A DNA stretch of 61,373 nt from Cellulomonas aerilata (GTDB lineage Bacteria > Actinomycetota > Actinomycetes > Actinomycetales > Cellulomonadaceae): NCBI RefSeq assembly GCF_007991755.1, contig NZ_BJYY01000011.1, forward strand, positions 1 through 61,373, read 5' to 3'. The position numbers and the translations under genes are program-made. Under the pieces are notes generated by a model that saw only the letters and a list, made by a program, of their open reading frames with translations, was not told the DNA's origin and ran no database searches. Position 1 is the stretch's first letter; each line of letters opens with the position of its first letter. Of this stretch, positions 1-61,373 are shown in pieces.

Positions 1-77
1 AGACGCCCCGGCACCCGCGACAGCTCGGCCGCACCCACGCTCGCGGAGGTGCCGGCAGGCGGGACGTCGTCGGCCAC
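1..77 (-). CDS. Partial CDS, N-terminus of unknown protein
   Basis: Only the first 25 codons are inside the window; the gene runs off the left edge. The GTG start is chosen because a strong Shine-Dalgarno sequence (GGAGGAGG, complement of 86-93) lies 8 nt upstream, and an in-frame stop lies further upstream near 147. The visible peptide begins VADDVPPAGTSASVGAAELS and is too short to assign to a family. It is transcribed leftwards, away from the DUF1059 gene's side of the gap. Whether it is a real gene depends on sequence outside the window. Confidence 0.5.
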   Translation of the reverse strand, partial: MADDVPPAGTSASVGAAELSRVPGR

Positions 78-473
78 GACACCCACCTCCTCCAGCGCCC
101 GGTGAATTCCGGCGGCGCCGTCGTCCTGCTTGTTCTGACCTCGATTCTACGGCGGGCCACTGACATTCACCGGGCCGCCGCCGAGCATTGTGGACAAGGC
201 CCTCGGAGGGCGGCCGGAGGTCGGGCGGACAGCTCGTCCGACTTTCTCGCGAGGGGCGCCCGAGGACGAGGTGAGTCGAATAGCGCCCGATCCCAGGCCT
301 GCCGGCGGAACACCAGGAAGGGCCTCCCACAGCGCCGGCGCGCACCGGTCGAGGCGCCGGGTGATGCGGAAGACATCCGACCGCGCGACCCGGTGTGCGG
401 CGACCGGCGCACCGCCGCATCAGCGCCCCTCGGCCCCACGAGCCCCGTCGGACCCCTCCGCCCCCAGGCCAGG
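78..473. other. Gene-free interval of about 396 bp
   Basis: No convincing gene is seen here. The open frames on both strands are rich in Arg, Pro and Gly, have no ribosome binding site and show no recognisable motif, as expected of shadow frames in GC-rich DNA. The left end must hold the promoter of the partial gene at 1-77, and the right end is the 3' flank of the DUF1059 gene. I see no strong hairpin or repeat. Confidence 0.5.
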
Positions 474-710
474 TCAGCGGTCTGGCAAAGCGGCGAACGC
501 CGCCTGGGTGCCGCGGTACCAGCCCAACGACTGCTTCGGGTGGCGCCAGCGGTTCTTCATCGCGTCGCGCGCCTCCTGGTGGGTCGCGTCGCCGGCCTTC
601 TCCGCCTCCTTCAGGTGGCGGTCCTGGGCGTTGATGACGTCGTCGGCCGTCTCGCCGTGGTGCTCGAGGTCGCACGGTCCTCCGAGGTCGCGGCAGGTCA
701 TGGTCTTCAT
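474..710 (-). CDS. DUF1059 domain-containing small protein
   Basis: A 78-residue protein beginning MKTMTCRDLGG, which matches the N-terminal pattern of the DUF1059 family (small proteins starting MKT-x-x-C-R-D, with a second Cys shortly after; here Cys6 and Cys13). The biochemical function of the family is unknown. The C-terminal half (KNRWRHPKQSLGWYRGTQAA) is unlike the basic family unit and may be an extension. The start is supported by AGGAG 8 nt upstream. It lies just downstream of the ECF41-type sigma gene on the same strand, with its own copy of the sigma promoter motif (752-778). I infer it is a direct target of that sigma factor. Confidence 0.8.
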   Translation of the reverse strand: MKTMTCRDLGGPCDLEHHGETADDVINAQDRHLKEAEKAGDATHQEARDAMKNRWRHPKQSLGWYRGTQAAFAALPDR

Positions 711-751
711 GGTCGTCTCCTGGCGGTGGTGGGTTGGTGCTGTGCTGTGCT

Positions 752-778
752 GACGATCGGGACGGGTGCGGTGTGACC
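752..778 (-). promoter_or_regulatory. ECF41-type promoter of the DUF1059 gene
   Basis: Read on the minus strand: GGTCACA (778-772), a 16-nt spacer, then CGTC (755-752), 41 nt before the DUF1059 start. The published ECF41 consensus is TGTCACA-N16-CGTC, so only the first base differs. The same two boxes with the same spacer occur upstream of the sigma gene itself. Confidence 0.75.
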
Positions 779-781
779 GGC

Positions 782-1618
782 TCAGCCGCGCGGGCGGTCG
801 CCGTCGCGGCGCACGACCTGCGCGAGCACGTCCGGCTCCGCGCGGAAGGTGATGGCGCGCACCCGGCCGCCCTCGACGGTGAAGTCGAAGACGACCCGGG
901 CCGCGCCGCGGTGGTACCAGGCGGCACCCGCCCGGTCGCCGACGAGGACCGGGAACGCCGAGTGGGCGCTGCCGTCGAAGAACGTGGCCACCGCGTCGCG
1001 ACCCTCGATCCGTCGCGGGGTGCCGACCCGGACGGCGGCGTCGTCGGCGGTCACCACGGCGTCGGGGGCGAGCAGCCGGAGCAGCCGGTCGAAGTCGCCG
1101 TTGCGGGCCGCCGCCATGAAGGCGTCGACCACCTCCCAGTCGGCGAGGCGGTCCTCGGGACGGGGCTGGGTCACCTTGGCCCGGGCGCGCGAGGCCAGCT
1201 TGCGCGCCGCCGTCGGCGTGGTGTCCAGGACTGCCGCGATCGTCGGGAAGTCGAACCCGAAGCTGTCGTGGAGCACGAACGCGACCCGCTCGCCCGGGGA
1301 GAGCCGGTCCAGCACCACCTGCAGGGCGAGGCCGACGGTGTCGGCGAGCGCGACGTCGTCGGCCGGGTCGTCTGCGGTCCCCCGGGGCATGACCTCCTCG
1401 ACGGGGACCGGGGTGCGCGAGCGCAGCCGGTCGAGGCACAGCCGGGTGACCACCGTCGTCAGCCAGGCGGGCAGGCTCTGGATCTCGGCGTCGGACCCGT
1501 GCAGCCGCAGCCAGGCCTGCTGCACGACGTCCTGGGCCTCGGCGTGGTCGCCGAGCACCCGGCCCGCCAGCGCCACCAGGCGCGGTCGCTCCGCCTCGAA
1601 GACGTCCGTCCGGTCCAC
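782..1618 (-). CDS. ECF41-type (SigJ-like) RNA polymerase sigma factor
   Basis: A 278-residue sigma factor. Region 2 is at about residues 5-75 (ERPRLVALAG, DVVQQAWLRLHG) and region 4 at about 110-160 (LSPGERVAFVLHDSFG, then an HTH ending RKLASRARAKV). It is followed by a SnoaL-like C-terminal domain of about 110 residues, which is the hallmark of the ECF41 group; in that group this domain modulates activity in place of a separate anti-sigma factor. The GTG start is chosen for the GAGGAGGGGAG Shine-Dalgarno sequence; an upstream in-frame ATG (1705) has none. The gene has an ECF41-like promoter (1657-1683), implying autoregulation, and the same motif precedes the DUF1059 gene downstream. ECF41 genes usually sit beside carboxymuconolactone decarboxylase, oxidoreductase or epimerase genes; that is not the case here. 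Confidence 0.9.
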   Translation of the reverse strand: MDRTDVFEAERPRLVALAGRVLGDHAEAQDVVQQAWLRLHGSDAEIQSLPAWLTTVVTRLCLDRLRSRTPVPVEEVMPRGTADDPADDVALADTVGLALQVVLDRLSPGERVAFVLHDSFGFDFPTIAAVLDTTPTAARKLASRARAKVTQPRPEDRLADWEVVDAFMAAARNGDFDRLLRLLAPDAVVTADDAAVRVGTPRRIEGRDAVATFFDGSAHSAFPVLVGDRAGAAWYHRGAARVVFDFTVEGGRVRAITFRAEPDVLAQVVRRDGDRPRG

Positions 1619-1656
1619 GGTCGCTCCCCTCCTCTGCGCTGTCGGGTCACTCCACT

Positions 1657-1683
1657 GACGTGCGAGCCGGGCGAGGTGTGACC
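1657..1683 (-). promoter_or_regulatory. ECF41-type promoter of the sigma gene
   Basis: Minus strand: GGTCACA (1683-1677), N16, CGTC (1660-1657), 38 nt before the sigma GTG start. Boxes and spacing are identical to the site at 752-778 and match TGTCACA-N16-CGTC at 10 of 11 positions. This predicts positive autoregulation. Confidence 0.75.
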
Positions 1684-1827
1684 GCGAGGGTGCCGTCGCC
1701 CGCATCCTCGCGGCGACCCGTGCGGCTGTACACCGCGACCGCGCGCCGGCCGCCTGCCGTCGTCATTGACCCCCGCACGACCCCGGGAGGACCGTGGCAG
1801 TCCCGAGGATGGTGGGGGGCGACGGCC

Positions 1828-2616
1828 ATGACCGACCGCGTGGCGCTGCGGTACATCGACCTGCTCAAGCGGTGCGTCACCAACCTGATCTACGAGGACC
1901 CGGGCATCCGCTACCCCTGGGACCACTCGAGCACGCAGATGTACGTGCCGTTCGAGCGGCAGCGGCGCGTCGAGGCCCGGGACTGGCCGAGCCAGGCGCA
2001 CACGATGATCGGCGTCCGCCGGCTGGACCAGGTGGAGCGCTTCGTCACCGAGCTCGTCGCCGACGGCGTCCCGGGCGACCTCATCGAGACCGGTGTGTGG
2101 AGGGGCGGCTCGGTGATCTTCATGCGCGGGCTCCTGGAGGCGCTCCAGGTCCGCGACCGCGTCGTCTGGGCGGCCGACTCGTTCCAGGGGTTCCCCACCA
2201 CGCCGGAGCAGGGCGTGACCGAGCGGTCGTGGACGTCGATGTCCGCGGAGCCGGAGCCCCAGGGCGAGGCCGTGATGACCGGAATCTCGCTCGACGACGT
2301 CCGGGGCAACTTCGAGCGCTACGGCCTGCTCGACGAGCAGGTCCGCTTCCTGCCCGGCTGGTTCCACCACACCCTCCCGGGCGCCCCGATCGAGCGGCTC
2401 GCGCTGCTGCGCCTCGACGGCGACCTCTACGACTCGACCCGGGACGCGCTCGAGGCGCTGTACCCCAAGGTCTCCCCCGGCGGCTACGTCATCGTCGACG
2501 ACTACGACTTCACCGAGGAGTGCCGCGCCGCGGTCCACGACTACCTCGCCACCACGGACGAGGCCGTCACGCTGGTGACCGACGCCGAGGCCGCCTACTG
2601 GCGCAAGGAACGCTAG
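1828..2616 (+). CDS. TylF/MycF-family O-methyltransferase
   Basis: A 262-residue protein with the features of the TylF (macrocin O-methyltransferase) family. The SAM-binding stretch is LIETGVWRGGSVIFMRGLL (about residues 85-105), followed by the acidic motif WAADSFQGFP and the metal/catalytic region LRLDGDLYDSTRDALE with GGYVIVDDYD (about 195-230). Family members methylate sugar hydroxyls on macrolides or other glycans in a Mg-dependent way. The ATG is preceded by GGTGGGGGG. No antibiotic or glycan cluster surrounds it here, so the substrate is unknown. The neighbours are a divergent ECF sigma gene and a PQQ-like membrane protein. Confidence 0.85.
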   Translation: MTDRVALRYIDLLKRCVTNLIYEDPGIRYPWDHSSTQMYVPFERQRRVEARDWPSQAHTMIGVRRLDQVERFVTELVADGVPGDLIETGVWRGGSVIFMRGLLEALQVRDRVVWAADSFQGFPTTPEQGVTERSWTSMSAEPEPQGEAVMTGISLDDVRGNFERYGLLDEQVRFLPGWFHHTLPGAPIERLALLRLDGDLYDSTRDALEALYPKVSPGGYVIVDDYDFTEECRAAVHDYLATTDEAVTLVTDAEAAYWRKER

Positions 2617-2671
2617 CGACCCCGCCGGACGGCCCGCCGCTCGCGCACGTCCCGGACGCCGTCCGGCGACC

Positions 2672-2677
2672 TACCCT
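2672..2677 (+). promoter_or_regulatory. -10 element, leaderless start
   Basis: TACCCT ends 6 nt before the ATG at 2684 and no Shine-Dalgarno sequence is present, so transcription probably begins at the start codon. Confidence 0.55.
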
Positions 2678-2683
2678 GGCAGC

Positions 2684-4324
2684 ATGCGCCGGAGCCGGCC
2701 GCGGTCCCCTCGAGACGTCGAGGCGGTCGACGTCCTCCTCGTCGAGGACGACGACGCGGACGAGCGCGTCGCCGCCGACCACGTCCGCGCCGTGCTGCAC
2801 GAGCTCGCCGTCGAGTCGATGGCCTGGCGCGCGACCTGGCCCGGGGAGTCACGTCCCCTGCACGACGACGACGAGACCCCGGCGCCGCCGCGCCCCGGCT
2901 GGGCACGCCGGGTCGCCCTGCGGTACCGCCGCCGCGCGGTGACGGCAGCCGTCCTGGCCCTGGGCGTCGCCGCGACGACCGGGGTGGTCGACGCACGCCA
3001 GACCGCTGCGCGCGCCGCCGCGCTCGCCGCCACGCCCTCGGTCCTCGCCGACGCCGCGGCTCCCCCCGCCGAGGCCTGGCGCGTCCGCGGACGGGCGGCC
3101 ACCGAGCACGACGACCGCCTGATGGTGACCGACGGCGCGTCGCTGCGGGCGGTCGACCCCGGGACGGGTGAGGTGACGTGGACGGCGTCCGCGGCGGCGG
3201 GTCGTGCGGCGTCGGCCGGCCGGTGCTTCGCCGTCGACGAGGGCCTCCGGCCGGGCCGGGCACCGCTCGGGGGCGACACCGGTCCGCGCGGCGTGGTGGC
3301 ATGCGTCGCGGAGAGCACCGGGGATGCCGGGGATGCCGGCGGTGCCGGGGGGGCTGGGACTGGCGCGGACGCCGGGGGCGCTGCCGGCGCCGCGGAGGCG
3401 AGGACGACGCTCGTCGTGCTGGACTCCGCCACGGGTCGGACCCGGCACACGGTCACCACGGTCGGCGCGCTCCTGCTGGCCGAACCCGTCGGCCGCGACC
3501 TGCTGGTGGCCGCCGCAGAGGGCGGCCGGGTCCGGGTCACGCGCTGGGACGTCGCGACCGGCACGCCGCGGTGGGACGTCGTCAGCCCGGGACCCGTGGC
3601 GCCCGACGCGGGACCCGTGGCGCCTGACGGCGTCGCGCCCGTGGCGCAGCGGCGCCCCGACTCCGTCACCGTCGGGTCCTTCGCCGTCGACCTGTCGAGC
3701 GGCGAGGCACTCGACGCCGAGCGCGAGAGCCTGCAGCCGTACCCGTCCGAGGAGCACGCGCTCGCCGGCGGCGCGCGGGCGACGTGGTCCTGGCGCCCCG
3801 ACGGCACGTCGGGCCGCGGGGTGGTGTCCGGCGGCCCGTCCGGGCGGTCCGTCGTCCTGCCCGGCCCGCCGGTGCGCCCGACGGTGACGGACGGCTCCGA
3901 CGCCCGCGTCCTGGTCACCCGGTCCACCGGCGGGGACCGTCTCCGGGGGCTGGACCTGCACACCGGCCGGACGCGGTGGAGCCGGCTGTGGCCGGGGGCG
4001 TCGACGCTCCTCGCCACGGTCCAGGTGGAGGGCGTCATGCTGCTGGACGACGGCGCCGCCGTCACCGCGCTGGACGTCGGCACCGGCGACGTCCGGTGGC
4101 GCACGCCCGTGGATCCCGGGGCCGCCGGAGCGGCCGTGACCGACGGGGACGTCGTCGTGCTCCCCGTCCGGGCGTACGGCGGCGCGCTGCTGCTGGTGGC
4201 CAGCCGGATCGCGGACGGGACCGAGGTGTGGCGCACCCGAGCGCCCGCCGGCACGGTCTCCCTCCGGGTGGTGGACCACACCCTCGTGGCCGTGACCGCT
4301 GACGAGGTCGTCGGTCTGCGGTGA
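2684..4324 (+). CDS. Membrane-anchored PQQ-like beta-propeller protein
   Basis: A 546-residue protein. The N-terminal cytoplasmic segment is acidic (VLLVEDDDADERVA, about residues 17-30). One membrane helix follows at about 82-104 (TAAVLALGVAATTGVV), and then an extracytoplasmic PQQ/quinoprotein-like propeller with recurring D-x-G-T/R-G-x-V/T-x-W blades: DPGTGEVTW, DVATGTPRW, DLHTGRTRW, DVGTGDVRW and DGTEVW. Such proteins bind or scaffold partners at the cell surface; I cannot name a ligand, and no dehydrogenase active site is evident. A Gly/Ala-rich insert (about residues 208-235) contains near-repeats. It is leaderless (see the -10 element) and is a clear paralogue in layout of the gene at 15379-16848. 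It converges on the flavoprotein gene. Confidence 0.8.
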   Translation: MRRSRPRSPRDVEAVDVLLVEDDDADERVAADHVRAVLHELAVESMAWRATWPGESRPLHDDDETPAPPRPGWARRVALRYRRRAVTAAVLALGVAATTGVVDARQTAARAAALAATPSVLADAAAPPAEAWRVRGRAATEHDDRLMVTDGASLRAVDPGTGEVTWTASAAAGRAASAGRCFAVDEGLRPGRAPLGGDTGPRGVVACVAESTGDAGDAGGAGGAGTGADAGGAAGAAEARTTLVVLDSATGRTRHTVTTVGALLLAEPVGRDLLVAAAEGGRVRVTRWDVATGTPRWDVVSPGPVAPDAGPVAPDGVAPVAQRRPDSVTVGSFAVDLSSGEALDAERESLQPYPSEEHALAGGARATWSWRPDGTSGRGVVSGGPSGRSVVLPGPPVRPTVTDGSDARVLVTRSTGGDRLRGLDLHTGRTRWSRLWPGASTLLATVQVEGVMLLDDGAAVTALDVGTGDVRWRTPVDPGAAGAAVTDGDVVVLPVRAYGGALLLVASRIADGTEVWRTRAPAGTVSLRVVDHTLVAVTADEVVGLR

Positions 4325-4336
4325 GCACGGGCGTGC
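4325..4336. terminator. Small hairpin between convergent genes
   Basis: GCACG-GG-CGTGC, a 5-bp stem with a 2-nt loop, fills the 13-bp gap between convergent stop codons. It is short, so its role as a terminator is uncertain. Confidence 0.3.
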
Positions 4337-4337
4337 G

Positions 4338-4880
4338 CTAGGTCAGGTGCCGCCGGACGGCGTCGAGGATGGCCGCCCACGGCAGCTCCCGGGCGTCGGC
4401 CGCCCGCGGTTCGGCCAGCGGCCACACGTCGTCGCCGCCGACCAGGTCGACGCCGGCGGTCCGCAGCCGTGCGAGGTGGTCGGCCCAGGCCGGGTGGCGG
4501 GCGTGCGCGGCGTTGACGCGGGGGAACACCACCATGGGCGCGTCCGTGCCGACGCTCTCGGTCAGGACCGTCATGGCCTGGTTGTCACCGAGGCCCAGGG
4601 CCAGCTTGGCGGTCGAGCCGGCCGTCAGCGGCGCGGCGACGTAGACGTCGATCGGCGGGTGCGGCCGCGGACGGCCCGGGAGCCGGGGCTGGTCGCGCAC
4701 CGGCAGGCCGGTGGCCTCCTCCAGACGCCGGTGCTCCCCGATCTCGCGGAGCCACGCACCGGCGGTGGGCGTCAGCGTGATCGCGACCGTGTGCCCCTCC
4801 CGCAGCAGCGGCTCCACCAGGCCCTCGCGGATCGTCTCGACACCACCGGCGGCAGCCGCGACGAGCGCGACGGTGCTCAT
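4338..4880 (-). CDS. Flavoprotein family protein (PPC decarboxylase-like fold)
   Basis: A 180-residue protein resembling the flavoprotein family (FMN-binding Rossmann-like, as in phosphopantothenoylcysteine decarboxylase and Dfp-related proteins). Visible features are an N-terminal strand-loop MSTVALVAAAAGGVETI, the VYVAAPLTAGSTAKLALG segment typical of the family's 'APATxNTxAKxAxG' loop, and AMTVLTESVG further on. The reaction is unknown. The start codon overlaps the stop of a possible 20-residue upstream ORF (4877-4939, ATGA overlap), and the mRNA has only a weak Shine-Dalgarno sequence (GGGGGCG). An in-frame start at 4967 would add a poorly conserved-looking extension. Confidence 0.75.
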   Translation of the reverse strand: MSTVALVAAAAGGVETIREGLVEPLLREGHTVAITLTPTAGAWLREIGEHRRLEEATGLPVRDQPRLPGRPRPHPPIDVYVAAPLTAGSTAKLALGLGDNQAMTVLTESVGTDAPMVVFPRVNAAHARHPAWADHLARLRTAGVDLVGGDDVWPLAEPRAADARELPWAAILDAVRRHLT

Positions 4881-4939
4881 CGGTGCGCCCCCGCGCTGCT
4901 CGGCGGGCACGGTCGGACGTCGCTCCGGTGACAGGTCAT
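4877..4939 (-). CDS. Possible leaderless 20-residue upstream ORF
   Basis: ATG at 4939 is followed by 19 codons and a TGA that overlaps the ATG of the flavoprotein gene as ATGA. A CATACT hexamer (4953-4948) ends 8 nt before this ATG and no Shine-Dalgarno sequence precedes it, so the uORF could be read from a leaderless transcript and couple translation into the flavoprotein gene. The peptide has two cysteines (positions 3 and 11) and no recognised domain. Short ORFs are frequent by chance, so this is tentative. Confidence 0.35.
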   Translation of the reverse strand: MTCHRSDVRPCPPSSAGAHR

Positions 4940-5101
4940 GGGAGCCGAGTATGGCGCGACGTCCCACGCTCCTCGCGGCGGCTTAGCGGGCCCGGCGGGT
5001 CTGGCGGGCCCGGCGGGCCCGGCGCCGGTCAGTCGTCCCGACGCCGCGGCCGCACGCCGACCCGCCCACCGGCGACGGGAGCTGGTCCTGGGCCGCCGAC
5101 G

Positions 5102-5716
5102 TCACCGGACGTCGTAGGTCAGGTGCGTCGCCGTCGACGTCGCGACCACGTCCCGCTGCACCAGCGTGCGCGGTGCCGCGCCGGTGAACAACGGCGTGCC
5201 GTCGCCCAGCACGACGGGCGCCAGGTGCAGCCGCAGGACGTCGACCAGTCCGGTGTCGAGCGCGGACCGGACGGTGGCGCCACCGCCCATGAGGACCACG
5301 TCGAGGTCCCGCCCCCGGACCGCGGACGCCGCCACCGCGCGGTCGCGGGCCGCGGCGACGGCGTCCGGGAGGCCGGTGGTGACGAACGTCCAGTCCAGGT
5401 CGGCGAGCCGCACCGACGGCGGCGGCGTGCTGGTGACCACGACGAACGCCGGCTTGCCGACCTCGCCGGCGCCGTAGCCGGTCTCGTCGTCCCAGCCGTG
5501 CGGCCCGTCGACCACGTCGAACAGGTGGCGGCCGAGGACCACCGCGCCCGAGATGCTCGTCGCCTCACGCAGCACGCGGCGGTCGTCCTCGTCGTCGGAG
5601 AACGCCCACAGGTGCAGCGCCTCGCCCCCGGTGCCCAGGCCGCTCTCGAGGCCGGGCTCCGGCCCGGTGACGAACCCGTCCAGGGAGACCGAGATGTCCG
5701 CGACGATGCGAGTCAT
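5102..5716 (-). CDS. Dihydrofolate reductase family protein (RibD C-terminal-like)
   Basis: A 204-residue protein of the RibD C-terminal/DHFR-like superfamily. The N-terminus MTRIVADISVSLDGFVTG is the family signature (strand, then S-LDG), AVVLGRHLFDVVDG lies mid-protein, and the NADPH-binding GGG-containing loop VVLMGGGATVRSALDTGLVD (about residues 150-170) precedes the C-terminal strands. Stand-alone members in actinobacteria are reductases of unknown substrate, not the folate enzyme. No good Shine-Dalgarno sequence is seen. It is one of three RibD/DHFR-like genes in the window (also 22394 and 24523). Confidence 0.85.
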   Translation of the reverse strand: MTRIVADISVSLDGFVTGPEPGLESGLGTGGEALHLWAFSDDEDDRRVLREATSISGAVVLGRHLFDVVDGPHGWDDETGYGAGEVGKPAFVVVTSTPPPSVRLADLDWTFVTTGLPDAVAAARDRAVAASAVRGRDLDVVLMGGGATVRSALDTGLVDVLRLHLAPVVLGDGTPLFTGAAPRTLVQRDVVATSTATHLTYDVR

Positions 5717-5833
5717 GCCAGGGCGGACCCGGGTGCGCCGGCGAACTCATCGCCGCCTGGCCGCCCACCCGGGCCGACCACCCTGGCCGCCCACCCGAGC
5801 GGCGCACCCGGGCGACCGCGTGCGGGCGGCTCG

Positions 5834-6340
5834 TCAGGCGAACGGCACGCCGAGCACGTGCTCCCACGGACCCCCGCGGTACCGGAAGAGCCCCCAGCCG
5901 ACCGCCTCGGCGTCGTACGGCACGAAGGTCGCCGCCAGCTGCCGGTGCAGGGCCCGCGCCGCCTCGGGCGTGACCTTGTTCTGCACCGTCACGTGCGGAC
6001 GCCATCGCTGGGAGTCCTGCGCGGTCAGCCGACCGGCCCACCGTCGCGCCAGGCCGGCGCGCAGCGACTCCGCCTCCGGGGCGCTCAGGTCGAACGCGAC
6101 CCCGCGCCCGAGCGAGCGCACCCCCGTGACCGCGACCGCGATGCTCGCGTCCGGCGCGGTTTCGCGCAGGTCGGCGACGAGCTCGTCCAGGTGCTCGCCC
6201 GGCAGCGCGTGGAACGCCGTGACGTGCGCGGACAGCAGGTTGCGCTCGGGCGGGAAGTGCGCCCGCCGCAGTCCGTCGAGCCGCTGCTGGGTCGCGTCGT
6301 CGAGCGTCAGCGCGAGGATCAGCGGCGCAGCGTCCGTCAC
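5834..6340 (-). CDS. 2'-5' RNA ligase family protein (2H phosphoesterase)
   Basis: A 168-residue protein with the two H-x-T-x motifs that define 2H phosphoesterases: HVTAFH (about residue 38) and HVTVQN (about residue 115). Members hydrolyse or ligate 2'-5' phosphodiester or cyclic phosphate bonds in RNA or nucleotides; the substrate here is unknown. The GTG start is preceded by GGGGGAGG at 7-8 nt; the longer frame to 6574 runs through promoter DNA of the divergent iron operon and is rejected. It is divergent from the iron ABC operon, with about 225 bp between the starts. Confidence 0.85.
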   Translation of the reverse strand: MTDAAPLILALTLDDATQQRLDGLRRAHFPPERNLLSAHVTAFHALPGEHLDELVADLRETAPDASIAVAVTGVRSLGRGVAFDLSAPEAESLRAGLARRWAGRLTAQDSQRWRPHVTVQNKVTPEAARALHRQLAATFVPYDAEAVGWGLFRYRGGPWEHVLGVPFA

Positions 6341-6439
6341 CGGCTGGCCTCCCCCGATGGCTCGTCGACCGCGCGGTGCGGGCGTCGTCCGACCGTAGAG
6401 CCACGCCACGCCGTCGGCACTCCCGCCCGTGGACCGCGT

Positions 6440-6469
6440 TTGCTTCCGGACCGCTCCCTCCCCTACCGT
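6440..6469 (+). promoter_or_regulatory. Promoter of the iron ABC operon
   Basis: TTGCTT (6440-6445), an 18-nt spacer and TACCGT (6464-6469) give a plausible sigma-70-type promoter. The predicted start site falls inside the IdeR-like box that follows. Confidence 0.5.
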
Positions 6470-6474
6470 CCGTC

Positions 6475-6493
6475 GCAGGTAAGCCTTACCTAA
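6475..6493 (+). promoter_or_regulatory. IdeR/DtxR iron box
   Basis: GCAGGTAAGCCTTACCTAA matches the 19-bp IdeR/DtxR consensus (TTAGGTTAGGCTAACCTAA) at 14 positions and keeps the core AGGT...ACCT symmetry. It lies over the expected transcription start, 72 bp upstream of the lipoprotein start. Binding of iron-loaded IdeR would repress the uptake operon when iron is plentiful. Confidence 0.75.
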
Positions 6494-6564
6494 GGAAGCA
6501 CGGCCAGCGGCCTCGATGCCCGGCCCGGACCCTCCCACTCGCACGCCCACAGACCGGAGCCCCC

Positions 6565-7602
6565 ATGCCCGCACGCCGGACCACGTCCGCGTCCGCCGTC
6601 CTCCTCGCGACCGCCCTCGTCGTCAGCGCCTGCAGCGCCGGCGCGGCACCCGCCGTCGAGGGCGCCGCAGCGCCGGCGGAGGCCGCGGGCTTCCCCCTCA
6701 CGATCGAGCACGCCTTCGGCTCCACCACGCTGCAGGGCCGGCCCGAGCGGGTCGCGACGGTCAACTGGGCCAACCACGAGGTCCCGCTCGCGCTCGGCGT
6801 CGTCCCGGTCGGCATGGCTGCCGCCAACTTCGGCGACGACGACGGCGACGGCCTGCTCCCCTGGGTGGAGGAGCGGCTGGCGGAGCTTGACGCCGAGACC
6901 CCGGTCCTGTTCGACGAGACCGACGGCATCGACTTCGAGGCGGTCTCGGACACCGACCCCGACGTCATCCTGGCCGCCTACTCCGGGCTGACCCAGGAGG
7001 ACTACGACACCCTCAGCGAGATCGCCCCGGTCGTCGCCTACCCCGAGGCCGCGTGGTCGACGCCGTGGCGTGAGGTCATCGAGGTCAACGCCCGGGGCAT
7101 GGGCATGGCGGAGGAGGGCGAGGAGCTGGTCGCGAGCATCGAGGGCGAGATCGCCGACGCCGTCGCGAGGTACCCGCAGCTCGAGGGCAGGTCGACGATG
7201 TTCCTCACCCACGTCGACCCGGCCGACCTCAGCGAGGTCAGCTTCTACACGACGCACGACACCCGGACGGCGTTCTTCGAGGACCTGGGCCTGGCGACGC
7301 CCGCGAGCGTGGCGGAGGCGTCGGCGGCGAACGACCAGTTCTCCGGCACGATCAGCGCCGAGCAGGTCGACACGTTCGCCGACGTCGACATCGTCGTCAC
7401 CTACGGCGACGAGGAGCTCGTGGCCACGCTCGAGGGCGACCCGCTGCTCTCGCAGATGCCCGCGGTCGCAGCCGGCGCCGTGGTGTCGCTGCCCGGCACC
7501 AGCCCGCTCGGCACGGCGGCGAACCCGACGCCGCTGGCGATCTCCTGGGTCCTGGACGACTACCTCGCGCTGCTCGCGCAGGCCGCCGACGCGTCGTCGT
7601 GA
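6565..7602 (+). CDS. Iron-siderophore ABC transporter substrate-binding lipoprotein
   Basis: A 345-residue extracytoplasmic binding protein of the FepB/FecB (helical-backbone metal receptor) type. It has a lipoprotein signal peptide with lipobox VSAC and Cys23 as the lipidation site. The mature part begins with a strand then TTLQGRPERVATVNWANHE, typical of ferric-siderophore receptors, and continues with FEAVSDTDPDVILAAYSGLT and a second lobe ending in TPLAISWVLDDYLALL. It delivers ferric siderophore to the permease pair encoded next. The ATG follows GGAG. The stop overlaps the GTG of the first permease (GTGA), so translation is coupled. Expression is predicted to be iron-repressed through the box at 6475-6493. 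Confidence 0.9.
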   Translation: MPARRTTSASAVLLATALVVSACSAGAAPAVEGAAAPAEAAGFPLTIEHAFGSTTLQGRPERVATVNWANHEVPLALGVVPVGMAAANFGDDDGDGLLPWVEERLAELDAETPVLFDETDGIDFEAVSDTDPDVILAAYSGLTQEDYDTLSEIAPVVAYPEAAWSTPWREVIEVNARGMGMAEEGEELVASIEGEIADAVARYPQLEGRSTMFLTHVDPADLSEVSFYTTHDTRTAFFEDLGLATPASVAEASAANDQFSGTISAEQVDTFADVDIVVTYGDEELVATLEGDPLLSQMPAVAAGAVVSLPGTSPLGTAANPTPLAISWVLDDYLALLAQAADASS

Positions 7603-8819
7603 CCCCGGCTGCCACCTCCGGAGCCGGTGTGACAGCCGCCGGGACTGACGTCGTGCCGGGCGCGGCGACGGCCGCCGTGCCGGGTGCGGCAACGGCCGCC
7701 GTGCCGGGTGCGGTGCCGGTCGCCGTGCCGGTCGCGGCGCCGGTCGCCGTGCCGGGCGCCGTCCGGGGCGCCGTGCCCGGGGCGGCGCGGCGTCCCGGGA
7801 CCCCGTCCACCGCGCCGGTGCGGCGTCGCAACCGGGTCCGCGCGCTGTGGCTGCTCGCGGTCCTCGCGGTGCTGCTGGTGCTGGTCGTGCTCTCCGTGAC
7901 CGTCGGGTCCCGGTCGGTCGGCTGGGCGGACGTGCTCGCCGGCGTCCGGGGCGGCACCGACGGGCTCGGCGAGGCCGCCGTGGCGAAGCGGGTCCCCCGC
8001 ACCGTCCTGGCGGTCGTCGTCGGCGCCGCCCTGGGCCTGTCCGGAGCGGTGATGCAGGGCGTCACCCGCAACCCGCTGGCCGACCCGGGGATCCTCGGCA
8101 TCACCATGGGCGCGTCCCTGGCGGTGGTCACGGGGATCGCGTGGTTCGGGCTGGCCACGGCGACGGGATACGTGTGGGTCGCCATCCTCGGCGCGGCGGC
8201 CGCCGCCGTCCTCGTCCACACCATCGGGTCGCTCGGCCGCGGGGGTGGCACGCCGCTGAGGCTCGCGCTCGCCGGGGCGGCCACGTCGGCCGCACTGGCC
8301 TCCTTCGTCACCGCCGTCTCGCTGCCGCGCGGCGACATCGCCGCCACCGTCCGGTCGTGGCAGATCGGCGGGGTCGGCGGGGCGTCGTCCACCACGATCG
8401 AGCAGGCGCTGCCGTTCCTCGCCGTGGGGTTCGCCGTGAGCCTGCTGTGCGCCCGGAGCCTGAACTCGCTGGCGCTGGGGGACGACGTCGCCGCCGGGCT
8501 CGGCGAGCGCGTCGCCCTGGCACGCGGGGTCGCGGCGCTCGGTGCGGTGCTGCTCTGCGGCGCGGCCACCGCCCTCGCCGGGCCGGTCGGCTTCGTCGGG
8601 CTCGTCGTCCCGCACCTGTGCCGGCTCCTGGTCGGGGTCGATCACCGGTGGCTGCTGCCGTTCACCGCGCTGACCGGGGCGTGCCTCGTCGTGGGCGCCG
8701 ACGTGGTCGGGCGCGTCGTGGCGCGACCGAGCGAGATCGACGTCGGCATCGTCACCGCGCTGATCGGGGCGCCGTTCTTCATCCACGTCGTCCGCCGGCA
8801 GAGGGTGCGCGCGCTGTGA
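7599..8819 (+). CDS. FecCD-family iron-siderophore permease, subunit 1
   Basis: A 406-residue integral membrane protein. After about 80 residues of N-terminal extension come the FecCD features: a first helix LLAVLAVLLVLVVLSV, RVPRTVLAVVVGAALGLSGA, the QGVTRNPLADPGILGITMGA motif characteristic of BtuC/FecCD permeases, and the ATPase-contact region GPVGFVGLVVPHLCRLLVG near the C-terminus. The start overlaps the lipoprotein stop (GTGA). The N-terminal extension (residues 19-63) is an unusual Val-Pro-Gly-Ala repeat encoded by short DNA repeats. An internal GTG near codon 74 would remove it, so the true start deserves a check. It pairs with the 8816-9916 permease. Confidence 0.9.
   Translation: MTPAATSGAGVTAAGTDVVPGAATAAVPGAATAAVPGAVPVAVPVAAPVAVPGAVRGAVPGAARRPGTPSTAPVRRRNRVRALWLLAVLAVLLVLVVLSVTVGSRSVGWADVLAGVRGGTDGLGEAAVAKRVPRTVLAVVVGAALGLSGAVMQGVTRNPLADPGILGITMGASLAVVTGIAWFGLATATGYVWVAILGAAAAAVLVHTIGSLGRGGGTPLRLALAGAATSAALASFVTAVSLPRGDIAATVRSWQIGGVGGASSTTIEQALPFLAVGFAVSLLCARSLNSLALGDDVAAGLGERVALARGVAALGAVLLCGAATALAGPVGFVGLVVPHLCRLLVGVDHRWLLPFTALTGACLVVGADVVGRVVARPSEIDVGIVTALIGAPFFIHVVRRQRVRAL
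7653..7787 (+). repeat. Degenerate VPGA/VPVA-coding repeat
   Basis: Imperfect tandem repeats based on GTGCCGGGTGCGG and GCCGTGCCGGTCGC encode residues 19-63 of the first permease as VPGAATAA, VPGAATAA, VPGAVPVA and so on. The first two 24-bp units are nearly identical. This is a low-complexity, elastin-like stretch. Confidence 0.7.
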
Positions 8820-9916
8820 CCGTCGTCGAGAACCGCACCGATCCGGCGACCCTCGGGACCGCCGCGACGCCGGCGTCCCCGGCGTCCCCGGCGTCCGTCC
8901 GCCTGGTCGCGTCCGCACGCCGCCGGCACGCCTCCCGACGGCGCACGGCGGTCGTCGTCCTGGTCGTGCTCGTCCTGGCGACCTTCGCCGCCAGCCTCAT
9001 GGTCGGCCGGACCTTCTACCCGCCGCTGGACGTGCTGCGCGTCGTCGCCGGACAGGACGTCGACGGCGCGACGTTCACCGTCGGCACGCTGCGGCTGCCG
9101 CGGGCGGTGCTCGCGGTGGCGACCGGCCTGTGCTTCGGGCTCGGCGGCGCCGCGTTCCAGACGCTGCTCCGCAACCCGCTGGCCAGCCCGGACATCATCG
9201 GCATCAGCGCGGGCGCCAGCGCTGCGGCGGCCTTCGCGATCGTCGTGCTGGGGCTCTCGGGCGGCGCGGTCTCCGCCGTGGCGATCGTCGCCGGCCTCGC
9301 CGTCGCCCTGGCGATCCACGGGCTGTCCGCCCGGGGCGGCAGCGCGGGCGCCCGCTTCGTGCTCGTCGGCATCGGCGTCGCCAAGATGCTCGAGAGCGTG
9401 ACGCTGTACGTGCTGTCCCTGGCGGGCCAGTGGGACCTGCAGGAGGCGATGCGCTGGCTCACCGGCAGCCTCAACGGCAGCAGCTGGGAGGCCACGGTGC
9501 CCACCCTGGTCGCCCTCCTCGTGCTCGGCCCGGTCCTCCTGCTCCTGACCCGGCAGCTCGGCGCCCTGCAGCTCGGCGACGACACCGCCGCCGCGCTCGG
9601 CGTCCGGGTCGGCCGCAGCCGGCTGCTCGTCGTCGTCGCCGCGGTCGGGCTCATCGCGTTCGCCACGGCCGCGACCGGGCCGATCGCGTTCGTCGCCTTC
9701 CTCGCCGGCCCGATCGCCGCGCGCGTGGTCGGTCGGCGCGGCTCGGTGCTGCTGCCGGCGGCGCTGGTCGGGGCCCTGCTGGTCCTCGTCGCCGACCTGG
9801 TCGGCCAGTACGCCCTGGGCACCCGGTTCCCGGTGGGGGTCGTGACGGGTGTCCTGGGGGCGCCGTACCTGCTGTACCTCATCGTCCGTTCGCACCGCTC
9901 CGGAGACTCCCTGTGA
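8816..9916 (+). CDS. FecCD-family iron-siderophore permease, subunit 2
   Basis: A 366-residue permease forming the second half of the transmembrane channel. It has a short Ala/Ser/Pro N-terminus, a first helix TAVVVLVVLVLATFAASL, LRLPRAVLAVATGLCFGLGG, the family motif QTLLRNPLASPDIIGISAGA, and the C-terminal GPIAFVAFLAGPIAARVVG segment that contacts the ATPase. The GTG start overlaps the stop of subunit 1 by 4 bp (GTGA), and its own stop overlaps the ATPase start in the same way. The partner subunit has a much longer N-terminus. Confidence 0.92.
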   Translation: MTVVENRTDPATLGTAATPASPASPASVRLVASARRRHASRRRTAVVVLVVLVLATFAASLMVGRTFYPPLDVLRVVAGQDVDGATFTVGTLRLPRAVLAVATGLCFGLGGAAFQTLLRNPLASPDIIGISAGASAAAAFAIVVLGLSGGAVSAVAIVAGLAVALAIHGLSARGGSAGARFVLVGIGVAKMLESVTLYVLSLAGQWDLQEAMRWLTGSLNGSSWEATVPTLVALLVLGPVLLLLTRQLGALQLGDDTAAALGVRVGRSRLLVVVAAVGLIAFATAATGPIAFVAFLAGPIAARVVGRRGSVLLPAALVGALLVLVADLVGQYALGTRFPVGVVTGVLGAPYLLYLIVRSHRSGDSL

Positions 9917-10752
9917 CGACCTCGCACACCCTGGCCGCCGAGGCGCTCACCGTCGGCTACGCGGACCGGAGCGTCCTCACGGACCTGTCCCTGGAGGTTC
10001 CGCCGGGCCGCATCACGGCGATCGTCGGGCCGAACGCCTGCGGCAAGTCGACGCTGCTGCGGTCGATGTCCCGCCTCCTGCCGCCCCGCTCGGGCAGCGT
10101 CCTGCTGGACGGCAGGGCGGTCCACCACCTGCCGGCCCGGGCGCTCGCACGCACGCTGGGGCTGCTCCCCCAGTCGCCGGTCGCTCCCGAGGGCATCACG
10201 GTCGCCGACGTCGTCGGGCGCGGCCGGCATCCGCACCAGGGCCTGTTCTCGCGATGGAGCCACGCCGACGACGTCGCCGTCGCGGAGGCCCTCGAGGCGA
10301 CGGACACCGTCGACCTGGCCGACCGCGCGGTCGACGAGCTCTCCGGCGGGCAGCGCCAGCGGGCCTGGATCGCGATGGCCCTGGCGCAGCAGACCGACGT
10401 GCTGCTGCTGGACGAGCCGACGACCTTCCTCGACGTCAGCCACCAGGTCGAGGTGCTGGACCTGCTGACCGACCTCAACCAGGCGCGCGGCACGACCATC
10501 GTCATGGTGCTGCACGACCTCAACATGGCGGCGCGCTACGCCGACCACCTCATCGCGCTGGTCGACGGCCGCGTCCACGCCGCCGGCGACCCGGCCGCCG
10601 TGCTGACCGAGGAGACGGTCCGCGCCGTGTTCGGCCTGGAGAGCCGGGTCGTCGACGACCCCGTCTCCGGCCGGCCGCTCATGGTGCCCATCGGCCGGCA
10701 CCACACCGGCGGGCCGGTCGGCGCCGCGACGCCCGCGGCGTCGAAGGGCTGA
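9913..10752 (+). CDS. Iron-siderophore ABC transporter ATP-binding protein
   Basis: A 279-residue ATPase of the FepC/FecE type. Walker A is GPNACGKST (residues 39-47), the Q-loop LGLLPQSP follows, the signature motif is LSGGQRQRAWIAMALAQQ, Walker B is VLLLDEPTTFLD, and the switch histidine is in VMVLHDLNMA. It powers ferric-siderophore import through the two FecCD subunits. The GTG start overlaps the previous stop (GTGA). It is the last gene of the four-gene operon. Confidence 0.95.
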   Translation: MTTSHTLAAEALTVGYADRSVLTDLSLEVPPGRITAIVGPNACGKSTLLRSMSRLLPPRSGSVLLDGRAVHHLPARALARTLGLLPQSPVAPEGITVADVVGRGRHPHQGLFSRWSHADDVAVAEALEATDTVDLADRAVDELSGGQRQRAWIAMALAQQTDVLLLDEPTTFLDVSHQVEVLDLLTDLNQARGTTIVMVLHDLNMAARYADHLIALVDGRVHAAGDPAAVLTEETVRAVFGLESRVVDDPVSGRPLMVPIGRHHTGGPVGAATPAASKG

Positions 10753-10762
10753 CCGCGACCAG

Positions 10763-10794
10763 CGGTCGACCGGCCAGCGGTCGGCCGTCGACCG
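10763..10794 (+). terminator. Possible terminator hairpin after iron operon
   Basis: CGGTCGAC (10763-10770) pairs with GTCGACCG (10787-10794) around a 16-nt loop, starting 10 bp after the ATPase stop. There is no U-tract, so this is tentative. Confidence 0.35.
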
Positions 10795-10903
10795 GCGAGG
10801 CGACGGCGGCGTCCCGCCACGAGCGCGGGCGGCCCCGTCGGGACGTACGGTCGGGGGGTCGTCGTCGGCGCGCGTGCGCCGGCCCCCGAGCCAGGAGGAC
10901 GCC

Positions 10904-11104
10904 GTGACCGAGAGCCCCGCCACCCTGCCCGACGGTCCGCACCCGCAGGGCACCGGCATCCGCGAGGACGGACCGACGCTCACGGGCCTGCCCGACGACG
11001 CCCCGGACGAGCTGCGCGCCACCCTCTCCGGTGGCGACCTCGGGCACATCCCCACCGCTGCCGAGGCCCAGGTCGAGGCCGAGGCGGCGGAGCGCGACAG
11101 CTAG
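10904..11104 (+). CDS. Small acidic hypothetical protein
   Basis: A 66-residue protein with no recognised domain. It is acidic and low in aromatic residues, with a Pro/Gly-rich start (ATLPDGPHPQGTGIREDG) and a C-terminal alanine/glutamate helix (AEAQVEAEAAERDS). The GTG start is supported by a clear AGGAGG 6 nt upstream, which makes it a likely real gene despite the lack of homology I can name. Its TAG stop overlaps the TAG stop of the convergent DUF429 gene in the palindrome CTAG. Confidence 0.65.
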   Translation: MTESPATLPDGPHPQGTGIREDGPTLTGLPDDAPDELRATLSGGDLGHIPTAAEAQVEAEAAERDS

Positions 11105-11913
11105 CCGGCCGCGGGTCCGTCCGGGTGCTGACCGGACGGCGCCTCCCCGGGCGCCGGCGGCCGGGGGCGCTGCGGGCGGTGCTGCGGTGGTGGTGGCGCG
11201 ACGATGTAGCCGTCCTCCACGCTGCCGTAGACCCGGAGCGAGCCGGGACGGTGGTGCCACAGCCACGCGAGGTGGGCGCAGACGATCGCGTCGAGCTCGT
11301 CCTCGACGCGGTCGAGGTCGCCCGGACGCGGCGCCGCGATCGTCCGGGTCAGCTCGGGCCACCGAGCCGACTCCGCCAGGCGCAGCTCGGGGACGGACTC
11401 GAGGAGCTGCACGAACAGGCGGAACCCCGGGGCGCGTCCGCGCGCGTCGCCCTTCTTGTAGTCGAGCCGGTACGGCAGCCGGAACAGACCGACGATCGCG
11501 GGGTGCGGGTAGACCTCCAGGCACACGGCGACGTCGCCGCCCGTGGCCGTTCGTGGGTCCACCGCCCAGCCGAAGCGCCCGGCCAGGCGCAGCGCGCGGG
11601 TCACGTCCCCCAACCGGGCACGGTTGGAGGTGTGGGCCGACGCCCCGAAGCCGCCGAACGTCTGCCCGATCAGGCGCTCGGCCACCCGCTGCCCGGTGTC
11701 GTTGGGGACGATCAGCGGGGCGTCCACGGCGGCCACCACGACCCGCCCGCGCTGGGCGGACAGCCAGTCGGCGATCTCGTCGTCGCTCGTCACGCGGCCG
11801 GACGCGGTCAGTTGGCCGGTGTCGTCGACCGCGGCGACCCCGGTCGCGCCGGTGGACCAGCCGAGGTCGAGGCCGACGAAGAGCGCCGCGTCCGCCGTGC
11901 CGTCACCGGTCAT
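11101..11913 (-). CDS. DUF429 domain-containing protein
   Basis: A 270-residue protein of the DUF429 family, which has an RNase H-like (actin/nuclease-type) fold of unproven function. Visible family features are an N-terminal FVGLDLGWSTGATGVA, the acidic AAVDAPLIVPN motif, the middle segment TSNRARLGDVTRALRLA, VCLEVYPHPAIVGLF, and a late LDRVEDELDAIVCAHLAWLW acidic pair. Conserved acidic residues suggest nuclease-like metal binding, but this is inference. The ATG follows GGGGAG. The C-terminal tail is Pro/Arg-rich and probably disordered. It converges on the 66-residue gene with overlapping stops. Confidence 0.85.
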   Translation of the reverse strand: MTGDGTADAALFVGLDLGWSTGATGVAAVDDTGQLTASGRVTSDDEIADWLSAQRGRVVVAAVDAPLIVPNDTGQRVAERLIGQTFGGFGASAHTSNRARLGDVTRALRLAGRFGWAVDPRTATGGDVAVCLEVYPHPAIVGLFRLPYRLDYKKGDARGRAPGFRLFVQLLESVPELRLAESARWPELTRTIAAPRPGDLDRVEDELDAIVCAHLAWLWHHRPGSLRVYGSVEDGYIVAPPPPQHRPQRPRPPAPGEAPSGQHPDGPAAG

Positions 11914-12043
11914 CCGCGTATTCTCCCCAGGCTGCTGCCCGAGCGTCGGCCGACCCGCCTGCACCGTCGTGCCGAGGGTGGACGAGGACGCCGGCGAGGT
12001 CGGCGGGCACGACCGTCGGCGTGCGCTGCGGCCCTGGGGTGGC

Positions 12044-12517
12044 TCAGGGCTGCAGGCGGACCATGGTCGAGTCGTACCCGCCGCCCCCCGGGTACTGCCA
12101 CGCGCCGACCATGACCGTGTCGCCGTCGGCGAAGGTGCCCGAGAACGAGGCCGGTGACCCCTTCTCGCCCATCCAGATGTGGAGGGTGTCGCCGTCGATC
12201 TCGTACACGTAGTCCAGGGTGGCGCCCGTGGAGTCGTAGTAGCGCGAGTGCACGTCGACGCTGGGCCCCTGCCCGTAGGACCGCAGGTGGCCGATGACCT
12301 CCAGGCCGCGGATCGGCTCGCCGTCCTGCTCCAGGTCGAGGTGCTGGAGCAGGAAGTACCCGCCGTCCATCCACTCGTACCGCACCGTCCCGGCGGCCCC
12401 GCCGGTGACCCGCCAGGTGCCCACGAGCCGGCCGAGCGCCCGGACCGACGCGCTCGGCCCGGGCGGGGCCTGCAGGGTCGAGCCGTTCGCCGTGCCCTCG
12501 GTCGTGTCGTCGCTCAT
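12044..12517 (-). CDS. DUF1579-like protein
   Basis: A 157-residue protein with LGRLVGTWRVTGG near residue 35, then YEWMDGGYFLLQHLDLE, GLEVIGHL and a run of beta-strands ending GGGYDSTMVRLQ. This pattern (G-x-W at the start of a lipocalin/nitrobindin-like barrel, strands with alternating hydrophobics) fits DUF1579-type proteins of unknown function. The ATG start is backed by AGGAG; a longer frame upstream has no support. It is on the same strand as the DUF4287 gene, 103 bp downstream of it, and possibly cotranscribed. Confidence 0.7.
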   Translation of the reverse strand: MSDDTTEGTANGSTLQAPPGPSASVRALGRLVGTWRVTGGAAGTVRYEWMDGGYFLLQHLDLEQDGEPIRGLEVIGHLRSYGQGPSVDVHSRYYDSTGATLDYVYEIDGDTLHIWMGEKGSPASFSGTFADGDTVMVGAWQYPGGGGYDSTMVRLQP

Positions 12518-12620
12518 CGTCAGGCTCCTCTCGGTGTGTCCCGCTGCTGGTCTCCCCGTGGTCGACCCGTCCGGACCCTGGTTCTCACCGGCCACACGCC
12601 CCCCGCTGCCCGGACGCCGG

Positions 12621-12902
12621 TCAGCGCGAGGCCACCCCGTCGAGCCGCAGGGTCGACGACTCGTCACGATGGCTGCCGGTGGAGCCCACGTGCTTCTCGG
12701 GGACCGTCGGCCCGTTCTTCAGCACCCCGACGAGCGCCATCGCGTGGCCGCGCCCGACCCCGTGCTCCTGCTGGAGCCACTCGACGACGACCGTGGCCTT
12801 CGTGCTCGGTCCGTACCCCCGGTCCGCAGCCTCGTCCAGCAGCTGCTGGGGCGTCCTGCCCGTCTTCGCCTCGATCGCGTCGAGGTACGCCTGGTACGAC
12901 AT
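12621..12902 (-). CDS. DUF4287 domain-containing protein
   Basis: A 93-residue protein beginning MSYQAYLDAIEAKTGRTPQQ, the signature of DUF4287 (a small helical domain often followed by a DUF5655 domain). The helix-turn region STKATVVVEWLQQEHGVGRG and HAMALVGVLKNG complete the domain; the last 25 residues are probably disordered. Function is unknown. The start is supported by GAGGGGAG. It is divergent from the GyrI-like gene. Confidence 0.85.
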   Translation of the reverse strand: MSYQAYLDAIEAKTGRTPQQLLDEAADRGYGPSTKATVVVEWLQQEHGVGRGHAMALVGVLKNGPTVPEKHVGSTGSHRDESSTLRLDGVASR

Positions 12903-13096
12903 GGTCGGTCTCCCCTCGTGGAGCTGGTCGTGCCTGCGGCACGTCGCTGCAATGACTTGCCCACCGCGCGAACCTCATCGCCCGGGCCGTCGCCGCCCGC
13001 ACGGGACAGGAGACCACGGTGCCGGCGCCCGGGTCCTTGACCGCCCTCCACCGGCCCGGACAGGGTGAGCGGTCGATGCCGACGCGGGAGGTGACG

Positions 13097-13738
13097 GTGA
13101 CGACGAGCACGACGAGGACGGACCTCACGAGGACGGTCGACTCGTACCGTGCCCGACGCGGCGAGATCCGGCTCGTCGAGGTCCCGCCCCTGCGGTACCT
13201 CGCGGTCGATGGCCACGGGGACCCCAACAGCGCCCCCGAGTACGCGACGGCGCTCGGGGTGCTCTACCCGGTCGCGTACGCGCTGAAGTTCGCCAGCAGA
13301 GACCGGCTCGGCCGGGACTACGTCGTCCCCCCGCTCGAAGGTCTCTGGTCGGCCGAGGACCTGACCGCGTTCACCACGAGGCGTGACAAGTCGGCCTGGG
13401 ACTGGACGATGATGCTGATGACGCCGGGCTGGCTGACCGACGAGCACGTCGCCGCGGCCCGGGCGGCGGTGGTCGCCAGGAAGCCGGCGCTGCCCGTGCA
13501 GCTCGTCCGGGTCGACCTGCTCGACGAGGGCCTGTGCGCCCAGACGCTGCGCGTCGGCTCGTTCGAGGACGAGGGCCCGGTCCTGGCCGACCTCCACCAC
13601 CGGTTCGTCCCCGAGCACGGCCTGGAGCTGACCGGACGGCACCACGAGATCTACCTCAGCGACCCGCGTCGCACCGCGCCGGACCGGCTCCGGACGATCC
13701 TGCGTCAGCCGGTGCGACGGGCGCACGAGGGGTCCTGA
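13097..13738 (+). CDS. GyrI-like small-molecule-binding domain protein
   Basis: A 213-residue protein resembling GyrI-like/SOUL-type ligand-binding domains of the stand-alone type: RLVEVPPLRYLAVDGHGDPN near the start, LGVLYPVAYALKFA, YVVPPLEGLWSAED, then WDWTMMLMTPGWLTDE and ELTGRHHEIYLSDPRR near the end. Family members bind amphipathic drugs or similar molecules, and this long form may be hydrolytic; neither is shown here. The GTG at 13097 is chosen for GGGAGG 6 nt upstream; an ATG at 13076 in the same frame is the alternative. Confidence 0.8.
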   Translation: MTTSTTRTDLTRTVDSYRARRGEIRLVEVPPLRYLAVDGHGDPNSAPEYATALGVLYPVAYALKFASRDRLGRDYVVPPLEGLWSAEDLTAFTTRRDKSAWDWTMMLMTPGWLTDEHVAAARAAVVARKPALPVQLVRVDLLDEGLCAQTLRVGSFEDEGPVLADLHHRFVPEHGLELTGRHHEIYLSDPRRTAPDRLRTILRQPVRRAHEGS

Positions 13739-13827
13739 GGTCGCCGCGGACGACCGACGGGCACGCCGTCGACGTCCCGTGACGCCGCCCCGGGCGGTCG
13801 CGTGGAGCGCGTCGGCGCGACGACCGC

Positions 13828-13848
13828 CACGGTGCGGCCCGCACCGTG
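13828..13848. terminator. Hairpin between convergent genes
   Basis: CACGGTGCG-GCC-CGCACCGTG, a perfect 9-bp stem with a 3-nt loop, begins 3 bp beyond the stop of the PEP-mutase-family gene and faces the GyrI-like gene. It is a likely bidirectional terminator. Confidence 0.65.
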
Positions 13849-13851
13849 CGG

Positions 13852-14622
13852 TCAGTTGAGCGCCGGCGTGTCCGGCGGGATGACGCCGCCGTCGTAGAGG
13901 TCGGTCGCCAGGTCCCGCAGCGCCCGCAGGGCGACGCGCTGGGTGAGCGGACCGTAGGAGATCCGCGCGACGCCGAGCGCCTCGTACTCGGCGGCGGGCA
14001 GGGCGCCGGGCAGCCCGATGACGGAGAGCCGGCCGCGACCGAGTCCCTCGACGAGCCGTTCGACCACGGACCGCTCCACCGCCCCGGGAACGAAGACGAG
14101 CGCCGCGCCCTCGTCGAGGAAGGCGCGCCCGCGGGCGACGGCGTCCGCCACCTTCTCGTCCATCGGACGGTCGCCCCCGCGGACGAGGGCGTCGGTCCGC
14201 GCGTTCAGCTGGAACGCGACCCCCTCGGCCTCCGCCGCCGCGGTGATCGCCCGGACGCGCGCGACCGACTCGTCCACCGGCCGCAGGCGGTCCTCGACGT
14301 TCGCGCCGACGACGCCCAGGCCGATGGCGCGGCGGATGGTCTCGGCCGGGTCGTCGTAGCCGTCGTCGAGGTCCGCCGTGACCGGCAGGTCCACCGCGTC
14401 GACGACCGTGCGCACCGCGGCGAGCGCGACGTCGAGCGGCATGCCGCCGTCCGGGTAGCCGAGGCTCGCCGCGATGGAGTGGCCGGCCGTGGCGACGGCG
14501 CGCGTGCCGGGCAGGTCCGCGACGACCTTCGCGCTGACGGCGTCCCACACGTTGACCACGCGCAGGATCTCGGGCGCCTCGTGCAGCGCCTTCAGCGTCA
14601 GCGCCTTGTCGTTCGTCGTCAT
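13852..14622 (-). CDS. Isocitrate lyase/phosphoenolpyruvate mutase family protein
   Basis: A 256-residue TIM-barrel protein of the isocitrate lyase/PEP mutase superfamily. It begins ALTLKALHEAPEILRVVNVWDAVSA, with the metal-binding stretch LPVTADLDDGYDD (about residue 80) and GVVGANVEDR (about 105), followed by FQLNARTDALVRG. The canonical KKCGH loop of isocitrate lyases is absent, which fits the carboxyphosphonoenolpyruvate mutase/oxaloacetase-like branch, where C-C or P-C bonds are cleaved. The exact substrate is unknown. The ATG is preceded by GAGGAGGAG. It is divergent from the YdeI-like gene. Confidence 0.88.
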   Translation of the reverse strand: MTTNDKALTLKALHEAPEILRVVNVWDAVSAKVVADLPGTRAVATAGHSIAASLGYPDGGMPLDVALAAVRTVVDAVDLPVTADLDDGYDDPAETIRRAIGLGVVGANVEDRLRPVDESVARVRAITAAAEAEGVAFQLNARTDALVRGGDRPMDEKVADAVARGRAFLDEGAALVFVPGAVERSVVERLVEGLGRGRLSVIGLPGALPAAEYEALGVARISYGPLTQRVALRALRDLATDLYDGGVIPPDTPALN

Positions 14623-14748
14623 CCCCGGTGCTCCTCCTCGTCGGCGTCCACGCCGGACGCGTGCGCGCCCATCCTGGTGCAGATCCGGGCCCGGGGCGAC
14701 GCGTCCGGTGCTCGCCCGGCCGGGGGTCGCGGTGCCATCCTCGTCGGC

Positions 14749-15357
14749 GTGCCGACCGATCCCCCCGTCCTGACGGTGCCCGACGTCGCCGCCTGGCGCG
14801 GGTGGCTGGCCGAGCACGTCGACGACCAGCGGGGGGTCTGGCTCGTGCTGGCCAAGAAGGGCACGACCGAGCCCACGAGCCTGGTTTACGCCGACGCGCT
14901 CGAGGAGGCGCTGTGCCAGGGCTGGATCGACGGTCAGGTGCAGTCCGTCGACGCGGGCACGTACCGGCAGCGCTTCACGCCACGGCGCGCCCGCAGCCTG
15001 TGGTCGCGTCGCAACGTCGGGCTCGTGGAGCGACTGACGCTCGAGGGACGCATGCAGCCGGCCGGGCTGGCCGAGGTGGAGCGGGCCCGGAAGGACGGCC
15101 GGTGGGAGGCCGCGTACGCGGGATCGGCGACGATCGAGGTGCCCGACGACCTCACCGCCGCCCTGGCCGCTCACCCCGACGCCCGGGCGCGGTTCGACAC
15201 CCTCTCCCGGCAGAGCCGGTACACGATCCTCTTCGGCGTCACGACGGCGCGGCGTCCGGCGACCCGGGCGCGGCGCATCGAGCAGGCCGTGGCGATGCTC
15301 GCGGACGGGCGGCCGACCCCCTCGCAGTCGACCGTGGCGCCCGACGCGGAGGGGTGA
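14749..15357 (+). CDS. YdeI/OmdA-family protein
   Basis: A 202-residue protein of the YdeI (OmdA, bacteriocin-protection-like) family. Family features are VWLVLAKKGTTEP near residue 30, YADALEEALCQGWIDGQVQ, YRQRFTPRRARSLWSRRNV (the conserved R-F-T-P-R-x-S-x-S/W motif), and a C-terminal helical domain with FDTLSRQSRYTILFGV. The biochemical role is poorly known. No Shine-Dalgarno sequence is present; CATCCT ends 7 nt before the GTG, so a leaderless transcript is likely. It is followed after 21 bp by the second PQQ-like gene, which has its own -10 element. Confidence 0.85.
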   Translation: MPTDPPVLTVPDVAAWRGWLAEHVDDQRGVWLVLAKKGTTEPTSLVYADALEEALCQGWIDGQVQSVDAGTYRQRFTPRRARSLWSRRNVGLVERLTLEGRMQPAGLAEVERARKDGRWEAAYAGSATIEVPDDLTAALAAHPDARARFDTLSRQSRYTILFGVTTARRPATRARRIEQAVAMLADGRPTPSQSTVAPDAEG

Positions 15358-15366
15358 CGGGCCCGG

Positions 15367-15372
15367 TAGCGT
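15367..15372 (+). promoter_or_regulatory. -10 element, leaderless start
   Basis: TAGCGT ends 6 nt before the GTG at 15379; no Shine-Dalgarno sequence. Confidence 0.55.
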
Positions 15373-15378
15373 CGCACC

Positions 15379-16848
15379 GTGCAGCGCTCCAGCGACCGGT
15401 TCGTCGAGGTCGAGCTCGTCGAGGACGACGCGGACGACGAGGTGACGGACCCCGGCCGGGCGCAGGACGAGGGTCGCGCGCCGCGGTGGACGATGCCGCA
15501 CCTGCCCCGCGAGTTCTGGGCGACCGTGGTCGTGGCCCTCGCGGTGGGCGCGAGCGGGGTCGCCGTCGGGCGCCTCGGGGTCGAGCGGATGCGGTCGGCC
15601 GAGCTGGCAGGGGTGGACGGGCTGAGCGCGTCCCTGGCCGAGCCGCTGCGCGAGGCGTGGCGTGCCCCCGGCACCGGGCTCGTGACCACGACGGACGACG
15701 TCGTCGTGCACTGGTCCGCCGACACCGGCGGGGTGGTGGCGACCGACCTCGACGACGGCGCCACCCGCTACAGCGTGCCCGGCTCGTGCCGGCTGGTGCC
15801 GACGGACGGGGACGGAGCGCCACCGTTCGTCTCGGTCCGGCTGGCCTACCGGGCCGGTCCGCAGGACGCCCTGCTGTGCCTGGACGACGACGGGGCCGGT
15901 GGGGGGCCGTTCGACGCCCGGGAGACCACCGCCCGCGTCGTCGACCTCGCCACCGGCGAGACCCGTCAGACCTTCGCGATGCTCGCGGGCGGCAGCTGGA
16001 TCGTCGTCGCCGGCGACGTGGTGAGCGTCGGACTGGACCACGACGGCCGGGCGGTGGCCGGCCGCTGGTCGCTGACGACCGGCGAGCGGCGGTGGGCGTA
16101 CCAGGGCACCGAGGTCGCCCCGAGGCCGTCGGACGGCAGCGGGTTCACCACGAGCGAGCGGACGATCGGTCTGGAGGTCGGCGGCCTCTCCGTGACGCTG
16201 GACCTGGAGACCGGTGCCGAGACGGAGCCCGACGTGCTCGACGACGACGACATCGAGGCGATGTCCCAGCGCGTCGACCTGCCCGACGGCAGGTCCCTGG
16301 AGTACCACCTCGCCCTGTCCGGCGGCGTCCGCACGACCGTGCACCCGCCCGGCGGCGGGGAGCCGGTCACCGTCGACGGGTTCGTGCTCGCCCCGAGCGT
16401 CGACGACGGCTCGGTGCCCGACGCCGTCACCGTGCAGGACTTCGACACCCGCGGCGGGACACCCGAGCTGAGCCTGGTCGACCTGGCCACCGGCGAGCCC
16501 CGCTGGACCGTGACCGACGTGCACGGCACGGGCGGCGTCCTCTCCGGCGTCGTCCTGATGGCCGGACCGGAACGGATCACCGCGTTCGACGCGGGCACCG
16601 GCGAGCTCCGGTGGGAGTCCCCGGTCGACGACCTGTCGTTCACCGGCTCCGACCTCGTCACCGACGGCCGCCGCGTCCTGGTGCTCGAGCGGAAGGGCGC
16701 CGACGTGGAGCTGGTCGCGCGCGACGTGCGGACCGGTGAGCGGGAGTGGGCGAGTCAGGTGCCGACCCCCGGCGCCGCGCTGGTCCCGCTGCCGGACGGC
16801 ACGGTGCTCGCCGTGGGGTCGTCCGAGCTCGTGGCGCTGCGTCCCTAG
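15379..16848 (+). CDS. Membrane-anchored PQQ-like beta-propeller protein (paralogue)
   Basis: A 489-residue protein with the same plan as the gene at 2684-4324: an acidic N-terminal tail (VEVELVEDDADDEVTD, residues 9-24), one membrane helix at about 50-68 (ATVVVALAVGASGVAVG), and an outside beta-propeller with blades such as DLATGETRQ, LVDLATGEPRW, FDAGTGELRW and RDVRTGEREW. The shared VEDDxAD tail on the cytoplasmic side suggests a common partner or sorting signal, which is inference. It starts with GTG on a probable leaderless transcript. It converges on the small gene at 16933. Confidence 0.8.
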   Translation: MQRSSDRFVEVELVEDDADDEVTDPGRAQDEGRAPRWTMPHLPREFWATVVVALAVGASGVAVGRLGVERMRSAELAGVDGLSASLAEPLREAWRAPGTGLVTTTDDVVVHWSADTGGVVATDLDDGATRYSVPGSCRLVPTDGDGAPPFVSVRLAYRAGPQDALLCLDDDGAGGGPFDARETTARVVDLATGETRQTFAMLAGGSWIVVAGDVVSVGLDHDGRAVAGRWSLTTGERRWAYQGTEVAPRPSDGSGFTTSERTIGLEVGGLSVTLDLETGAETEPDVLDDDDIEAMSQRVDLPDGRSLEYHLALSGGVRTTVHPPGGGEPVTVDGFVLAPSVDDGSVPDAVTVQDFDTRGGTPELSLVDLATGEPRWTVTDVHGTGGVLSGVVLMAGPERITAFDAGTGELRWESPVDDLSFTGSDLVTDGRRVLVLERKGADVELVARDVRTGEREWASQVPTPGAALVPLPDGTVLAVGSSELVALRP

Positions 16849-16906
16849 GGACGTGCCCGCGGAGCCGCGCCCCCGGTGCTCCGCCCGCGGGTCGAGGCTC
16901 GGCAGC

Positions 16907-16922
16907 GGGGCCGTCGGGCCCC
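16907..16922. terminator. Hairpin between convergent genes
   Basis: GGGGCC-GTCG-GGCCCC, a perfect 6-bp stem with a tetraloop, sits between the convergent PQQ-like and 83-residue genes. Confidence 0.45.
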
Positions 16923-16932
16923 TCGCCGCCCC

Positions 16933-17184
16933 TCACCACAGGATCTTGACGACATCCCGCCAGTCGGACTCGGCCCGGCCCAGGGCCGTGCCACGCCACG
17001 CCCGGTACTTCGCGCCCGTGCGGCGGACCGTCCCGAGCGTCTGGCCCGCCCGGCCCAGGAGCGTCCACGTCCCCTCGCCGTCGGCGCGCAGCACGTACAG
17101 CCCGGGCTGCGCCCGGAAGGCGACCCAGCCCCCCTCCGGCGGCAGATCCACCTGCGAGAGCCCTGGCACCCTGACGTCCGACAT
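16933..17184 (-). CDS. Small conserved-looking hypothetical protein
   Basis: An 83-residue protein of unrecognised family. It begins MSDVRVPGLSQVDLPPEGGWVAF and ends RAESDWRDVVKILW; the middle is strand-rich with several aromatic residues (GLYVLRADGEGTWTLLG), a composition unlike a shadow frame. No Shine-Dalgarno sequence is seen, but TAGCGT ends 6 nt before the ATG, the same arrangement as other leaderless genes in the window. No function can be given. Confidence 0.65.
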   Translation of the reverse strand: MSDVRVPGLSQVDLPPEGGWVAFRAQPGLYVLRADGEGTWTLLGRAGQTLGTVRRTGAKYRAWRGTALGRAESDWRDVVKILW

Positions 17185-17190
17185 GCGTCG

Positions 17191-17196
17191 ACGCTA
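17191..17196 (-). promoter_or_regulatory. -10 element, leaderless start
   Basis: TAGCGT (17196-17191) ends 6 nt before the ATG at 17184 on the minus strand. Confidence 0.5.
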
Positions 17197-17265
17197 GGGC
17201 GGCGCCCGGACGAGTCGGGACCCCGACAATCGGACTACGACCGGGAACTCTCCCGCTCCTCCGGG

Positions 17266-17883
17266 TCACCCCGCGTGCAGCGAGGCGTCGGCAGTCGTGG
17301 TCGCCACGCGGGTGAACCGCACCCGCAGGCCGGCCCGGGTCGGTGCGCAGCAGAACGGTCCGGCCAGCAGGTCCGCGCCGGGGTCGAGCGGGGACACGCG
17401 CACCAGCCGCCACGGGGAGCCCGCGGCGCGGGCCCGGACCGTGAGCGCGTCCCCGCTGCGGCTGGCCCGCACGGTGACCTCCCGGCCGGCCCAGTCCGGC
17501 ACCGGCCCGACCGACCAGTCGGAGTGCTCGCGGGTCACCACGGCGCCCACCTGGGGCTCACCGTCGCTGACCTCCACGCCGGCCTTGGTCCAGGTCCGCT
17601 CGTCCTGGCGCACGAGCACGCCGGCCTGGTCGAACTGCTCGCCGTAGTCGAGCACGAAGGTGACCTCCACGGCGGTGCCCTCGGCGAACGGCGCCAGCAG
17701 GGCATGGCCGGAGTCGTGCGTGAAGCCGTAGGCGGTCGTCCGCCAGAAGTCGCTGCCCTCCGCCGCGGTGACCACGAGGCCGTCGCCGGTCCGCTCCACC
17801 TGCACGGGCGGGTTCAGCCAGGCGGCGGCACCCGGCGCGCCCGGCCAGGAGGGGTCGTCGGTGCGGGTCTCGTCGAGGGACAC
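17266..17883 (-). CDS. DUF1349 domain-containing protein
   Basis: A 205-residue protein matching the DUF1349 family (beta-sandwich, concanavalin-like; yeast YMR099-type 'regulation of enolase' annotations are not informative). Visible family signs are SDFWRTTAYGFTHDSGHALL, the D-Y-x-x-Q-F-D-Q-A-G core (LDYGEQFDQAGVLVRQDE), WTKAGVEVSDG, TREHSDWSVGPVP, and a C-terminal strand APTRAGLRVRFTR. Ligand and role are unknown. The GTG at 17883 has TAGGTT 7 nt upstream, so it is probably leaderless; GGGAG also lies close by. Confidence 0.85.
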   Translation of the reverse strand: MSLDETRTDDPSWPGAPGAAAWLNPPVQVERTGDGLVVTAAEGSDFWRTTAYGFTHDSGHALLAPFAEGTAVEVTFVLDYGEQFDQAGVLVRQDERTWTKAGVEVSDGEPQVGAVVTREHSDWSVGPVPDWAGREVTVRASRSGDALTVRARAAGSPWRLVRVSPLDPGADLLAGPFCCAPTRAGLRVRFTRVATTTADASLHAG

Positions 17884-17890
17884 GCTCCCG

Positions 17891-17896
17891 AACCTA
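17891..17896 (-). promoter_or_regulatory. -10 element, leaderless start
   Basis: TAGGTT (17896-17891) ends 7 nt before the GTG at 17883 on the minus strand. Confidence 0.5.
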
Positions 17897-17962
17897 CCGG
17901 CGGGTCCGCGCCGCGTCCGAGCGGCTCCACGCGAGCGCGGCGGTCACCGCGTCCCCAGGCGG

Positions 17963-19411
17963 TCAGGACGAGCGCTCCCCCAGCCGCCGGTGGTGCGGGC
18001 TGTCCGGGTTGAGCAGCGAGTGCCGTCGTCCGTAGGCGAAGTAGATGACCAGGCCGAGGAGCAGCCACACCCCGAAGCGCAGCCAGGTCTCCCAGTGCAG
18101 CCGGCTGATGAGGAACAGCGAGAACAGCACGCCGATCGCCGGCACCACGGGCATCCACGGCAGCCGGAACGTGCGCGCCGCGTCGGGGCGGGTCCGGCGG
18201 AACACGATGACCGCGACGCACACCACCACGAACGCCGACAGGATGCCGATGTTGGTCAGGTCGGCGACCGTGCGGATCGGGAAGACCCCGGCGAGCAGGG
18301 CGGACCCGATCCCGGCGATCCAGGTGACCCGCTGCGGGGTCCCGTGCCGGTCCACCCCCGAGAACCACCGGGGCAGCAGCCCGTCCCTGCTCATCGAGAA
18401 CCACACGCGCGTGACGCCCAGCAGGAACGTGAGCATCACCGTGAGGATGGACAGCACCGCGAAGACCGAGATGATGCTCGCGATCACGGGCAGCCCCACG
18501 TTGGAGAACGCCGACGCGAATCCGGCGGTCGGGTCGATCTCCTCGTAGCTCTGCAGGCCCGTCAGCACGAGCGTGGCCGCGACGTAGAGGACCATCGCGA
18601 TGACCAGCGACAGGATGATCGCCTTGGGCATGTGCCTGCGGCCGTCGTGCGCCTCCTCCGCCGCGGTGGACATCGCGTCGTACCCGAACACCGCGAAGAA
18701 GACCGTCGCCGCGCCGGTGAGCACCGGGCCGAACCCGTTGGGCAGGAACGGGCTGTAGTTGCCCGTGTCGATGTAGAACAGGCCGAGCCCGATGATGAAC
18801 AGGATCAGCAGGATCTTGATCGCCACGGCGATCAGCTCGAACCGGCCGAAGGTCCGCGTGCCCCGGCTGAGGATGAACGTCACGAGCAGGCAGATGAGGA
18901 CCGCGGGCAGGTTCACCACGCCGCCCTCGGCCTCGTCGGCGGTGGCCGAGAGCGCGACCGGGATGGACAGGCCGAACCCGTCGAGGAACGCACCGAGGTA
19001 CCCGGAGATGCCGATCGCGACGACGGCGACGATGGCGATGTACTCGAGCAGCAGGTCCCAGCCGATGAACCAGCCGATCACCTCACCCAGCGCGACGTAG
19101 CCGTAGGTGTAGGCCGACCCGGCTCGCGGCACCATCCCCGCGAACTCGGCGTACGACAGGGCGGCGGCCGCCGACGCGACGCCGGCGACCAGGAAGGAGA
19201 ACAGGACGCCGGGCCCGACCGCGGGGTTGTCGGCGTCACCGTGCGCGACCAGCCCGGCCAACGAGAAGATGCCGACGCCGATGATGCCGCCGACGCCGAT
19301 CGCGGTGAGCTGCCACAGGCCCAGGCTCTTGGCCAGCACGCCGCCGCCGCCGTGGCCCGGTTCGTCCACCTGGTCCACGGGCATCCGTCGCCAGATCGAG
19401 GTCTGTGCCAT
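17963..19411 (-). CDS. APC-family amino acid permease
   Basis: A 482-residue transporter with about 12 membrane helices. The first helix holds the APC signature GVGGIIGVGIFSLAG (about residues 39-53), helix 3 has YAEFAGMVPRAGSAYTYGY, and FAVFGYDAMSTAAEEAHDGRR lies at about 225-245, all typical of the cationic amino-acid transporter (CAT/YfnA-like) branch. It imports amino acids by proton or cation coupling; the specificity cannot be read from sequence. The ATG follows GCAGGAG. It is a single gene; the next gene downstream on the same strand is the DUF1349 gene, 79 bp away. Confidence 0.93.
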   Translation of the reverse strand: MAQTSIWRRMPVDQVDEPGHGGGGVLAKSLGLWQLTAIGVGGIIGVGIFSLAGLVAHGDADNPAVGPGVLFSFLVAGVASAAAALSYAEFAGMVPRAGSAYTYGYVALGEVIGWFIGWDLLLEYIAIVAVVAIGISGYLGAFLDGFGLSIPVALSATADEAEGGVVNLPAVLICLLVTFILSRGTRTFGRFELIAVAIKILLILFIIGLGLFYIDTGNYSPFLPNGFGPVLTGAATVFFAVFGYDAMSTAAEEAHDGRRHMPKAIILSLVIAMVLYVAATLVLTGLQSYEEIDPTAGFASAFSNVGLPVIASIISVFAVLSILTVMLTFLLGVTRVWFSMSRDGLLPRWFSGVDRHGTPQRVTWIAGIGSALLAGVFPIRTVADLTNIGILSAFVVVCVAVIVFRRTRPDAARTFRLPWMPVVPAIGVLFSLFLISRLHWETWLRFGVWLLLGLVIYFAYGRRHSLLNPDSPHHRRLGERSS

Positions 19412-19490
19412 GGTGCTCCTGCTCTCTGCTCGGTGCGGTGCGGTGCGGTGCTGCGCGGGTCGTCGACGTGCGGGTCGGGGTGGTCGCCGG

Positions 19491-19859
19491 TCACGTCCGG
19501 CGGTCCGGGGGGCGGGCCGGCAGGTGCCCCAGGGCGCCGACCGCCGGCTCCGGGGGCGCGACGACGAGCTCGGCCACCGTCCCCACCGGCGACGCGTACG
19601 TCACGGGCGGTACGGGGGGCCGGCCCAGCGACATGTCCTGGACCTCCCCGAGCCCGCGCAGGGCAGGCGCGACCGACCGGGCGACCGGCACACCGCGACG
19701 GCGCGCGCGGACGGCCCGGACGACGAAGGTCGCCGCCCCGGCGCCGTACAGGCCGTAGACCATCCACGTGGCCGCCGGGTTCTCCGTGAGGGCGAACCAC
19801 ACCATGAGGGCGAGCACGCCCACGCACGCCACGGACACCAGGAGGCGACCCACCCGCAT
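19491..19859 (-). CDS. Small two-helix membrane protein
   Basis: A 122-residue hypothetical protein. Two predicted membrane helices lie in the first half: LLVSVACVGVLALMVWFAL (about residues 5-23) and MVYGLYGAGAATFVV (about 33-47). An Arg-rich linker and a Pro-rich tail with no motif follow. The ATG at 19859 is chosen for GAGGGGG upstream, not the GTG 27 nt earlier. It lies upstream of the APC permease gene with an 80-bp gap; no functional link is evident. Confidence 0.6.
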   Translation of the reverse strand: MRVGRLLVSVACVGVLALMVWFALTENPAATWMVYGLYGAGAATFVVRAVRARRRGVPVARSVAPALRGLGEVQDMSLGRPPVPPVTYASPVGTVAELVVAPPEPAVGALGHLPARPPDRRT

Positions 19860-19949
19860 CGCGTCCCCCTCACCTGTGCTGGTCACCGGCCGGCCCGTCC
19901 CGTCGACCGTCCTGCCGTCCGGCGCCCATGCTCCGCGCCGGACCGTCGC

Positions 19950-20504
19950 CTACCTCGCGCCGAAGTCCACGTCCTGCGTCGCCACCGTGCCCGCCGTGCG
20001 CCCGGGCGCCGACTGGTACGTCCAGTAGAGATTGGTGTGCGCGATGACCTGGTCCGGGGGCGGCGCGCCCCAGGCCGACTGGTCCTCGGTGGTGTGCGCG
20101 TCGCTCACGAGGGTCGCGTCGTACCCGCGCACGAGCGCCCCGTGGAGCGTCGACCGGATGCACGCGTCGGTCTGCGCCCCCACGACCAGCAGTCGCCCGA
20201 CGGCCAGCCCGGCCAGGACCGTCTCCAGCTCGGTCGCCTCGAACGCGTCGCCGTAGATCTTCTCCACGCGGGGCTCCCGGTCCTCCGGGGACAGCTCGGG
20301 CACGATGCGCCACTGCTCGCTGCCCCGCTCGAGCGTCTCGTGGTCCTGGACCCACACGACAGGGGTCCCGTGCCTGCGGGCCGCCTCGACCAGGTGGGCG
20401 ACGTTCGCGACGACCCTGTCGCGCTCGTGCGCACCGGCGACGACGCCGTTCTGGAGGTCGACGACCAGCAGGGCCGTCGCCGGACGGTCGGCGAGAGTCG
20501 TCAT
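19950..20504 (-). CDS. Cysteine hydrolase (isochorismatase family)
   Basis: A 184-residue hydrolase of the isochorismatase-like superfamily. The catalytic triad can be seen: Asp in LLVVDLQNG (about residue 16), Lys in VEKIYGDAF (about 81), and Cys in VVGAQTDACIRSTLHGALVRG (about 113). Related enzymes include nicotinamidases, N-carbamoylsarcosine amidases and others; the substrate is not determined. The ATG has a weak GGACGGACC upstream. GGTCACA lies 23-29 nt before the start but lacks the CGTC partner of the ECF41 motif. Confidence 0.88.
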   Translation of the reverse strand: MTTLADRPATALLVVDLQNGVVAGAHERDRVVANVAHLVEAARRHGTPVVWVQDHETLERGSEQWRIVPELSPEDREPRVEKIYGDAFEATELETVLAGLAVGRLLVVGAQTDACIRSTLHGALVRGYDATLVSDAHTTEDQSAWGAPPPDQVIAHTNLYWTYQSAPGRTAGTVATQDVDFGAR

Positions 20505-20623
20505 GGTGGTCCGTCCTGTCGCGCCGCGATGTGACCCTCGTCACCGTAGACCGCACCACCCACACGGCGCAGCGACATCGCCGCGCGCGTCGCCGCGCGC
20601 GTCGCCACCCGGGTGCGTGCTCC

Positions 20624-20652
20624 GGGCGGCACCTCCGGCGGACGGGCCGCCC
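20624..20652 (-). terminator. Possible terminator after VOC gene
   Basis: GGGCGGC (20624-20630) and GCCGCCC (20646-20652) can form a 7-bp stem with a 15-nt loop just beyond the VOC stop codon. Confidence 0.4.
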
Positions 20653-20655
20653 GCC

Positions 20656-21069
20656 CTAGGTGTGCATCCACGGGGTGTGGCTGATGCCGACCAGCAGGTG
20701 CTCCGGGCTCCGCAGGCGCGCCGTGGTCTGCCCCCACGGCTCCTCCCGCGCCCGCCGCAGCACGGTGCAGCCGGCGGCCTCGAGATCGGAGACGGCCGCC
20801 GCCACCGCCTCGGGGCCGGCGACGTCGAGCTCGATCCACGCCTGGGGCACGGGGTGCTCCGGCGGCCAGGTCGAGGTCCCGAAGGTGGACTCGGCCGCCT
20901 GCTCCAGCGGCCAGATCGCGAAGGCCTTGGTGCCCGGCAGGTCGTCGGTCGCGAAGTAGCCCGGCGCGACCTCCTCGAACCGGATGCCGGCCGTCCCCGA
21001 CCAGAACGCCAGCGACTCGGCCCCGGACCTGGCGATCGGACCGAACCCGGCGACGAACTGCACGTCCAT
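20656..21069 (-). CDS. VOC family protein (glyoxalase-like)
   Basis: A 137-residue protein of the vicinal-oxygen-chelate superfamily: MDVQFVAGFGPIA at the start, a middle DLPGTKAFAIWPLEQAA segment, then PQAWIELDVAGPEAVAAAVSDLEAAG and a C-terminal EEPWGQTTARLRSPEHLLVGI that matches the usual G-x-x-x-x-x-D/SPEG/H end of the fold. Enzymes and drug-binding proteins share this fold; the metal ligands are not clearly conserved, so it may be a binding protein. The ATG has a strong GGGGAGGGGG Shine-Dalgarno sequence. Confidence 0.8.
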   Translation of the reverse strand: MDVQFVAGFGPIARSGAESLAFWSGTAGIRFEEVAPGYFATDDLPGTKAFAIWPLEQAAESTFGTSTWPPEHPVPQAWIELDVAGPEAVAAAVSDLEAAGCTVLRRAREEPWGQTTARLRSPEHLLVGISHTPWMHT

Positions 21070-21235
21070 CCGTGCCCCCTCCCCGTGGTGCGACGGCGAC
21101 GTCGTCGCGAGCCACCCAGCATGGCGCTCCCCTGGTCCGGGCGTCGCCTCCTCGCCGGCGCCGTGACCCCAGGTCGACGGGACGCCGGCGCGGGTCGGGG
21201 GTCGGGCGCCGCGCAGCCGCGACCTGCGCTCGTCG

Positions 21236-22264
21236 TCAGGCGACGAGCGAGCGCCCCTGCTCGGCGAGCGCCCCCAGGCGCGACAGCGCCCGGTAGTACT
21301 TCTTGCGGTACCCGCCGGCGAGCATCTCGGCCGGGAAGAGGCCGTGGATGCCGCTGCCGCCGAGCAGGACCGGGACGTCCCGGTCGTAGAGCCGGTCCAC
21401 CAGCACGACGAACCGCAGCGCGGTGCTCTGGTGCCCCAGGGGCCGCACCCCGGTCAGACCGACGAGCTCCACGTCGTCGAGCAGGGCGCGGTAGCGGCTG
21501 GGGTGGATCTCGCCCAGGTGGTCCAGCAGCGCGCCGAACTCGTCCAGGGTGGCGCCGTCCCGGCCCGCGATGCTCGCGCGGACGACGTCGTCGGGCAGGC
21601 CGCCGAGGTCGGTGGTCGTCACCCGGTGCCGGTAGTCCTCGCCGTCGACCCGCAGCACCTCGAACCGGTCCGCGAGCGCCTGGATCTCGCGGAGGAAGTC
21701 CTCGGCGGCGAACCGTCCCTCCCCCAGCGACCCGGGCAGCGTGTTCGAGGTGGCCGCGAGGGAGACGTCCCGGTCGGCGAGCTCGCGCAGCAGCCGCGAC
21801 ATCAGCACGGTGTCGCCAGGGTCGTCGAGCTCGAACTCGTCGATCGCCACGAGGCGCTTGCCGCCCAGCGCCTCGACCGTCGGGCCGAACCCGAGGGCGC
21901 CGACCAGGTTCGTGAACTCGACGAACGTGCCGTACGCGCTGTCGGCCCGGCCCACCTCGCGCACCAGGGACGTCAGCAGGTGGGTCTTGCCGACGCCGAA
22001 GCCGCCGTCGAGGTACACCGCGGCCGGACGCGCCTTGCGGCCGAACCCGAACAGCCCGCCCCCGGTGCCGGCCCGCTCCACCTCGGTCGCCACGGAGCGC
22101 AGCCGCTCGACCGTCCGGGCCTGGCTCGGGTACGACGGGTCCGGCCGGTAGGTGTCGAAGGACTCGCGCGCGAAGTGCTGCGGCGGCACCAGCTCGTCCA
22201 GCAGCCGCTCGGTGGGGACCCGCGGACGGCGCTCGGTCAGGCTCGGTGCGGTGGTCGCGGTCAC
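21236..22264 (-). CDS. zapE: ZapE/AFG1-family P-loop ATPase
   Basis: A 342-residue AFG1/ZapE-type ATPase. Walker A is GGFGVGKTH (about residues 86-94), Walker B is LVAIDEFELDDPGD (about 138-151), SNTLPGSLGEGRF follows (sensor region), and the C-terminus has LRFVVLVDRLYDRDVPVLLGG. In E. coli ZapE binds the Z-ring and influences cell division; the mitochondrial AFG1 relatives aid protein turnover. The GTG start at 22264 has no Shine-Dalgarno sequence; TAGGCT (22278-22273) lies 8 nt upstream, so it may be leaderless. It is divergent from the RibD-like gene, with 129 bp shared promoter DNA. Confidence 0.9.
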   Translation of the reverse strand: MTATTAPSLTERRPRVPTERLLDELVPPQHFARESFDTYRPDPSYPSQARTVERLRSVATEVERAGTGGGLFGFGRKARPAAVYLDGGFGVGKTHLLTSLVREVGRADSAYGTFVEFTNLVGALGFGPTVEALGGKRLVAIDEFELDDPGDTVLMSRLLRELADRDVSLAATSNTLPGSLGEGRFAAEDFLREIQALADRFEVLRVDGEDYRHRVTTTDLGGLPDDVVRASIAGRDGATLDEFGALLDHLGEIHPSRYRALLDDVELVGLTGVRPLGHQSTALRFVVLVDRLYDRDVPVLLGGSGIHGLFPAEMLAGGYRKKYYRALSRLGALAEQGRSLVA

Positions 22265-22272
22265 GGTCGTCG

Positions 22273-22278
22273 AGCCTA
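22273..22278 (-). promoter_or_regulatory. Candidate -10 element of zapE
   Basis: TAGGCT (22278-22273) ends 8 nt before the GTG at 22264; slightly longer spacing than the other leaderless genes. Confidence 0.4.
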
Positions 22279-22381
22279 GTTCCGGCCGGTGGTCGTCGCC
22301 GGTCGCCGCCCGTGGGCGGACGGGTCCGGGCGGCGGGCCGGGCGACGGGTCCGGGCGACGGGCCGGTGACCACCGCACCGA

Positions 22382-22387
22382 TAGCCT
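22382..22387 (+). promoter_or_regulatory. -10 element, leaderless start
   Basis: TAGCCT ends 6 nt before the ATG at 22394; no Shine-Dalgarno sequence. Confidence 0.55.
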
Positions 22388-22393
22388 CCCCCG

Positions 22394-23227
22394 ATGGCTC
22401 CCGACCCGCCCCGGTCGCCGTCCACGGCGCCGCCCGCCCCGACCCTGGACGTGCTGCTCGGTCCGGCGGGACCCGGCGGACGCATCCCGGCGGAGCCGGG
22501 CGAGGCGACGCTCGCCGAGCTGTACGCGCACCCCGACCCGGGCGCCGGCGCGGCGTGGGTGCGGGCCAACATGATCGCCACGCTCGACGGGGCCGCGACC
22601 GGGCCGGACGGGCGCTCGGGGTCCATCAACGGTCCGGCCGACCACCGCGTGTTCGCGCTGCTGCGGTCCCTCGCGGACGTCGTCCTGGTCGGCGCGGCCA
22701 CGGTGCGCGCGGAGGGGTACCGCGAGCTGCCGATCCGGGCGGACCTGGCGGGTCCGCGTGCGACCCGCGGCAGCCGCCCCGCGCTGGAGCTGGCCGTGGT
22801 GACCCGCTCCGGTCCGGTGCCCGACGAGCTGCTCGACTCCGCCCACCCTCCCCTGGTCGTCACGGTCGGGGACCGCCCCGACCTCGACGGGCTGCGTCGG
22901 CGGATCGGCGCGGAGCGGGTGGTGGTCGCCGGCACCGGCGACGTCGACCTGGCCCGGGCGCTCGCGGCGCTGGCGGCCCGGGGCCTGCCCCGGGTGCTGA
23001 CCGAGGGCGGCCCGCACCTGCTCGGCCGGCTGCTGGCGGCGGGGCTCGTGGACGACCTGTGCCTGACGACCAGCCCGCTGATCGCCGGCGACCCCGGGCC
23101 GCGGGTCGTCGCCGGGACGGGCTGGCTGAGCCCACCCGTCCCCGCTCGACCGGCGCACCTGCTGCACGCGGACGGCGTCCTGCTGGGCCGATGGCTGGTC
23201 GGGCGGCACGCCGAGCAGGCCGGTTAG
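22394..23227 (+). CDS. Pyrimidine reductase family protein (RibD C-terminal-like)
   Basis: A 277-residue protein of the RibD C-terminal domain family. Family features are WVRANMIATLDGAATGPDGRSG (about residues 55-76), SINGPADHRVFALLR, DVVLVGAATVRAEGY, the phosphate/NADPH loop LPRVLTEGGPHLLGRLLAAG (about 205-224) and VDDLCLTTSPLIAG. RibD reductase domains act on 5-amino-6-ribosylamino-uracil phosphate in riboflavin synthesis, but actinobacteria carry stand-alone homologues of unknown role, and no rib genes are adjacent. It is leaderless and followed after 9 bp by the 23237 gene, which has its own -10 element inside the end of this gene. Confidence 0.88.
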   Translation: MAPDPPRSPSTAPPAPTLDVLLGPAGPGGRIPAEPGEATLAELYAHPDPGAGAAWVRANMIATLDGAATGPDGRSGSINGPADHRVFALLRSLADVVLVGAATVRAEGYRELPIRADLAGPRATRGSRPALELAVVTRSGPVPDELLDSAHPPLVVTVGDRPDLDGLRRRIGAERVVVAGTGDVDLARALAALAARGLPRVLTEGGPHLLGRLLAAGLVDDLCLTTSPLIAGDPGPRVVAGTGWLSPPVPARPAHLLHADGVLLGRWLVGRHAEQAG

Positions 23228-23230
23228 GGT
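23225..23230 (+). promoter_or_regulatory. -10 element, leaderless start
   Basis: TAGGGT overlaps the stop codon of the previous gene and ends 6 nt before the GTG at 23237. Confidence 0.5.
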
Positions 23231-23236
23231 CGGGGC

Positions 23237-23791
23237 GTGACCGCATCCCTGCCGGACGCCGGCGTCCCGGACCCGTCCCTGTCGGCCCCCGCCCCGCCGC
23301 CGCTCACGGACCGCACCGTCGTCGTCCTCACCGAGGACACCCTGACCGCCGCGGACGTCGCGCACATCACCGCCCTGCACGCCGAGGACGACGTCGACTA
23401 CCGCGTCCTGGTCCCGGCCGACACCGAGCGCAACCTGCTCGTCTCCGTCGTCGACCACCTCGGCCTGGGAGAGCTGCGCGAGGCGCTCGACGAGGTGCTC
23501 GGGCGCGAGCCGCACCCGGCGGAGGCCAGGGCGCAGGCGTCCGACCAGCTCGCCGGCAGCCTGGCCGCGTTCGGGGCGGCCGGTGAGGTCGCCGACGGCT
23601 CCGTGGTGGGCGACGACCCCATCCCGGTGCTGACCGACGAGGTCGCTCGTGGCGGTGTCCGGGAGATCGTCGTGGTCACCTACCCGCACGCCGTCGAGGA
23701 CACGTTCCACCGCGACTGGGCGTCCCGGGCGCGCGACCGGCTCCGGGTGCCGGTGCTGCACCTCTACGCGGGGACCAGCGAGCTCGGCTGA
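23237..23791 (+). CDS. Hypothetical protein, UspA/Rossmann-like
   Basis: A 184-residue protein of unrecognised function. The sequence alternates strands and helices: RTVVVLTEDTLTAADVAHI, VDYRVLVPADTERNLLVSVV, then helices, EIVVVTYPHAVEDTFHRDW and VPVLHLYAGTS. The order of strands resembles a universal-stress-protein or related nucleotide-binding fold, but the usual G-x2-G-x9-G(S/T) motif is not seen, so this is only a guess. The first 25 residues are Pro/Ala-rich. It lies 9 bp after the RibD-like gene and probably has its own leaderless promoter. Confidence 0.7.
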   Translation: MTASLPDAGVPDPSLSAPAPPPLTDRTVVVLTEDTLTAADVAHITALHAEDDVDYRVLVPADTERNLLVSVVDHLGLGELREALDEVLGREPHPAEARAQASDQLAGSLAAFGAAGEVADGSVVGDDPIPVLTDEVARGGVREIVVVTYPHAVEDTFHRDWASRARDRLRVPVLHLYAGTSELG

Positions 23792-23807
23792 CGGAGCGTC
23801 CGGCGGC

Positions 23808-23828
23808 CCGCGGGGCTCTCCCCCGCGG
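23808..23828. terminator. Hairpin between convergent genes
   Basis: CCGCGGGG-CTCTC-CCCCGCGG, a perfect 8-bp stem with a 5-nt loop, lies in the 49-bp gap between convergent genes. Confidence 0.6.
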
Positions 23829-23840
23829 CCGGTCGGCTCC

Positions 23841-24089
23841 TCAGGCCCCGAAGGCCTGCACCGCGGCGGCGACGACGTCGGCGGCTCGCGCGCGCAGGGG
23901 GTCGCCGCGGTCCGGGACCCGGGCGCTGCGGTGGTCCGTCCACGCGGCGGCCAGAGCGCTCCTCGCCTCGGCGGGCGTCACGCCGGGCAGCGCCTCCAGC
24001 AGGGCGGGCACGAGCCAGTCGACGTCGAGGACGCCCTTCGGCGGCGCGAACACACGCTCCCCGCTGACCCAGTCGGTCGGTCCGGCCAT
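23841..24089 (-). CDS. Small hypothetical protein
   Basis: An 82-residue protein with no recognised domain: MAGPTDWVSGERVFAPPKG, then DVDWLVPALLEALPGVTPAEARSALAAAW and a C-terminal helix AADVVAAAVQAFGA. The helical middle with regular hydrophobics looks like real protein. No Shine-Dalgarno sequence is seen; CACGAT ends 6 nt before the ATG, a near match to the leaderless pattern. It converges on the 23237 gene and has a small same-strand neighbour upstream (24169-24414). Confidence 0.6.
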   Translation of the reverse strand: MAGPTDWVSGERVFAPPKGVLDVDWLVPALLEALPGVTPAEARSALAAAWTDHRSARVPDRGDPLRARAADVVAAAVQAFGA

Positions 24090-24168
24090 GCCGACATCGT
24101 GGCAGGTCCGCGAGCGTGACGGCGGTCGTGGCCGGCCCGACACCTCACGCACGCCGTGCGCGGGGCCC

Positions 24169-24414
24169 TCACCGATCGGGTGGGGCCTGTGGCGACTCCC
24201 CGTTGGCGACCGCCTCGATCCAGTCCACGCCCGCGTCGGACAGGTGCAGGCCGTCCGGTCCCCGCTCGACGCCCCACCACGCATCGGACGGCACCGAGCC
24301 GGCCACCCGTGCGATGTCGTCCAGGACCGCCTCGGTCAGGGCCTCGCCGGCGTGCGCGACCAGCCAGTCACGGGATGCCTGTGCGAGCAGGGGCCACCAG
24401 GCGTCGAGGTCCAC
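24169..24414 (-). CDS. Small hypothetical protein
   Basis: An 81-residue protein: VDLDAWWPLLAQASRDWLVA, then EALTEAVLDDIARVAGSVPSD and WWGVERGPDGLHLSDAGVDW, probably a small alpha/beta domain with four tryptophans or more. No family is recognised. The GTG at 24414 is chosen because GGAG lies about 10 nt upstream; a second in-frame GTG at 24420 sits too close to that site. The last 12 residues are polar and probably disordered. It is divergent from the DHFR-like gene at 24523. Confidence 0.6.
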   Translation of the reverse strand: MDLDAWWPLLAQASRDWLVAHAGEALTEAVLDDIARVAGSVPSDAWWGVERGPDGLHLSDAGVDWIEAVANGESPQAPPDR

Positions 24415-24522
24415 GGTCCACACGCTCCTGAACCCAGCGGCTGAGCGCAAGCACCGATCGGTGCCTCTTGAGGATGCCGCCGTGACGCTGGACCCTGGAG
24501 GCCCGTCCGGTCGGAGGCACTC

Positions 24523-25089
24523 ATGGGCACGCTGGTCTACGCAGCCAACACCTCGCTCGACGGCTACCTCGAGGACGAGGCCGGCTCCTTCGACTGGTCG
24601 GAGCCCGACGAGGAGGTGCACGCCTTCTGGAACGAGCACGAGCGACAGGTCGGCACGTCCCTCTACGGCCGCCGCATGTACGAGACGATGCGCGTCTGGG
24701 AGAGCGACGACTGGCTGACGACCGAACCGGCCGTCGTCCGCGAGTACGCGGGGATCTGGCGCGACGCCGACAAGGTCGTCTACTCCTCGACGCTGCCGGA
24801 GGTGTCGACGGCGCGGACCCGGATCGAGCGGCGCTTCGACCCCGAGGCGGTCCGACGGCTCAAGGAGACGTCCGGCTCCGACCTGAGCATCGGCGGTGCG
24901 ACCATCGCGGCCGAGGCCTTCCGGCACGGGCTGGTCGACGAGTGCGTGCTGCTGCTGTGCCCCGTGACCGTGGGCGGCGGCAAGCCGGCGCTGCCGCGGA
25001 ACCTCCGGCTCGAGCTCGAGCTGCTGGACCAGCGCCGCTTCGGCAACGGCGTCATCTGCGTGCGCTACGCGGTGCGGAGCGGTCCGTGA
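24523..25089 (+). CDS. Dihydrofolate reductase family protein (RibD C-terminal-like)
   Basis: A 188-residue protein of the stand-alone RibD-C/DHFR-like type. It begins MGTLVYAANTSLDGYLED, with TSLYGRRMYETMRVWES at about residue 45, DKVVYSSTLPEVSTARTRI at about 85, the loop LSIGGATIAAEAFRHGLVDE at about 125, and LLCPVTVGGGKPALP at about 148. These match the usual order in this family, whose members probably use NADPH on unknown pterin- or pyrimidine-like substrates. The ATG follows GGAGG. A small hairpin follows the stop. Confidence 0.9.
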   Translation: MGTLVYAANTSLDGYLEDEAGSFDWSEPDEEVHAFWNEHERQVGTSLYGRRMYETMRVWESDDWLTTEPAVVREYAGIWRDADKVVYSSTLPEVSTARTRIERRFDPEAVRRLKETSGSDLSIGGATIAAEAFRHGLVDECVLLLCPVTVGGGKPALPRNLRLELELLDQRRFGNGVICVRYAVRSGP

Positions 25090-25092
25090 GAC

Positions 25093-25109
25093 GTCGTGCA
25101 GCGCACGAC
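25093..25109 (+). terminator. Short terminator-like hairpin
   Basis: GTCGTGC-AGC-GCACGAC, a perfect 7-bp stem with a 3-nt loop, begins 3 bp after the stop of the DHFR-like gene. Confidence 0.5.
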
Positions 25110-25397
25110 CCACGCCGAAGCCGGCACATGGACGCCGGCGACGATCCGTGTGCATCCGGTCGGGTCGCTCGTCCGGCTACCGCGATGGCTTCCCGGTCGG
25201 GCGCGGACCTGCCGCACCCGTGGCTACGGTGGTGAGTCCCGTCGCACGCGCACCGACCTGTGCATCGACGGTGCAGAGACTCGGGTCGTAGGGTGCCAGG
25301 TGCGGGGAACCGGCTCGACGGTGAGGACCTCCCGCACGCGCGGGCGCTGGTATCAGCGGTACGTGTCCCGCTCCCGCGGCCGACCGGGAGGTGTCCG
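25110..25397. other. Gene-free interval before secreted protein gene
   Basis: About 290 bp without a supported gene. The open frame across it is Arg/Thr-rich and has no start signal. TAGGGT at about 25289-25294 could be a -10 element for the downstream gene, giving a leader of about 100 nt; this is a guess. No strong repeat or hairpin is seen. Confidence 0.4.
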
Positions 25398-26039
25398 ATG
25401 TGGCGTGCTCTACGCATTGTCGTGACCGGCGCGTTCGCGATGTTCCTCGCAGCGGCGCCCGCAGTGGCGCAGCCGACCGGGGGGCTGGAGAGCCGGTTGG
25501 CGGAGCTGTGGTCGTCGGTGCTCGAGACGCCGGGCGGCGCGGCGCAGAACCCGGTCCTCGAGGGTGACCCGTGCGTCGACCTGCGCGGGCGAACGGTCGC
25601 GCCGTTCGGCGGCCTCCGTGAGGAGCTCACGTGCACGGTCGAGGAGGGGACGAAGATCTTCGTCGCCGCCTGGAGCTCGGAGTGCAGCACCTTCGAAGCA
25701 GGGACCGACTACTTCGGCGCCGACAAGGCCGACCTGCGTGCCTGCGCGGCGAGGATCGACGCCGGCGTCACCGTCGAAGCGACCCTGGACGGAGCGCCGC
25801 TGCCTCTCACCGAGGTCACCACGCGACCCCTCCGGATCGGACTGCCCGCGGCGAACGTGTTCGGTCTCACCGGTGACGCCCGAAGGGGCCTGGCGGTGGG
25901 CCACGGCTGGGTGGCGACGGTCCGCGGTCTGCAGCCGGGTACCCACGAGATCGTCATCCACAGCCGCGGCGAGTACCTGGACGCGCCGCTCGATCTCCAC
26001 AGCACGACGACGATCGTCGTCAGGCCACGCCACACGTAG
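25398..26039 (+). CDS. Secreted hypothetical protein
   Basis: A 213-residue protein with a clear Sec signal peptide: basic MWRALR, hydrophobic core IVVTGAFAMFLAAA and cleavage near AVAQ (about residue 25). The mature part has four cysteines (GDPCVDL, ELTCTVE, SSECSTF, LRACAAR), which could form two disulfides, and ends in beta-strands (GTHEIVIHSRGEYL, STTTIVVRPRH). I do not recognise a family. The ATG follows GGGAGG. Lower G+C bias in the first half of the leader is not marked. A strong terminator follows. Confidence 0.75.
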   Translation: MWRALRIVVTGAFAMFLAAAPAVAQPTGGLESRLAELWSSVLETPGGAAQNPVLEGDPCVDLRGRTVAPFGGLREELTCTVEEGTKIFVAAWSSECSTFEAGTDYFGADKADLRACAARIDAGVTVEATLDGAPLPLTEVTTRPLRIGLPAANVFGLTGDARRGLAVGHGWVATVRGLQPGTHEIVIHSRGEYLDAPLDLHSTTTIVVRPRHT

Positions 26040-26111
26040 GGTCCGGCGGTCCTGCGCACCGAGGCGCGGCGGGACCGGCCGGACAGGCGGCCCGGTGCTC
26101 GGTCGGACCGT

Positions 26112-26145
26112 GGCTGCGGGGGCGACCACGGTCGCCCCCGCAGCC
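26112..26145. terminator. Strong hairpin between convergent genes
   Basis: GGCTGCGGGGGCGACC (26112-26127), loop AC, then GGTCGCCCCCGCAGCC (26130-26145): a perfect 16-bp stem. It sits 3 bp beyond the stop of the ATP-grasp gene and faces the secreted-protein gene, so it should stop transcription from both sides. Confidence 0.85.
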
Positions 26146-26148
26146 GGC

Positions 26149-27447
26149 TCAGAACCCGGTCGCGGTCGGCTCGGGGTAGTACGTCCGGAACTTGCGCACC
26201 TGGTTGAGCAGGGCCGCGGCGACGTACGCCCGCCGCTGGACGGACCCGTCCGCCGGGTACCGCAGCGGGTGGGCCACCGCGCCGGACCGGATCAGCCCCT
26301 GGACCTTCGCCCGCAGCGCCGGCTCGCGCACGTACCGCAGCAGCAGGCGGTGCGGGAGGATCGAGTACAGCACCTCGCGGTCGACGACCACCGGCTCCAC
26401 CGCCCGCCCGTGGACCCGGTCCTCGACGAGGAACCGCACGGGGTTCGCGCCGGCCGCCGTCACGTAGTAGTTGTTGCGGCCGATCCGCGGGTTGACCTCG
26501 AAGAAGCGGAACGCCCCGTCCCGCGGGTCAACCTTGACGTCGAAGTTGGCGAACCCGACGTAGCCGGTCCGGGTCAGGAACCGGCGCGCCTGCTCGAGCA
26601 TCTCGTCGAACCGTCCGGTCACCATCGCGGCCGGGTTCCCCAGACCTGACGGCGTGTGCTCCTCGAGCAGCACGTGCGCCGAGCACAGGAGCGTGATCGT
26701 CCCGGCGGAGTCGACGTACGCGGTGATGGACCGCATCTGGGTGTCGTCGCCCGGGACGAGCTCCTGGGCGACGAACCGCCCGCGGAACCCCGCCCCGCGC
26801 AGCGACGTCCACAGCGCGTCGAGCTCGGCCGGGGTGCCGATCTCGAACACCTTCTTCTTGCCCTCGAAGTGCACGTCCTGGTAGTCCGCGCTGCTGGCCG
26901 CCTTGGCGATCAGCGGGTACGGCAGGTCCACGGGGACCGGGGCCCAGCCGGCGTCGGCCGCGCGCGCGAAGTCCTGGACGATCGTCCGGGGCACCGAGAT
27001 GTCCATCTCGGCGCACATCTCGGCGAACACGGCCTTGTCCGAGATCCGGTCGAGCAGGTCCTGCGACAGGAACGGCACGACGTAGTGGGGCTCGAGCTGC
27101 TCGCGGTGCCGGACGACGACCCGCACGAGCCAGTCGGAGTTCGCCATCAGCACCAGGCGCCTGCCGGGGTGCTCCCCCGCCAGCGTGACGAGCCGGTCGA
27201 CCATCTCCTGCGGGGACGCGCCCGGTCCCAGCAGCACGTTCTCGATGATGCGCGAGCGCGCCACCGGGCCCAGCGCGGCCCCGCTGACGACGATCGACCG
27301 CACGCCGTAGGCCTCGTGGAAGGCGCGCGCCAGGGCGTACACGCCGATGTCGGCGCCGAGCATGACCGGCTGGAGCGGGAGGTCCGGCGGCGCGCCCGGT
27401 CCGGAGCCCGCGCCCGCGGAGGCCGGACCGGGTGCGGCCGAGCTCAC
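26149..27447 (-). CDS. ATP-grasp carboxylate-amine ligase
   Basis: A 432-residue ATP-grasp enzyme. A disordered Ala/Pro/Gly start is followed by VMLGADIGVYALARAFHEAYG (about residues 29-49), the ATP-binding lobe LPYPLIAKAASSADYQ with the glycine-poor loop, FRGRFVAQELVPGDDTQM, and the metal site FRFFEVNPRIGRNNY. The N-terminal pattern recalls ligases of the D-aspartate ligase type that attach D-amino acids to peptidoglycan stem peptides; that assignment is inference. Cellulomonas-type walls have D-Glu or D-Asp bridges on ornithine, which such an enzyme would build. The start overlaps the gnd stop by 4 bp (GTGA), so the two are coupled. Confidence 0.85.
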   Translation of the reverse strand: MSSAAPGPASAGAGSGPGAPPDLPLQPVMLGADIGVYALARAFHEAYGVRSIVVSGAALGPVARSRIIENVLLGPGASPQEMVDRLVTLAGEHPGRRLVLMANSDWLVRVVVRHREQLEPHYVVPFLSQDLLDRISDKAVFAEMCAEMDISVPRTIVQDFARAADAGWAPVPVDLPYPLIAKAASSADYQDVHFEGKKKVFEIGTPAELDALWTSLRGAGFRGRFVAQELVPGDDTQMRSITAYVDSAGTITLLCSAHVLLEEHTPSGLGNPAAMVTGRFDEMLEQARRFLTRTGYVGFANFDVKVDPRDGAFRFFEVNPRIGRNNYYVTAAGANPVRFLVEDRVHGRAVEPVVVDREVLYSILPHRLLLRYVREPALRAKVQGLIRSGAVAHPLRYPADGSVQRRAYVAAALLNQVRKFRTYYPEPTATGF

Positions 27448-28892
27448 TGAGCGGTCTCGGTGCGGTCGCCGGTCCACTCGGTGTGGAAGGTGCCCGCCCG
27501 GTCGACCCGGCGGTAGGTGTGCGCCCCGAAGAAGTCGCGCTGCGCCTGGATGAGGTTGGCCGGCAGCCGCTCGGCGCGGACGCCGTCGTAGTACGCCAGC
27601 GAGGAGGAGAACGCCGGGACCGGGACGCCGTTCTGCGCCGCACCGGCCACGATCCGCCGCCACGCCGCGACGCCGTTGCCGACAGCGCCGGTGAAGTACT
27701 CGTCCGCCAGCAGCAGGGGCAGCTGGGGGTTGCGCTCGTAGGCCTCGGTGATGCGGTTGAGGAACCGCGCCCGGATGATGCAGCCGCCGCGCCAGATGCG
27801 CGCCATCGCGCCACGGTCGATGTCCCAGCCGAACTCGGCCGACGCCGCGGCGATCTGGTCGAAGCCCTGGGAGTACGCGACGACCTTCGACGCGTACAGC
27901 GCGAGCCGGACGTCCTCGATGAATGCGTCCCGGTCCTTGACGTCCCAGTCGGCGGTGTGCGCCGGCAGCACGCCGACGGCGGCGGTGCGCTGCGGCACGG
28001 ACCCGGACAGCGCACGGGCGAACGTGGCCTCGGCGATGCCGGTGATCGGCACCCCGAGGTCGAGGGCGTTCTGCACCGTCCAGCGGCCCGTGCCCTTCTG
28101 CTCCGCGCGGTCCTCGATGACGTCGACGAACGCCTGCCCGGTCGCCGCGTCGACGTGGGCGAGCACGTCGGCGGTGATCTCGATGAGGAAGGACTCCAGG
28201 TCCCCGGTGTTCCAGTCGGCGAAGATCTGCCCGATCTCGGCCGCGCTCGCGCCGAGGCCCTGCTTGAGCAGGTCGTACGCCTCGGCGATGAGCTGCATGT
28301 CGGCGTACTCGATGCCGTTGTGCACCATCTTGACGAAGTGGCCGGCGCCGTCCGGGCCGATGTACGTGCAGCACGGCACGCCGTCGACCTTGGCGGAGAT
28401 GTCCTCCAGGATCGGGCCGAGCGTCGTGTAGGACTCGCGCGAGCCGCCGGGCATGATCGACGGCCCGTTCAGCGCGCCCTCCTCGCCGCCGGACACGCCC
28501 GAGCCGACGAAGTGCAGGCCGTGCGCCTTGAGCTCGTTCTCGCGGCGGATGGTGTCGGGGAAGTGGGCGTTGCCGGCGTCGATGACGATGTCGCCCTGCT
28601 CCAGCAGCGGGATGAGCTCCTGGATGACCGCGTCCGTGGGGCCGCCGGCCTTCACCATGATGACGACCTTGCGGGGGCGCTCGAGCGACGCCACGAAGTC
28701 CGCCATGGACTCCGACGCCACGAACGTGCCCTCGTGGCCGTGGTCGGCGACCAGCGACTGGGTCTTGGAGTTCGAGCGGTTGTGCACCGCGACCGTGTAC
28801 CCGTGCCGGGCGAAGTTCCGAGCCAGGTTGCGGCCCATGACGGCCAGACCCGTCACACCGATCTGTGCAGTTCCGGGTTCAGTTCCGGGCAT
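27444..28892 (-). CDS. gndA: 6-phosphogluconate dehydrogenase, decarboxylating (NADP)
   Basis: A 482-residue enzyme of the long (about 470-480 residue) 6PGDH type, which oxidises and decarboxylates 6-phosphogluconate to ribulose 5-phosphate with NADP in the pentose phosphate pathway. The Rossmann start is IGVTGLAVMGRNLARNFARHG with HNRSNSK (NADP-binding). The substrate signature is GSGVSGGEEGALNGPSIMPGG and the catalytic lysine lies in GAGHFVKMVHNGIEYADMQ. The C-terminus ends in THTEWTGDR-like sequence (FHTEWTGDRTETAQ), also canonical. The ATG follows AAGGAG. The stop overlaps the ATP-grasp ligase start. Confidence 0.97.
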   Translation of the reverse strand: MPGTEPGTAQIGVTGLAVMGRNLARNFARHGYTVAVHNRSNSKTQSLVADHGHEGTFVASESMADFVASLERPRKVVIMVKAGGPTDAVIQELIPLLEQGDIVIDAGNAHFPDTIRRENELKAHGLHFVGSGVSGGEEGALNGPSIMPGGSRESYTTLGPILEDISAKVDGVPCCTYIGPDGAGHFVKMVHNGIEYADMQLIAEAYDLLKQGLGASAAEIGQIFADWNTGDLESFLIEITADVLAHVDAATGQAFVDVIEDRAEQKGTGRWTVQNALDLGVPITGIAEATFARALSGSVPQRTAAVGVLPAHTADWDVKDRDAFIEDVRLALYASKVVAYSQGFDQIAAASAEFGWDIDRGAMARIWRGGCIIRARFLNRITEAYERNPQLPLLLADEYFTGAVGNGVAAWRRIVAGAAQNGVPVPAFSSSLAYYDGVRAERLPANLIQAQRDFFGAHTYRRVDRAGTFHTEWTGDRTETAQ

Positions 28893-28995
28893 GGGTCGCA
28901 GCTCCTTCGTCGGGGGGACTCGTCGGTGCGAGCCTATCGGCGGGCGCACACCCCCGACCGGCGCGCCACATCCCGGGACGGACCGCGGGCGCCCG

Positions 28996-29001
28996 TACGC
29001 T
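28996..29001 (+). promoter_or_regulatory. -10 element, leaderless start
   Basis: TACGCT ends 7 nt before GTG at 29009 (10 nt before ATG at 29012); no Shine-Dalgarno sequence, so GTG is the preferred start. Confidence 0.5.
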
Positions 29002-29008
29002 CGCGTGC

Positions 29009-29584
29009 GTGATGACGACCGGGCAGGGCGACGTCCCCGCGGACTTCGTGCGCGCCCTGCACACGCTGCGTGCGGCACGGCTGCGTCCCGAGGTGCACCT
29101 GGAGGAGGTCCCGGGGCCGGGCCGGATCGCCCCGTTCTCGGTCGCGCTGACCGCCGAGGTGCGCCTGCCGCGCGCCGAGGAGGGCCTGGCGTCGGGACGC
29201 TTCGTCGTCCTGCACGACCCGGCCGGGCAGGAGGCCTGGGACGGCGTCTTCCGGGTCGTCACGCTGGTCCGCGCGAACCTCGAGGCCGAGCTCGCGGCCG
29301 ACGCCCTCCTGGCCGAGGTCGCCTGGACCTGGTTCACCGACGCCCTGGGCGCCAACGGCGTCGTCCCGCACGCCGCCGGCGGCACCGTCACACGGGTGCT
29401 GTCGCAGAGCTTCGGTGCGCTGGCCGACAGGCCCGACGAGGTCGAGGTGGAGCTGCGCGCGTCGTGGACGCCGCAGGACGCCGACCTCGAGCCGCACCTG
29501 ACCGCCTGGGGGACCCTGCTGTGCACCACAGCGGGCCTGCCGCCCATGCCCGACGGCGTCTCGGTCCTGGGCCGACGCCGCTGA
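29009..29584 (+). CDS. DUF3000 domain-containing protein
   Basis: A 191-residue protein of the actinobacterial DUF3000 family: FVRALHTLRAARLRPEVHLEEVPGPGRIAPFSVALTAEV in outline, then GRFVVLHDPAGQEAWDG, AWTWFTDALGANG and RVLSQSFGALADRPDEVEVELRASW, ending with TTAGLPPMPDGVSVLG. The function is not known; the gene often lies near rnd in actinobacteria, as here with the LuxR regulator between. The GTG at 29009 is favoured over the ATG at 29012 by the position of the -10 element. Confidence 0.88.
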   Translation: MMTTGQGDVPADFVRALHTLRAARLRPEVHLEEVPGPGRIAPFSVALTAEVRLPRAEEGLASGRFVVLHDPAGQEAWDGVFRVVTLVRANLEAELAADALLAEVAWTWFTDALGANGVVPHAAGGTVTRVLSQSFGALADRPDEVEVELRASWTPQDADLEPHLTAWGTLLCTTAGLPPMPDGVSVLGRRR

Positions 29585-29588
29585 CACC

Positions 29589-29606
29589 CGGCCGCGGTCG
29601 CGGCCG
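29589..29606 (+). terminator. Terminator hairpin after DUF3000 gene
   Basis: CGGCCGCG-GT-CGCGGCCG, a perfect 8-bp stem with a 2-nt loop, starts 4 bp after the stop codon. Confidence 0.6.
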
Positions 29607-29748
29607 AGCGAGCACCGCGCAGCGCGCGCCGTCCTCGTAGCGAGCAGCGATCGCGGGTAGGTCAGGCGTCGATCAGGGGCGTCGTCGCGCCTCCGGGCGG
29701 GCCGGCGCCGCAGCTCGGCTTCACCCGCACACGACCTCCCGCGAAATC

Positions 29749-29777
29749 CTCAAGGAATACCCGTTTCGGTCCGATAT
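29749..29777 (+). promoter_or_regulatory. Candidate flagellar-type (sigma-28/FliA) promoter
   Basis: CTCA (29749-29752), a 17-nt spacer and TCCGATAT (29770-29777). The known FliA/WhiG/SigD-class consensus is roughly TAAA or CTCA, N15-17, GCCGATA; seven of the eight -10 positions match. The stretch is AT-richer than its surroundings and leads to the LuxR regulator at 29821. Confidence 0.6.
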
Positions 29778-29820
29778 CACCGGAGAGAGAAACGCCCCTT
29801 CCTTCGGAAAGTGAACAGCC

Positions 29821-30366
29821 GTGACCATCGAGACCCTGCGCACCACCGCCCATGCCGAGCGCACGGTCGCTCCGGTCTCCCCCGTGCGCCGGCCCGGGTC
29901 GACCGGACCCATGTGCATCGTCGTCAACGAGCTCGCCGAGGGTGGCGGGGAGACCCTGGTGAACAACCTCGGTCGCCGTGGCTCCACCCGGGTCATCCTG
30001 CTGGCCCGCCACGCCGCACGCCGTGACCTCGTCCAGCTCCTCGCCGGCGGCGTCCGCGGCGGCGTCACCGCCGACCCGCGCCGTCTGGCGGCGCTGCAGG
30101 CCCGCACCGCGGCAGCGCCCGCGGCCCCGGCGCCGGAGCCCGAGCCCGAGGCCGCCCCGGCTCCGGAGCTGCCCGACCTGACCGCCCGCGAGATCGGCGT
30201 CCTCGAGCTCGTCGCCGCCGGACGCACCAACCGTCGCATCGGTGAGGAGCTCGGCCTGTCCGCGCTCACCGTGAAGAGCCACCTCGCGCGGATCTCCCGC
30301 AAGCTGGGGACGGGCGACCGGGCCGAGCTGGTCGCCATCGTCATCCGGGCCGGCAAGATCGCCTGA
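29821..30366 (+). CDS. LuxR-type HTH transcriptional regulator
   Basis: A 181-residue DNA-binding protein. The C-terminal LuxR/GerE helix-turn-helix covers about residues 118-178 (LTAREIGVLELVAAGRTN, then IGEELGLSALTVKSHLARIS and RKLGTGDRAELVAI). The N-terminal part (about 30-85: PMCIVVNELAEGGGETLVNN, STRVILLARHAA) resembles a shortened receiver or Rossmann domain without the phospho-acceptor aspartate, and a Pro/Glu/Ala linker (APEPEPEAAPAPELP) joins the two. It looks like an orphan regulator not controlled by phosphorylation. The GTG start has GGAAAG upstream. The probable sigma-28 promoter suggests a link to motility; no flagellar genes lie in the window. Confidence 0.85.
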   Translation: MTIETLRTTAHAERTVAPVSPVRRPGSTGPMCIVVNELAEGGGETLVNNLGRRGSTRVILLARHAARRDLVQLLAGGVRGGVTADPRRLAALQARTAAAPAAPAPEPEPEAAPAPELPDLTAREIGVLELVAAGRTNRRIGEELGLSALTVKSHLARISRKLGTGDRAELVAIVIRAGKIA

Positions 30367-30372
30367 TCTGTC

Positions 30373-30406
30373 CACCCACGGCGTGACCCCGGTCACGCCG
30401 TGGGTG
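30373..30406 (+). terminator. Strong terminator hairpin after LuxR gene
   Basis: A perfect 16-bp stem (left arm CACCCACGGCGTGACC, 30373-30388; right arm 30391-30406) with a 2-nt loop, 6 bp after the LuxR stop. Confidence 0.85.
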
Positions 30407-30447
30407 ACCCCTGCGCGGGTCCGGCGGACGGGCGTCTGCCGACGCCA

Positions 30448-30453
30448 TACGGT
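30448..30453 (+). promoter_or_regulatory. -10 element, leaderless start
   Basis: TACGGT ends 6 nt before the ATG at 30460; no Shine-Dalgarno sequence. Confidence 0.55.
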
Positions 30454-30459
30454 GGCCCC

Positions 30460-31731
30460 ATGGAGCCCGATCAGTCGACCGTCACGACCGAGCTCACCGA
30501 CGAGACGCTCGAGCCCCAGGCGCCGACGTCCCCGGTGGTGCCGCTCGTGGAGCCGGTCGGGGGTGTCCCGCCGGTCACCCAGACCCCCGAGGAGCTCGCC
30601 GCGGTCGTCGAGGCGTTCGCGGCCGGCACGGGGCCCGTGGCCGTCGACGCCGAGCGGGCCTCGGGCTACCGGTACGGCCAGCGGACCTACCTGGTCCAGC
30701 TGCGCCGGGAAGGCGCGGGGACCGCCCTCATCGACCCCATCGCGCTGCCCGACCTGTCCGGGCTCTCCGAGGCGCTCGTCGGGGTGGAGTGGATCCTGCA
30801 CGCGTCGTCGCAGGACCTGCCCGGCCTCGCGGAGCAGGGCATGCGCCCGAGCCGGGTCTTCGACACCGAGCTGGGCGCCCGCCTGCTCGGGCTGGAGCGC
30901 GTCGGCCTCGCGGCCGTCGTCGCGGACCTGCTCGGCCTGGGCCTCGCCAAGGAGCACTCCGCGGTGGACTGGTCGACCCGGCCGCTGCCCGTCGAGTGGC
31001 TGCGGTACGCCGCCCTCGACGTGGAGGTGCTGGTGGAGCTCCGCGAGGTGATGGCCGAGCGGCTCGCCGTCGCCGGCAAGGCGGAGTGGGCGGCGCAGGA
31101 GTTCGAGGCCGTGCGTCTCACGCCGCCGGCGCCTCCGCGCGTCGAGCCGTGGCGCCGCGTGTCCGGCGTGCACGCGCTGCGCGACGCCCGCCGCCTCGCC
31201 GTCGTCCGCGAGCTGTGGGAGGCGCGCGACCGCAACGCGCGCGAGCGCGACATCTCCCCCGGCCGTGTCCTGCCCGACACCGCGATCGTCGCCGCCGCGC
31301 AGGCCCTGCCGCGGTCGGTCGAGGCGCTGACCGCGCTGCCCGCCTTCTCCGGCAAGGGCGCCCGACGCCGGATCACAGTGTGGCAGGCCGCGATCCAGCG
31401 CGGTCTGGCCACCCCCGACCGCGAGCTGCCGTCGGTCCGCGGGCCGCGCAGCGACGCCCCGCCGCCGCCGCGGGCCTGGGCCGAGCGCGACCCGGACGCC
31501 GCCGCCCGGCTGGCCGCGGCGCGGGAGGTCGTCGCCGCCCTGTCCGCCGAGCACACGGTGCCGGTGGAGAACCTGCTCCAGCCCGACCTGCTGCGCCGGC
31601 TGTGCTGGACGCCGCCCGGCGAGCTCGACGTCGACTCGATCGCCGCCTTCCTCGCGGCCGGCGGGGCGCGGCCCTGGCAGGTCGGCCTCGTCGCGCCGGC
31701 TCTGGCCGCCACTTGGGTTACCGAGCAGTAA
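30460..31731 (+). CDS. rnd: Ribonuclease D-like 3'-5' exonuclease with HRDC domain
   Basis: A 423-residue protein. The DEDD exonuclease domain is at about residues 35-210: motif I VAVDAERASGYRYGQRTYL, motif II WILHASSQDLPGL, and motif III LRYAALDVEVLVELRE. An HRDC domain follows at about 240-320 (LAVVRELWEARDRNARERDI, ALTALPAFSGKGARR). Ribonuclease D trims the 3' ends of tRNA and other stable RNAs. The ATG at 30460 is used because of the leaderless -10 element; the frame extends 20 codons further upstream with no signal. The TAA stop lies inside a palindrome that may control the next operon. Confidence 0.93.
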   Translation: MEPDQSTVTTELTDETLEPQAPTSPVVPLVEPVGGVPPVTQTPEELAAVVEAFAAGTGPVAVDAERASGYRYGQRTYLVQLRREGAGTALIDPIALPDLSGLSEALVGVEWILHASSQDLPGLAEQGMRPSRVFDTELGARLLGLERVGLAAVVADLLGLGLAKEHSAVDWSTRPLPVEWLRYAALDVEVLVELREVMAERLAVAGKAEWAAQEFEAVRLTPPAPPRVEPWRRVSGVHALRDARRLAVVRELWEARDRNARERDISPGRVLPDTAIVAAAQALPRSVEALTALPAFSGKGARRRITVWQAAIQRGLATPDRELPSVRGPRSDAPPPPRAWAERDPDAAARLAAAREVVAALSAEHTVPVENLLQPDLLRRLCWTPPGELDVDSIAAFLAAGGARPWQVGLVAPALAATWVTEQ

Positions 31732-31732
31732 C
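31717..31732 (+). promoter_or_regulatory. Palindromic candidate operator upstream of beta-oxidation operon
   Basis: GTTACCGAGCAGTAAC: 5-bp arms GTTAC/GTAAC around 6 nt. It lies just before the -35 of the fadA-type gene and overlaps the rnd stop. The shape suits a TetR-family repressor of fatty-acid genes; the regulator is not in the window. Confidence 0.5.
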
Positions 31733-31737
31733 TTCGG

Positions 31738-31766
31738 CTGACGGCGCGCGCGAGCGCGGGTAGCGT
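31738..31766 (+). promoter_or_regulatory. Promoter of beta-oxidation operon
   Basis: CTGACG (31738-31743), 17-nt spacer, TAGCGT (31761-31766). The palindrome ends 5 bp upstream of the -35. Confidence 0.5.
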
Positions 31767-31828
31767 CGGCGGTCGGCCCGCGGTTCCGGCGGGCGCAGGA
31801 CACCGTCGTCCACCCGAGGAGAGATCCG

Positions 31829-33100
31829 ATGCCCTCCGCGTCGTCGCGCCCCACCGTCCGACCCGTCGTCTTCGTCGACGGCGTCCGCACGCCGTTCGGC
31901 CGTGCCCGTCCGGACGGCCTGTACGCGCACACCCGCGCCGACGACCTCGCCGTCAGGACCGTCCGCGAGCTGCTGCGCCGGCACCCCCAGCTGCCGCCCG
32001 AGCGCGTCGACGAGGTCGCGATCGCCGCCACCACGCAGTCCGGCGACCAGGGGCTGACGCTCGGCCGCACGGTGGGCGTGCTCGCCGGGCTGCCCCGCTC
32101 CGTGCCGGGGTTCGCGATCGACCGCATGTGCGCCGGCGCGATGACCGCCGTCACCACGACCGCGGGCGCGATCGGCTTCGGCGCGCAGGACGTCGCCCTG
32201 GCCGGCGGGGTCGAGCACATGGGGCGGCACCCGATGGGTCTCGACGCCGACCCGAACCCGCGGTTCGCCTCCGAGCGCCTCGTCGGCGCCGACGCGCTGG
32301 CGATGGGCAGGACCGCGGAGAACCTGCACGACCGCTACCCCGCCCTCACCCGTGAGCGGGCCGACGCCTACGGGGTCACCAGCCAGGCGCGGTTCGCCGC
32401 CGCCCTCGCCGCCGGACGGATCACCGCGGACCTGGTCCCCGTCGCCACCCGCGACCCCGAGCGCGGCTGGGGCCTGGCGACCGCGGACGAGCCGCCGCGC
32501 CCGGGCACGACGCTCGACGCCGTCCGGGGCCTGCCGACGCCGTTCCGCGCCGGCGGGCGGGTCACCGCGGCGACGTCCGCACCGCTCACCGACGGCGCCG
32601 CGAGCTGCCTGCTCGCCGCGGAGGACACCGCCGAGGAGCTGGGCCTGGCGCCCCGGATGCGGATGGTGACGTTCGCCTACGCGGGCGTCGACCCGGCCGT
32701 CATGGGGCTCGGGCCCGTGCCCGCCACCCGCAAGGCGCTCGACCGGGCCGGGCTGACCATCGACGACATCGGCCTGCTGGAGGTCAACGAGGCGTTCGCG
32801 GTGCAGGTGCTGGCGTTCCTGGACGACCTCGGCATCGCCGACGACGACCCGCGCGTGAACCCCGACGGCGGCGCGATCGCCGTCGGGCACCCGCTGGCGT
32901 CGTCCGGCGTGCGGCTGATGACCCAGCTCGCCCGCCACTTCGCCGCGCGTCCCGACGTCCGGTACGGGCTGACGACGATGTGCGTGGGGCTGGGCCAGGG
33001 GGGCACCGTGATCTGGGAGAACCCGCACCACCGCGACTACGACGGCCTCGCGCCCGCCACCTCGGCCACCCCCACCACCGCGCAGGAGCAGCAGCGATGA
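31829..33100 (+). CDS. Acetyl-CoA C-acyltransferase (thiolase, FadA-like)
   Basis: A 423-residue thiolase that cleaves 3-ketoacyl-CoA in beta-oxidation. The nucleophile is Cys101 in AIDRMCAGAMTAV, the catalytic His is in GGAIAVGHPLASSGVR, and the second Cys is in TMCVGLGQGG; the NEAFA motif (LLEVNEAFAVQVL) is also present. The N-terminus VVFVDGVRTPFGRARPDGLY is typical of the FadA/FadI group. The ATG follows AGGAGAG. The stop overlaps the start of the multifunctional enzyme (ATGA), so the two subunits of the complex are made together. Confidence 0.95.
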   Translation: MPSASSRPTVRPVVFVDGVRTPFGRARPDGLYAHTRADDLAVRTVRELLRRHPQLPPERVDEVAIAATTQSGDQGLTLGRTVGVLAGLPRSVPGFAIDRMCAGAMTAVTTTAGAIGFGAQDVALAGGVEHMGRHPMGLDADPNPRFASERLVGADALAMGRTAENLHDRYPALTRERADAYGVTSQARFAAALAAGRITADLVPVATRDPERGWGLATADEPPRPGTTLDAVRGLPTPFRAGGRVTAATSAPLTDGAASCLLAAEDTAEELGLAPRMRMVTFAYAGVDPAVMGLGPVPATRKALDRAGLTIDDIGLLEVNEAFAVQVLAFLDDLGIADDDPRVNPDGGAIAVGHPLASSGVRLMTQLARHFAARPDVRYGLTTMCVGLGQGGTVIWENPHHRDYDGLAPATSATPTTAQEQQR

Positions 33101-35241
33101 CGACGACCGCCCGGCCCGCCGACGCGGCCGCCCCCGGCCAGGCCGCCCGCCCCGAGCGCGTCACCCGGGCGCTCGTGCGCGACGTCGAGCTGCCCGGCGG
33201 CGCCGGGACGCTGGCGCTGGTCACCCTCGACAACGGCCTGGACCACACCAAGCCCACGACGCTCGGCCCGGCGGGCCTCGCCGGGCTCCGCGAGGCTCTG
33301 CTCGGCCTGCAGGCACGCGCCGCCCGCGGGGAGCTCGCCGCGGTCGCCGTCACCGGCAAGCCCGTCTACCTCGCCGCGGGGGCGGACCTGACCGCGACCG
33401 CGACGATGACCGACGCGCGGGACGCCCGCGCGCTGGCCGAGCTCGGGCACGCCACGTTCCGGCTGCTGGGGGAGATGGACGTCCCGACGTTCGCCTACGT
33501 CAACGGCGTCGCCCTCGGCGGCGGCCTCGAGCTCGCGCTCGGCTGCACCTACCGGACCGTCTCGGCCGCGGTGACCGCCCTCGCCCTGCCCGAGACATTC
33601 CTTGGCCTGGTCCCGGGGTGGGGCGGGTGCTACCTGCTCCCCCGGCTCGTCGGGGTGCAGCGCGCGCTCGAGCTCATCGTGACCCGGCCGCTCGCCAACA
33701 ACCGGATGACCACCGCCGCCGAGGCCCTGGAGCTGGGCCTGGTGGACGCCGTCCTGGAGCCGGCGGACTTCCTCGAGCAGTCGATCGTGTGGACCGCCGA
33801 CGTCCTCGCCGGCCACCTCGTCGTCCCCCGGGCGCCGCTGGACGACGAGGCGACCTGGGACGCGGCCGTCGCGGGCGCCCGGCGTCGGCTGGACGCGCGC
33901 CTGCACGGCGCCAGGCAGGCCCCGTACCGCGCGCTGGAGCTCGTGGCCGCGGCCCGCACCGCCGACCGTGACACCGCGTTCGCGGCCGAGGACGACGTGC
34001 TCACCGAGCTGATCATGTCCGACGAGCTGCGCGCCGGGCTCTACGCGTTCGACCTGACCACCCGCCGGGCCCGCAAGCCCGCCGGCGCACCCGCGGAGGA
34101 GCTGGCGGTCCCCGTGCGGTCGGTCGGGATCGTCGGCGCAGGACTCATGGCCGGTCAGCTGGCGGTCCTCGTCGCCCGGCGGCTGCGGGTCCCCGTCGCG
34201 CTGCGCGACCTCGACGACGAGCGCGTCGCGGCCGGGCTCGCCGGCATCAGGACGCTCGTGGACGGCATGGCCGCGAAGGGGCGGATCTCGCCGAGCGAGG
34301 CCAACCGCATCCTGGCGTCCGTCACGGTCAGCACGGACCTGCACGCCCTGGCGGGCGCCGACCTCGTGGTCGAGGCGGTCACCGAGGTGCTCGCCGTCAA
34401 GCAGCGCGTCTTCGCCGAGCTGGAGGACGTCGTCGCGGAGCGCGCGGTCCTGGCGACGAACACCTCGGCGCTGTCCGTCGCGCAGATGTCGGCCCACCTG
34501 CGCCACCCCGAGCGGGTCGTCGGCCTGCACTTCTTCAACCCGGTCGCACAGATGCCGCTCGTGGAGGTGGTCCGCACGCCCGCGTCCGGTGACGAGGCGG
34601 TGGCGACGGCGTTCGCGGTGGCCAAGGCACTGGGCAAGACCGCCGTCGGGGTCGCGGACCGGCCCGGGTTCGTGGTCAACCGGCTCCTGCTGCGGATGCT
34701 CGCCGAGGTCGCGGCGGCCGTGGAGGGCGGGACCCCGGTCACCGTCGCGGACGTCGCCCTGCGCCCGCTCGGGCTCCCGATGGGCCCGTTCGCGCTCATC
34801 CAGCTCGTCGGGCTCCCGGTCGCGCTGCACGTCCTGGGGTCGCTGCACGAGGACCTCGGTGACCGCTACCCGCTGTCGCCCGGGCTCGACCGCCTGGCGC
34901 GCGAGGGTCGCCGGGTCGTCCCGGAGCCGGACGGCCGGGGCGCGGAGCACGGCGTCGACCCGGCGATCCAGGACGTGTTCGGCGAGCCCGGCCCTCCCGG
35001 CGCGCTGGACGGGGCCGGAGTCCTGGACGCGGTCCTGGCCGGCCTGACCGAGGAGGTGGGGCTGATGCTCGACGAGGGCGTCGTCGGGTCCGCCGACCAG
35101 ATCGACCTGGCGATGATCCTCGGCGCCGGGTGGCCGCTGCACCTGGGCGGCCTGACGCCGTACCTGGACCGTTCCGGGTACTCCCAGCGCGTCCTGGGGC
35201 GCCGGCTGCTGGCGCCGGGCGTCGCGGACGTCCCCCGCTGA
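33097..35241 (+). CDS. Multifunctional enoyl-CoA hydratase/3-hydroxyacyl-CoA dehydrogenase (FadB-like)
   Basis: A 714-residue fusion. The N-terminal crotonase domain (about residues 30-230) has the oxyanion motif NGVALGGGLELALGC and the catalytic Glu in LALPETFLGLVPGWGG. The 3-hydroxyacyl-CoA dehydrogenase part begins at about 345 with the NAD motif VGIVGAGLMAGQLAVLVAR, continues with HFFNPVAQMPLVEVV (catalytic His) and GVADRPGFVVNRLLLRML, and ends with a second helical domain including GWPLHLGG. It performs the hydration and oxidation steps of beta-oxidation before the thiolase. The ATG overlaps the thiolase stop and has AGGAG upstream. Confidence 0.95.
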   Translation: MTTTARPADAAAPGQAARPERVTRALVRDVELPGGAGTLALVTLDNGLDHTKPTTLGPAGLAGLREALLGLQARAARGELAAVAVTGKPVYLAAGADLTATATMTDARDARALAELGHATFRLLGEMDVPTFAYVNGVALGGGLELALGCTYRTVSAAVTALALPETFLGLVPGWGGCYLLPRLVGVQRALELIVTRPLANNRMTTAAEALELGLVDAVLEPADFLEQSIVWTADVLAGHLVVPRAPLDDEATWDAAVAGARRRLDARLHGARQAPYRALELVAAARTADRDTAFAAEDDVLTELIMSDELRAGLYAFDLTTRRARKPAGAPAEELAVPVRSVGIVGAGLMAGQLAVLVARRLRVPVALRDLDDERVAAGLAGIRTLVDGMAAKGRISPSEANRILASVTVSTDLHALAGADLVVEAVTEVLAVKQRVFAELEDVVAERAVLATNTSALSVAQMSAHLRHPERVVGLHFFNPVAQMPLVEVVRTPASGDEAVATAFAVAKALGKTAVGVADRPGFVVNRLLLRMLAEVAAAVEGGTPVTVADVALRPLGLPMGPFALIQLVGLPVALHVLGSLHEDLGDRYPLSPGLDRLAREGRRVVPEPDGRGAEHGVDPAIQDVFGEPGPPGALDGAGVLDAVLAGLTEEVGLMLDEGVVGSADQIDLAMILGAGWPLHLGGLTPYLDRSGYSQRVLGRRLLAPGVADVPR

Positions 35242-35250
35242 CCTTCGCCC

Positions 35251-35285
35251 GACGGCCCGTCGACCCCGGTGGTCGGCGGGCCGTC
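35251..35285. terminator. Terminator hairpin after beta-oxidation operon
   Basis: GACGGCCCG then T and CGACC (35251-35265) pair with GGTCG, G and CGGGCCGTC (35271-35285), a 15-bp stem with one T-G wobble and a 5-nt loop. It sits between convergent operons. Confidence 0.7.
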
Positions 35286-35359
35286 GTCACACCTGCCCGG
35301 ACGTCACCGCCCGGGGCGCCGGCCGGGCGATGTCGGCCGGGCGATCTCGGACGGTGACG

Positions 35360-36394
35360 TCAGGCGGTACCGGACCCGAGCCGCAGCATCACCTTGCTGC
35401 TGCCGGTGGACCGGTCCCCCGCCACCCGCATGGCCTCCGCGGCGTCGTCGAGGTCGAACGTGTGGGTCATCAGCGGGTCCACGTCGAGCCCGGCGGCGAG
35501 GGCGGCGATCGCGTCGTCCACCTCCTCGGAGAACCGGTACGAGCCGATCCAGGTGAGCTCGCGCGTGACCAGGTCCCCGAGCACCGCGGACGCGGCCGTG
35601 CCGGGCAGGTTGCCGACCTGGACGACCGTGCCGCCCTTGGCCGTCGCACGCAGCACGGCACCCAGCGCGGCCGGCGCCCCGGACGCCTCGAACACGAGCT
35701 CGACGTCCTGCGGGAGCGGGTCGACCGAGGCGTCCACGACGTCGTCGGCCCCCATCGCCTTGGCGACGAGGAGCGAGGACGAGGCGACGTCGGCCGCGAT
35801 CACGGTGCCGGCGCCGGCGAACTTGGCGGCCGCCACGACCAGCGACCCGATCGGCCCCGCGCCGTTCACGAGCACCGTGCGTCCCGTCAGGTCGGAGACC
35901 CGGCCGACGGCGTGCAGGGCGACCGCGAGCGGCTCGGCGAGCGCGCCGCGCCGGGTGTCGACGCCGTCCGGCAGCGGCCGGACCTGCTCGGCCCGGACCG
36001 CCCGGAGCTCGCTGAAGCCCCCGTCGGTGTGCGGGTCGAGGGCGGCGGACCCGAAGTACCGGACCTGCGGGTAGAGGTTGGAGCGTCCGGCGAGGCGGTC
36101 GGGCAGGACGCCGTCGCCCACGAGCTGCGCCGGCTGGAACGTCACCGGCTGCCCCACCTCCAGTCCTCGCACGCCCGTCCCGAGGACCGCGACCCGACCG
36201 GCCACCTCGTGCCCGAGGACCATCGGGTGCCGCAGGACCGCGGTACCCGAGCGGCCGTGGCGCCAGTACGCCAGGTCGGACCCGCAGATCCCACCCCACT
36301 CCATGGCGACCACGACCTCCCCCGACCCCGGCGTGGGGTCGGGGACCTCGTCGACGCGCAGGTCGTCCGCGCCGTGGACGACGACGGCTCTCAT
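35360..36394 (-). CDS. L-idonate 5-dehydrogenase-like MDR dehydrogenase
   Basis: A 344-residue zinc-type medium-chain dehydrogenase. Catalytic-zinc ligands can be seen in GGICGSDLAYWRHG (Cys) and MVLGHEVAGRV (His-Glu), and the Rossmann motif is VLVNGAGPIGSLVVAAAK. The RYFGSAALDPHTDGGF segment matches L-idonate 5-dehydrogenases, which interconvert L-idonate and 5-ketogluconate. The lobe that normally carries four cysteines for the structural zinc (between QPAQ and NLYPQV, about residues 88-108) has none. It is the last gene of the sugar-acid operon; the ATG overlaps the transporter stop (ATGA). The true substrate may be another sugar acid. Confidence 0.85.
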   Translation of the reverse strand: MRAVVVHGADDLRVDEVPDPTPGSGEVVVAMEWGGICGSDLAYWRHGRSGTAVLRHPMVLGHEVAGRVAVLGTGVRGLEVGQPVTFQPAQLVGDGVLPDRLAGRSNLYPQVRYFGSAALDPHTDGGFSELRAVRAEQVRPLPDGVDTRRGALAEPLAVALHAVGRVSDLTGRTVLVNGAGPIGSLVVAAAKFAGAGTVIAADVASSSLLVAKAMGADDVVDASVDPLPQDVELVFEASGAPAALGAVLRATAKGGTVVQVGNLPGTAASAVLGDLVTRELTWIGSYRFSEEVDDAIAALAAGLDVDPLMTHTFDLDDAAEAMRVAGDRSTGSSKVMLRLGSGTA

Positions 36395-37794
36395 ACCGCG
36401 TCCTCGAGCCGGACCAGGTCGCGGCCACGGACCTCGGGCGACACGGCGGCCGAGACCAGCGTGATGAGCGAGTACACGACGAGCATCGCGGCGATCGGCC
36501 ACCAGGAGCCGGTCGCCGCGGTCAGGCCCGCGGCGACGATCGGACCGATGGCGGTCGCCAGGATGCCGCCGATCTCCTTGGAGAGCGCGAGCTGGGTGAA
36601 TCGCGTCCGGGCGCCGAACAGCTCGGCCATCGTGACGCTCTCCAGCGAGAACAGGCCGAGGACCGCCAGGTTGTGCAGCAGGATCATGGAGATCGTCAGC
36701 GCGACCGTGTTGCCCTGCTGGATGAGGTTGATCAGGGGGAAGGCCAGCACGGCCGAGATCGCGGTGAGGGCCATGTAGATCGGGCGGCGTCCGAACCGGT
36801 CGCCGAGCAGTCCGACGATCGGCACGGTGGCGAACCCGACGACCGAGCTGATGAGGATCGCGTTGGTGGCGATGCTGCGGTCCAGCAGCAGCGTGGTGGC
36901 GAGGTAGCCGACCAGGAAGGTCTGGATCAGGCCCGAGTTGCCGGCCTGACCGAACCGCAGACCCAGGGCGATGAAGAAGGACCGACCCTTGCGCTGCTTG
37001 AGCGCGGCCTCCAGGACGCTCGCGTCCTTCTCCTTGGCCGCGGCGGCCTCGAGCTGGGCCCGGGTGAGGGCGACGCCCTCGTCCGTGACGTCGGCACGGT
37101 TCTCGAAGACCGGGCTCTCCTTCAGGTGCGTCCGGATCCAGATCGCGAAGATCATCAGGACGAAGCTGAACAGGAACGGCAGGCGCCAGCCCCACGAGAG
37201 CAGCTGGTCCTCCGTCAGCACCGCGAGCAGGATCGCCCACAGGCCGGTGGCGGCGAGCGTGCCGGTGTTCGTCCCGAGGCTGACCAGCGACGCGATGACG
37301 CCGCGCTTCCTGACGGGTGCGTACTCCGCGAGCATCGTGGTGGCGCCGGCGATCTCCGCTCCTGCCCCGAAGCCCTGGAGCAGGCGCAGGACGACGAGCA
37401 GGATCGGCGCGAGGAGCCCGACCTGGGCGTAGGTGGGCAGGACGCCGATCAGCGTCGTCGACGCCCCCATGAGCGCGATGGTGAGGAAGAGGACCCTCTT
37501 GCGACCGATGCGGTCGCCCATGCGTCCGAAGTAGATCGCCCCGGCGAGGCGGGCCACGTACCCGACGCCGTAGGTGGCCATGGCCGCGATCAGCCCGACG
37601 GCCGGGTCGATCTCGGGGAAGAAGATCTCGTTGAAGACGATCGCCGCGGCCAGCGAGTACAGCTGGAAGTCCATGAACTCCATGGCCGTGCCCAGCCAGC
37701 CGGAGACGGCGGCCTTCCTCAGGTCGCTGGTCGTGCGCTCGGCCGGACCGTGGTGTGGTGCGGGTGTCGGGGCGGTGAGGTGGTCCTGCGTCAT
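36391..37794 (-). CDS. MFS transporter, MHS (metabolite:H+ symporter) type
   Basis: A 467-residue transporter with 12 predicted helices. It matches the MHS/ProP-like branch: WLGTAMEFMDFQLYSLAAAIV in helix 1, the loop GRMGDRIGRKRVLF, RLLQGFGAGAEIAGA in helix 4, and a second-half loop GLLGDRFGRRPIYM. It lies between ManD-type dehydratase and idonate-dehydrogenase-like genes, so it probably imports a sugar acid such as a hexonate (inference). The ATG follows GGGAG. The stop overlaps the dehydrogenase start. A 153-bp gap separates it from the dehydratase gene. Confidence 0.9.
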   Translation of the reverse strand: MTQDHLTAPTPAPHHGPAERTTSDLRKAAVSGWLGTAMEFMDFQLYSLAAAIVFNEIFFPEIDPAVGLIAAMATYGVGYVARLAGAIYFGRMGDRIGRKRVLFLTIALMGASTTLIGVLPTYAQVGLLAPILLVVLRLLQGFGAGAEIAGATTMLAEYAPVRKRGVIASLVSLGTNTGTLAATGLWAILLAVLTEDQLLSWGWRLPFLFSFVLMIFAIWIRTHLKESPVFENRADVTDEGVALTRAQLEAAAAKEKDASVLEAALKQRKGRSFFIALGLRFGQAGNSGLIQTFLVGYLATTLLLDRSIATNAILISSVVGFATVPIVGLLGDRFGRRPIYMALTAISAVLAFPLINLIQQGNTVALTISMILLHNLAVLGLFSLESVTMAELFGARTRFTQLALSKEIGGILATAIGPIVAAGLTAATGSWWPIAAMLVVYSLITLVSAAVSPEVRGRDLVRLEDAV

Positions 37795-37947
37795 CGTGTG
37801 CTCCCTTGCTCCGCGGCTCGCGGACGATGCGTTGGCTCGCTCGCGGGGCCCGCGAGCGGAGGACAGGTCTGGTGCGGGCACAGGGGTGCGCACGCGGGAC
37901 CCGGGTGGACGGGACGGACGACGGCTCGGGCGCGAGGCCCGGCGTGG

Positions 37948-39156
37948 CTACCAGTCGTGCACGGAGCCGTCGAGGCGACGGGCGACCGGCAGGTAGCGGG
38001 GCTCGTACGGGAAGCGCTCGGCGGCCTTCTCGTCGTACTCGACGCCCAGCCCCGGTACCTCGCCGACATCCAGCATGCCGTCGGTGAGGCGGACCGCGCT
38101 CCGGAAGACCTCCATGGTCTCCGGCGCGTGCTCCATGTACTCCTGGATGCCGAAGTTCGGCACGGTGAGGTCCAGGTGGACGGCCGCCGCAAGGGTGACC
38201 GGTGAGAGGTCCGTGGCGCCGTGCGAGCCGGTCCGGACCCCGTAGAGCGCCGCGAGGTCGAAGATGCGACGCAGGTGGGTGATCCCGCCGGCGTGCACGA
38301 CCGTGGTGCGCACGTAGTCGATCAGCTGGTTCGTGATGAGGTGCTGCACGTCCCAGATGCTGTTGAGCACCTCGCCGACCGCGATCGGCGTGGTGGTGTG
38401 CTGGCGGATGAGGCGGAACGCCTCCTGGTTCTCCGCCGGCGTGGGGTCCTCCATCCAGAACAGCCGGACGTCCTCCACGCTCTTGCCGAACTGCGCGGCC
38501 TCCAGCGGGCTGAGTCGGTGGTGGACGTCGTGCAGCAGGTGGAAGCCGAACCCGAGCTTCTCCCGGACGGCCCGCAGGTACGTCGGCGCGAACTGCAGGT
38601 ACGCCTCGGTGGACCAGGGCTGCTCGTCCGGAAGGGCGCTCGCGGCGGGCTCGTAGATGGCGCCCTTGCGCACCCCGTACGTGCCACCGACCTCCGGGAC
38701 GGCGGCCTGCGCGCGGATGGCGCGGTAGCCCAGCTCCTGGAAGCGGGCGACGTCGTCCAGCAGCGCCGCCGTGTCCGCCCCGCTGGCGTGGCCGTAGACC
38801 ATGACACCGTCGCGCGACCGGCCGCCGAGGAGCTGGTAGACGGGCAGTCCGGCGACCTTGCCCTTGATGTCCCACAGCGCGGTGTCCACCGCCGCGATCG
38901 CGGTCATGGTGACCGGGCCGCGGCGCCAGTACGGGCCACGGTAGAGGTACTGCCACATGTCCTCGATGCGCGCGGGGTCCCGGCCGATCAGCAGCGGGAC
39001 GACGTGGTCCCGCAGGTAGCTGGCGACGGCGAGCTCGCGCCCGTTGAGGGTGGCGTCGCCGAGCCCGGTGACGCCGTCGGACGTCGTCAGACGCAGGGTG
39101 ACGAAGTTGCGCCCCGGTCCGGCGACCAGGACCTCGGCGCGATCGATCGTGGTCAT
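37948..39156 (-). CDS. D-mannonate dehydratase-type enolase-superfamily enzyme
   Basis: A 402-residue protein, the usual length for the ManD family (RspA-like) of the enolase superfamily. These enzymes dehydrate D-mannonate, and some D-gluconate, to 2-keto-3-deoxygluconate. The metal ligands and acid-base residues are visible: [11 protein letters not shown] (Asp, His), [12 protein letters not shown] (Glu), [14 protein letters not shown] (Glu) and [15 protein letters not shown] (His). [21 protein letters not shown] is the N-terminal family signature. The ATG follows GGAGGAG. It is the first gene of the leftward sugar-acid operon and diverges from the GntR regulator, with a shared palindrome between. 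Confidence 0.92.
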
Positions 39157-39204
39157 GGCTCCTCCGGACGGCTCTGTCGCGCCGCCCGCAGGTGCGGTAC
39201 AGCG

Positions 39205-39229
39205 CTTGTATGTAAGCCCATGACACAAG
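39205..39229. promoter_or_regulatory. Candidate GntR operator
   Basis: An imperfect palindrome CTTGT-N15-ACAAG (arms at 39205-39209 and 39225-39229, with a T and an A mirrored two bases further in), AT-rich for this window. It lies between the divergent dehydratase and GntR genes and could control both. Confidence 0.5.
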
Positions 39230-39265
39230 ACGTCGTCAACCCCTGGCGCACCCCGGGCCGCTGGC

Positions 39266-39271
39266 TACAGT
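39266..39271 (+). promoter_or_regulatory. -10 element, leaderless start
   Basis: TACAGT ends 6 nt before the GTG at 39278; no Shine-Dalgarno sequence. Confidence 0.6.
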
Positions 39272-39277
39272 GGGCGC

Positions 39278-39985
39278 GTGCCACCCACCCCAGCCCGCAC
39301 GAGCCGCCGCGCCGTCTACGACGAGCTGCGGCGCCGCGTGCTGTCGCTGGAGCTCCCGCCGGGCGCGGCGCTCTCGGAGAACGAGCTGGCCGCGGCGCTG
39401 GGCGTCTCCCGGACCCCCGTCCGGGAGAGCCTGATCCTGCTGTCGCAGGAGGGGCTGGTGCAGGTGTTCGCCAAGGTCGGGTCGTTCGTCTCGCGCGTCG
39501 ACCCCGACCGGGTCGCGGACGCGCAGTTCCTCCGGGAGGCGGTCGAGCTGGCGTCCCTGGCGGACGTGCCGTCCGACCCCGACCCGGCTGCGGTGGCGGA
39601 CCTGCGCGAGAACCTCGCCCTGCAGCACCTCGCTGCCGACGACGTGGAGGAGTTCTTCCGCCTGGACGAGGCGTTCCACCACGGGCTGCTGCGGCTCGCC
39701 GGGCACGAGAACGTCTGGCCCACGGTCGTGGCCGCCAAGGGGCACCTGGATCGCGCCCGGCGTCTGGGGCTGGGCGAGACCTCCACCCAGGTGTTCATCA
39801 CCCAGCACGCCGACGTCCTCGACGCCCTGCTCGCCGGACGGCGCGAGGAGGCCCGCACCCTCATGCAGGGGCACCTGCGGCGCGTGTTCGCCGACATCCA
39901 GCGGGTCCGGGAGCGCTCACCGGACCTGTTCGCCTCCAACGCGGAGGCGGTGCCGACCCGCCGCAGCGTGGCCGTGTGGGAGTGA
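39278..39985 (+). CDS. GntR-family regulator, FadR subfamily
   Basis: A 235-residue regulator. The winged helix-turn-helix is at residues 10-75 (AVYDELRRRVLSLELPPG, LSENELAAALGVSRTPVRESL, LVQVFAKVGSFVSRV), and the helical FCD ligand domain follows (about 85-220). In the FCD domain, metal-ligand candidates are Asp in FRLDEAFHHGLLRLAG, with a histidine pair, and later QHADVLDALLAG. FadR-subfamily members commonly sense sugar acids or related metabolites. Divergence from the ManD operon suggests it represses that operon until a hexonate-type inducer is present. The GTG start is probably leaderless. Confidence 0.9.
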   Translation: MPPTPARTSRRAVYDELRRRVLSLELPPGAALSENELAAALGVSRTPVRESLILLSQEGLVQVFAKVGSFVSRVDPDRVADAQFLREAVELASLADVPSDPDPAAVADLRENLALQHLAADDVEEFFRLDEAFHHGLLRLAGHENVWPTVVAAKGHLDRARRLGLGETSTQVFITQHADVLDALLAGRREEARTLMQGHLRRVFADIQRVRERSPDLFASNAEAVPTRRSVAVWE

Positions 39986-40051
39986 CCGGTCCGTCATGAC
40001 GCCGGCGCCCCGTCCGGCGCCGCGACGCAGGCCCGGACCGTGGCCCGGGCA

Positions 40052-40091
40052 GGTCGGCCCGCGGGACGCCGGTGCGTCCCGCGGGCCGACC
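40052..40091. terminator. Strong bidirectional terminator
   Basis: A perfect 17-bp stem: GGTCGGCCCGCGGGACG (40052-40068), 6-nt loop, and its complement (40075-40091). It sits between the convergent GntR and YcnI genes. Confidence 0.85.
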
Positions 40092-40096
40092 CTCGG

Positions 40097-40918
40097 TCAG
40101 GACGCGGTGCCGGGGGCGGCCGGGCGACGCCGGACGGCCGCCGTCACGAGGGCCGCCGCACCGAGCGCGAGGCCGGTCCCGCCGAGCCACCGGGCGCCGG
40201 TGTCGTCGCGGGACGACCCCGCCGCCGTGCCAGTCGCCGTGCCGGCGGCGGCGTCGGCCGTCGTGCCGTCGGTCGTGGCCTCGTCGGCGTCCGTGCCGCC
40301 GTCAGCGGCGGGTGCGGCGCCGTGGTGGTCGCCGCCCTCCTCCTCCGCGGCGGTGGTCACCAGCACCGGCGCCGGGAGCTCGGGCTCCGAGCCGTCGGGC
40401 ATCGGTGCCTCGGACCACAGGACGGTCTCCCCGTCGGAGTAGCTCTGGGTCGCCGGCAGGAGCACCTCGGTGCCCGCCTCGGGCAGCGGACCCACCGAGA
40501 TGGAGAACTCCTGGTACTGGCCGGGGCCCACCTCGGCACCCGGCTGGGCCGTCCACACCACGGCCGTCGGGGCCTCGGTGATCGTCGTGCCTTCCCGGTC
40601 GACGGGCGCCGGCAGCGCGCCGCGCTCCACGACGGCGGTCCAGCCGGGCACGGGCTTGGTCCGCACGGACGTCAGCGGGGTGTCGGTCGGCAGCTCCACG
40701 CGCACCCCGACGGTCGCGGCGGTGTCGGACTCGGTCGGCACGCGGAACGTCAGCTGCGCGAAGCCGCCGGCGGTGGTGTTGTCGGGCAGCACGCGCACGT
40801 GCGCCGACGCCGCGGACGCCGGTGCGAGCAGCAGCGCGGCGGTCGCCGTTGCGGTGAGTGCGAGGGCCGGCAACCGCCGGGCGGTGCGGGGGGTGCGGGT
40901 GTTCAGGGACGTGGACAT
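40097..40918 (-). CDS. YcnI-family copper-binding membrane protein (DUF1775)
   Basis: A 273-residue protein. A signal peptide (ALALTATATAALLLAPASA) is cleaved near ASAHV, so the mature protein would begin with His, the copper-binding N-terminal histidine typical of YcnI. The DUF1775 domain follows (VLPDNTTAGGFAQLTFRVP, TESDTAATVGVRVELP, WTAQPGAEVGPGQYQEF, LPATQSYSDGETVLWSE). An Asp/Thr/Ala-rich linker and one C-terminal membrane helix (LGGTGLALGAAALVTAAV) with an Arg anchor end it. YcnI binds Cu(II) outside the cell and works in copper homeostasis. A His-containing membrane protein gene lies upstream on the same strand. Confidence 0.92.
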   Translation of the reverse strand: MSTSLNTRTPRTARRLPALALTATATAALLLAPASAASAHVRVLPDNTTAGGFAQLTFRVPTESDTAATVGVRVELPTDTPLTSVRTKPVPGWTAVVERGALPAPVDREGTTITEAPTAVVWTAQPGAEVGPGQYQEFSISVGPLPEAGTEVLLPATQSYSDGETVLWSEAPMPDGSEPELPAPVLVTTAAEEEGGDHHGAAPAADGGTDADEATTDGTTADAAAGTATGTAAGSSRDDTGARWLGGTGLALGAAALVTAAVRRRPAAPGTAS

Positions 40919-41020
40919 GGCAGAGCTCTCTTCCGGTCACAGGAGGGGGACGGCGTCGGCCGGGCACGGGGCTCCGGCACAAGGCGTCGCCACGACCGCC
41001 GTGACCGGCGCGAGGGCCGG

Positions 41021-41620
41021 TCAGGCGGTGACGAGGAGGGCGACGCCGACCCCGCGAGGTGGTCCGCGTCGCGGTCGGCCCCTCACCCACCACCGTCCCG
41101 GGCGGACGGCGACCGGCGCCGCGACCACGACCCGGCGCGGCAGGCGCACCGGGTGGACGGTGACCGCGCAGCGCTGCCAGGCCGGCCGGACCGCGGCGAC
41201 GAGCCACCCCAGCACCCGGTCGCCCTGCGCGAGGAGCAGCGCCGCCGCGAGCGTCGCGGCCAGGTGCATGGTGAGCATCACCGCGTCCGACTGCACCGAC
41301 CCGAGGCCCGGACCGGACGCCGTGGCCGCGCTCGTCCCGCCGGCCAGGTCGTGCGCGTGCGACGCGCTGACCGTCAGCAGGTGGTGGACGACGTACTGGC
41401 TCGCGCTCACCAGGCCGAGCGAGACGCGGCGCGGAGGTCGTCCGCCGGTCAGCACCGCCGCGACGGCCACCATCAGCCCGGCGGGGACGACGAGCGCGCC
41501 CAGGGACGGCGCCGGTCCGCCACCGGCGCCGTGCGCCGCGACGGCGGAGCCGAGCAGCACCGCAGCCACCGCGAGCACGCGGCGCAGCGGCCGGCGCGCG
41601 GTCGGGACGGGGCGGCTCAC
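41021..41620 (-). CDS. Polytopic membrane protein next to ycnI
   Basis: A 199-residue protein with about four membrane helices: VLAVAAVLLGSAVAAHG, LGALVVPAGLMVAVAAVL, LGLVSASQYVVHHLLTV and AVMLTMHLAATLAAALLL. Several histidines lie in or beside the helices (YVVHHLLTV, ASHAHD, MLTMHLAA), plausible metal ligands. I do not recognise a family. It precedes ycnI by 102 bp on the same strand, so a role in copper handling is a reasonable guess. The GTG at 41620 has no Shine-Dalgarno sequence; CACGGT ends 7 nt upstream, so it may be leaderless. The C-terminal 50 residues are Arg/Pro-rich. Confidence 0.65.
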   Translation of the reverse strand: MSRPVPTARRPLRRVLAVAAVLLGSAVAAHGAGGGPAPSLGALVVPAGLMVAVAAVLTGGRPPRRVSLGLVSASQYVVHHLLTVSASHAHDLAGGTSAATASGPGLGSVQSDAVMLTMHLAATLAAALLLAQGDRVLGWLVAAVRPAWQRCAVTVHPVRLPRRVVVAAPVAVRPGRWWVRGRPRRGPPRGVGVALLVTA

Positions 41621-41676
41621 AGGCAGGACCGTGCCGGGCGCGCGTGAAGCAGCCGTCAAACCCGCCGCCCCGGCGG

Positions 41677-43560
41677 TCAGCGCGAGGCGCCGGCCAGCGC
41701 GGTCAGCACGTCGCGCGCGATGTCCTGCGGGCGCAGCCGCAGGCCGTCGACGATCTGCTCGCGGCTGGCGTGGTCGAGGAACCCCAGCGGGATGCCGATG
41801 GACTGGACCGGCGTCGCCACGCCCGCCTCCCGCGAGCGCTGGGCGAGCATCGCGCCGACGCCGCCGTCGACCAGGCCGTCCTCGATCGTGACGACGTGGG
41901 CGTGCTCCCCGGCGAGCTTGACCAGCGCGGACGGCACGGGCAGGACCCAACGGGGGTCCACGACCGTCACCCGCAGGCCGTGCGCGGCGAGCAGGTCGGC
42001 GGTCTGCAGCGCGGTGGGCACCATCGAGCCCACGCCGACGACCAGCACCTCCGGGTCCCCGGGCTCCCCCACCCGCGCCAGCACGTCGACGCCGTCGACG
42101 GTCTCCAGCGCGGGGATCGGGTCCACCAGCGAGCCCTTGGGGTAGCGCACCACGGTGGGGGCGTCGTCGACGTCCACGGCCGCCCGCAGCGCCTCGCGCA
42201 GGGTCGGCTCGTCACGCGGCGCGGCCAGGCGCAGGCCCGGGACGACGGAGAGCATGGCCATGTCCCACATGCCGTTGTGGCTGGCGCCGTCGTCGCCGGT
42301 GATGCCGGCCCGGTCGAGCACGAAGGTGACGCCGGCGCGGTGCAGCGCGACGTCCATGAGGACCTGGTCGAACGCACGGTTGAGGAACGTGGCGTAGACG
42401 GCCACCACCGGGTGCAGCCCGGCGAAGGCCATGCCTGCCGCGGACGTCGCCGCGTGCTGCTCGGCGATGCCGACGTCGAACGTGCGGGTCGGGAACTCGG
42501 CGGCGAACGGCGCCAGCCCGACCGGGGCGAGCATGGCGGCGGTGATCGCGACGACATCGGGACGACGACGGCCGATGCGGACCATCTCGTCGGCGAACAC
42601 CGACGTCCAGCCGAAGCGGGACGGCGCGAGCGGCAGGCCGGTCTCCGGGTGGATCTGCCCGACGGCGTGGAACCGGTCGGCGACGTCCTGCTCCGCGGGG
42701 CTGTACCCGCGGCCCTTCTCGGTCATGACGTGCACGATGACCGGACCGCCGAACGCCTTCGCCCGGCGCAGCGCGACCTCGACCGCGGCGGTGTCGTGCC
42801 CGTCGATCGGGCCGGTGTACTTGATCCCCAGGTCCTCGAACATCCCCTGCGGGGCGACGACGTCCTTCAGGCCCTTCTTCAGCCCGTGCAGCCACTCGTA
42901 GGCGAACCGGCCGGGCATGCCGGTGCGGTGCAGCGCGCGCTTGCCCCAGGACAGGAAGCTCTCGTACCCGCGGGTGGTCCGCAGGGTGTCGAGGTGGAAC
43001 GCGAGCCCGCCCATGGTCGGGGCGTAGGAGCGGCCGTTGTCGTTGACGACGATGACCAGCCGGCGGTCGTGGCCCTCGGCGATGTTGTTCAGCGCCTCCC
43101 AGGCCATCCCGCCGGTCAGCGCCCCGTCACCGATGACGGCGACGACGTGGCGGTCGGTGCGGCCCTGCACGACGTTCGCCTTGGCGATGCCGTCCGCCCA
43201 GCTCAGTGCGGTGGACGCGTGCGAGTTCTCCACGACGTCGTGCTCGGACTCCCCGCGGCTGGGGTAGCCGGACAGCCCGCCGCGCTTGCGCAGGGCGGAG
43301 AAGTCCTGCCGACCCGTGAGCAGCTTGTGCACGTAGGCCTGGTGGCCGGTGTCGAAGACCATCGTGTCGCGTGGGGACTCGAACACCCGGTGCATCGCGA
43401 TCGTCAGCTCGACGACCCCGAGGTTGGGGCCCAGGTGCCCGCCGGTCCGGGAGACCGACTGCACGAGGAACTCGCGGACCTCGTCGGCGAGCTCGTCGAC
43501 CTGTGCAGGGGTGAGCCGGCGCAGGTCGGCGGGCGTGGTGATCCGGTCCAGGAGCCCCAT
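41677..43560 (-). CDS. dxs: 1-deoxy-D-xylulose-5-phosphate synthase
   Basis: A 627-residue thiamine-diphosphate enzyme that joins pyruvate and glyceraldehyde 3-phosphate, the first step of the MEP isoprenoid pathway; it also feeds thiamine and pyridoxal synthesis. Family motifs are [18 protein letters not shown], the [15 protein letters not shown] stretch, the ThDP-binding [17 protein letters not shown] (GDG...N), [11 protein letters not shown], and the transketolase-like [16 protein letters not shown] and [15 protein letters not shown]. The length and start ([16 protein letters not shown]) are as expected; GGAGGG precedes the ATG. It is a single gene. Confidence 0.97.
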
Positions 43561-43704
43561 GACGTGTCCCTCCGTGGTCAGGCGACGTCGCCGCACGGAT
43601 GACGACCGGCGGAGTGCGCCCGCAAGTCTAGTTCGCCGGGTGCGGAGCACGCGCCCGAGCCCCGTGTGACGACGCGCTCACGGCCGCCGTCGTGCCGGGC
43701 CGGA

Positions 43705-43734
43705 CGGGGCGTCCGGTGCGTGCCGGACGCCCCG
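43705..43734 (-). terminator. Terminator after alpha/beta hydrolase
   Basis: CGGGGCGTCCGG (43705-43716), 6-nt loop, CCGGACGCCCCG (43723-43734): a perfect 12-bp stem, 9 bp beyond the hydrolase stop. Confidence 0.75.
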
Positions 43735-43743
43735 CCCGTCGTC

Positions 43744-44636
<893 letters not shown>

Positions 44637-44637
44637 A

Positions 44638-44653
44638 GAGAACGAGCGTTCTC
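44638..44653. promoter_or_regulatory. TetR operator 2
   Basis: GAGAACGAGCGTTCTC, identical 7-bp arms to operator 1 with a different centre, 36 bp from it. Confidence 0.75.
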
Positions 44654-44719
44654 AGCGCAACAGGCGTGCCGGTGAACCTTCGGCGGGCATCGGGTGACGA
44701 CAGGGAGGACGGTGGGAGC

Positions 44720-45352
44720 GTGACGACGACGGGCACGACGACCGGCACCGTGGCCCCCGCGGACGACGTCCGGCAGCGCATCGTGGCCGCGGCGGACGCG
44801 CTGTTCTACGGGCGCGGGATCCAGGCGGTCGGCATGGACGAGGTCCGCGCGGCGGCGGGCGTCTCCCTCAAGCGGTTGTACACGCAGTTCCCGGGCAAGG
44901 AGCAGCTCGTGCTCGCGGTGCTCGACGCCCGCCACCGGCAGTGGCAGGACGGTCTGACGGCGGCCGCGGCCGGGATCGCCGCCCCGCGCGACCGCCTGCT
45001 GGCGGTCTACGACTTCCTCGAGCGGTGGTTCACCGACGACACGTTCCGCGGCTGCGGCTTCATCAACGCGTTCGGGGAGCTGGGTGCGACGTCCCCCGGG
45101 GTGGCGCAGGCCGCCCGCGCGCACAAGGAGTCGTTCCAGGTCTACGTGGCGGCGCTGGCCGAGGAGGCCGGCGGCGACGCGGACCTCGCCGCCCAGCTGG
45201 TCCTGCTCGCCGAGGGCGCGCAGACCACCGCGGCGATCTCCGGCCGACCGGACGCCGCGCGCCAGGCCCGCCGGGCCGCGCAGGTGCTGGTCGAGGCGGC
45301 GCTGGGCGCCCCCACGGGTCCCGGCGGCGCGGACGGCGCCCGGGTGCGATGA
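44720..45352 (+). CDS. TetR/AcrR-family regulator
   Basis: A 210-residue repressor. The N-terminal DNA-binding domain (about residues 15-65) reads RQRIVAAADALFYGRGIQAVGMD, EVRAAAGVSLKRLYTQFPGKEQLV, a textbook TetR helix-turn-helix. The C-terminal ligand domain has FLERWFTDDTFRGCGFINAFGEL, found in a YxaF-like subgroup in which a Cys sits in this helix. The GTG at 44720 is chosen from GGAGG about 10 nt upstream; starts further up lie in promoter DNA. It is divergent from the alpha/beta hydrolase, with two matched palindromes (44602, 44638) as likely autoregulatory sites. Confidence 0.88.
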   Translation: MTTTGTTTGTVAPADDVRQRIVAAADALFYGRGIQAVGMDEVRAAAGVSLKRLYTQFPGKEQLVLAVLDARHRQWQDGLTAAAAGIAAPRDRLLAVYDFLERWFTDDTFRGCGFINAFGELGATSPGVAQAARAHKESFQVYVAALAEEAGGDADLAAQLVLLAEGAQTTAAISGRPDAARQARRAAQVLVEAALGAPTGPGGADGARVR

Positions 45353-45443
45353 CGACGCCACCCCGCGCCCCGGGCCGACCACCCGCCGGCTGTCCGGACC
45401 GGACGGTCCGACCGGCCGGTCCCGGCGTCCCAGGATCACCGAC

Positions 45444-45923
45444 GTGGAGCTGAGGGACGCCGGCAGCGACGACCTCGACCTGCTCCACGACATGCTCCTC
45501 CTCGCCTTCACCTGGGACGGGACACCTCGCTTCACCCGCGAGGAGGTGCTCGCGGCGGACCACACCGCGCGCTACCTCGGCGGCTGGCGGCGCCCGGGCG
45601 ACCTCGGTCTCGTCGCCGTGGACGGCCGGACGCCGCTGGGCGCGATCTGGGCGCGTGCCCTCCCTGCCGCCACGCCCGGCTACGGGTACGTGGCCGACGA
45701 CGTCCCGGAGCTCGGCATGGCGGTCGCGCCCGCGCACCGCGGACGAGGCGTGGGCTCCGCCCTGCTCGCCGGCTGCCTCCGTCAGGCCCGCGCGACGGGT
45801 CGGCGGGCCGTGAGCCTGAGCGTCGAGGACGGGAACTCCGCGGCCCGGGCGCTGTACGTCCGGCACGGCTTCGTCACCGTCGGCCGCGACGGGGGCTCCG
45901 ACACCATGCTCCGCGAGCTCTGA
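45444..45923 (+). CDS. GNAT-family N-acetyltransferase
   Basis: A 159-residue acetyltransferase. The acetyl-CoA loop is in LGMAVAPAHRGRGVGSALLAGCLRQ (R-G-x-G-x-G/A form RGRGVG), followed by VSLSVEDGNSAARALYVRHGF, the usual motif B end. The N-terminal half (VELRDAGSDDLDLLHDMLLLAFTW) is the substrate side. The acceptor is unknown. The GTG start has only a weak AGGA upstream. It lies 91 bp after the TetR gene, on the same strand. Confidence 0.88.
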   Translation: MELRDAGSDDLDLLHDMLLLAFTWDGTPRFTREEVLAADHTARYLGGWRRPGDLGLVAVDGRTPLGAIWARALPAATPGYGYVADDVPELGMAVAPAHRGRGVGSALLAGCLRQARATGRRAVSLSVEDGNSAARALYVRHGFVTVGRDGGSDTMLREL

Positions 45924-45976
45924 GCGAGCGTCCGGGCACGACCAGCTGACGACCACGTCGTGTCGGTGCCCTGACC

Positions 45977-45982
45977 TACGGT
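45977..45982 (+). promoter_or_regulatory. -10 element, leaderless start
   Basis: TACGGT ends 6 nt before the ATG at 45989; no Shine-Dalgarno sequence. Confidence 0.55.
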
Positions 45983-45988
45983 TCGGGG

Positions 45989-46390
45989 ATGGGCACCGGA
46001 CGGGACTGGGTGATCGTCGCCTCGCGTGACCATGCGCGGCGCGGGGTCGCTGCCGGTTTCGTGATGGCCAACCACGGCAGGCGGGCGCCCCTGGCGCGGA
46101 TGTCACGCGGGGACCGCGTGCTGATCTACTCGCCGACGACGAGCTACCCGGACGGAGCCCCGCTGCGTGCCGTCACGATCGTCGGGGAGGTGACCGGTGA
46201 GGCACCCGAGCCGAGCGACGTGATCGCCGGCGGCTTCCGTCGTGCGGCCTCCCTGCGCGAGATCGAGCCGGTGCCGTTGGAGCGGGTCCGCGACCACCTG
46301 CCCGTCTCACGTCTGCGGTTCGGCTTCTTCGAGCTCGACCCTGCGCAGGCAGCGGCCATCTGGGGCCTCGTGCACGAGCCCACCGCCTGA
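45989..46390 (+). CDS. EVE domain-containing protein
   Basis: A 133-residue protein that is a single EVE (PUA-like) domain: WVIVASRDHARRGVAAGFVM at the start, RMSRGDRVLIYSPTTSYP (the ligand-cage region), VTIVGEVTGEAPEP, and a C-terminal LRFGFFELDPAQAAAIWG. EVE domains bind modified bases in DNA or RNA and are found in quality-control and defence proteins; here it stands alone without a nuclease neighbour, so no role can be set. It is leaderless and converges on the SLH-protein gene. Confidence 0.85.
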   Translation: MGTGRDWVIVASRDHARRGVAAGFVMANHGRRAPLARMSRGDRVLIYSPTTSYPDGAPLRAVTIVGEVTGEAPEPSDVIAGGFRRAASLREIEPVPLERVRDHLPVSRLRFGFFELDPAQAAAIWGLVHEPTA

Positions 46391-46422
46391 GCCCGTCCGG
46401 GGCACGTCGGTCACCGGCGATC

Positions 46423-46440
46423 CGGGCCGCACCGGGCCCG
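46423..46440. terminator. Hairpin between convergent genes
   Basis: CGGGCC-GCACCG-GGCCCG, a perfect 6-bp stem, between the EVE and SLH genes. Confidence 0.4.
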
Positions 46441-46455
46441 TGGCGACGCCCCCGC

Positions 46456-47898
46456 TCAGTCGAGCGCGCTGGCCCGGTGCAGGAAGGCCGCCATCGCCTC
46501 CCGGCGGACCGGGTCGGCGGGACGGAACTCCCGGCGCCCGCCGCCGAGGTCCGTCCCGGTCGAGATGCCGGCCTCCGCCAGCCAGGCGATCTCCGTCGCG
46601 AACGGCCTCCCGGGCGCGACGTCGACGAAGGGCGTCGCCCCCGTCGCGACCGGTGGCCGGCCCAGGGCCCGGTACAGGAACGCGGCCATCGCCTCGCGGC
46701 TGACCGGCTCGGCGGGGCGGAACTCGGTGCGCCCGCCACCGAGGTCGGTCCCGGTGGAGATGGCCTGGTCGGCCAACCACGAGATCTCGGCGTAGAACGG
46801 CGCGCCGACGGGGACGTCGACGAAGCGCGGTGTGGTCGGCGGGGTGTAGGGCGGACGACCGGCGGACCGGTAGAGGAAGGCGGCCATGGCCTCGCGCCGC
46901 ACCGGCGCGCCGGGGTCGAAGAGCACCGAGCCGTCCGGTCGCTGGGTCCCCGTCGTGATGCCGCTGGTGCGCAGCCAGTCGATGTCGCAGAAGAAGGGCG
47001 ATCCGAGAGCCACGTCGGCGAAGCCGGGCCGCTCGGCGGTGGCGGCGAAGGGCACGACCGTCGTGTGCCGCGTGCCGCCGAACCGCCCGGCCGACACCCG
47101 CAGGCCGGCGGCGGCCTCGGGCAGGTCCGCCGGCAGCTGCAGGGTCACCGACCGCGCGTCCGCGCCGTGGTCCAGGACCGCGGTGCGGGGGTCGAGGGTC
47201 CCGAGCGCGAAGCCGCAGGCGTCGAGCACCTCCAGGCGGGGAAAGTTCGACTGGTCCTCGAAGAAGCCTGCGTCGGCGTGCAGGATCAGCACGCCCTCGG
47301 GCGCCGCCGGCACCGCCGCGGTGCGGAACTCGTCCGAGTTGAAGCTGATCGGGTGGTCCAGGGTCGCGCGGAGCTCCGCGGCTCCGCCGCCGGGCACGAG
47401 CGCCAGCTCGACGGCGAGATCGACCCGGTCACGGCTGCCGGCGCCCCGCAGCTGCAGGACGTACCAGTCCTCGGCCGCAGCGCAGGTGCGGAGCGCGGCG
47501 GGGTCGAGGACGAGGTCCCATCCGTCCATCCGCAGAGCGGCCTGGGCGTCGGCGGGGCACAGGTCCGCCGTGCCGCCCTTGATCGCGTGCAGCTCCAGCG
47601 TCCGGGGATCGACGTCGGTGCCGGTCGTGACCCGCGAGGGGAAGACGAAGCGGACGGACGACGCGTCGGCCGGGATCTCCCGGGCGGGCGCCAGCCCCAT
47701 GGCCACCCACCGCTCGTCGAACACGCGCGCGGTCGGCGAGCCGGTCGGCACCGTGACGTCCACAGGGTCGGGGACGGCCGCGGCGGGGACGGCGGCGGCG
47801 GCGGGGCCGGCGAGCGTGAGCAGCAGGCCGGCGACCGACGCGATCGGGACGAGTCGGGACCGGCGGGTCGACCGCCGGGTGCGGACCGAGGTGCTCAC
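46456..47898 (-). CDS. Secreted S-layer homology (SLH) domain protein
   Basis: A 480-residue exported protein. The signal peptide (RLVPIASVAGLLLTLAGPAAAA) ends near residue 36. A beta-rich domain of about 250 residues follows with four to six cysteines (DLCPAD, LRTCAAA, DACGFAL, FFCDIDWL), with no family recognised. The C-terminal 180 residues are three SLH repeats, each starting F-V/A-D-V and ending REAMAAFLYR (FADVALGSPFF, FVDVPVGAPFY, FVDVAPGRPFA). SLH triplets anchor proteins to pyruvylated wall polymers. The GTG follows GAGGAG. The three repeats are very alike, especially STGTDLGGGR in repeats 2 and 3. Confidence 0.9.
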   Translation of the reverse strand: MSTSVRTRRSTRRSRLVPIASVAGLLLTLAGPAAAAVPAAAVPDPVDVTVPTGSPTARVFDERWVAMGLAPAREIPADASSVRFVFPSRVTTGTDVDPRTLELHAIKGGTADLCPADAQAALRMDGWDLVLDPAALRTCAAAEDWYVLQLRGAGSRDRVDLAVELALVPGGGAAELRATLDHPISFNSDEFRTAAVPAAPEGVLILHADAGFFEDQSNFPRLEVLDACGFALGTLDPRTAVLDHGADARSVTLQLPADLPEAAAGLRVSAGRFGGTRHTTVVPFAATAERPGFADVALGSPFFCDIDWLRTSGITTGTQRPDGSVLFDPGAPVRREAMAAFLYRSAGRPPYTPPTTPRFVDVPVGAPFYAEISWLADQAISTGTDLGGGRTEFRPAEPVSREAMAAFLYRALGRPPVATGATPFVDVAPGRPFATEIAWLAEAGISTGTDLGGGRREFRPADPVRREAMAAFLHRASALD

Positions 47899-48109
47899 GG
47901 GTCATCTCCTCACGGCCGCGGGCGCAGCCTGCACGAGGGTTCGGGCGCCGGCGGGCGCCGGCCCGCCACATCGTGCAGCACGCGGCGCACGCCAGGTGCC
48001 GCTCCGCGGACGACCACTCGCACGCGCGGGTGAAAAGCCCCGGACGGCGCCGCCGCAGGCCAACGTCACCCTGACGTCGCGCACGCTCCCGTGACGCCGA
48101 GCGGCGGAC

Positions 48110-48439
48110 TCAGCGCGGGCGGGCCTGGAGCCCGACGCCGATCCAGAAGGCGATCTGCTCGTCGGTGGCGAGGCCGTCGTCCGTGACGGTGATCCATCCG
48201 GGTCCCATGGTGCGACCGGCCCCCATCGCGGCGGGCTCTGCTCCGCGGACCCCGAGGAGCTCCCCGTGCCGACCGGGGTCGGTGCGCACGAGCAGGTCGC
48301 CGTCTCGCCCGGCCGCGACCACCAGGGCGTCGTCCACCATGAACGACAGCTTCCCGAACATCCGCACCTCGCGCACCGGCCGGTCGGCGGGCAGCAGCGC
48401 GCGCACCCGGTCGGCGAGTCCTTGCCCCCTGGCGGTCAT
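48110..48439 (-). CDS. TfoX/Sxy N-terminal domain protein
   Basis: A 109-residue protein with a TfoX N-terminal domain: [33 protein letters not shown] in outline, then [18 protein letters not shown] and [19 protein letters not shown]. The core motif RMFGxLxF and the late M-G-x-x-x-V/T-segment are characteristic. TfoX controls competence in some proteobacteria, but stand-alone domains in actinobacteria have no proven role. The ATG at 48439 has GAGGACGGGG further upstream. It is divergent from the SpoIIE-phosphatase gene. Confidence 0.85.
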
Positions 48440-48792
48440 GGCCGGCCCCGTCCTCGTCGTCCGTCGCGCTCGGGACGAGCGCCCTGGTGAGGTGCGCACG
48501 GCGTCCGTCGGGCACGCACGGGGACGACGGTAGCGGCGGCGCGGCGTGGACATGGGGGATCCGGGAGCCGGCTCGGGTCCGGGACAGGCCGTGCCTGGCC
48601 GGGCCGGGCCGTGCAGCCGGGCCACACGGCGACCCCTGCCCCCGGGTCCCCGACGATCCGCCTGCTCGGCCGACTTCGCCGAGATGTCCGCGCGCCCGCC
48701 CGTCGCGACGCTGTGCTGGTCGTCGTCCCGACCGTCGCGCGTCGCCGACCCGACCCGACGCGCTGGTGCCGGGGTCGTGCCATCGTGGCCGG
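48440..48792. other. Divergent intergenic region of about 353 bp
   Basis: No gene is supported; open frames here are Arg/Pro-rich and lack start signals. It must hold the promoters of the TfoX-domain gene (left) and of the phosphatase gene (right). CATCGT at 48781-48786 ends 6 nt before the phosphatase GTG and is a near match to the leaderless -10. A GGCCGGGCC-rich stretch at about 48595-48625 could fold, but I see no clean hairpin. Confidence 0.45.
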
Positions 48793-50028
48793 GTGAAGCG
48801 AGCCGACGTCGACATCTCCGCCCTGCTCGCGGCCGCCGAGGAGGTCTCCCCGTCCGAGGCGATGTCCGCCGCTGCGGACATGCTCCGCCGCAGCCTGGGT
48901 GTGCAGTGGGCGACGTTCCTCATCGCCGACGCCGCCGGCAACACGCTCGTCGACCACCAGGACCCCGGGTCCCGGTTCCGGCTGGACGGCACGGACCCGG
49001 GGCGCGCCTGGCGCGAGCAGCGGACGGTGCACGACGGGAACGGGCGGGCGTACGCGCCGGTGACCGTGCGAGGCGACGCGCTGGGAATCCTTGCGGTGGA
49101 GCTGCCCCCGGGCGCCGAGCGGGACGCCCCCCGGGGTGACGACGGCGAGCTGGACCCGGCGACCGCGGGGCTGCTCGCGGCCGTGGCGCACGCGCTGGGG
49201 TACATCGTGGTGGCCAACCAGCGGCACACCGACACCTACGAGACGGCCATGCGGTCGGCCGAGTTCAGCCTGGCCCGGGAGATCCAGCGCCGCCTGCTGC
49301 CGCTGGGATTCGTGTGCGAAGGGGGCTCGTTCACGATCGCCGGCTGGCTCGAGCCCTCCGCCAGCGCTGCCGGCGACACGTTCGACTACGTCGCCTCCGC
49401 CGACACGCTCACCGCCACGATCACCGACGCGGTCGGCCACGACCTGAACGCCGCCCTGCTCGCCACGCTGACGGTCAACGCCCTGCGCAACGCCCGACGA
49501 CGGGGCGCGGACCTGACCGAGCAGGCGCACGCGGCGAACACGGCTCTGCTCGCCCACGGCGAGGCCGACCAGTTCGCCACGGGGATCCTCCTGGAGATCG
49601 ACCTCCGCTCGTCCGGTGACGAGCACGGCTCCAGCGGTCGCACGACGGCCCGGGTCGTCAACGCGGGACATCCGGGCGCCCTCCTGCTGCACGACGGCCA
49701 GGTCAGCAACGTCGCGCCGTCCAACAACCCCCTGCTCGGCGTGCACGAGCACGAGTTCCGGACGCAGGAGATCGAGCTGTACCCGGGCGACCGGCTGCTC
49801 CTGATGACCGACGGCATGTTCGAGCGCAGCGCCGCCGCCTTCGACCTGGCCGGTGCCCTGCGCGACACCGCCGACCTGCACCCGCGCAACGTCGCGCAGG
49901 ACATCTCCCGCACCTTCCTCGAGACGGTCGGGGACGGCGTCCAGGACGACGCGGCCGTGCTGCTGCTCGAGTGGCACGGCGGCAGCACGCGCCGCTCCAC
50001 CAGCAACGGGGCGGACGACGCCCGGTAG
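48793..50028 (+). CDS. GAF-SpoIIE (PP2C-type) protein phosphatase
   Basis: A 411-residue protein. An N-terminal GAF-like sensor (about residues 10-150: [42 protein letters not shown]) is joined by a helix with the SpoIIE linker [15 protein letters not shown] to a PP2C/SpoIIE phosphatase domain (about 190-400): the metal-site stretches are [44 protein letters not shown], and [12 protein letters not shown]. Such enzymes dephosphorylate anti-anti-sigma (STAS) proteins in partner-switching circuits. No STAS or kinase gene is adjacent. The GTG start is probably leaderless. Confidence 0.88.
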
Positions 50029-50089
50029 TCCCCCGGCAGGAGGCGCCGACGTCCCCGCGTCGGCCGGCGAGGTGCTCGGACGGGGGACG

Positions 50090-50608
50090 ATGACCCGCAT
50101 GCCGCTGACCCTGCGCCCACCCCGGCACGACGACGAGACGGCCCTGCGGGCGATCCACGCGCAGCTGCGGCAGGAGGGCTTCTCCTTCCTGCTGGCCGAC
50201 GGCGACTGGGACGAGGTGCTGGAGACCTTCCGGCGCGAGGCGCACGGCGAGGGCCTTCCTCCGGGCCGGGTCCGGGCGGACTTCCTCGTCGCGGAGGTCG
50301 ACGGCGTCCCGGTGGGGCGGGTCTCCATCCGGCACACCCTGACCGACGCCCTGCTCGAGGTCGGCGGGCACGTGGGCTACGCCGTCGCGCCGGAGCACCG
50401 CCGTCACGGGTACGCGACACGGATGCTCCAGCTGTCCGTCGAACGGCTCGCGGCCCTCGGCGTCGACCGCGTGCTGGTCACGTGCGACGACGACAACGTC
50501 GGCTCCGCCGCCGTCATCGAGGCGTGCGGCGGCGTCCTGGAGGACGTCCGCAGCGGCGAGGACGGCGTCCCCAAGCGGCGGTACTGGATCACGGGGCACG
50601 GCGCCTGA
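50090..50608 (+). CDS. GNAT-family N-acetyltransferase
   Basis: A 172-residue acetyltransferase. The acetyl-CoA motif is in VGYAVAPEHRRHGYATRMLQL (R-R-x-G-Y-A/G form), followed by VLVTCDDDNVGSAAVIEACGG, a typical motif B. The N-terminus LTLRPPRHDDETALRAIHAQL and EGFSFLLADG fit the YdfB/GNAT type that often acts on small metabolites. The acceptor is unknown. The ATG at 50090 has GGGGG upstream; a second ATG 9 nt downstream is possible. Confidence 0.88.
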   Translation: MTRMPLTLRPPRHDDETALRAIHAQLRQEGFSFLLADGDWDEVLETFRREAHGEGLPPGRVRADFLVAEVDGVPVGRVSIRHTLTDALLEVGGHVGYAVAPEHRRHGYATRMLQLSVERLAALGVDRVLVTCDDDNVGSAAVIEACGGVLEDVRSGEDGVPKRRYWITGHGA

Positions 50609-50785
50609 GCACGGAGGGCGGCGTGCGTCGTGGACCTCGACGGGCCGGACCGACGACGACACCGGCGACAGCACCGGTCGAGGCGGCCCACCTGACGGGC
50701 ATCGTCGGGCCGTACGCTGCGTCGTCAGCGGACCCCGGTCCCGGCGGAGCGCGGCACCGGGGACCACACGCACTGGGGAGGGCAC

Positions 50786-53512
<2,727 letters not shown>

Positions 53513-53524
53513 CCGCGGGGGGCG

Positions 53525-54742
53525 TCAGCTCCCGTCGTAGTAGTCCCGCGGCTTCCCGGAGCGGTCCACGAGCACGCCCAGCGTCGCCGCCGGCCGCTCG
53601 ATGACGAGATAGCTGACCCAGGCGACCAGCACGGACGCCGGGACGAGCACCGCCACGCCGACCGGGAACACCAGCGGTGAGTCCTGCGGCGGCAGCAGCC
53701 CCGCACCGGAGAGCCACAGCAGGATCGGCTCGTGCCACAGGTACAGGCTGTAGCTGACGACACCGAGGAACGACGGCACCGGGCCCCCGAGCATCCTCAC
53801 CCAGCGGTCCCGGGGGCCCAGCACGCTCGAGGCCAGCAGCAGCCCGAACCCCAACGCGGCGAGGGAGTGGAACCACACGTGCTCCCCCTCGCCCTGCGGC
53901 GGCCGGGTGGCCACGGCGAGCGCCAGCACACCGACCGACGCGGCGCGCACCGCCAGCGCCGCACCGCGCCCCAGGGTCGTCCTGCCCAGGGCGACCACCA
54001 CGGCCAGCGCCATGCCGAGGGCGAACACGTCGAGCTTCGCCGGCAACGTGAACCAGGTCGGCCACGAGGTCTCGGGCACGTCCAGCACGTGCCAGGCGAC
54101 GCCCTTCCAGGCCAGGCTCGACCCGGCCAGCAGCGCGGTCCCGCCCAGCAGCACCGCGGGGCGCGCGCGGGGACCCACGCGTCGGCACAGCCGGCAGGCC
54201 AGCGCCCCGAGCAGCGCGAGCAGGAGGTAGAAGTGGACCTCCACCGCCAGCGACCAGGCCGGCCCGATGGTCCAGAAGATTCGCTGCTGGTCGAACACCT
54301 GGGTGAACGTGAGGTGCTCGACCAGGTCGACCAGGTCGCCGGGGAGCACCGGGTTGCGCCACGCCCACACGACCAGGACGGCCACGAGGTACAGCGGGAC
54401 GATCCGTGCCGCGCGGCGCACGGCGAACGCGCGTCCGCTCGGCGACGGCTCACCGGCGAGCGCGCTGCGCGCGTACGGGAGCGTGAGGAGGAAGGCGGAG
54501 AGCACGAAGAAGAGCTCGACGAACGCGTCGAGGCCGTGCAGCAGCCGGGGGGTCAGGCCCGACCGGGGACCGAAGAGCTCCGGGACCCCGGTCACGGCGT
54601 ACTGGTTGACGTGGAAGACGACGATCGCGAGCGCGGCGAGCCCGCGGTAGCCCTCGAGCTCGGCGTAGCGACCGACCGCCCGGCCCGGGGCGTCGGCCGC
54701 GGCCCCGGCGACCGACGGGATGGCCCGCGGTGCCGGGCTCAC
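53525..54742 (-). CDS. Acyltransferase family 3 (OafA/YrhL-type) membrane protein
   Basis: A 405-residue membrane O-acyltransferase with about 10 helices. The family signature R-x-x-A-x-x-x-V-x-x-x-H is at residues 33-44 (RGLAALAIVVFH), FFVLSAFLLTLPYAR gives the F-F-V-L-S-x-F motif, and WSLAVEVHFYLLLALLGAL the conserved E-x-x-F/Y block. YSLYLWHEPILLW lies near the end. Such proteins O-acetylate extracellular polysaccharides or lipids. It is the last gene of the five-gene phosphorelay/synthase operon; the GTG overlaps the Hpt stop (GTGA). I infer that it decorates the polymer made by the GT2 fusion. Confidence 0.9.
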   Translation of the reverse strand: MSPAPRAIPSVAGAAADAPGRAVGRYAELEGYRGLAALAIVVFHVNQYAVTGVPELFGPRSGLTPRLLHGLDAFVELFFVLSAFLLTLPYARSALAGEPSPSGRAFAVRRAARIVPLYLVAVLVVWAWRNPVLPGDLVDLVEHLTFTQVFDQQRIFWTIGPAWSLAVEVHFYLLLALLGALACRLCRRVGPRARPAVLLGGTALLAGSSLAWKGVAWHVLDVPETSWPTWFTLPAKLDVFALGMALAVVVALGRTTLGRGAALAVRAASVGVLALAVATRPPQGEGEHVWFHSLAALGFGLLLASSVLGPRDRWVRMLGGPVPSFLGVVSYSLYLWHEPILLWLSGAGLLPPQDSPLVFPVGVAVLVPASVLVAWVSYLVIERPAATLGVLVDRSGKPRDYYDGS

Positions 54743-55047
54743 CGTCCGACCTCCTGCTCGAGCGACGCGACCAGGGTCTGCGCCTCGCTGCGGGCCGCGG
54801 CGCTCATCGCGCCCGGGCGGTCGCCGAGCAGCTCCTCCAGGCGTGCGGCCAGCACGCTGCCCTCGGGATGGCCGTAGCTGCCGAGCGAGCCCACCAGGTC
54901 GTGGGCCGCCTGCCGCGCGGCCTCGTACATCGCGTCGGACCCCTCGGTCCCGGCGCGCACGTACTCCCCGACGGCCCCCACCCGCTGGACCGCCAGCGGC
55001 TGGAACCGGGCCCAGAGCCGGGCGATGAGCTCGGGCGTCCCGCTCAC
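54739..55047 (-). CDS. Hpt (histidine phosphotransfer) domain protein
   Basis: A 102-residue all-helical protein. His49 in AARQAAHDLVGSLGSYG fits the Hpt signature H-x-L-x-G-S-x-x-x-x-G, and the surrounding helices (LIARLWARFQPLAVQRVG; LAARLEELLGD; AARSEAQTLVASLEQEV) match a four-helix bundle. Hpt proteins shuttle a phosphoryl group between receiver domains. The GTG start overlaps the stop of the receiver gene, and its stop overlaps the acyltransferase start, so all are co-translated. The next receiver in the relay is probably the one fused to the glycosyltransferase. Short length leaves some doubt, but context is strong. Confidence 0.85.
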   Translation of the reverse strand: MSGTPELIARLWARFQPLAVQRVGAVGEYVRAGTEGSDAMYEAARQAAHDLVGSLGSYGHPEGSVLAARLEELLGDRPGAMSAAARSEAQTLVASLEQEVGR

Positions 55048-55421
55048 GACGCCCACCCCAGGATCTGCTCGACCTCGCCCGCCAGCGTGAGCACGTCGAA
55101 GGGCTTGGCGAGCACGCCGACCACGGGGCCGGGGTCAGCCGTCACGTCCGGCACCGACATCGCCTTGGCGGTCAGCATGACGACGGGGATCGTCCGGGTG
55201 CGGGGGTCCTCGCCGAGCCGGCGCGCCGCCTCGGGGCCGTCCATGCCGGGCATCATGACGTCGAGCAGGATGGCCTCCGGCTGCTCCGCGGCCGCCAGGG
55301 CGAGCGCCTCCTGGCCGCCGGACGCCACGAGCACGCGCCACCCGGCCAGGTGCTCCAGCGCGGCGCGGACGAGCTCACGGATGTCCGGCTCGTCATCCAC
55401 CACCAGCACGGTCCTGGTCAT
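55044..55421 (-). CDS. Stand-alone response-regulator receiver protein
   Basis: A 125-residue CheY-like receiver with no output domain. The acid pocket is Asp9/Asp10, the phospho-acceptor is Asp54 in AILLDVMMPGMDG, the switch Thr is Thr84 (VVMLTAKA), and the conserved Lys is Lys106 (VLAKPFD). It should take phosphate from the histidine kinase encoded immediately upstream and pass it to the Hpt protein encoded immediately downstream. Overlaps of 4 bp on both sides (ATGA with the kinase, GTGA with Hpt) place it in one translation unit. Confidence 0.95.
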   Translation of the reverse strand: MTRTVLVVDDEPDIRELVRAALEHLAGWRVLVASGGQEALALAAAEQPEAILLDVMMPGMDGPEAARRLGEDPRTRTIPVVMLTAKAMSVPDVTADPGPVVGVLAKPFDVLTLAGEVEQILGWAS

Positions 55422-57079
55422 GCGGGCACCTTCCGGGTCGTCTCGGGACGGTCGTCGGCCGGCGCGCGTCGGCGCCGCTCGACGGCCACGGGCATCGTCT
55501 GGGACCGCACCGGCAGGTGCACCGTGAAGGTGCTCCCGGCACCCGGCTCGCTCGCCACCGTGATGAAGCCGCCGTGCGCCTCGACGATGTTCTTCGCGAT
55601 CGCCAGGCCCAGCCCCGTCCCGCCCGACGCGCGGCGCTGGCTGGAGTCGACCTGCCAGAAGCGGTCGAAGACGCGCGGCAGCGCGTCCGCCGGGATGCCC
55701 ACGCCCTGGTCGACGACGTCGATGTGCACCGCCGTCTCGTCGTGGCTGCCGGCGAGCCGGATCGTGCTGCCGGACGGGGAGAAGCGCATGGCGTTGCCGA
55801 GGAGGTTGGTGAGCACCTGCAGCAGACGGTGGTGGTCACCCCACACCTCCGCGGTGACCGGCTCGACCTCCACCCGGATGTCCCGTGCCAGCGCCGTGCC
55901 CTCGACCGTCGCCGCCGCGGCGCGCATGAGCTCGACGGCGTCCAGCGGCGTCCGGGTCAGGGACAGCGCGCCGCGGGCGGACTTCTCCAGGTCGAGGATG
56001 TCGTCCACCAGCCGCGCCAGGCGGTCGGCGTTGCGCACCGCGATGTCGAGGAAGGACGCGCCCGCGGGCGGCAGCTCGCCGCCCGCGCCGTGGTCGAGCA
56101 GCTCCAGCGCCGCCTTGAGCGAGGTCAGCGGGGTGCGCAGCTCGTGGCTGACGACGGAGGTGAAGTCGTCCTTCATGCGCTCGACGGCCAGGCGTGCGCT
56201 GGCGTCGCCGAACACGACCACGGCGCCGACCACCGCGTCGCCGTCCATCACCGGGCCCGACGACCAGTCGACGGGCAGGGGCGAGCCGTCCAGGCGCCAG
56301 AACGTGCCGAACAGGTCCCGCCGCGTGGCACCGCCGGACAGCACCTGGGTGACCGGGCACTCCTCCTCCGGGTAGTGCCGGCCGTCCCGGTGCCGGGAGT
56401 GGGTCAGGGCGTGCAGGTCCGAGCCGATGAGCTCGTACGCGCGCCAGCCCAGCAGCTCCTCCGCGGCCGCGTTGACGAAGGTCACCTGGCCGTGGCGGTT
56501 CACGCCGACGACGCCCTCGGCGACCCCGGCCAGCACCATCTCCGTGCGGCGCTGCAGGCTCTCCAGCTCCACGGAGACCTGCCGCTCCTCGTCCGCGCGC
56601 AGCTCGGCCTCCGCCCAGTGCGCCAGGTCCGCCAGCGCGTCCAGCTCGTCGGCGGTGAACCGGCGGGGCCGGTGGTCCATGACGCACAGCGTGCCCACGC
56701 CACGACCCCCGACCCGCAGCACCCGGCCCCCGTAGGCACGGACGCCGTCCGGCCCTGCGACGACGCTGAGGTCCCGGAACCGGCTGTCGGCCGAGGCGTC
56801 CTCGACCGCCAGGACGCCGGACATGTCCTCGGAGATCGCGTAGCCGCAGATCGACTCCTCCCGCGGCAGCTCGCCGTCGTCCAGCCCGACGGCGGACTTG
56901 TGCCACTGACGGCCGGCGTCGATGAGGCTCACGGCCGCGGACGGCACCTGCAGGACGCGCGCGGCCATCCGGGTGATCCGGTCGAAGCGCTCCTCCGGCG
57001 CCGTGTCCAGCAGGCCCAGCGACCGCACGACCGCGAGGCGCTGGCGCTCGTCGGGCCGCAGGGGCCACCGCTCGCTCAC
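55418..57079 (-). CDS. GAF-PAS sensor histidine kinase
   Basis: A 553-residue soluble histidine kinase with no membrane helix. A GAF domain lies at about residues 25-160 (ITRMAARVLQVPSAAVSLID, ESICGYAISED, GTLCVMDHRPRRF). A PAS domain follows at about 175-295 (GVAEGVVGVNRHGQVTFVN, ELLGWRAYELIG). The phospho-acceptor His sits in FTSVVSHELRTPLTSLK, and the ATPase has N-box NLLGNAMRFSPSG, G1 VVDQGVGIPADA and G2 GGTGLGLAIAKNIVEAHGG. The GAF domain (SLIDAGRQWHKSAVGLDDG) is of the type common in redox/light-like sensing kinases, with ligand unknown. The GTG overlaps the stop of the GT2 fusion gene. Confidence 0.95.
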   Translation of the reverse strand: MSERWPLRPDERQRLAVVRSLGLLDTAPEERFDRITRMAARVLQVPSAAVSLIDAGRQWHKSAVGLDDGELPREESICGYAISEDMSGVLAVEDASADSRFRDLSVVAGPDGVRAYGGRVLRVGGRGVGTLCVMDHRPRRFTADELDALADLAHWAEAELRADEERQVSVELESLQRRTEMVLAGVAEGVVGVNRHGQVTFVNAAAEELLGWRAYELIGSDLHALTHSRHRDGRHYPEEECPVTQVLSGGATRRDLFGTFWRLDGSPLPVDWSSGPVMDGDAVVGAVVVFGDASARLAVERMKDDFTSVVSHELRTPLTSLKAALELLDHGAGGELPPAGASFLDIAVRNADRLARLVDDILDLEKSARGALSLTRTPLDAVELMRAAAATVEGTALARDIRVEVEPVTAEVWGDHHRLLQVLTNLLGNAMRFSPSGSTIRLAGSHDETAVHIDVVDQGVGIPADALPRVFDRFWQVDSSQRRASGGTGLGLAIAKNIVEAHGGFITVASEPGAGSTFTVHLPVRSQTMPVAVERRRRAPADDRPETTRKVPA

Positions 57080-59403
57080 GACGCCTCCGTCCCTGCCGCC
57101 GGACCCGCCGCCCGGGGCGTCACCTTCCACTGCCTCTCCCCCACGAGCTCCTTGAGCTGCGCGACGCGCGCGATGACGTTCTTCCACTCGGTGTACGCCA
57201 GGGACGCCACCAGCAGGTAGAACCAGAACCACCCATGCCGGCGCCTGATCTCGGGCACGGCCAGCCGCTTGGCGAACACCACCTGCCCGGGGCCGACGGA
57301 CATGGTGAACAGGGTGGTGAGGATGAACAGGGTGATGAGCCAGTCGAGCCGCCCCACGCCGCCCTCGCGCACCGCGAGGAACGCGATGAGCGGCACCATC
57401 TGCACCGACAGCCACGGGTAGAGCTCGCGCCACCCGAGCAGGAAGGTCATCCCGGACTTCTGCCGCAGCGACAGGTGCGGGGACGCCCAGCCGCGCCGCA
57501 GGTGCTTGAGCGAGACCTGGAACCAGCCCTGCGCCCAGCGCATCCGCTGGTTCCACAGCTGACCGGCGGTGGTCGGGGCCAGCTCGCGGGAGACCAGCGC
57601 CGGGTCGTTGGCGATGCGCCCCCCGCCCTCGACCACGCGCAGGCTGGAGTCGATGTCCTCGGTCAGCATGAACCCGTGCATGCGGATCGCCCGCAGCCGG
57701 TCCGTGCGCCAGTAGCCGTTGGAGCCGCCGAAGACCCCGAACCCGTGCAGGCGCGCGCGGCCGGGGTGGCTCACCGCGTAGATCGACTCGAACTCGACGG
57801 CGACCGTCCGGGCGACCCATGACGCGTCGCCGTTGCGCACGACGCAGTGCCCCTGGACGACGTCGTACCCGTTCGACAGCCACCGCCACGCGCGGGAGAA
57901 CGCGTCCGGCGCGGGATGGTGGTCCGCGTCGAACACCCCGACGAACTCCCCGCGCACGCGCGCCAGGGCCGCGTTGACGTTCTGCGCCTTGGACGTGCTG
58001 CCCTCCACGCGCAACGGCAGGAACCGGGCGTCGCGCTCGGCGATCGCCTGCAGCGCCGCCTCCACGGGCATGGCGCGGGGGGTGTTGTAGGCGAGGACGA
58101 CCTGCAGGTCCGGGTAGTCCGTGCGCAGGAACGCCTCGACGGTCTCGACGACCGTCGCCGCCTCGTTCGGCAGGTAGGCCGCGATGACCGCCGACGCCCG
58201 CGGCTCGGGCGCTCCGGGCGTGCGCGGCGGGCGGTCCGGGTCGAGGGCCAGGAACCCCTCCATCCAGATGCTGGCGCCCGTGACGAGCAGCGCCACGACG
58301 ATGGCGACGTAGACCGGGGTCGCGACGTCGATCCCCAGCCGGTACAGGCCCAGGTACACCGCGAACGGCACGAGCCAGCCCACCAGGTACGTGGCGACGA
58401 TCTGCAGCGGGGTCCGCAGGCGCGCGGTCCAGGACGGGGCGGCGTGCCGGGACGGGCGCACCGTCGCCTCCAGCTCCGGGGTCCACGCGACCGGCTGCAG
58501 GTCCAGGTGTCCCCGTGCCGCGTCCTGAGCCAGCGCGGCGCGCGCGACGAGCCGGTCGGGCTCGTCGCCCCCGTCGGCGCCGGGCACGGCCCCGAACTCG
58601 GCCCAGCCCACCACCGGGGTCAGGCTGACCGGTTCGCCGCCGACGGAGAACGCCGCGGCCACGAGGCCGTCGGTGACGGCGCCGAGCCGCGCCGGGACGC
58701 CCGCGGCGGGGGTCTCGGGCAGCAGGACCAGGAACCGGCCCTCGTCGTCGCGGCCGACGAGGTCCAGCTCCTGCAGGTGCGCCTGCAGGACGGTGACCGC
58801 CTGCGCGGCCAGCTCGTCGTCGGCCGTCCGGCCGAAGCGCCGCCGCAGGGAGGCGCGCTCCTCCACGTCGATCACCGCGACCGCACCGGGGCGCGCCGAC
58901 CGCGCGGCGCGCGCCACCTCACGCTGCAGCTCCTCGGCGAACCGGGCCGGCCGGAGCACCCCGGTGCGCACGTCGCGGACCAGCTCGTCCACCGGCACCG
59001 GGGGCCGGCTCAGCTTGGCCAGGACCCGGGCGACCACCTCGTCGAGCTGGAACGGCTTGCGGATGTAGTCGTCGGCGCCCAGCCGCAGACCCGTCACGGC
59101 GTCCTCGGCGCCCGCGCGGCTGGTCAGGAAGACCAGCGGCAGGGAGCGCGTCCCGGGGTCGGCCCGCAGGCGTCCGACCAGGGCGAACCCGTCCATGTCC
59201 GGCATGTTGACGTCGCTGACCACCAGGTCCGGCACGGTGGCGCGCAGGTGCGCGAGCGCCTCGAGGCCCGACCGCGCGGTGAGCACCGCCAGCCCCTGGT
59301 CCTCCAGGCCGGCGCGGATCAGCTCGCGGACCATCTCGTCGTCGTCGACCACCAGGACGGTGCCCGACCGGAGCGCCGGCGTGCCCGTGTCGCTGCCGCT
59401 CAC
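57076..59403 (-). CDS. Receiver-degenerate GGDEF-GT2 glycosyltransferase fusion
   Basis: A 775-residue three-part protein. Residues 15-130 are a complete receiver: Asp20-22 pocket, phospho-acceptor Asp64 (VVSDVNMPDMDG), Thr94 and Lys116 (IRKPF). Residues 140-300 look like a GGDEF fold in which the GGDEF motif is replaced by DEGRF (220-224), so it should be inactive. Two membrane helices (about 335-355, 362-382) lead to a processive family-2 glycosyltransferase (about 400-640): FDADHH (Asp492/494), TED (581-583) and QRMRW (619-623). Three more helices follow. It resembles cellulose/hyaluronan-type synthases. The GTG has GAGGAGGG upstream. It heads the operon; the polymer is unknown. Confidence 0.93.
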   Translation of the reverse strand: MSGSDTGTPALRSGTVLVVDDDEMVRELIRAGLEDQGLAVLTARSGLEALAHLRATVPDLVVSDVNMPDMDGFALVGRLRADPGTRSLPLVFLTSRAGAEDAVTGLRLGADDYIRKPFQLDEVVARVLAKLSRPPVPVDELVRDVRTGVLRPARFAEELQREVARAARSARPGAVAVIDVEERASLRRRFGRTADDELAAQAVTVLQAHLQELDLVGRDDEGRFLVLLPETPAAGVPARLGAVTDGLVAAAFSVGGEPVSLTPVVGWAEFGAVPGADGGDEPDRLVARAALAQDAARGHLDLQPVAWTPELEATVRPSRHAAPSWTARLRTPLQIVATYLVGWLVPFAVYLGLYRLGIDVATPVYVAIVVALLVTGASIWMEGFLALDPDRPPRTPGAPEPRASAVIAAYLPNEAATVVETVEAFLRTDYPDLQVVLAYNTPRAMPVEAALQAIAERDARFLPLRVEGSTSKAQNVNAALARVRGEFVGVFDADHHPAPDAFSRAWRWLSNGYDVVQGHCVVRNGDASWVARTVAVEFESIYAVSHPGRARLHGFGVFGGSNGYWRTDRLRAIRMHGFMLTEDIDSSLRVVEGGGRIANDPALVSRELAPTTAGQLWNQRMRWAQGWFQVSLKHLRRGWASPHLSLRQKSGMTFLLGWRELYPWLSVQMVPLIAFLAVREGGVGRLDWLITLFILTTLFTMSVGPGQVVFAKRLAVPEIRRRHGWFWFYLLVASLAYTEWKNVIARVAQLKELVGERQWKVTPRAAGPAAGTEAS

Positions 59404-59506
59404 GCAGTGCCCTCCTCGTCGTCGTCCCCGTGCCCTCGCCCGGGCCGGGGGTCAGTGTGTCCGTTGTGTCCGGTCTGCGCCTCCTCAGCGCGTGGTGGCG
59501 TGCGGC

Positions 59507-61132
59507 TCAGCCCGCCGGGCCGATCCGGACGGTGCTGAACGACCAGGGCGGGACCACGACGTCGTACGCCCGGCCGCCGGCCTGCACCCGCACCGTGGTG
59601 GCCGGCCAGCCGCCGTGGTGGACGAGCACGGTCGTGCTGCCGTCCGGCGCCCGGAACGCCACCTGGTCGAGCGCCGCCGAGGTGGCGGTGGACGGGACGC
59701 GGACCGACCCCCGGGGGACGAAGCGGGCGGCCTGGCCGAGCACGTAGTACTCCGCGTTCGCCGTGACCCTGCCGTCCTGGACGGTCACCACGCCCGTGCA
59801 GGTGCCGCAGCCGCCCGTGTGCGGTCCGCCGCTCGCGTCCAGCGCGAGGTTCCACGTCACCACGCCGGTGGCCCAGTGCCGCAGGGAGGCGATCACCAGG
59901 TTCTTCGACTGCCAGTACACCGTGTCGGCGAAGATCCGCTCGGGGGTGTCGGTGGGTGCGTGCGACCCGGAGCACTCGGTGACCCAGACGGACTTCGTCG
60001 GGAACTCCGCGTGCAGCGGCTCCTGCGCCGACGCGTCGCCGTAGTAGCAGTGGAACGCGGTGCCGGAGATCCACGGAGCGGCCGAGCTGCGCAGCAACCG
60101 GGCCGGGTAGTCCAGCTCCGGGTCGCCGCCGGCCGGCACCGCCGCCAGGTCGCCGGGGTGCTCGGCCCAGTTGTGGTCGAAGCCGAGGATCCGTGTGGCC
60201 AGGCCCGCGTTGCGCAGCTTGACCCCGAGCGCGCCGATGACGGCGGTCTGGGTGGCGACCGGCATCTCCATGCGGGGGTAGTCCCCCCACGTCCGGGTCT
60301 GCGGCTCGTTCTGGACGGTGAGGTAGTCGAGGGGGACGCCGGCGTCGCGGTACTCCTGGGCGGCGCGCACCAGGTAGTCGGCGTACGTGCCGACCGCGCG
60401 GCGGTCCTGGGACAGGCGCCCGCCGTTCAGGTGCAGGCTCGTCTTCATCCACGCCGGGGGGCTCCACGGTGAGGCGACGACGACCACCTCGGGGTTGATC
60501 GAGCGGATCTGACGCAGGACCGGTCGCAGCACCAGGTCGTCGGGCGAGGTGCGGAACCGCTTGAGGTTCCAGTCGGCGACGTTGCCCGCCGTGTCGTCGT
60601 AGGTGTACGGCTGCCCGACGACGAAGTCGGAGCCGCCGAGCGGGATCCGGACGACGGAGAGGCGGACGGGCCCGTCCGGCGCGAACAGCTCGCGCAGGAC
60701 GGCCTGCCGCTGCTCGCCGGGGAGGCTCGCGAGGAGCGCTGCGGACGCATGGGTCAGCGCGGCACCGAACCCGGTCACGGACTGACCGCCCGCGGGCGCG
60801 CCCAGCGTGATCGTCGGCACGTCGGTCGGCACGTCGGTCGGCACGTCGGTCGCGGTGGCGGAGGCGGAGGCGTAGGCGGCGACGGTCCCGCCGAAGGAGA
60901 GGCGCGCACCGCCGTCACCGGTCGTGCTCCAGATGCTCGCCGTGCCGGGGGCGGTGTCGGGCTCGGCCACCACGGCGGGGACGAGGACCGAGGGCGCCGG
61001 CGCGCCGAGGCTCGCCGCGCCGACGGCCGCCGCGGGCGATGCGCCCACCAGCCCGAGCAGGGCCGACGTCGCGACGGCTGCCGCGCCGGTCCGGCGCAGC
61101 CGTCGAGCACGTGCGGTCGAGACGTGGCTCAT
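59507..61132 (-). CDS. Secreted GH30-family glycoside hydrolase
   Basis: A 541-residue secreted enzyme. The signal peptide (AAAVATSALLGLVGASPAAA) ends near residue 37. After a Thr/Ala linker with a TDVP triplet (residues 95-106), the GH30 barrel starts at GFGAALTHASAALL. The acid/base is Glu276 in LTVQNEPQT and the nucleophile Glu386 in WVTECSGS. VRIPLGGSDF, ASPWSPPAWMKTS and GFDHNW are family landmarks, and the small C-terminal beta-sandwich ends PPWSFSTVRIG. GH30 includes glucosylceramidases, beta-1,6-glucanases and xylanases; the subfamily is not certain. It is on the same strand as, and 103 bp upstream of, the GT2 fusion gene. Confidence 0.92.
   Translation of the reverse strand: MSHVSTARARRLRRTGAAAVATSALLGLVGASPAAAVGAASLGAPAPSVLVPAVVAEPDTAPGTASIWSTTGDGGARLSFGGTVAAYASASATATDVPTDVPTDVPTITLGAPAGGQSVTGFGAALTHASAALLASLPGEQRQAVLRELFAPDGPVRLSVVRIPLGGSDFVVGQPYTYDDTAGNVADWNLKRFRTSPDDLVLRPVLRQIRSINPEVVVVASPWSPPAWMKTSLHLNGGRLSQDRRAVGTYADYLVRAAQEYRDAGVPLDYLTVQNEPQTRTWGDYPRMEMPVATQTAVIGALGVKLRNAGLATRILGFDHNWAEHPGDLAAVPAGGDPELDYPARLLRSSAAPWISGTAFHCYYGDASAQEPLHAEFPTKSVWVTECSGSHAPTDTPERIFADTVYWQSKNLVIASLRHWATGVVTWNLALDASGGPHTGGCGTCTGVVTVQDGRVTANAEYYVLGQAARFVPRGSVRVPSTATSAALDQVAFRAPDGSTTVLVHHGGWPATTVRVQAGGRAYDVVVPPWSFSTVRIGPAG
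60815..60850 (-). repeat. Triplicated 12-bp coding repeat
   Basis: Three tandem copies of a 12-bp unit (plus strand CGGTCGGCACGT) encode TDVP three times in the linker of the GH30 protein. This is a likely site of slippage length change. Confidence 0.8.
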
Positions 61133-61256
61133 CGGGGCTCCAGGGATCGCGGGGTGGTGCGCCCTCCGATCGGCCACGGCGCCCGGTTGCTGAGGACCGC
61201 GCGGCGGACGGGTGAACGGCGGCCCGGCGGCACTGACGCACGCAGGCACGGAGGCA

Positions 61257-61373
61257 CGGCGCAGCGGACGGCGGGGCGCAGCGGACGGCGGGGCGCACGG
61301 AGGCACGCCGCTGCGGGCGGCGGGGCGCACGGAGGCACGCCGCTGCGGGCGGCGGGGCGCACGGAGGCACGCC
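61257..61373. repeat. Tandem GC-rich minisatellite at window end
   Basis: Two units of about 17 bp (GGGGCGCAGCGGACGGC at 61273, near copy at 61257) are followed by a 32-bp unit starting GGGGCGCACGGAGGCACGCC, which occurs at 61290 and 61322, with a third, cut by the window end, at 61354. It lies upstream of the GH30 gene and shows no gene or hairpin typical of CRISPR. It continues beyond the window. Confidence 0.75.

Follow-up and report, generated by a model that had tools for sequence, protein, structure and literature searches.

Phosphorelays are familiar mainly as routes to a DNA-binding regulator. A receiver fused to a GT2 glycosyltransferase is already on record in archaea: the MTH_548-type response regulators of Methanobacteriaceae, reported in three genera only, join one or two REC domains to a BcsA-like GT2 domain (PF13641; PMC5847659). 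In the EpsW-EpsZ system of Myxococcus xanthus, phosphorylation of a receiver turns on polysaccharide synthesis at the post-translational level. EpsW is a separate protein, its target is a phosphoglycosyl transferase of a Wzx/Wzy pathway and its kinase is that of the Dif chemosensory system; some small monoPGTs also bear receiver domains (PMC12802240).

Here we examine a 61,373-nt stretch of Cellulomonas aerilata contig NZ_BJYY01000011.1 (GCF_007991755.1), hereafter the window, and within it a minus-strand operon (59403-53525). We consider it probable that this operon directs the formation of a surface polysaccharide that is synthase-dependent and acyl-decorated, and that the synthase itself serves as the last response regulator of a phosphorelay of its own. 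Its first gene encodes a fusion that fits the Methanobacteriaceae proteins in Pfam domain content (REC plus PF13641); the GGDEF-like domain, the relay operon and the acyltransferase belong to the window, with none of them mentioned for the archaeal proteins in the part of PMC5847659 available. What the proposed system would share with EpsW-EpsZ is the post-translational activation of polysaccharide synthesis by a phosphorylated receiver (PMC12802240). Among the matches listed from the open-licence PMC literature (as distinct from subscription papers and bioRxiv), none names a bacterial REC-GGDEF-GT2 protein or a relay-synthase operon. The first-pass annotation, which knew of no described system with this gene set, thus holds for the operon in that literature and gives way for the fusion, given the archaeal precedent.

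The operon comprises five genes, in the order fusion, GAF-PAS kinase, lone receiver, Hpt and Acyl_transf_3, and neighbours share 4 bp at all four junctions (Table 1). Gene boundaries and overlaps in the first-pass annotation were accurate to the base, its residue numbers for the fusion (Asp64) and Hpt (His49) were correct, and the domain families it assigned to all five genes were borne out by Pfam above curated cut-offs. These comprise Response_reg, GGDEF and Glyco_tranf_2_3 in the fusion; GAF, PAS, HisKA and HATPase_c in the kinase, where no extracytoplasmic sensor domain was identified; Hpt (28.4 bits against a cut-off of 24.6); and PF01757 in the acyltransferase (100 bits against 31). A transcriptional output of the relay was rejected because no DNA-binding domain exceeded its Pfam cut-off in any of the five proteins; a DprA_WH match in the fusion falls below threshold (17.9 bits against 22.9).

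Table 1. Features of the Cellulomonas aerilata operon, of the fusion protein it encodes and of the adjacent glycosidase gene.
Feature	Position	Strand	Description
REC-(dead GGDEF)-TM-GT2-TM fusion	57076..59403	(-)	775 aa; predicted receiver-controlled membrane polysaccharide synthase
Receiver domain of fusion	59023..59358	(-)	residues 16-127; Response_reg 99.8 bits
GGDEF-like domain of fusion	58489..58977	(-)	about residues 143-305; without GG[DE]EF motif
GT2 catalytic domain of fusion	57526..58203	(-)	residues 401-626; PF13641 83.4 bits
GAF-PAS-HisKA-HATPase_c histidine kinase	55418..57079	(-)	553 aa; predicted phospho-His 312
Stand-alone receiver	55044..55421	(-)	125 aa; predicted phospho-Asp 54, codon 55260-55262; Pfam Response_reg
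Hpt phosphotransfer protein	54739..55047	(-)	102 aa; predicted phospho-His 49, codon 54901-54903
Acyl_transf_3 (OafA/IcaC-type) membrane acyltransferase	53525..54742	(-)	405 aa
GH30 glycosidase	59507..61132	(-)	start ATG 61132 picked by eye; open frame extends to 61330

A GH30 gene that the first-pass annotation did not mention lies 103 bp upstream of the operon on the same strand. Its product matches the NCBIfam endo-1,6-beta-glucanase model with 224 bits (E 2e-66), under the cut-off of 700. The gene seems to be a member of the same accessory cassette as the operon, and this cassette, GH30 seemingly included, is missing in 4/4 congeners.

The N-terminal receiver of the fusion retains the acidic pair (D20/D21), the acceptor D64 (codon 59212-59214), T94 and K116. 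An intact receiver is thus joined to an enzyme domain, as in response regulators with enzymatic output. The GGDEF match that follows covers residues 143-235 (33.4 bits against a cut-off of 23.8), with fold elements reaching about residue 299 in the AlphaFold2 model. A profile built from this domain matches all 86 fusions in our comparison set, receiver-less ones included, while the GG[DE]EF active-site motif occurs in none of them (0/86; L033 is without that stretch of sequence), and on the loss of this motif an active diguanylate cyclase was rejected. At what we take to be the position of the RxxD inhibitory site, the window fusion reads QELD, with no Arg seen. The best PDB matches of the model (pLDDT 88.9) are the REC-GGDEF regulators PA3702, PleD, a WspR homologue and DgcR; BcsA and hyaluronan synthases come next. 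Together, the receiver and dead GGDEF-like domain resemble the N-terminal part of a response-regulator cyclase of the PleD/WspR type, and they probably form a dimerisation and allosteric module. The fusion shares the REC-GGDEF arrangement and fold with PleD, WspR and DgcR, but has lost the cyclase motif and has the synthase itself joined on.

The C-terminal half carries the marks of a processive GT2 synthase: the motifs DAD (492-494), TED (581-583) and QRMRW (619-623), corresponding to DxD, TED and Q(Q/R)xRW, in columns that are invariant in an alignment of 37 fusions, and flanking long helices in the model (325-355, 361-386, 688-714 and 723-754) that are presumably membrane-embedded. The protein is thus a putative polymer-making enzyme, and its product may be PNAG-like or another beta-linked polymer. 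Resemblance extends to BcsA, hyaluronan and PgaC-type synthases (BcsA by profile at E 1e-12), and PgaC_IcaA is the only glycosyltransferase model among the 25 NCBIfam matches listed. The score of 76.7 bits nevertheless lies far under the curated cut-off of 422.3 for the PgaC/IcaA poly-GlcNAc synthase model TIGR03937. A C-terminal PilZ domain is a defining trait of BcsA cellulose synthase, and the Pfam matches of the fusion at E 1 or better include none, which sets it apart from BcsA; where BcsA is under c-di-GMP control, the window fusion has a phospho-receiver in that place. Like PgaC/IcaA and BcsA with their IcaC/OafA-type acyltransferases, the window combines GT2 synthase motifs with an Acyl_transf_3 partner. 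The likeness to these systems extends to relatives of the fusion, as a gene encoding TPRs and a PgaA-like barrel lies directly upstream in 4/4 Gram-negative-type relatives scanned (above Pfam cut-off in two).

All parts of a four-site relay are present in the window, namely a kinase without its own receiver, a lone receiver, an Hpt and a terminal receiver, each with its phospho-residue. We propose that the kinase autophosphorylates on His312, presumably as its family does, and that phosphate would pass from there to Asp54 of the lone receiver, to His49 of Hpt and finally to Asp64 of the fused receiver, a route and order suggested by domain content and conserved residues. The phosphorylated receiver and dead GGDEF-like module would then act on the joined synthase rather than on c-di-GMP production. 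Direct phosphorylation of the synthase is our best reading of the sequences, and we lean towards activation rather than inhibition as its effect, although this is a guess. Since the last step of such a relay sits within the polysaccharide-making membrane enzyme, the sensed signal could switch synthesis directly and not via genes.

The operon set is not a chance arrangement, because it is found again in other genomes. Our comparison set of 86 fusions comprised the window, five others and 80 of 195 relatives found. In 12/86 loci (window and one truncated-fusion locus included) kinase, receiver and Hpt are co-directional with the synthase; loci with the relay set include Demequina, Cryobacterium, Mycolicibacterium xanthum and uncultured actinobacteria. 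The first-pass annotation held that its reading would fall if the gene order occurred in no other genome; it recurs, and two Demequina loci have the window's exact order with the acyltransferase last. Among 16 Hpts and 16 lone receivers called in relay loci, the phospho-His is kept in 12/12 aligned Hpts and D54/K106 in 12/12 aligned receivers. As a partner the acyltransferase has the wider distribution, and it also accompanies synthases without a working receiver. Scans by class at E <= 1e-80 gave relatives in 5/298, 2/39 and 2/66 genomes, nearly all of them already known. Left out of the counts were L126, the one new match from the Chloroflexota-class scan; L117, in which synthase, GAF kinase, receiver and Hpt genes run in one direction but the synthase frame is interrupted or truncated at its start; L118, with neither receiver nor relay; the fragment L119; and L115/L116, repeats of L021/L055.

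If the relay ends on the synthase, integrity of the fused receiver should track the presence of co-directional kinase and Hpt genes. Such genes (kinase and/or Hpt) adjoin 17/29 fusions with intact receivers and 0/56 with decayed or absent receivers, one truncated row of the 86 having been dropped. The contrast persists after thinning at 85% (14/25 vs 0/25), 75% (11/19 vs 0/11) and 70% identity (5/10 vs 0/10). Counting either strand, the figures are 19/29 and 6/56; in the latter six a kinase lies close by on the opposite strand, and four of them come from Proteobacteria, where convergent genes for receivers and a kinase sit next to a decayed fused receiver. In L020, the gene scored as a kinase has HisKA and no HATPase match. 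On a quick tree there are seven independent changes in receiver state and six in relay state, none contrary and too few for significance, and a tree-aware paired test yields two to three independent pairs on supported branches. The phosphorelay reading of the first-pass annotation is supported in part, by the presence of the relay parts with their phospho-residues and by this tracking.

Relay genes acting on other targets as mere neighbours, with unrelated kinases serving the fused receiver, would account for the 12/29 intact fusions without co-directional relay genes (eight Chloroflexota, one Acidobacteriota and three Actinomycetota, with contig ends near in L021, L030 and L037), and the window's genome does encode another Hpt, C14, in a 1012-codon frame. 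The 4-bp overlaps, the recurrence of the set in 12 loci across several families and its complete co-directional absence wherever the receiver is decayed or missing make this very improbable. An Hpt profile run on the 19 genomes behind 20 loci matched in six: in G627, G628, G630 and G631 the best match is the Hpt of the locus itself (L043, L055, L074 and L046, respectively), the Frankiales MAG RYN_183 (G616, holding L024 and L028) has an Hpt and receiver pair on another contig, and G620 (L031) gives one weak match (1.3e-5). The profile found no related Hpt in the eight Chloroflexota genomes whose intact fusion is an orphan.

The composition of several loci speaks for a simpler route, in which the fused receiver gets its phosphate straight from the kinase, and the lone receiver and Hpt form a phosphate sink or a branch for back-flow by which synthesis is turned off. 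In L023 a kinase adjoins the fusion, with neither a lone receiver nor an Hpt; L058 encodes a hybrid kinase and no Hpt, and L020, L045 and L046 have kinase and receiver without a co-directional Hpt; the Hpt profile finds no match in the genomes of L020 (among 150 of 241 candidates), L023 and L058. We regard this route as unlikely for the window, as Hpt retains its His in every aligned copy and an Hpt adjoining two receivers and a receiver-less kinase is the classic relay layout. In a comparison of matched with shuffled pairs for co-variation of the Hpt-facing surfaces of lone and fused receivers, as evidence of a shared Hpt, neither alpha1 (p 0.46) nor beta5-alpha5 (p 0.055) reached significance (n=10 loci). 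Alternatively, the N-terminal half may be mainly a nucleotide sensor, its GGDEF-like domain binding GTP or c-di-GMP and its receiver secondary or vestigial, which would agree with the retention of that domain in receiver-less fusions and with the REC-GGDEF proteins that head the structural matches. Loss of the canonical motif throughout, the QELD without an RxxD Arg in the window, a Pfam GGDEF match in the window and in L014 and L015 against none in L016-L018, and full retention of receiver residues wherever relay genes adjoin co-directionally leave this a small probability.

On the preferred reading of a relay ending on the synthase, we can sketch a tentative history, somewhat more doubtful than the mechanism itself, in which a second messenger was short-circuited. 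Fusion of a REC-GGDEF cyclase regulator to the synthase would have been followed by decay of the cyclase site, and control of the synthase would have passed to a four-step phosphorelay of its own, acting by direct phosphorylation. In Streptomyces and Pseudonocardiaceae relatives, decay or disappearance of the receiver may then have gone along with loss of the relay, leaving synthase and acyltransferase, a direction that we infer on an unrooted tree; in some Proteobacteria, separate receiver genes next to the synthase may have taken over.

If a relay does end on a synthase in the same polypeptide, matrix production would be switched without transcription and without c-di-GMP, from a compact operon open to transfer and rebuilding. 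Furthermore, the natural set of intact receivers with a relay and pseudo-receivers without one allows the receiver's role to be tested, both by comparison and by single-residue substitution.

The first-pass annotation had read the five-gene operon, from its sequence, as a complete His-Asp-His-Asp phosphorelay ending on a polysaccharide synthase. Its five minus-strand genes and their families agree exactly with our ORF coordinates and Pfam assignments, neighbouring genes share 4-bp overlaps at every junction, and the two residues that it named, Asp64 of the fusion and His49 of Hpt, are numbered correctly. In the receiver fused to the synthase, the acidic pair and the Asp, Thr and Lys of working receivers are all present.

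Genes of the relay operon and the adjoining glycosidase gene
Gene	Position	Strand	Pfam domains (over curated cut-offs)	Remarks
REC-GGDEF-like-GT2 fusion	57076-59403	minus	Response_reg, GGDEF, GT2	
Histidine kinase	55418-57079	minus	GAF, PAS, HisKA, HATPase_c	phospho-His 312
Lone receiver	55044-55421	minus	Response_reg	phospho-Asp 54
Hpt protein	54739-55047	minus	Hpt	phospho-His 49
Acyltransferase	53525-54742	minus	Acyl_transf_3	
GH30 glycosidase	59507-61132	minus, like operon		103 bp upstream of fusion gene

Close relatives of the GT2 domain occur in 5 of 221 genomes of the window's own family, its own genome counted (E <= 1e-40), and in 6 of 396 genomes drawn from the phylum (E <= 1e-80); the synthase family is therefore rare and patchy. 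A scan of a named genome collection found 195 relatives, the best 80 of which come from Actinomycetota, Chloroflexota, Acidobacteriota, Thermomicrobiota and Pseudomonadota. Using purpose-built HMMs, we compared 86 fusions and their neighbourhoods: the window, four genomes of its family, one Streptomyces plasmid record and these best 80 of 195. Kinase, receiver and Hpt genes are all co-directional with 12 of the 86 fusions (the window, relatives' loci L015, L019, L022, L027, L032, L034, L035, L039, L043 and L055, and L033, truncated at a contig end).

Relay genes tend to accompany fusions whose receiver is intact. With the truncated L033 excluded, the fused receiver is intact in 29 of 85 fusions and not in 56 (43 pseudo-receivers, three partial, ten without a receiver). 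Kinase and/or Hpt genes adjoin co-directionally 17 of the 29 intact fusions versus 0 of the 56 others (Fisher 1.6e-10, a value inflated by relatedness among the fusions). Thinning to one row per cluster gave 14/25 versus 0/25 at 85% identity (p 1e-5), 11/19 versus 0/11 at 75% (p 0.0016) and 5/10 versus 0/10 at 70% (p 0.03), with zero, two and three mixed-label clusters left out, respectively. On a quick tree, receiver state changes seven times and relay state six, with no pair in the wrong direction and too few independent pairs to reach significance. Co-directional relay genes are missing at 12 of the 29 intact fusions (eight Chloroflexota, one Acidobacteriota, three Actinomycetota), three of which lie close to a contig end. 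The gene counted as a kinase at L020 has HisKA and no HATPase match. When either strand within four genes is considered, a kinase or Hpt gene is found at 19/29 intact versus 6/56 non-intact fusions (p 3e-7). Two of the six are acidimicrobiial (L051, L063), and the other four are proteobacterial (L074, L083, L085, L094), with a decayed fused receiver adjoined by convergent receiver genes and a kinase. In these four the convergent gene next door to the fusion, beside the kinase, encodes two receivers, and the role of the fused receiver may have passed to another protein.

The GT2 part of the window fusion matches PF13641, and its DAD, TED and QRxRW motifs do not vary across 37 aligned fusions. 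PgaC_IcaA is the sole glycosyltransferase model among the 25 NCBIfam matches listed, far below its cut-off, and a PDB search with a profile built from the window and five relatives hits BcsA (E 1e-12). An AlphaFold2 model built from the 37-fusion alignment (mean pLDDT 88.9, pTM 0.79) has as its top PDB matches the REC-GGDEF response regulators PA3702, PleD, a WspR homologue and DgcR, followed by BcsA, hyaluronan synthases and the mannosyltransferase PcManGT. Over the whole chain the TM-scores stay low, at 0.2-0.5, with 0.77 by target for PcManGT. The matches come without ranges; their assignment to the two halves of the predicted fold is one that we infer. In our reading, the fusion attaches the front half of a response-regulator cyclase to a polysaccharide synthase of the membrane. 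One relative (L046:7042-10320) carries two tandem REC-GGDEF-like units before its GT2 domain.

The best reading, and one that we consider probable, is a relay in which phosphate from kinase His312 would pass to Asp54 of the lone receiver, then to His49 of Hpt and finally to Asp64 of the synthase, where it would gate the GT2 domain by way of the module formed by REC and the dead GGDEF. The parts, their residues, the recurrence and the correlation are observed; each transfer, their order, the sign of the effect and the product we infer. The phospho-His of Hpt, and Asp54 and Lys106 of the lone receiver, are retained in 12 of 12 aligned proteins each (of 16 called in relay loci, near-copies and some others being omitted). 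Gene order differs among loci: kinase-receiver-fusion-Hpt at L015, fusion-receiver-Hpt-hybrid kinase at L043, and kinase-fusion alone at L023; the window's full order, acyltransferase last, recurs in two Demequina loci. That the kinase signals directly to the fusion, with the Hpt branch as a sink, is rather unlikely. A Frankiales MAG holds an Hpt and receiver pair of this family (L114:6150-6838), next to a bacterial proteasome activator homologue on a contig without a synthase, and also two intact orphan fusions (L024, L028).

Less probable still is that the GGDEF-like domain serves as a nucleotide sensor. It is matched in 86/86 fusions by a purpose-built profile, and in the window by Pfam GGDEF (33.4 bits, cut-off 23.8); among six fusions scanned, Pfam matches the window, L015 and L014, and not L016-L018. 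The GG[DE]EF motif occurs in 0 of the 86, truncated L033 lacking that stretch.

Turning from the relay to its likely output, 51 of the 86 fusions share a co-directional run with an Acyl_transf_3 gene by our own gene calls, and such an ORF is present at 54 loci. The acyltransferase is the usual sole partner of the synthase in Streptomyces relatives, with pseudo-receivers, and in Pseudonocardiaceae relatives, which have no receiver. One gene directly upstream of the synthase encodes both TPR repeats and a PgaA-like barrel in all four Gram-negative-type relatives scanned, the barrel scoring over the Pfam cut-off in L094 and L061 and under it in L031 and L046. IcaC is also an Acyl_transf_3 protein. 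Because of the barrel gene, the PgaC likeness and the acyltransferase partner, an acylated polymer, PNAG-like or otherwise beta-linked, is a plausible, though unproven, product.

The GH30 protein matches an NCBIfam endo-1,6-beta-glucanase model at E 2e-66, under that model's cut-off, and GH30-like ORFs, sought with it as seed, occur at 6/86 loci. All four congeneric genomes share the conserved flank at 51000-53520; homology ends sharply at 53482-53518, the acyltransferase end of the operon, and these four genomes lack both GH30 (E <= 1e-20) and the synthase (E <= 1e-40). GH30 and the five operon genes therefore seem to have arrived, or been retained, together as one accessory cassette, whose upstream border lies beyond the contig end. 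The gene immediately before the break (53482-53525) has 231 codons and, judged by eye, is Nudix-like; since the gene that follows is common to two congeners and different in the other two, this looks like a variable site.

Parts of this architecture have precedents. Methanobacteriaceae are reported to have a BcsA-like GT2 domain (PF13641) joined to REC in MTH_548 (PMC5847659). In Myxococcus the lone receiver EpsW~P activates the phosphoglycosyl transferase EpsZ, and some small monoPGTs carry receiver domains (PMC12802240). Searches of open-licence literature, at listing level, named no bacterial REC-GGDEF-GT2 synthase and no relay operon around one.
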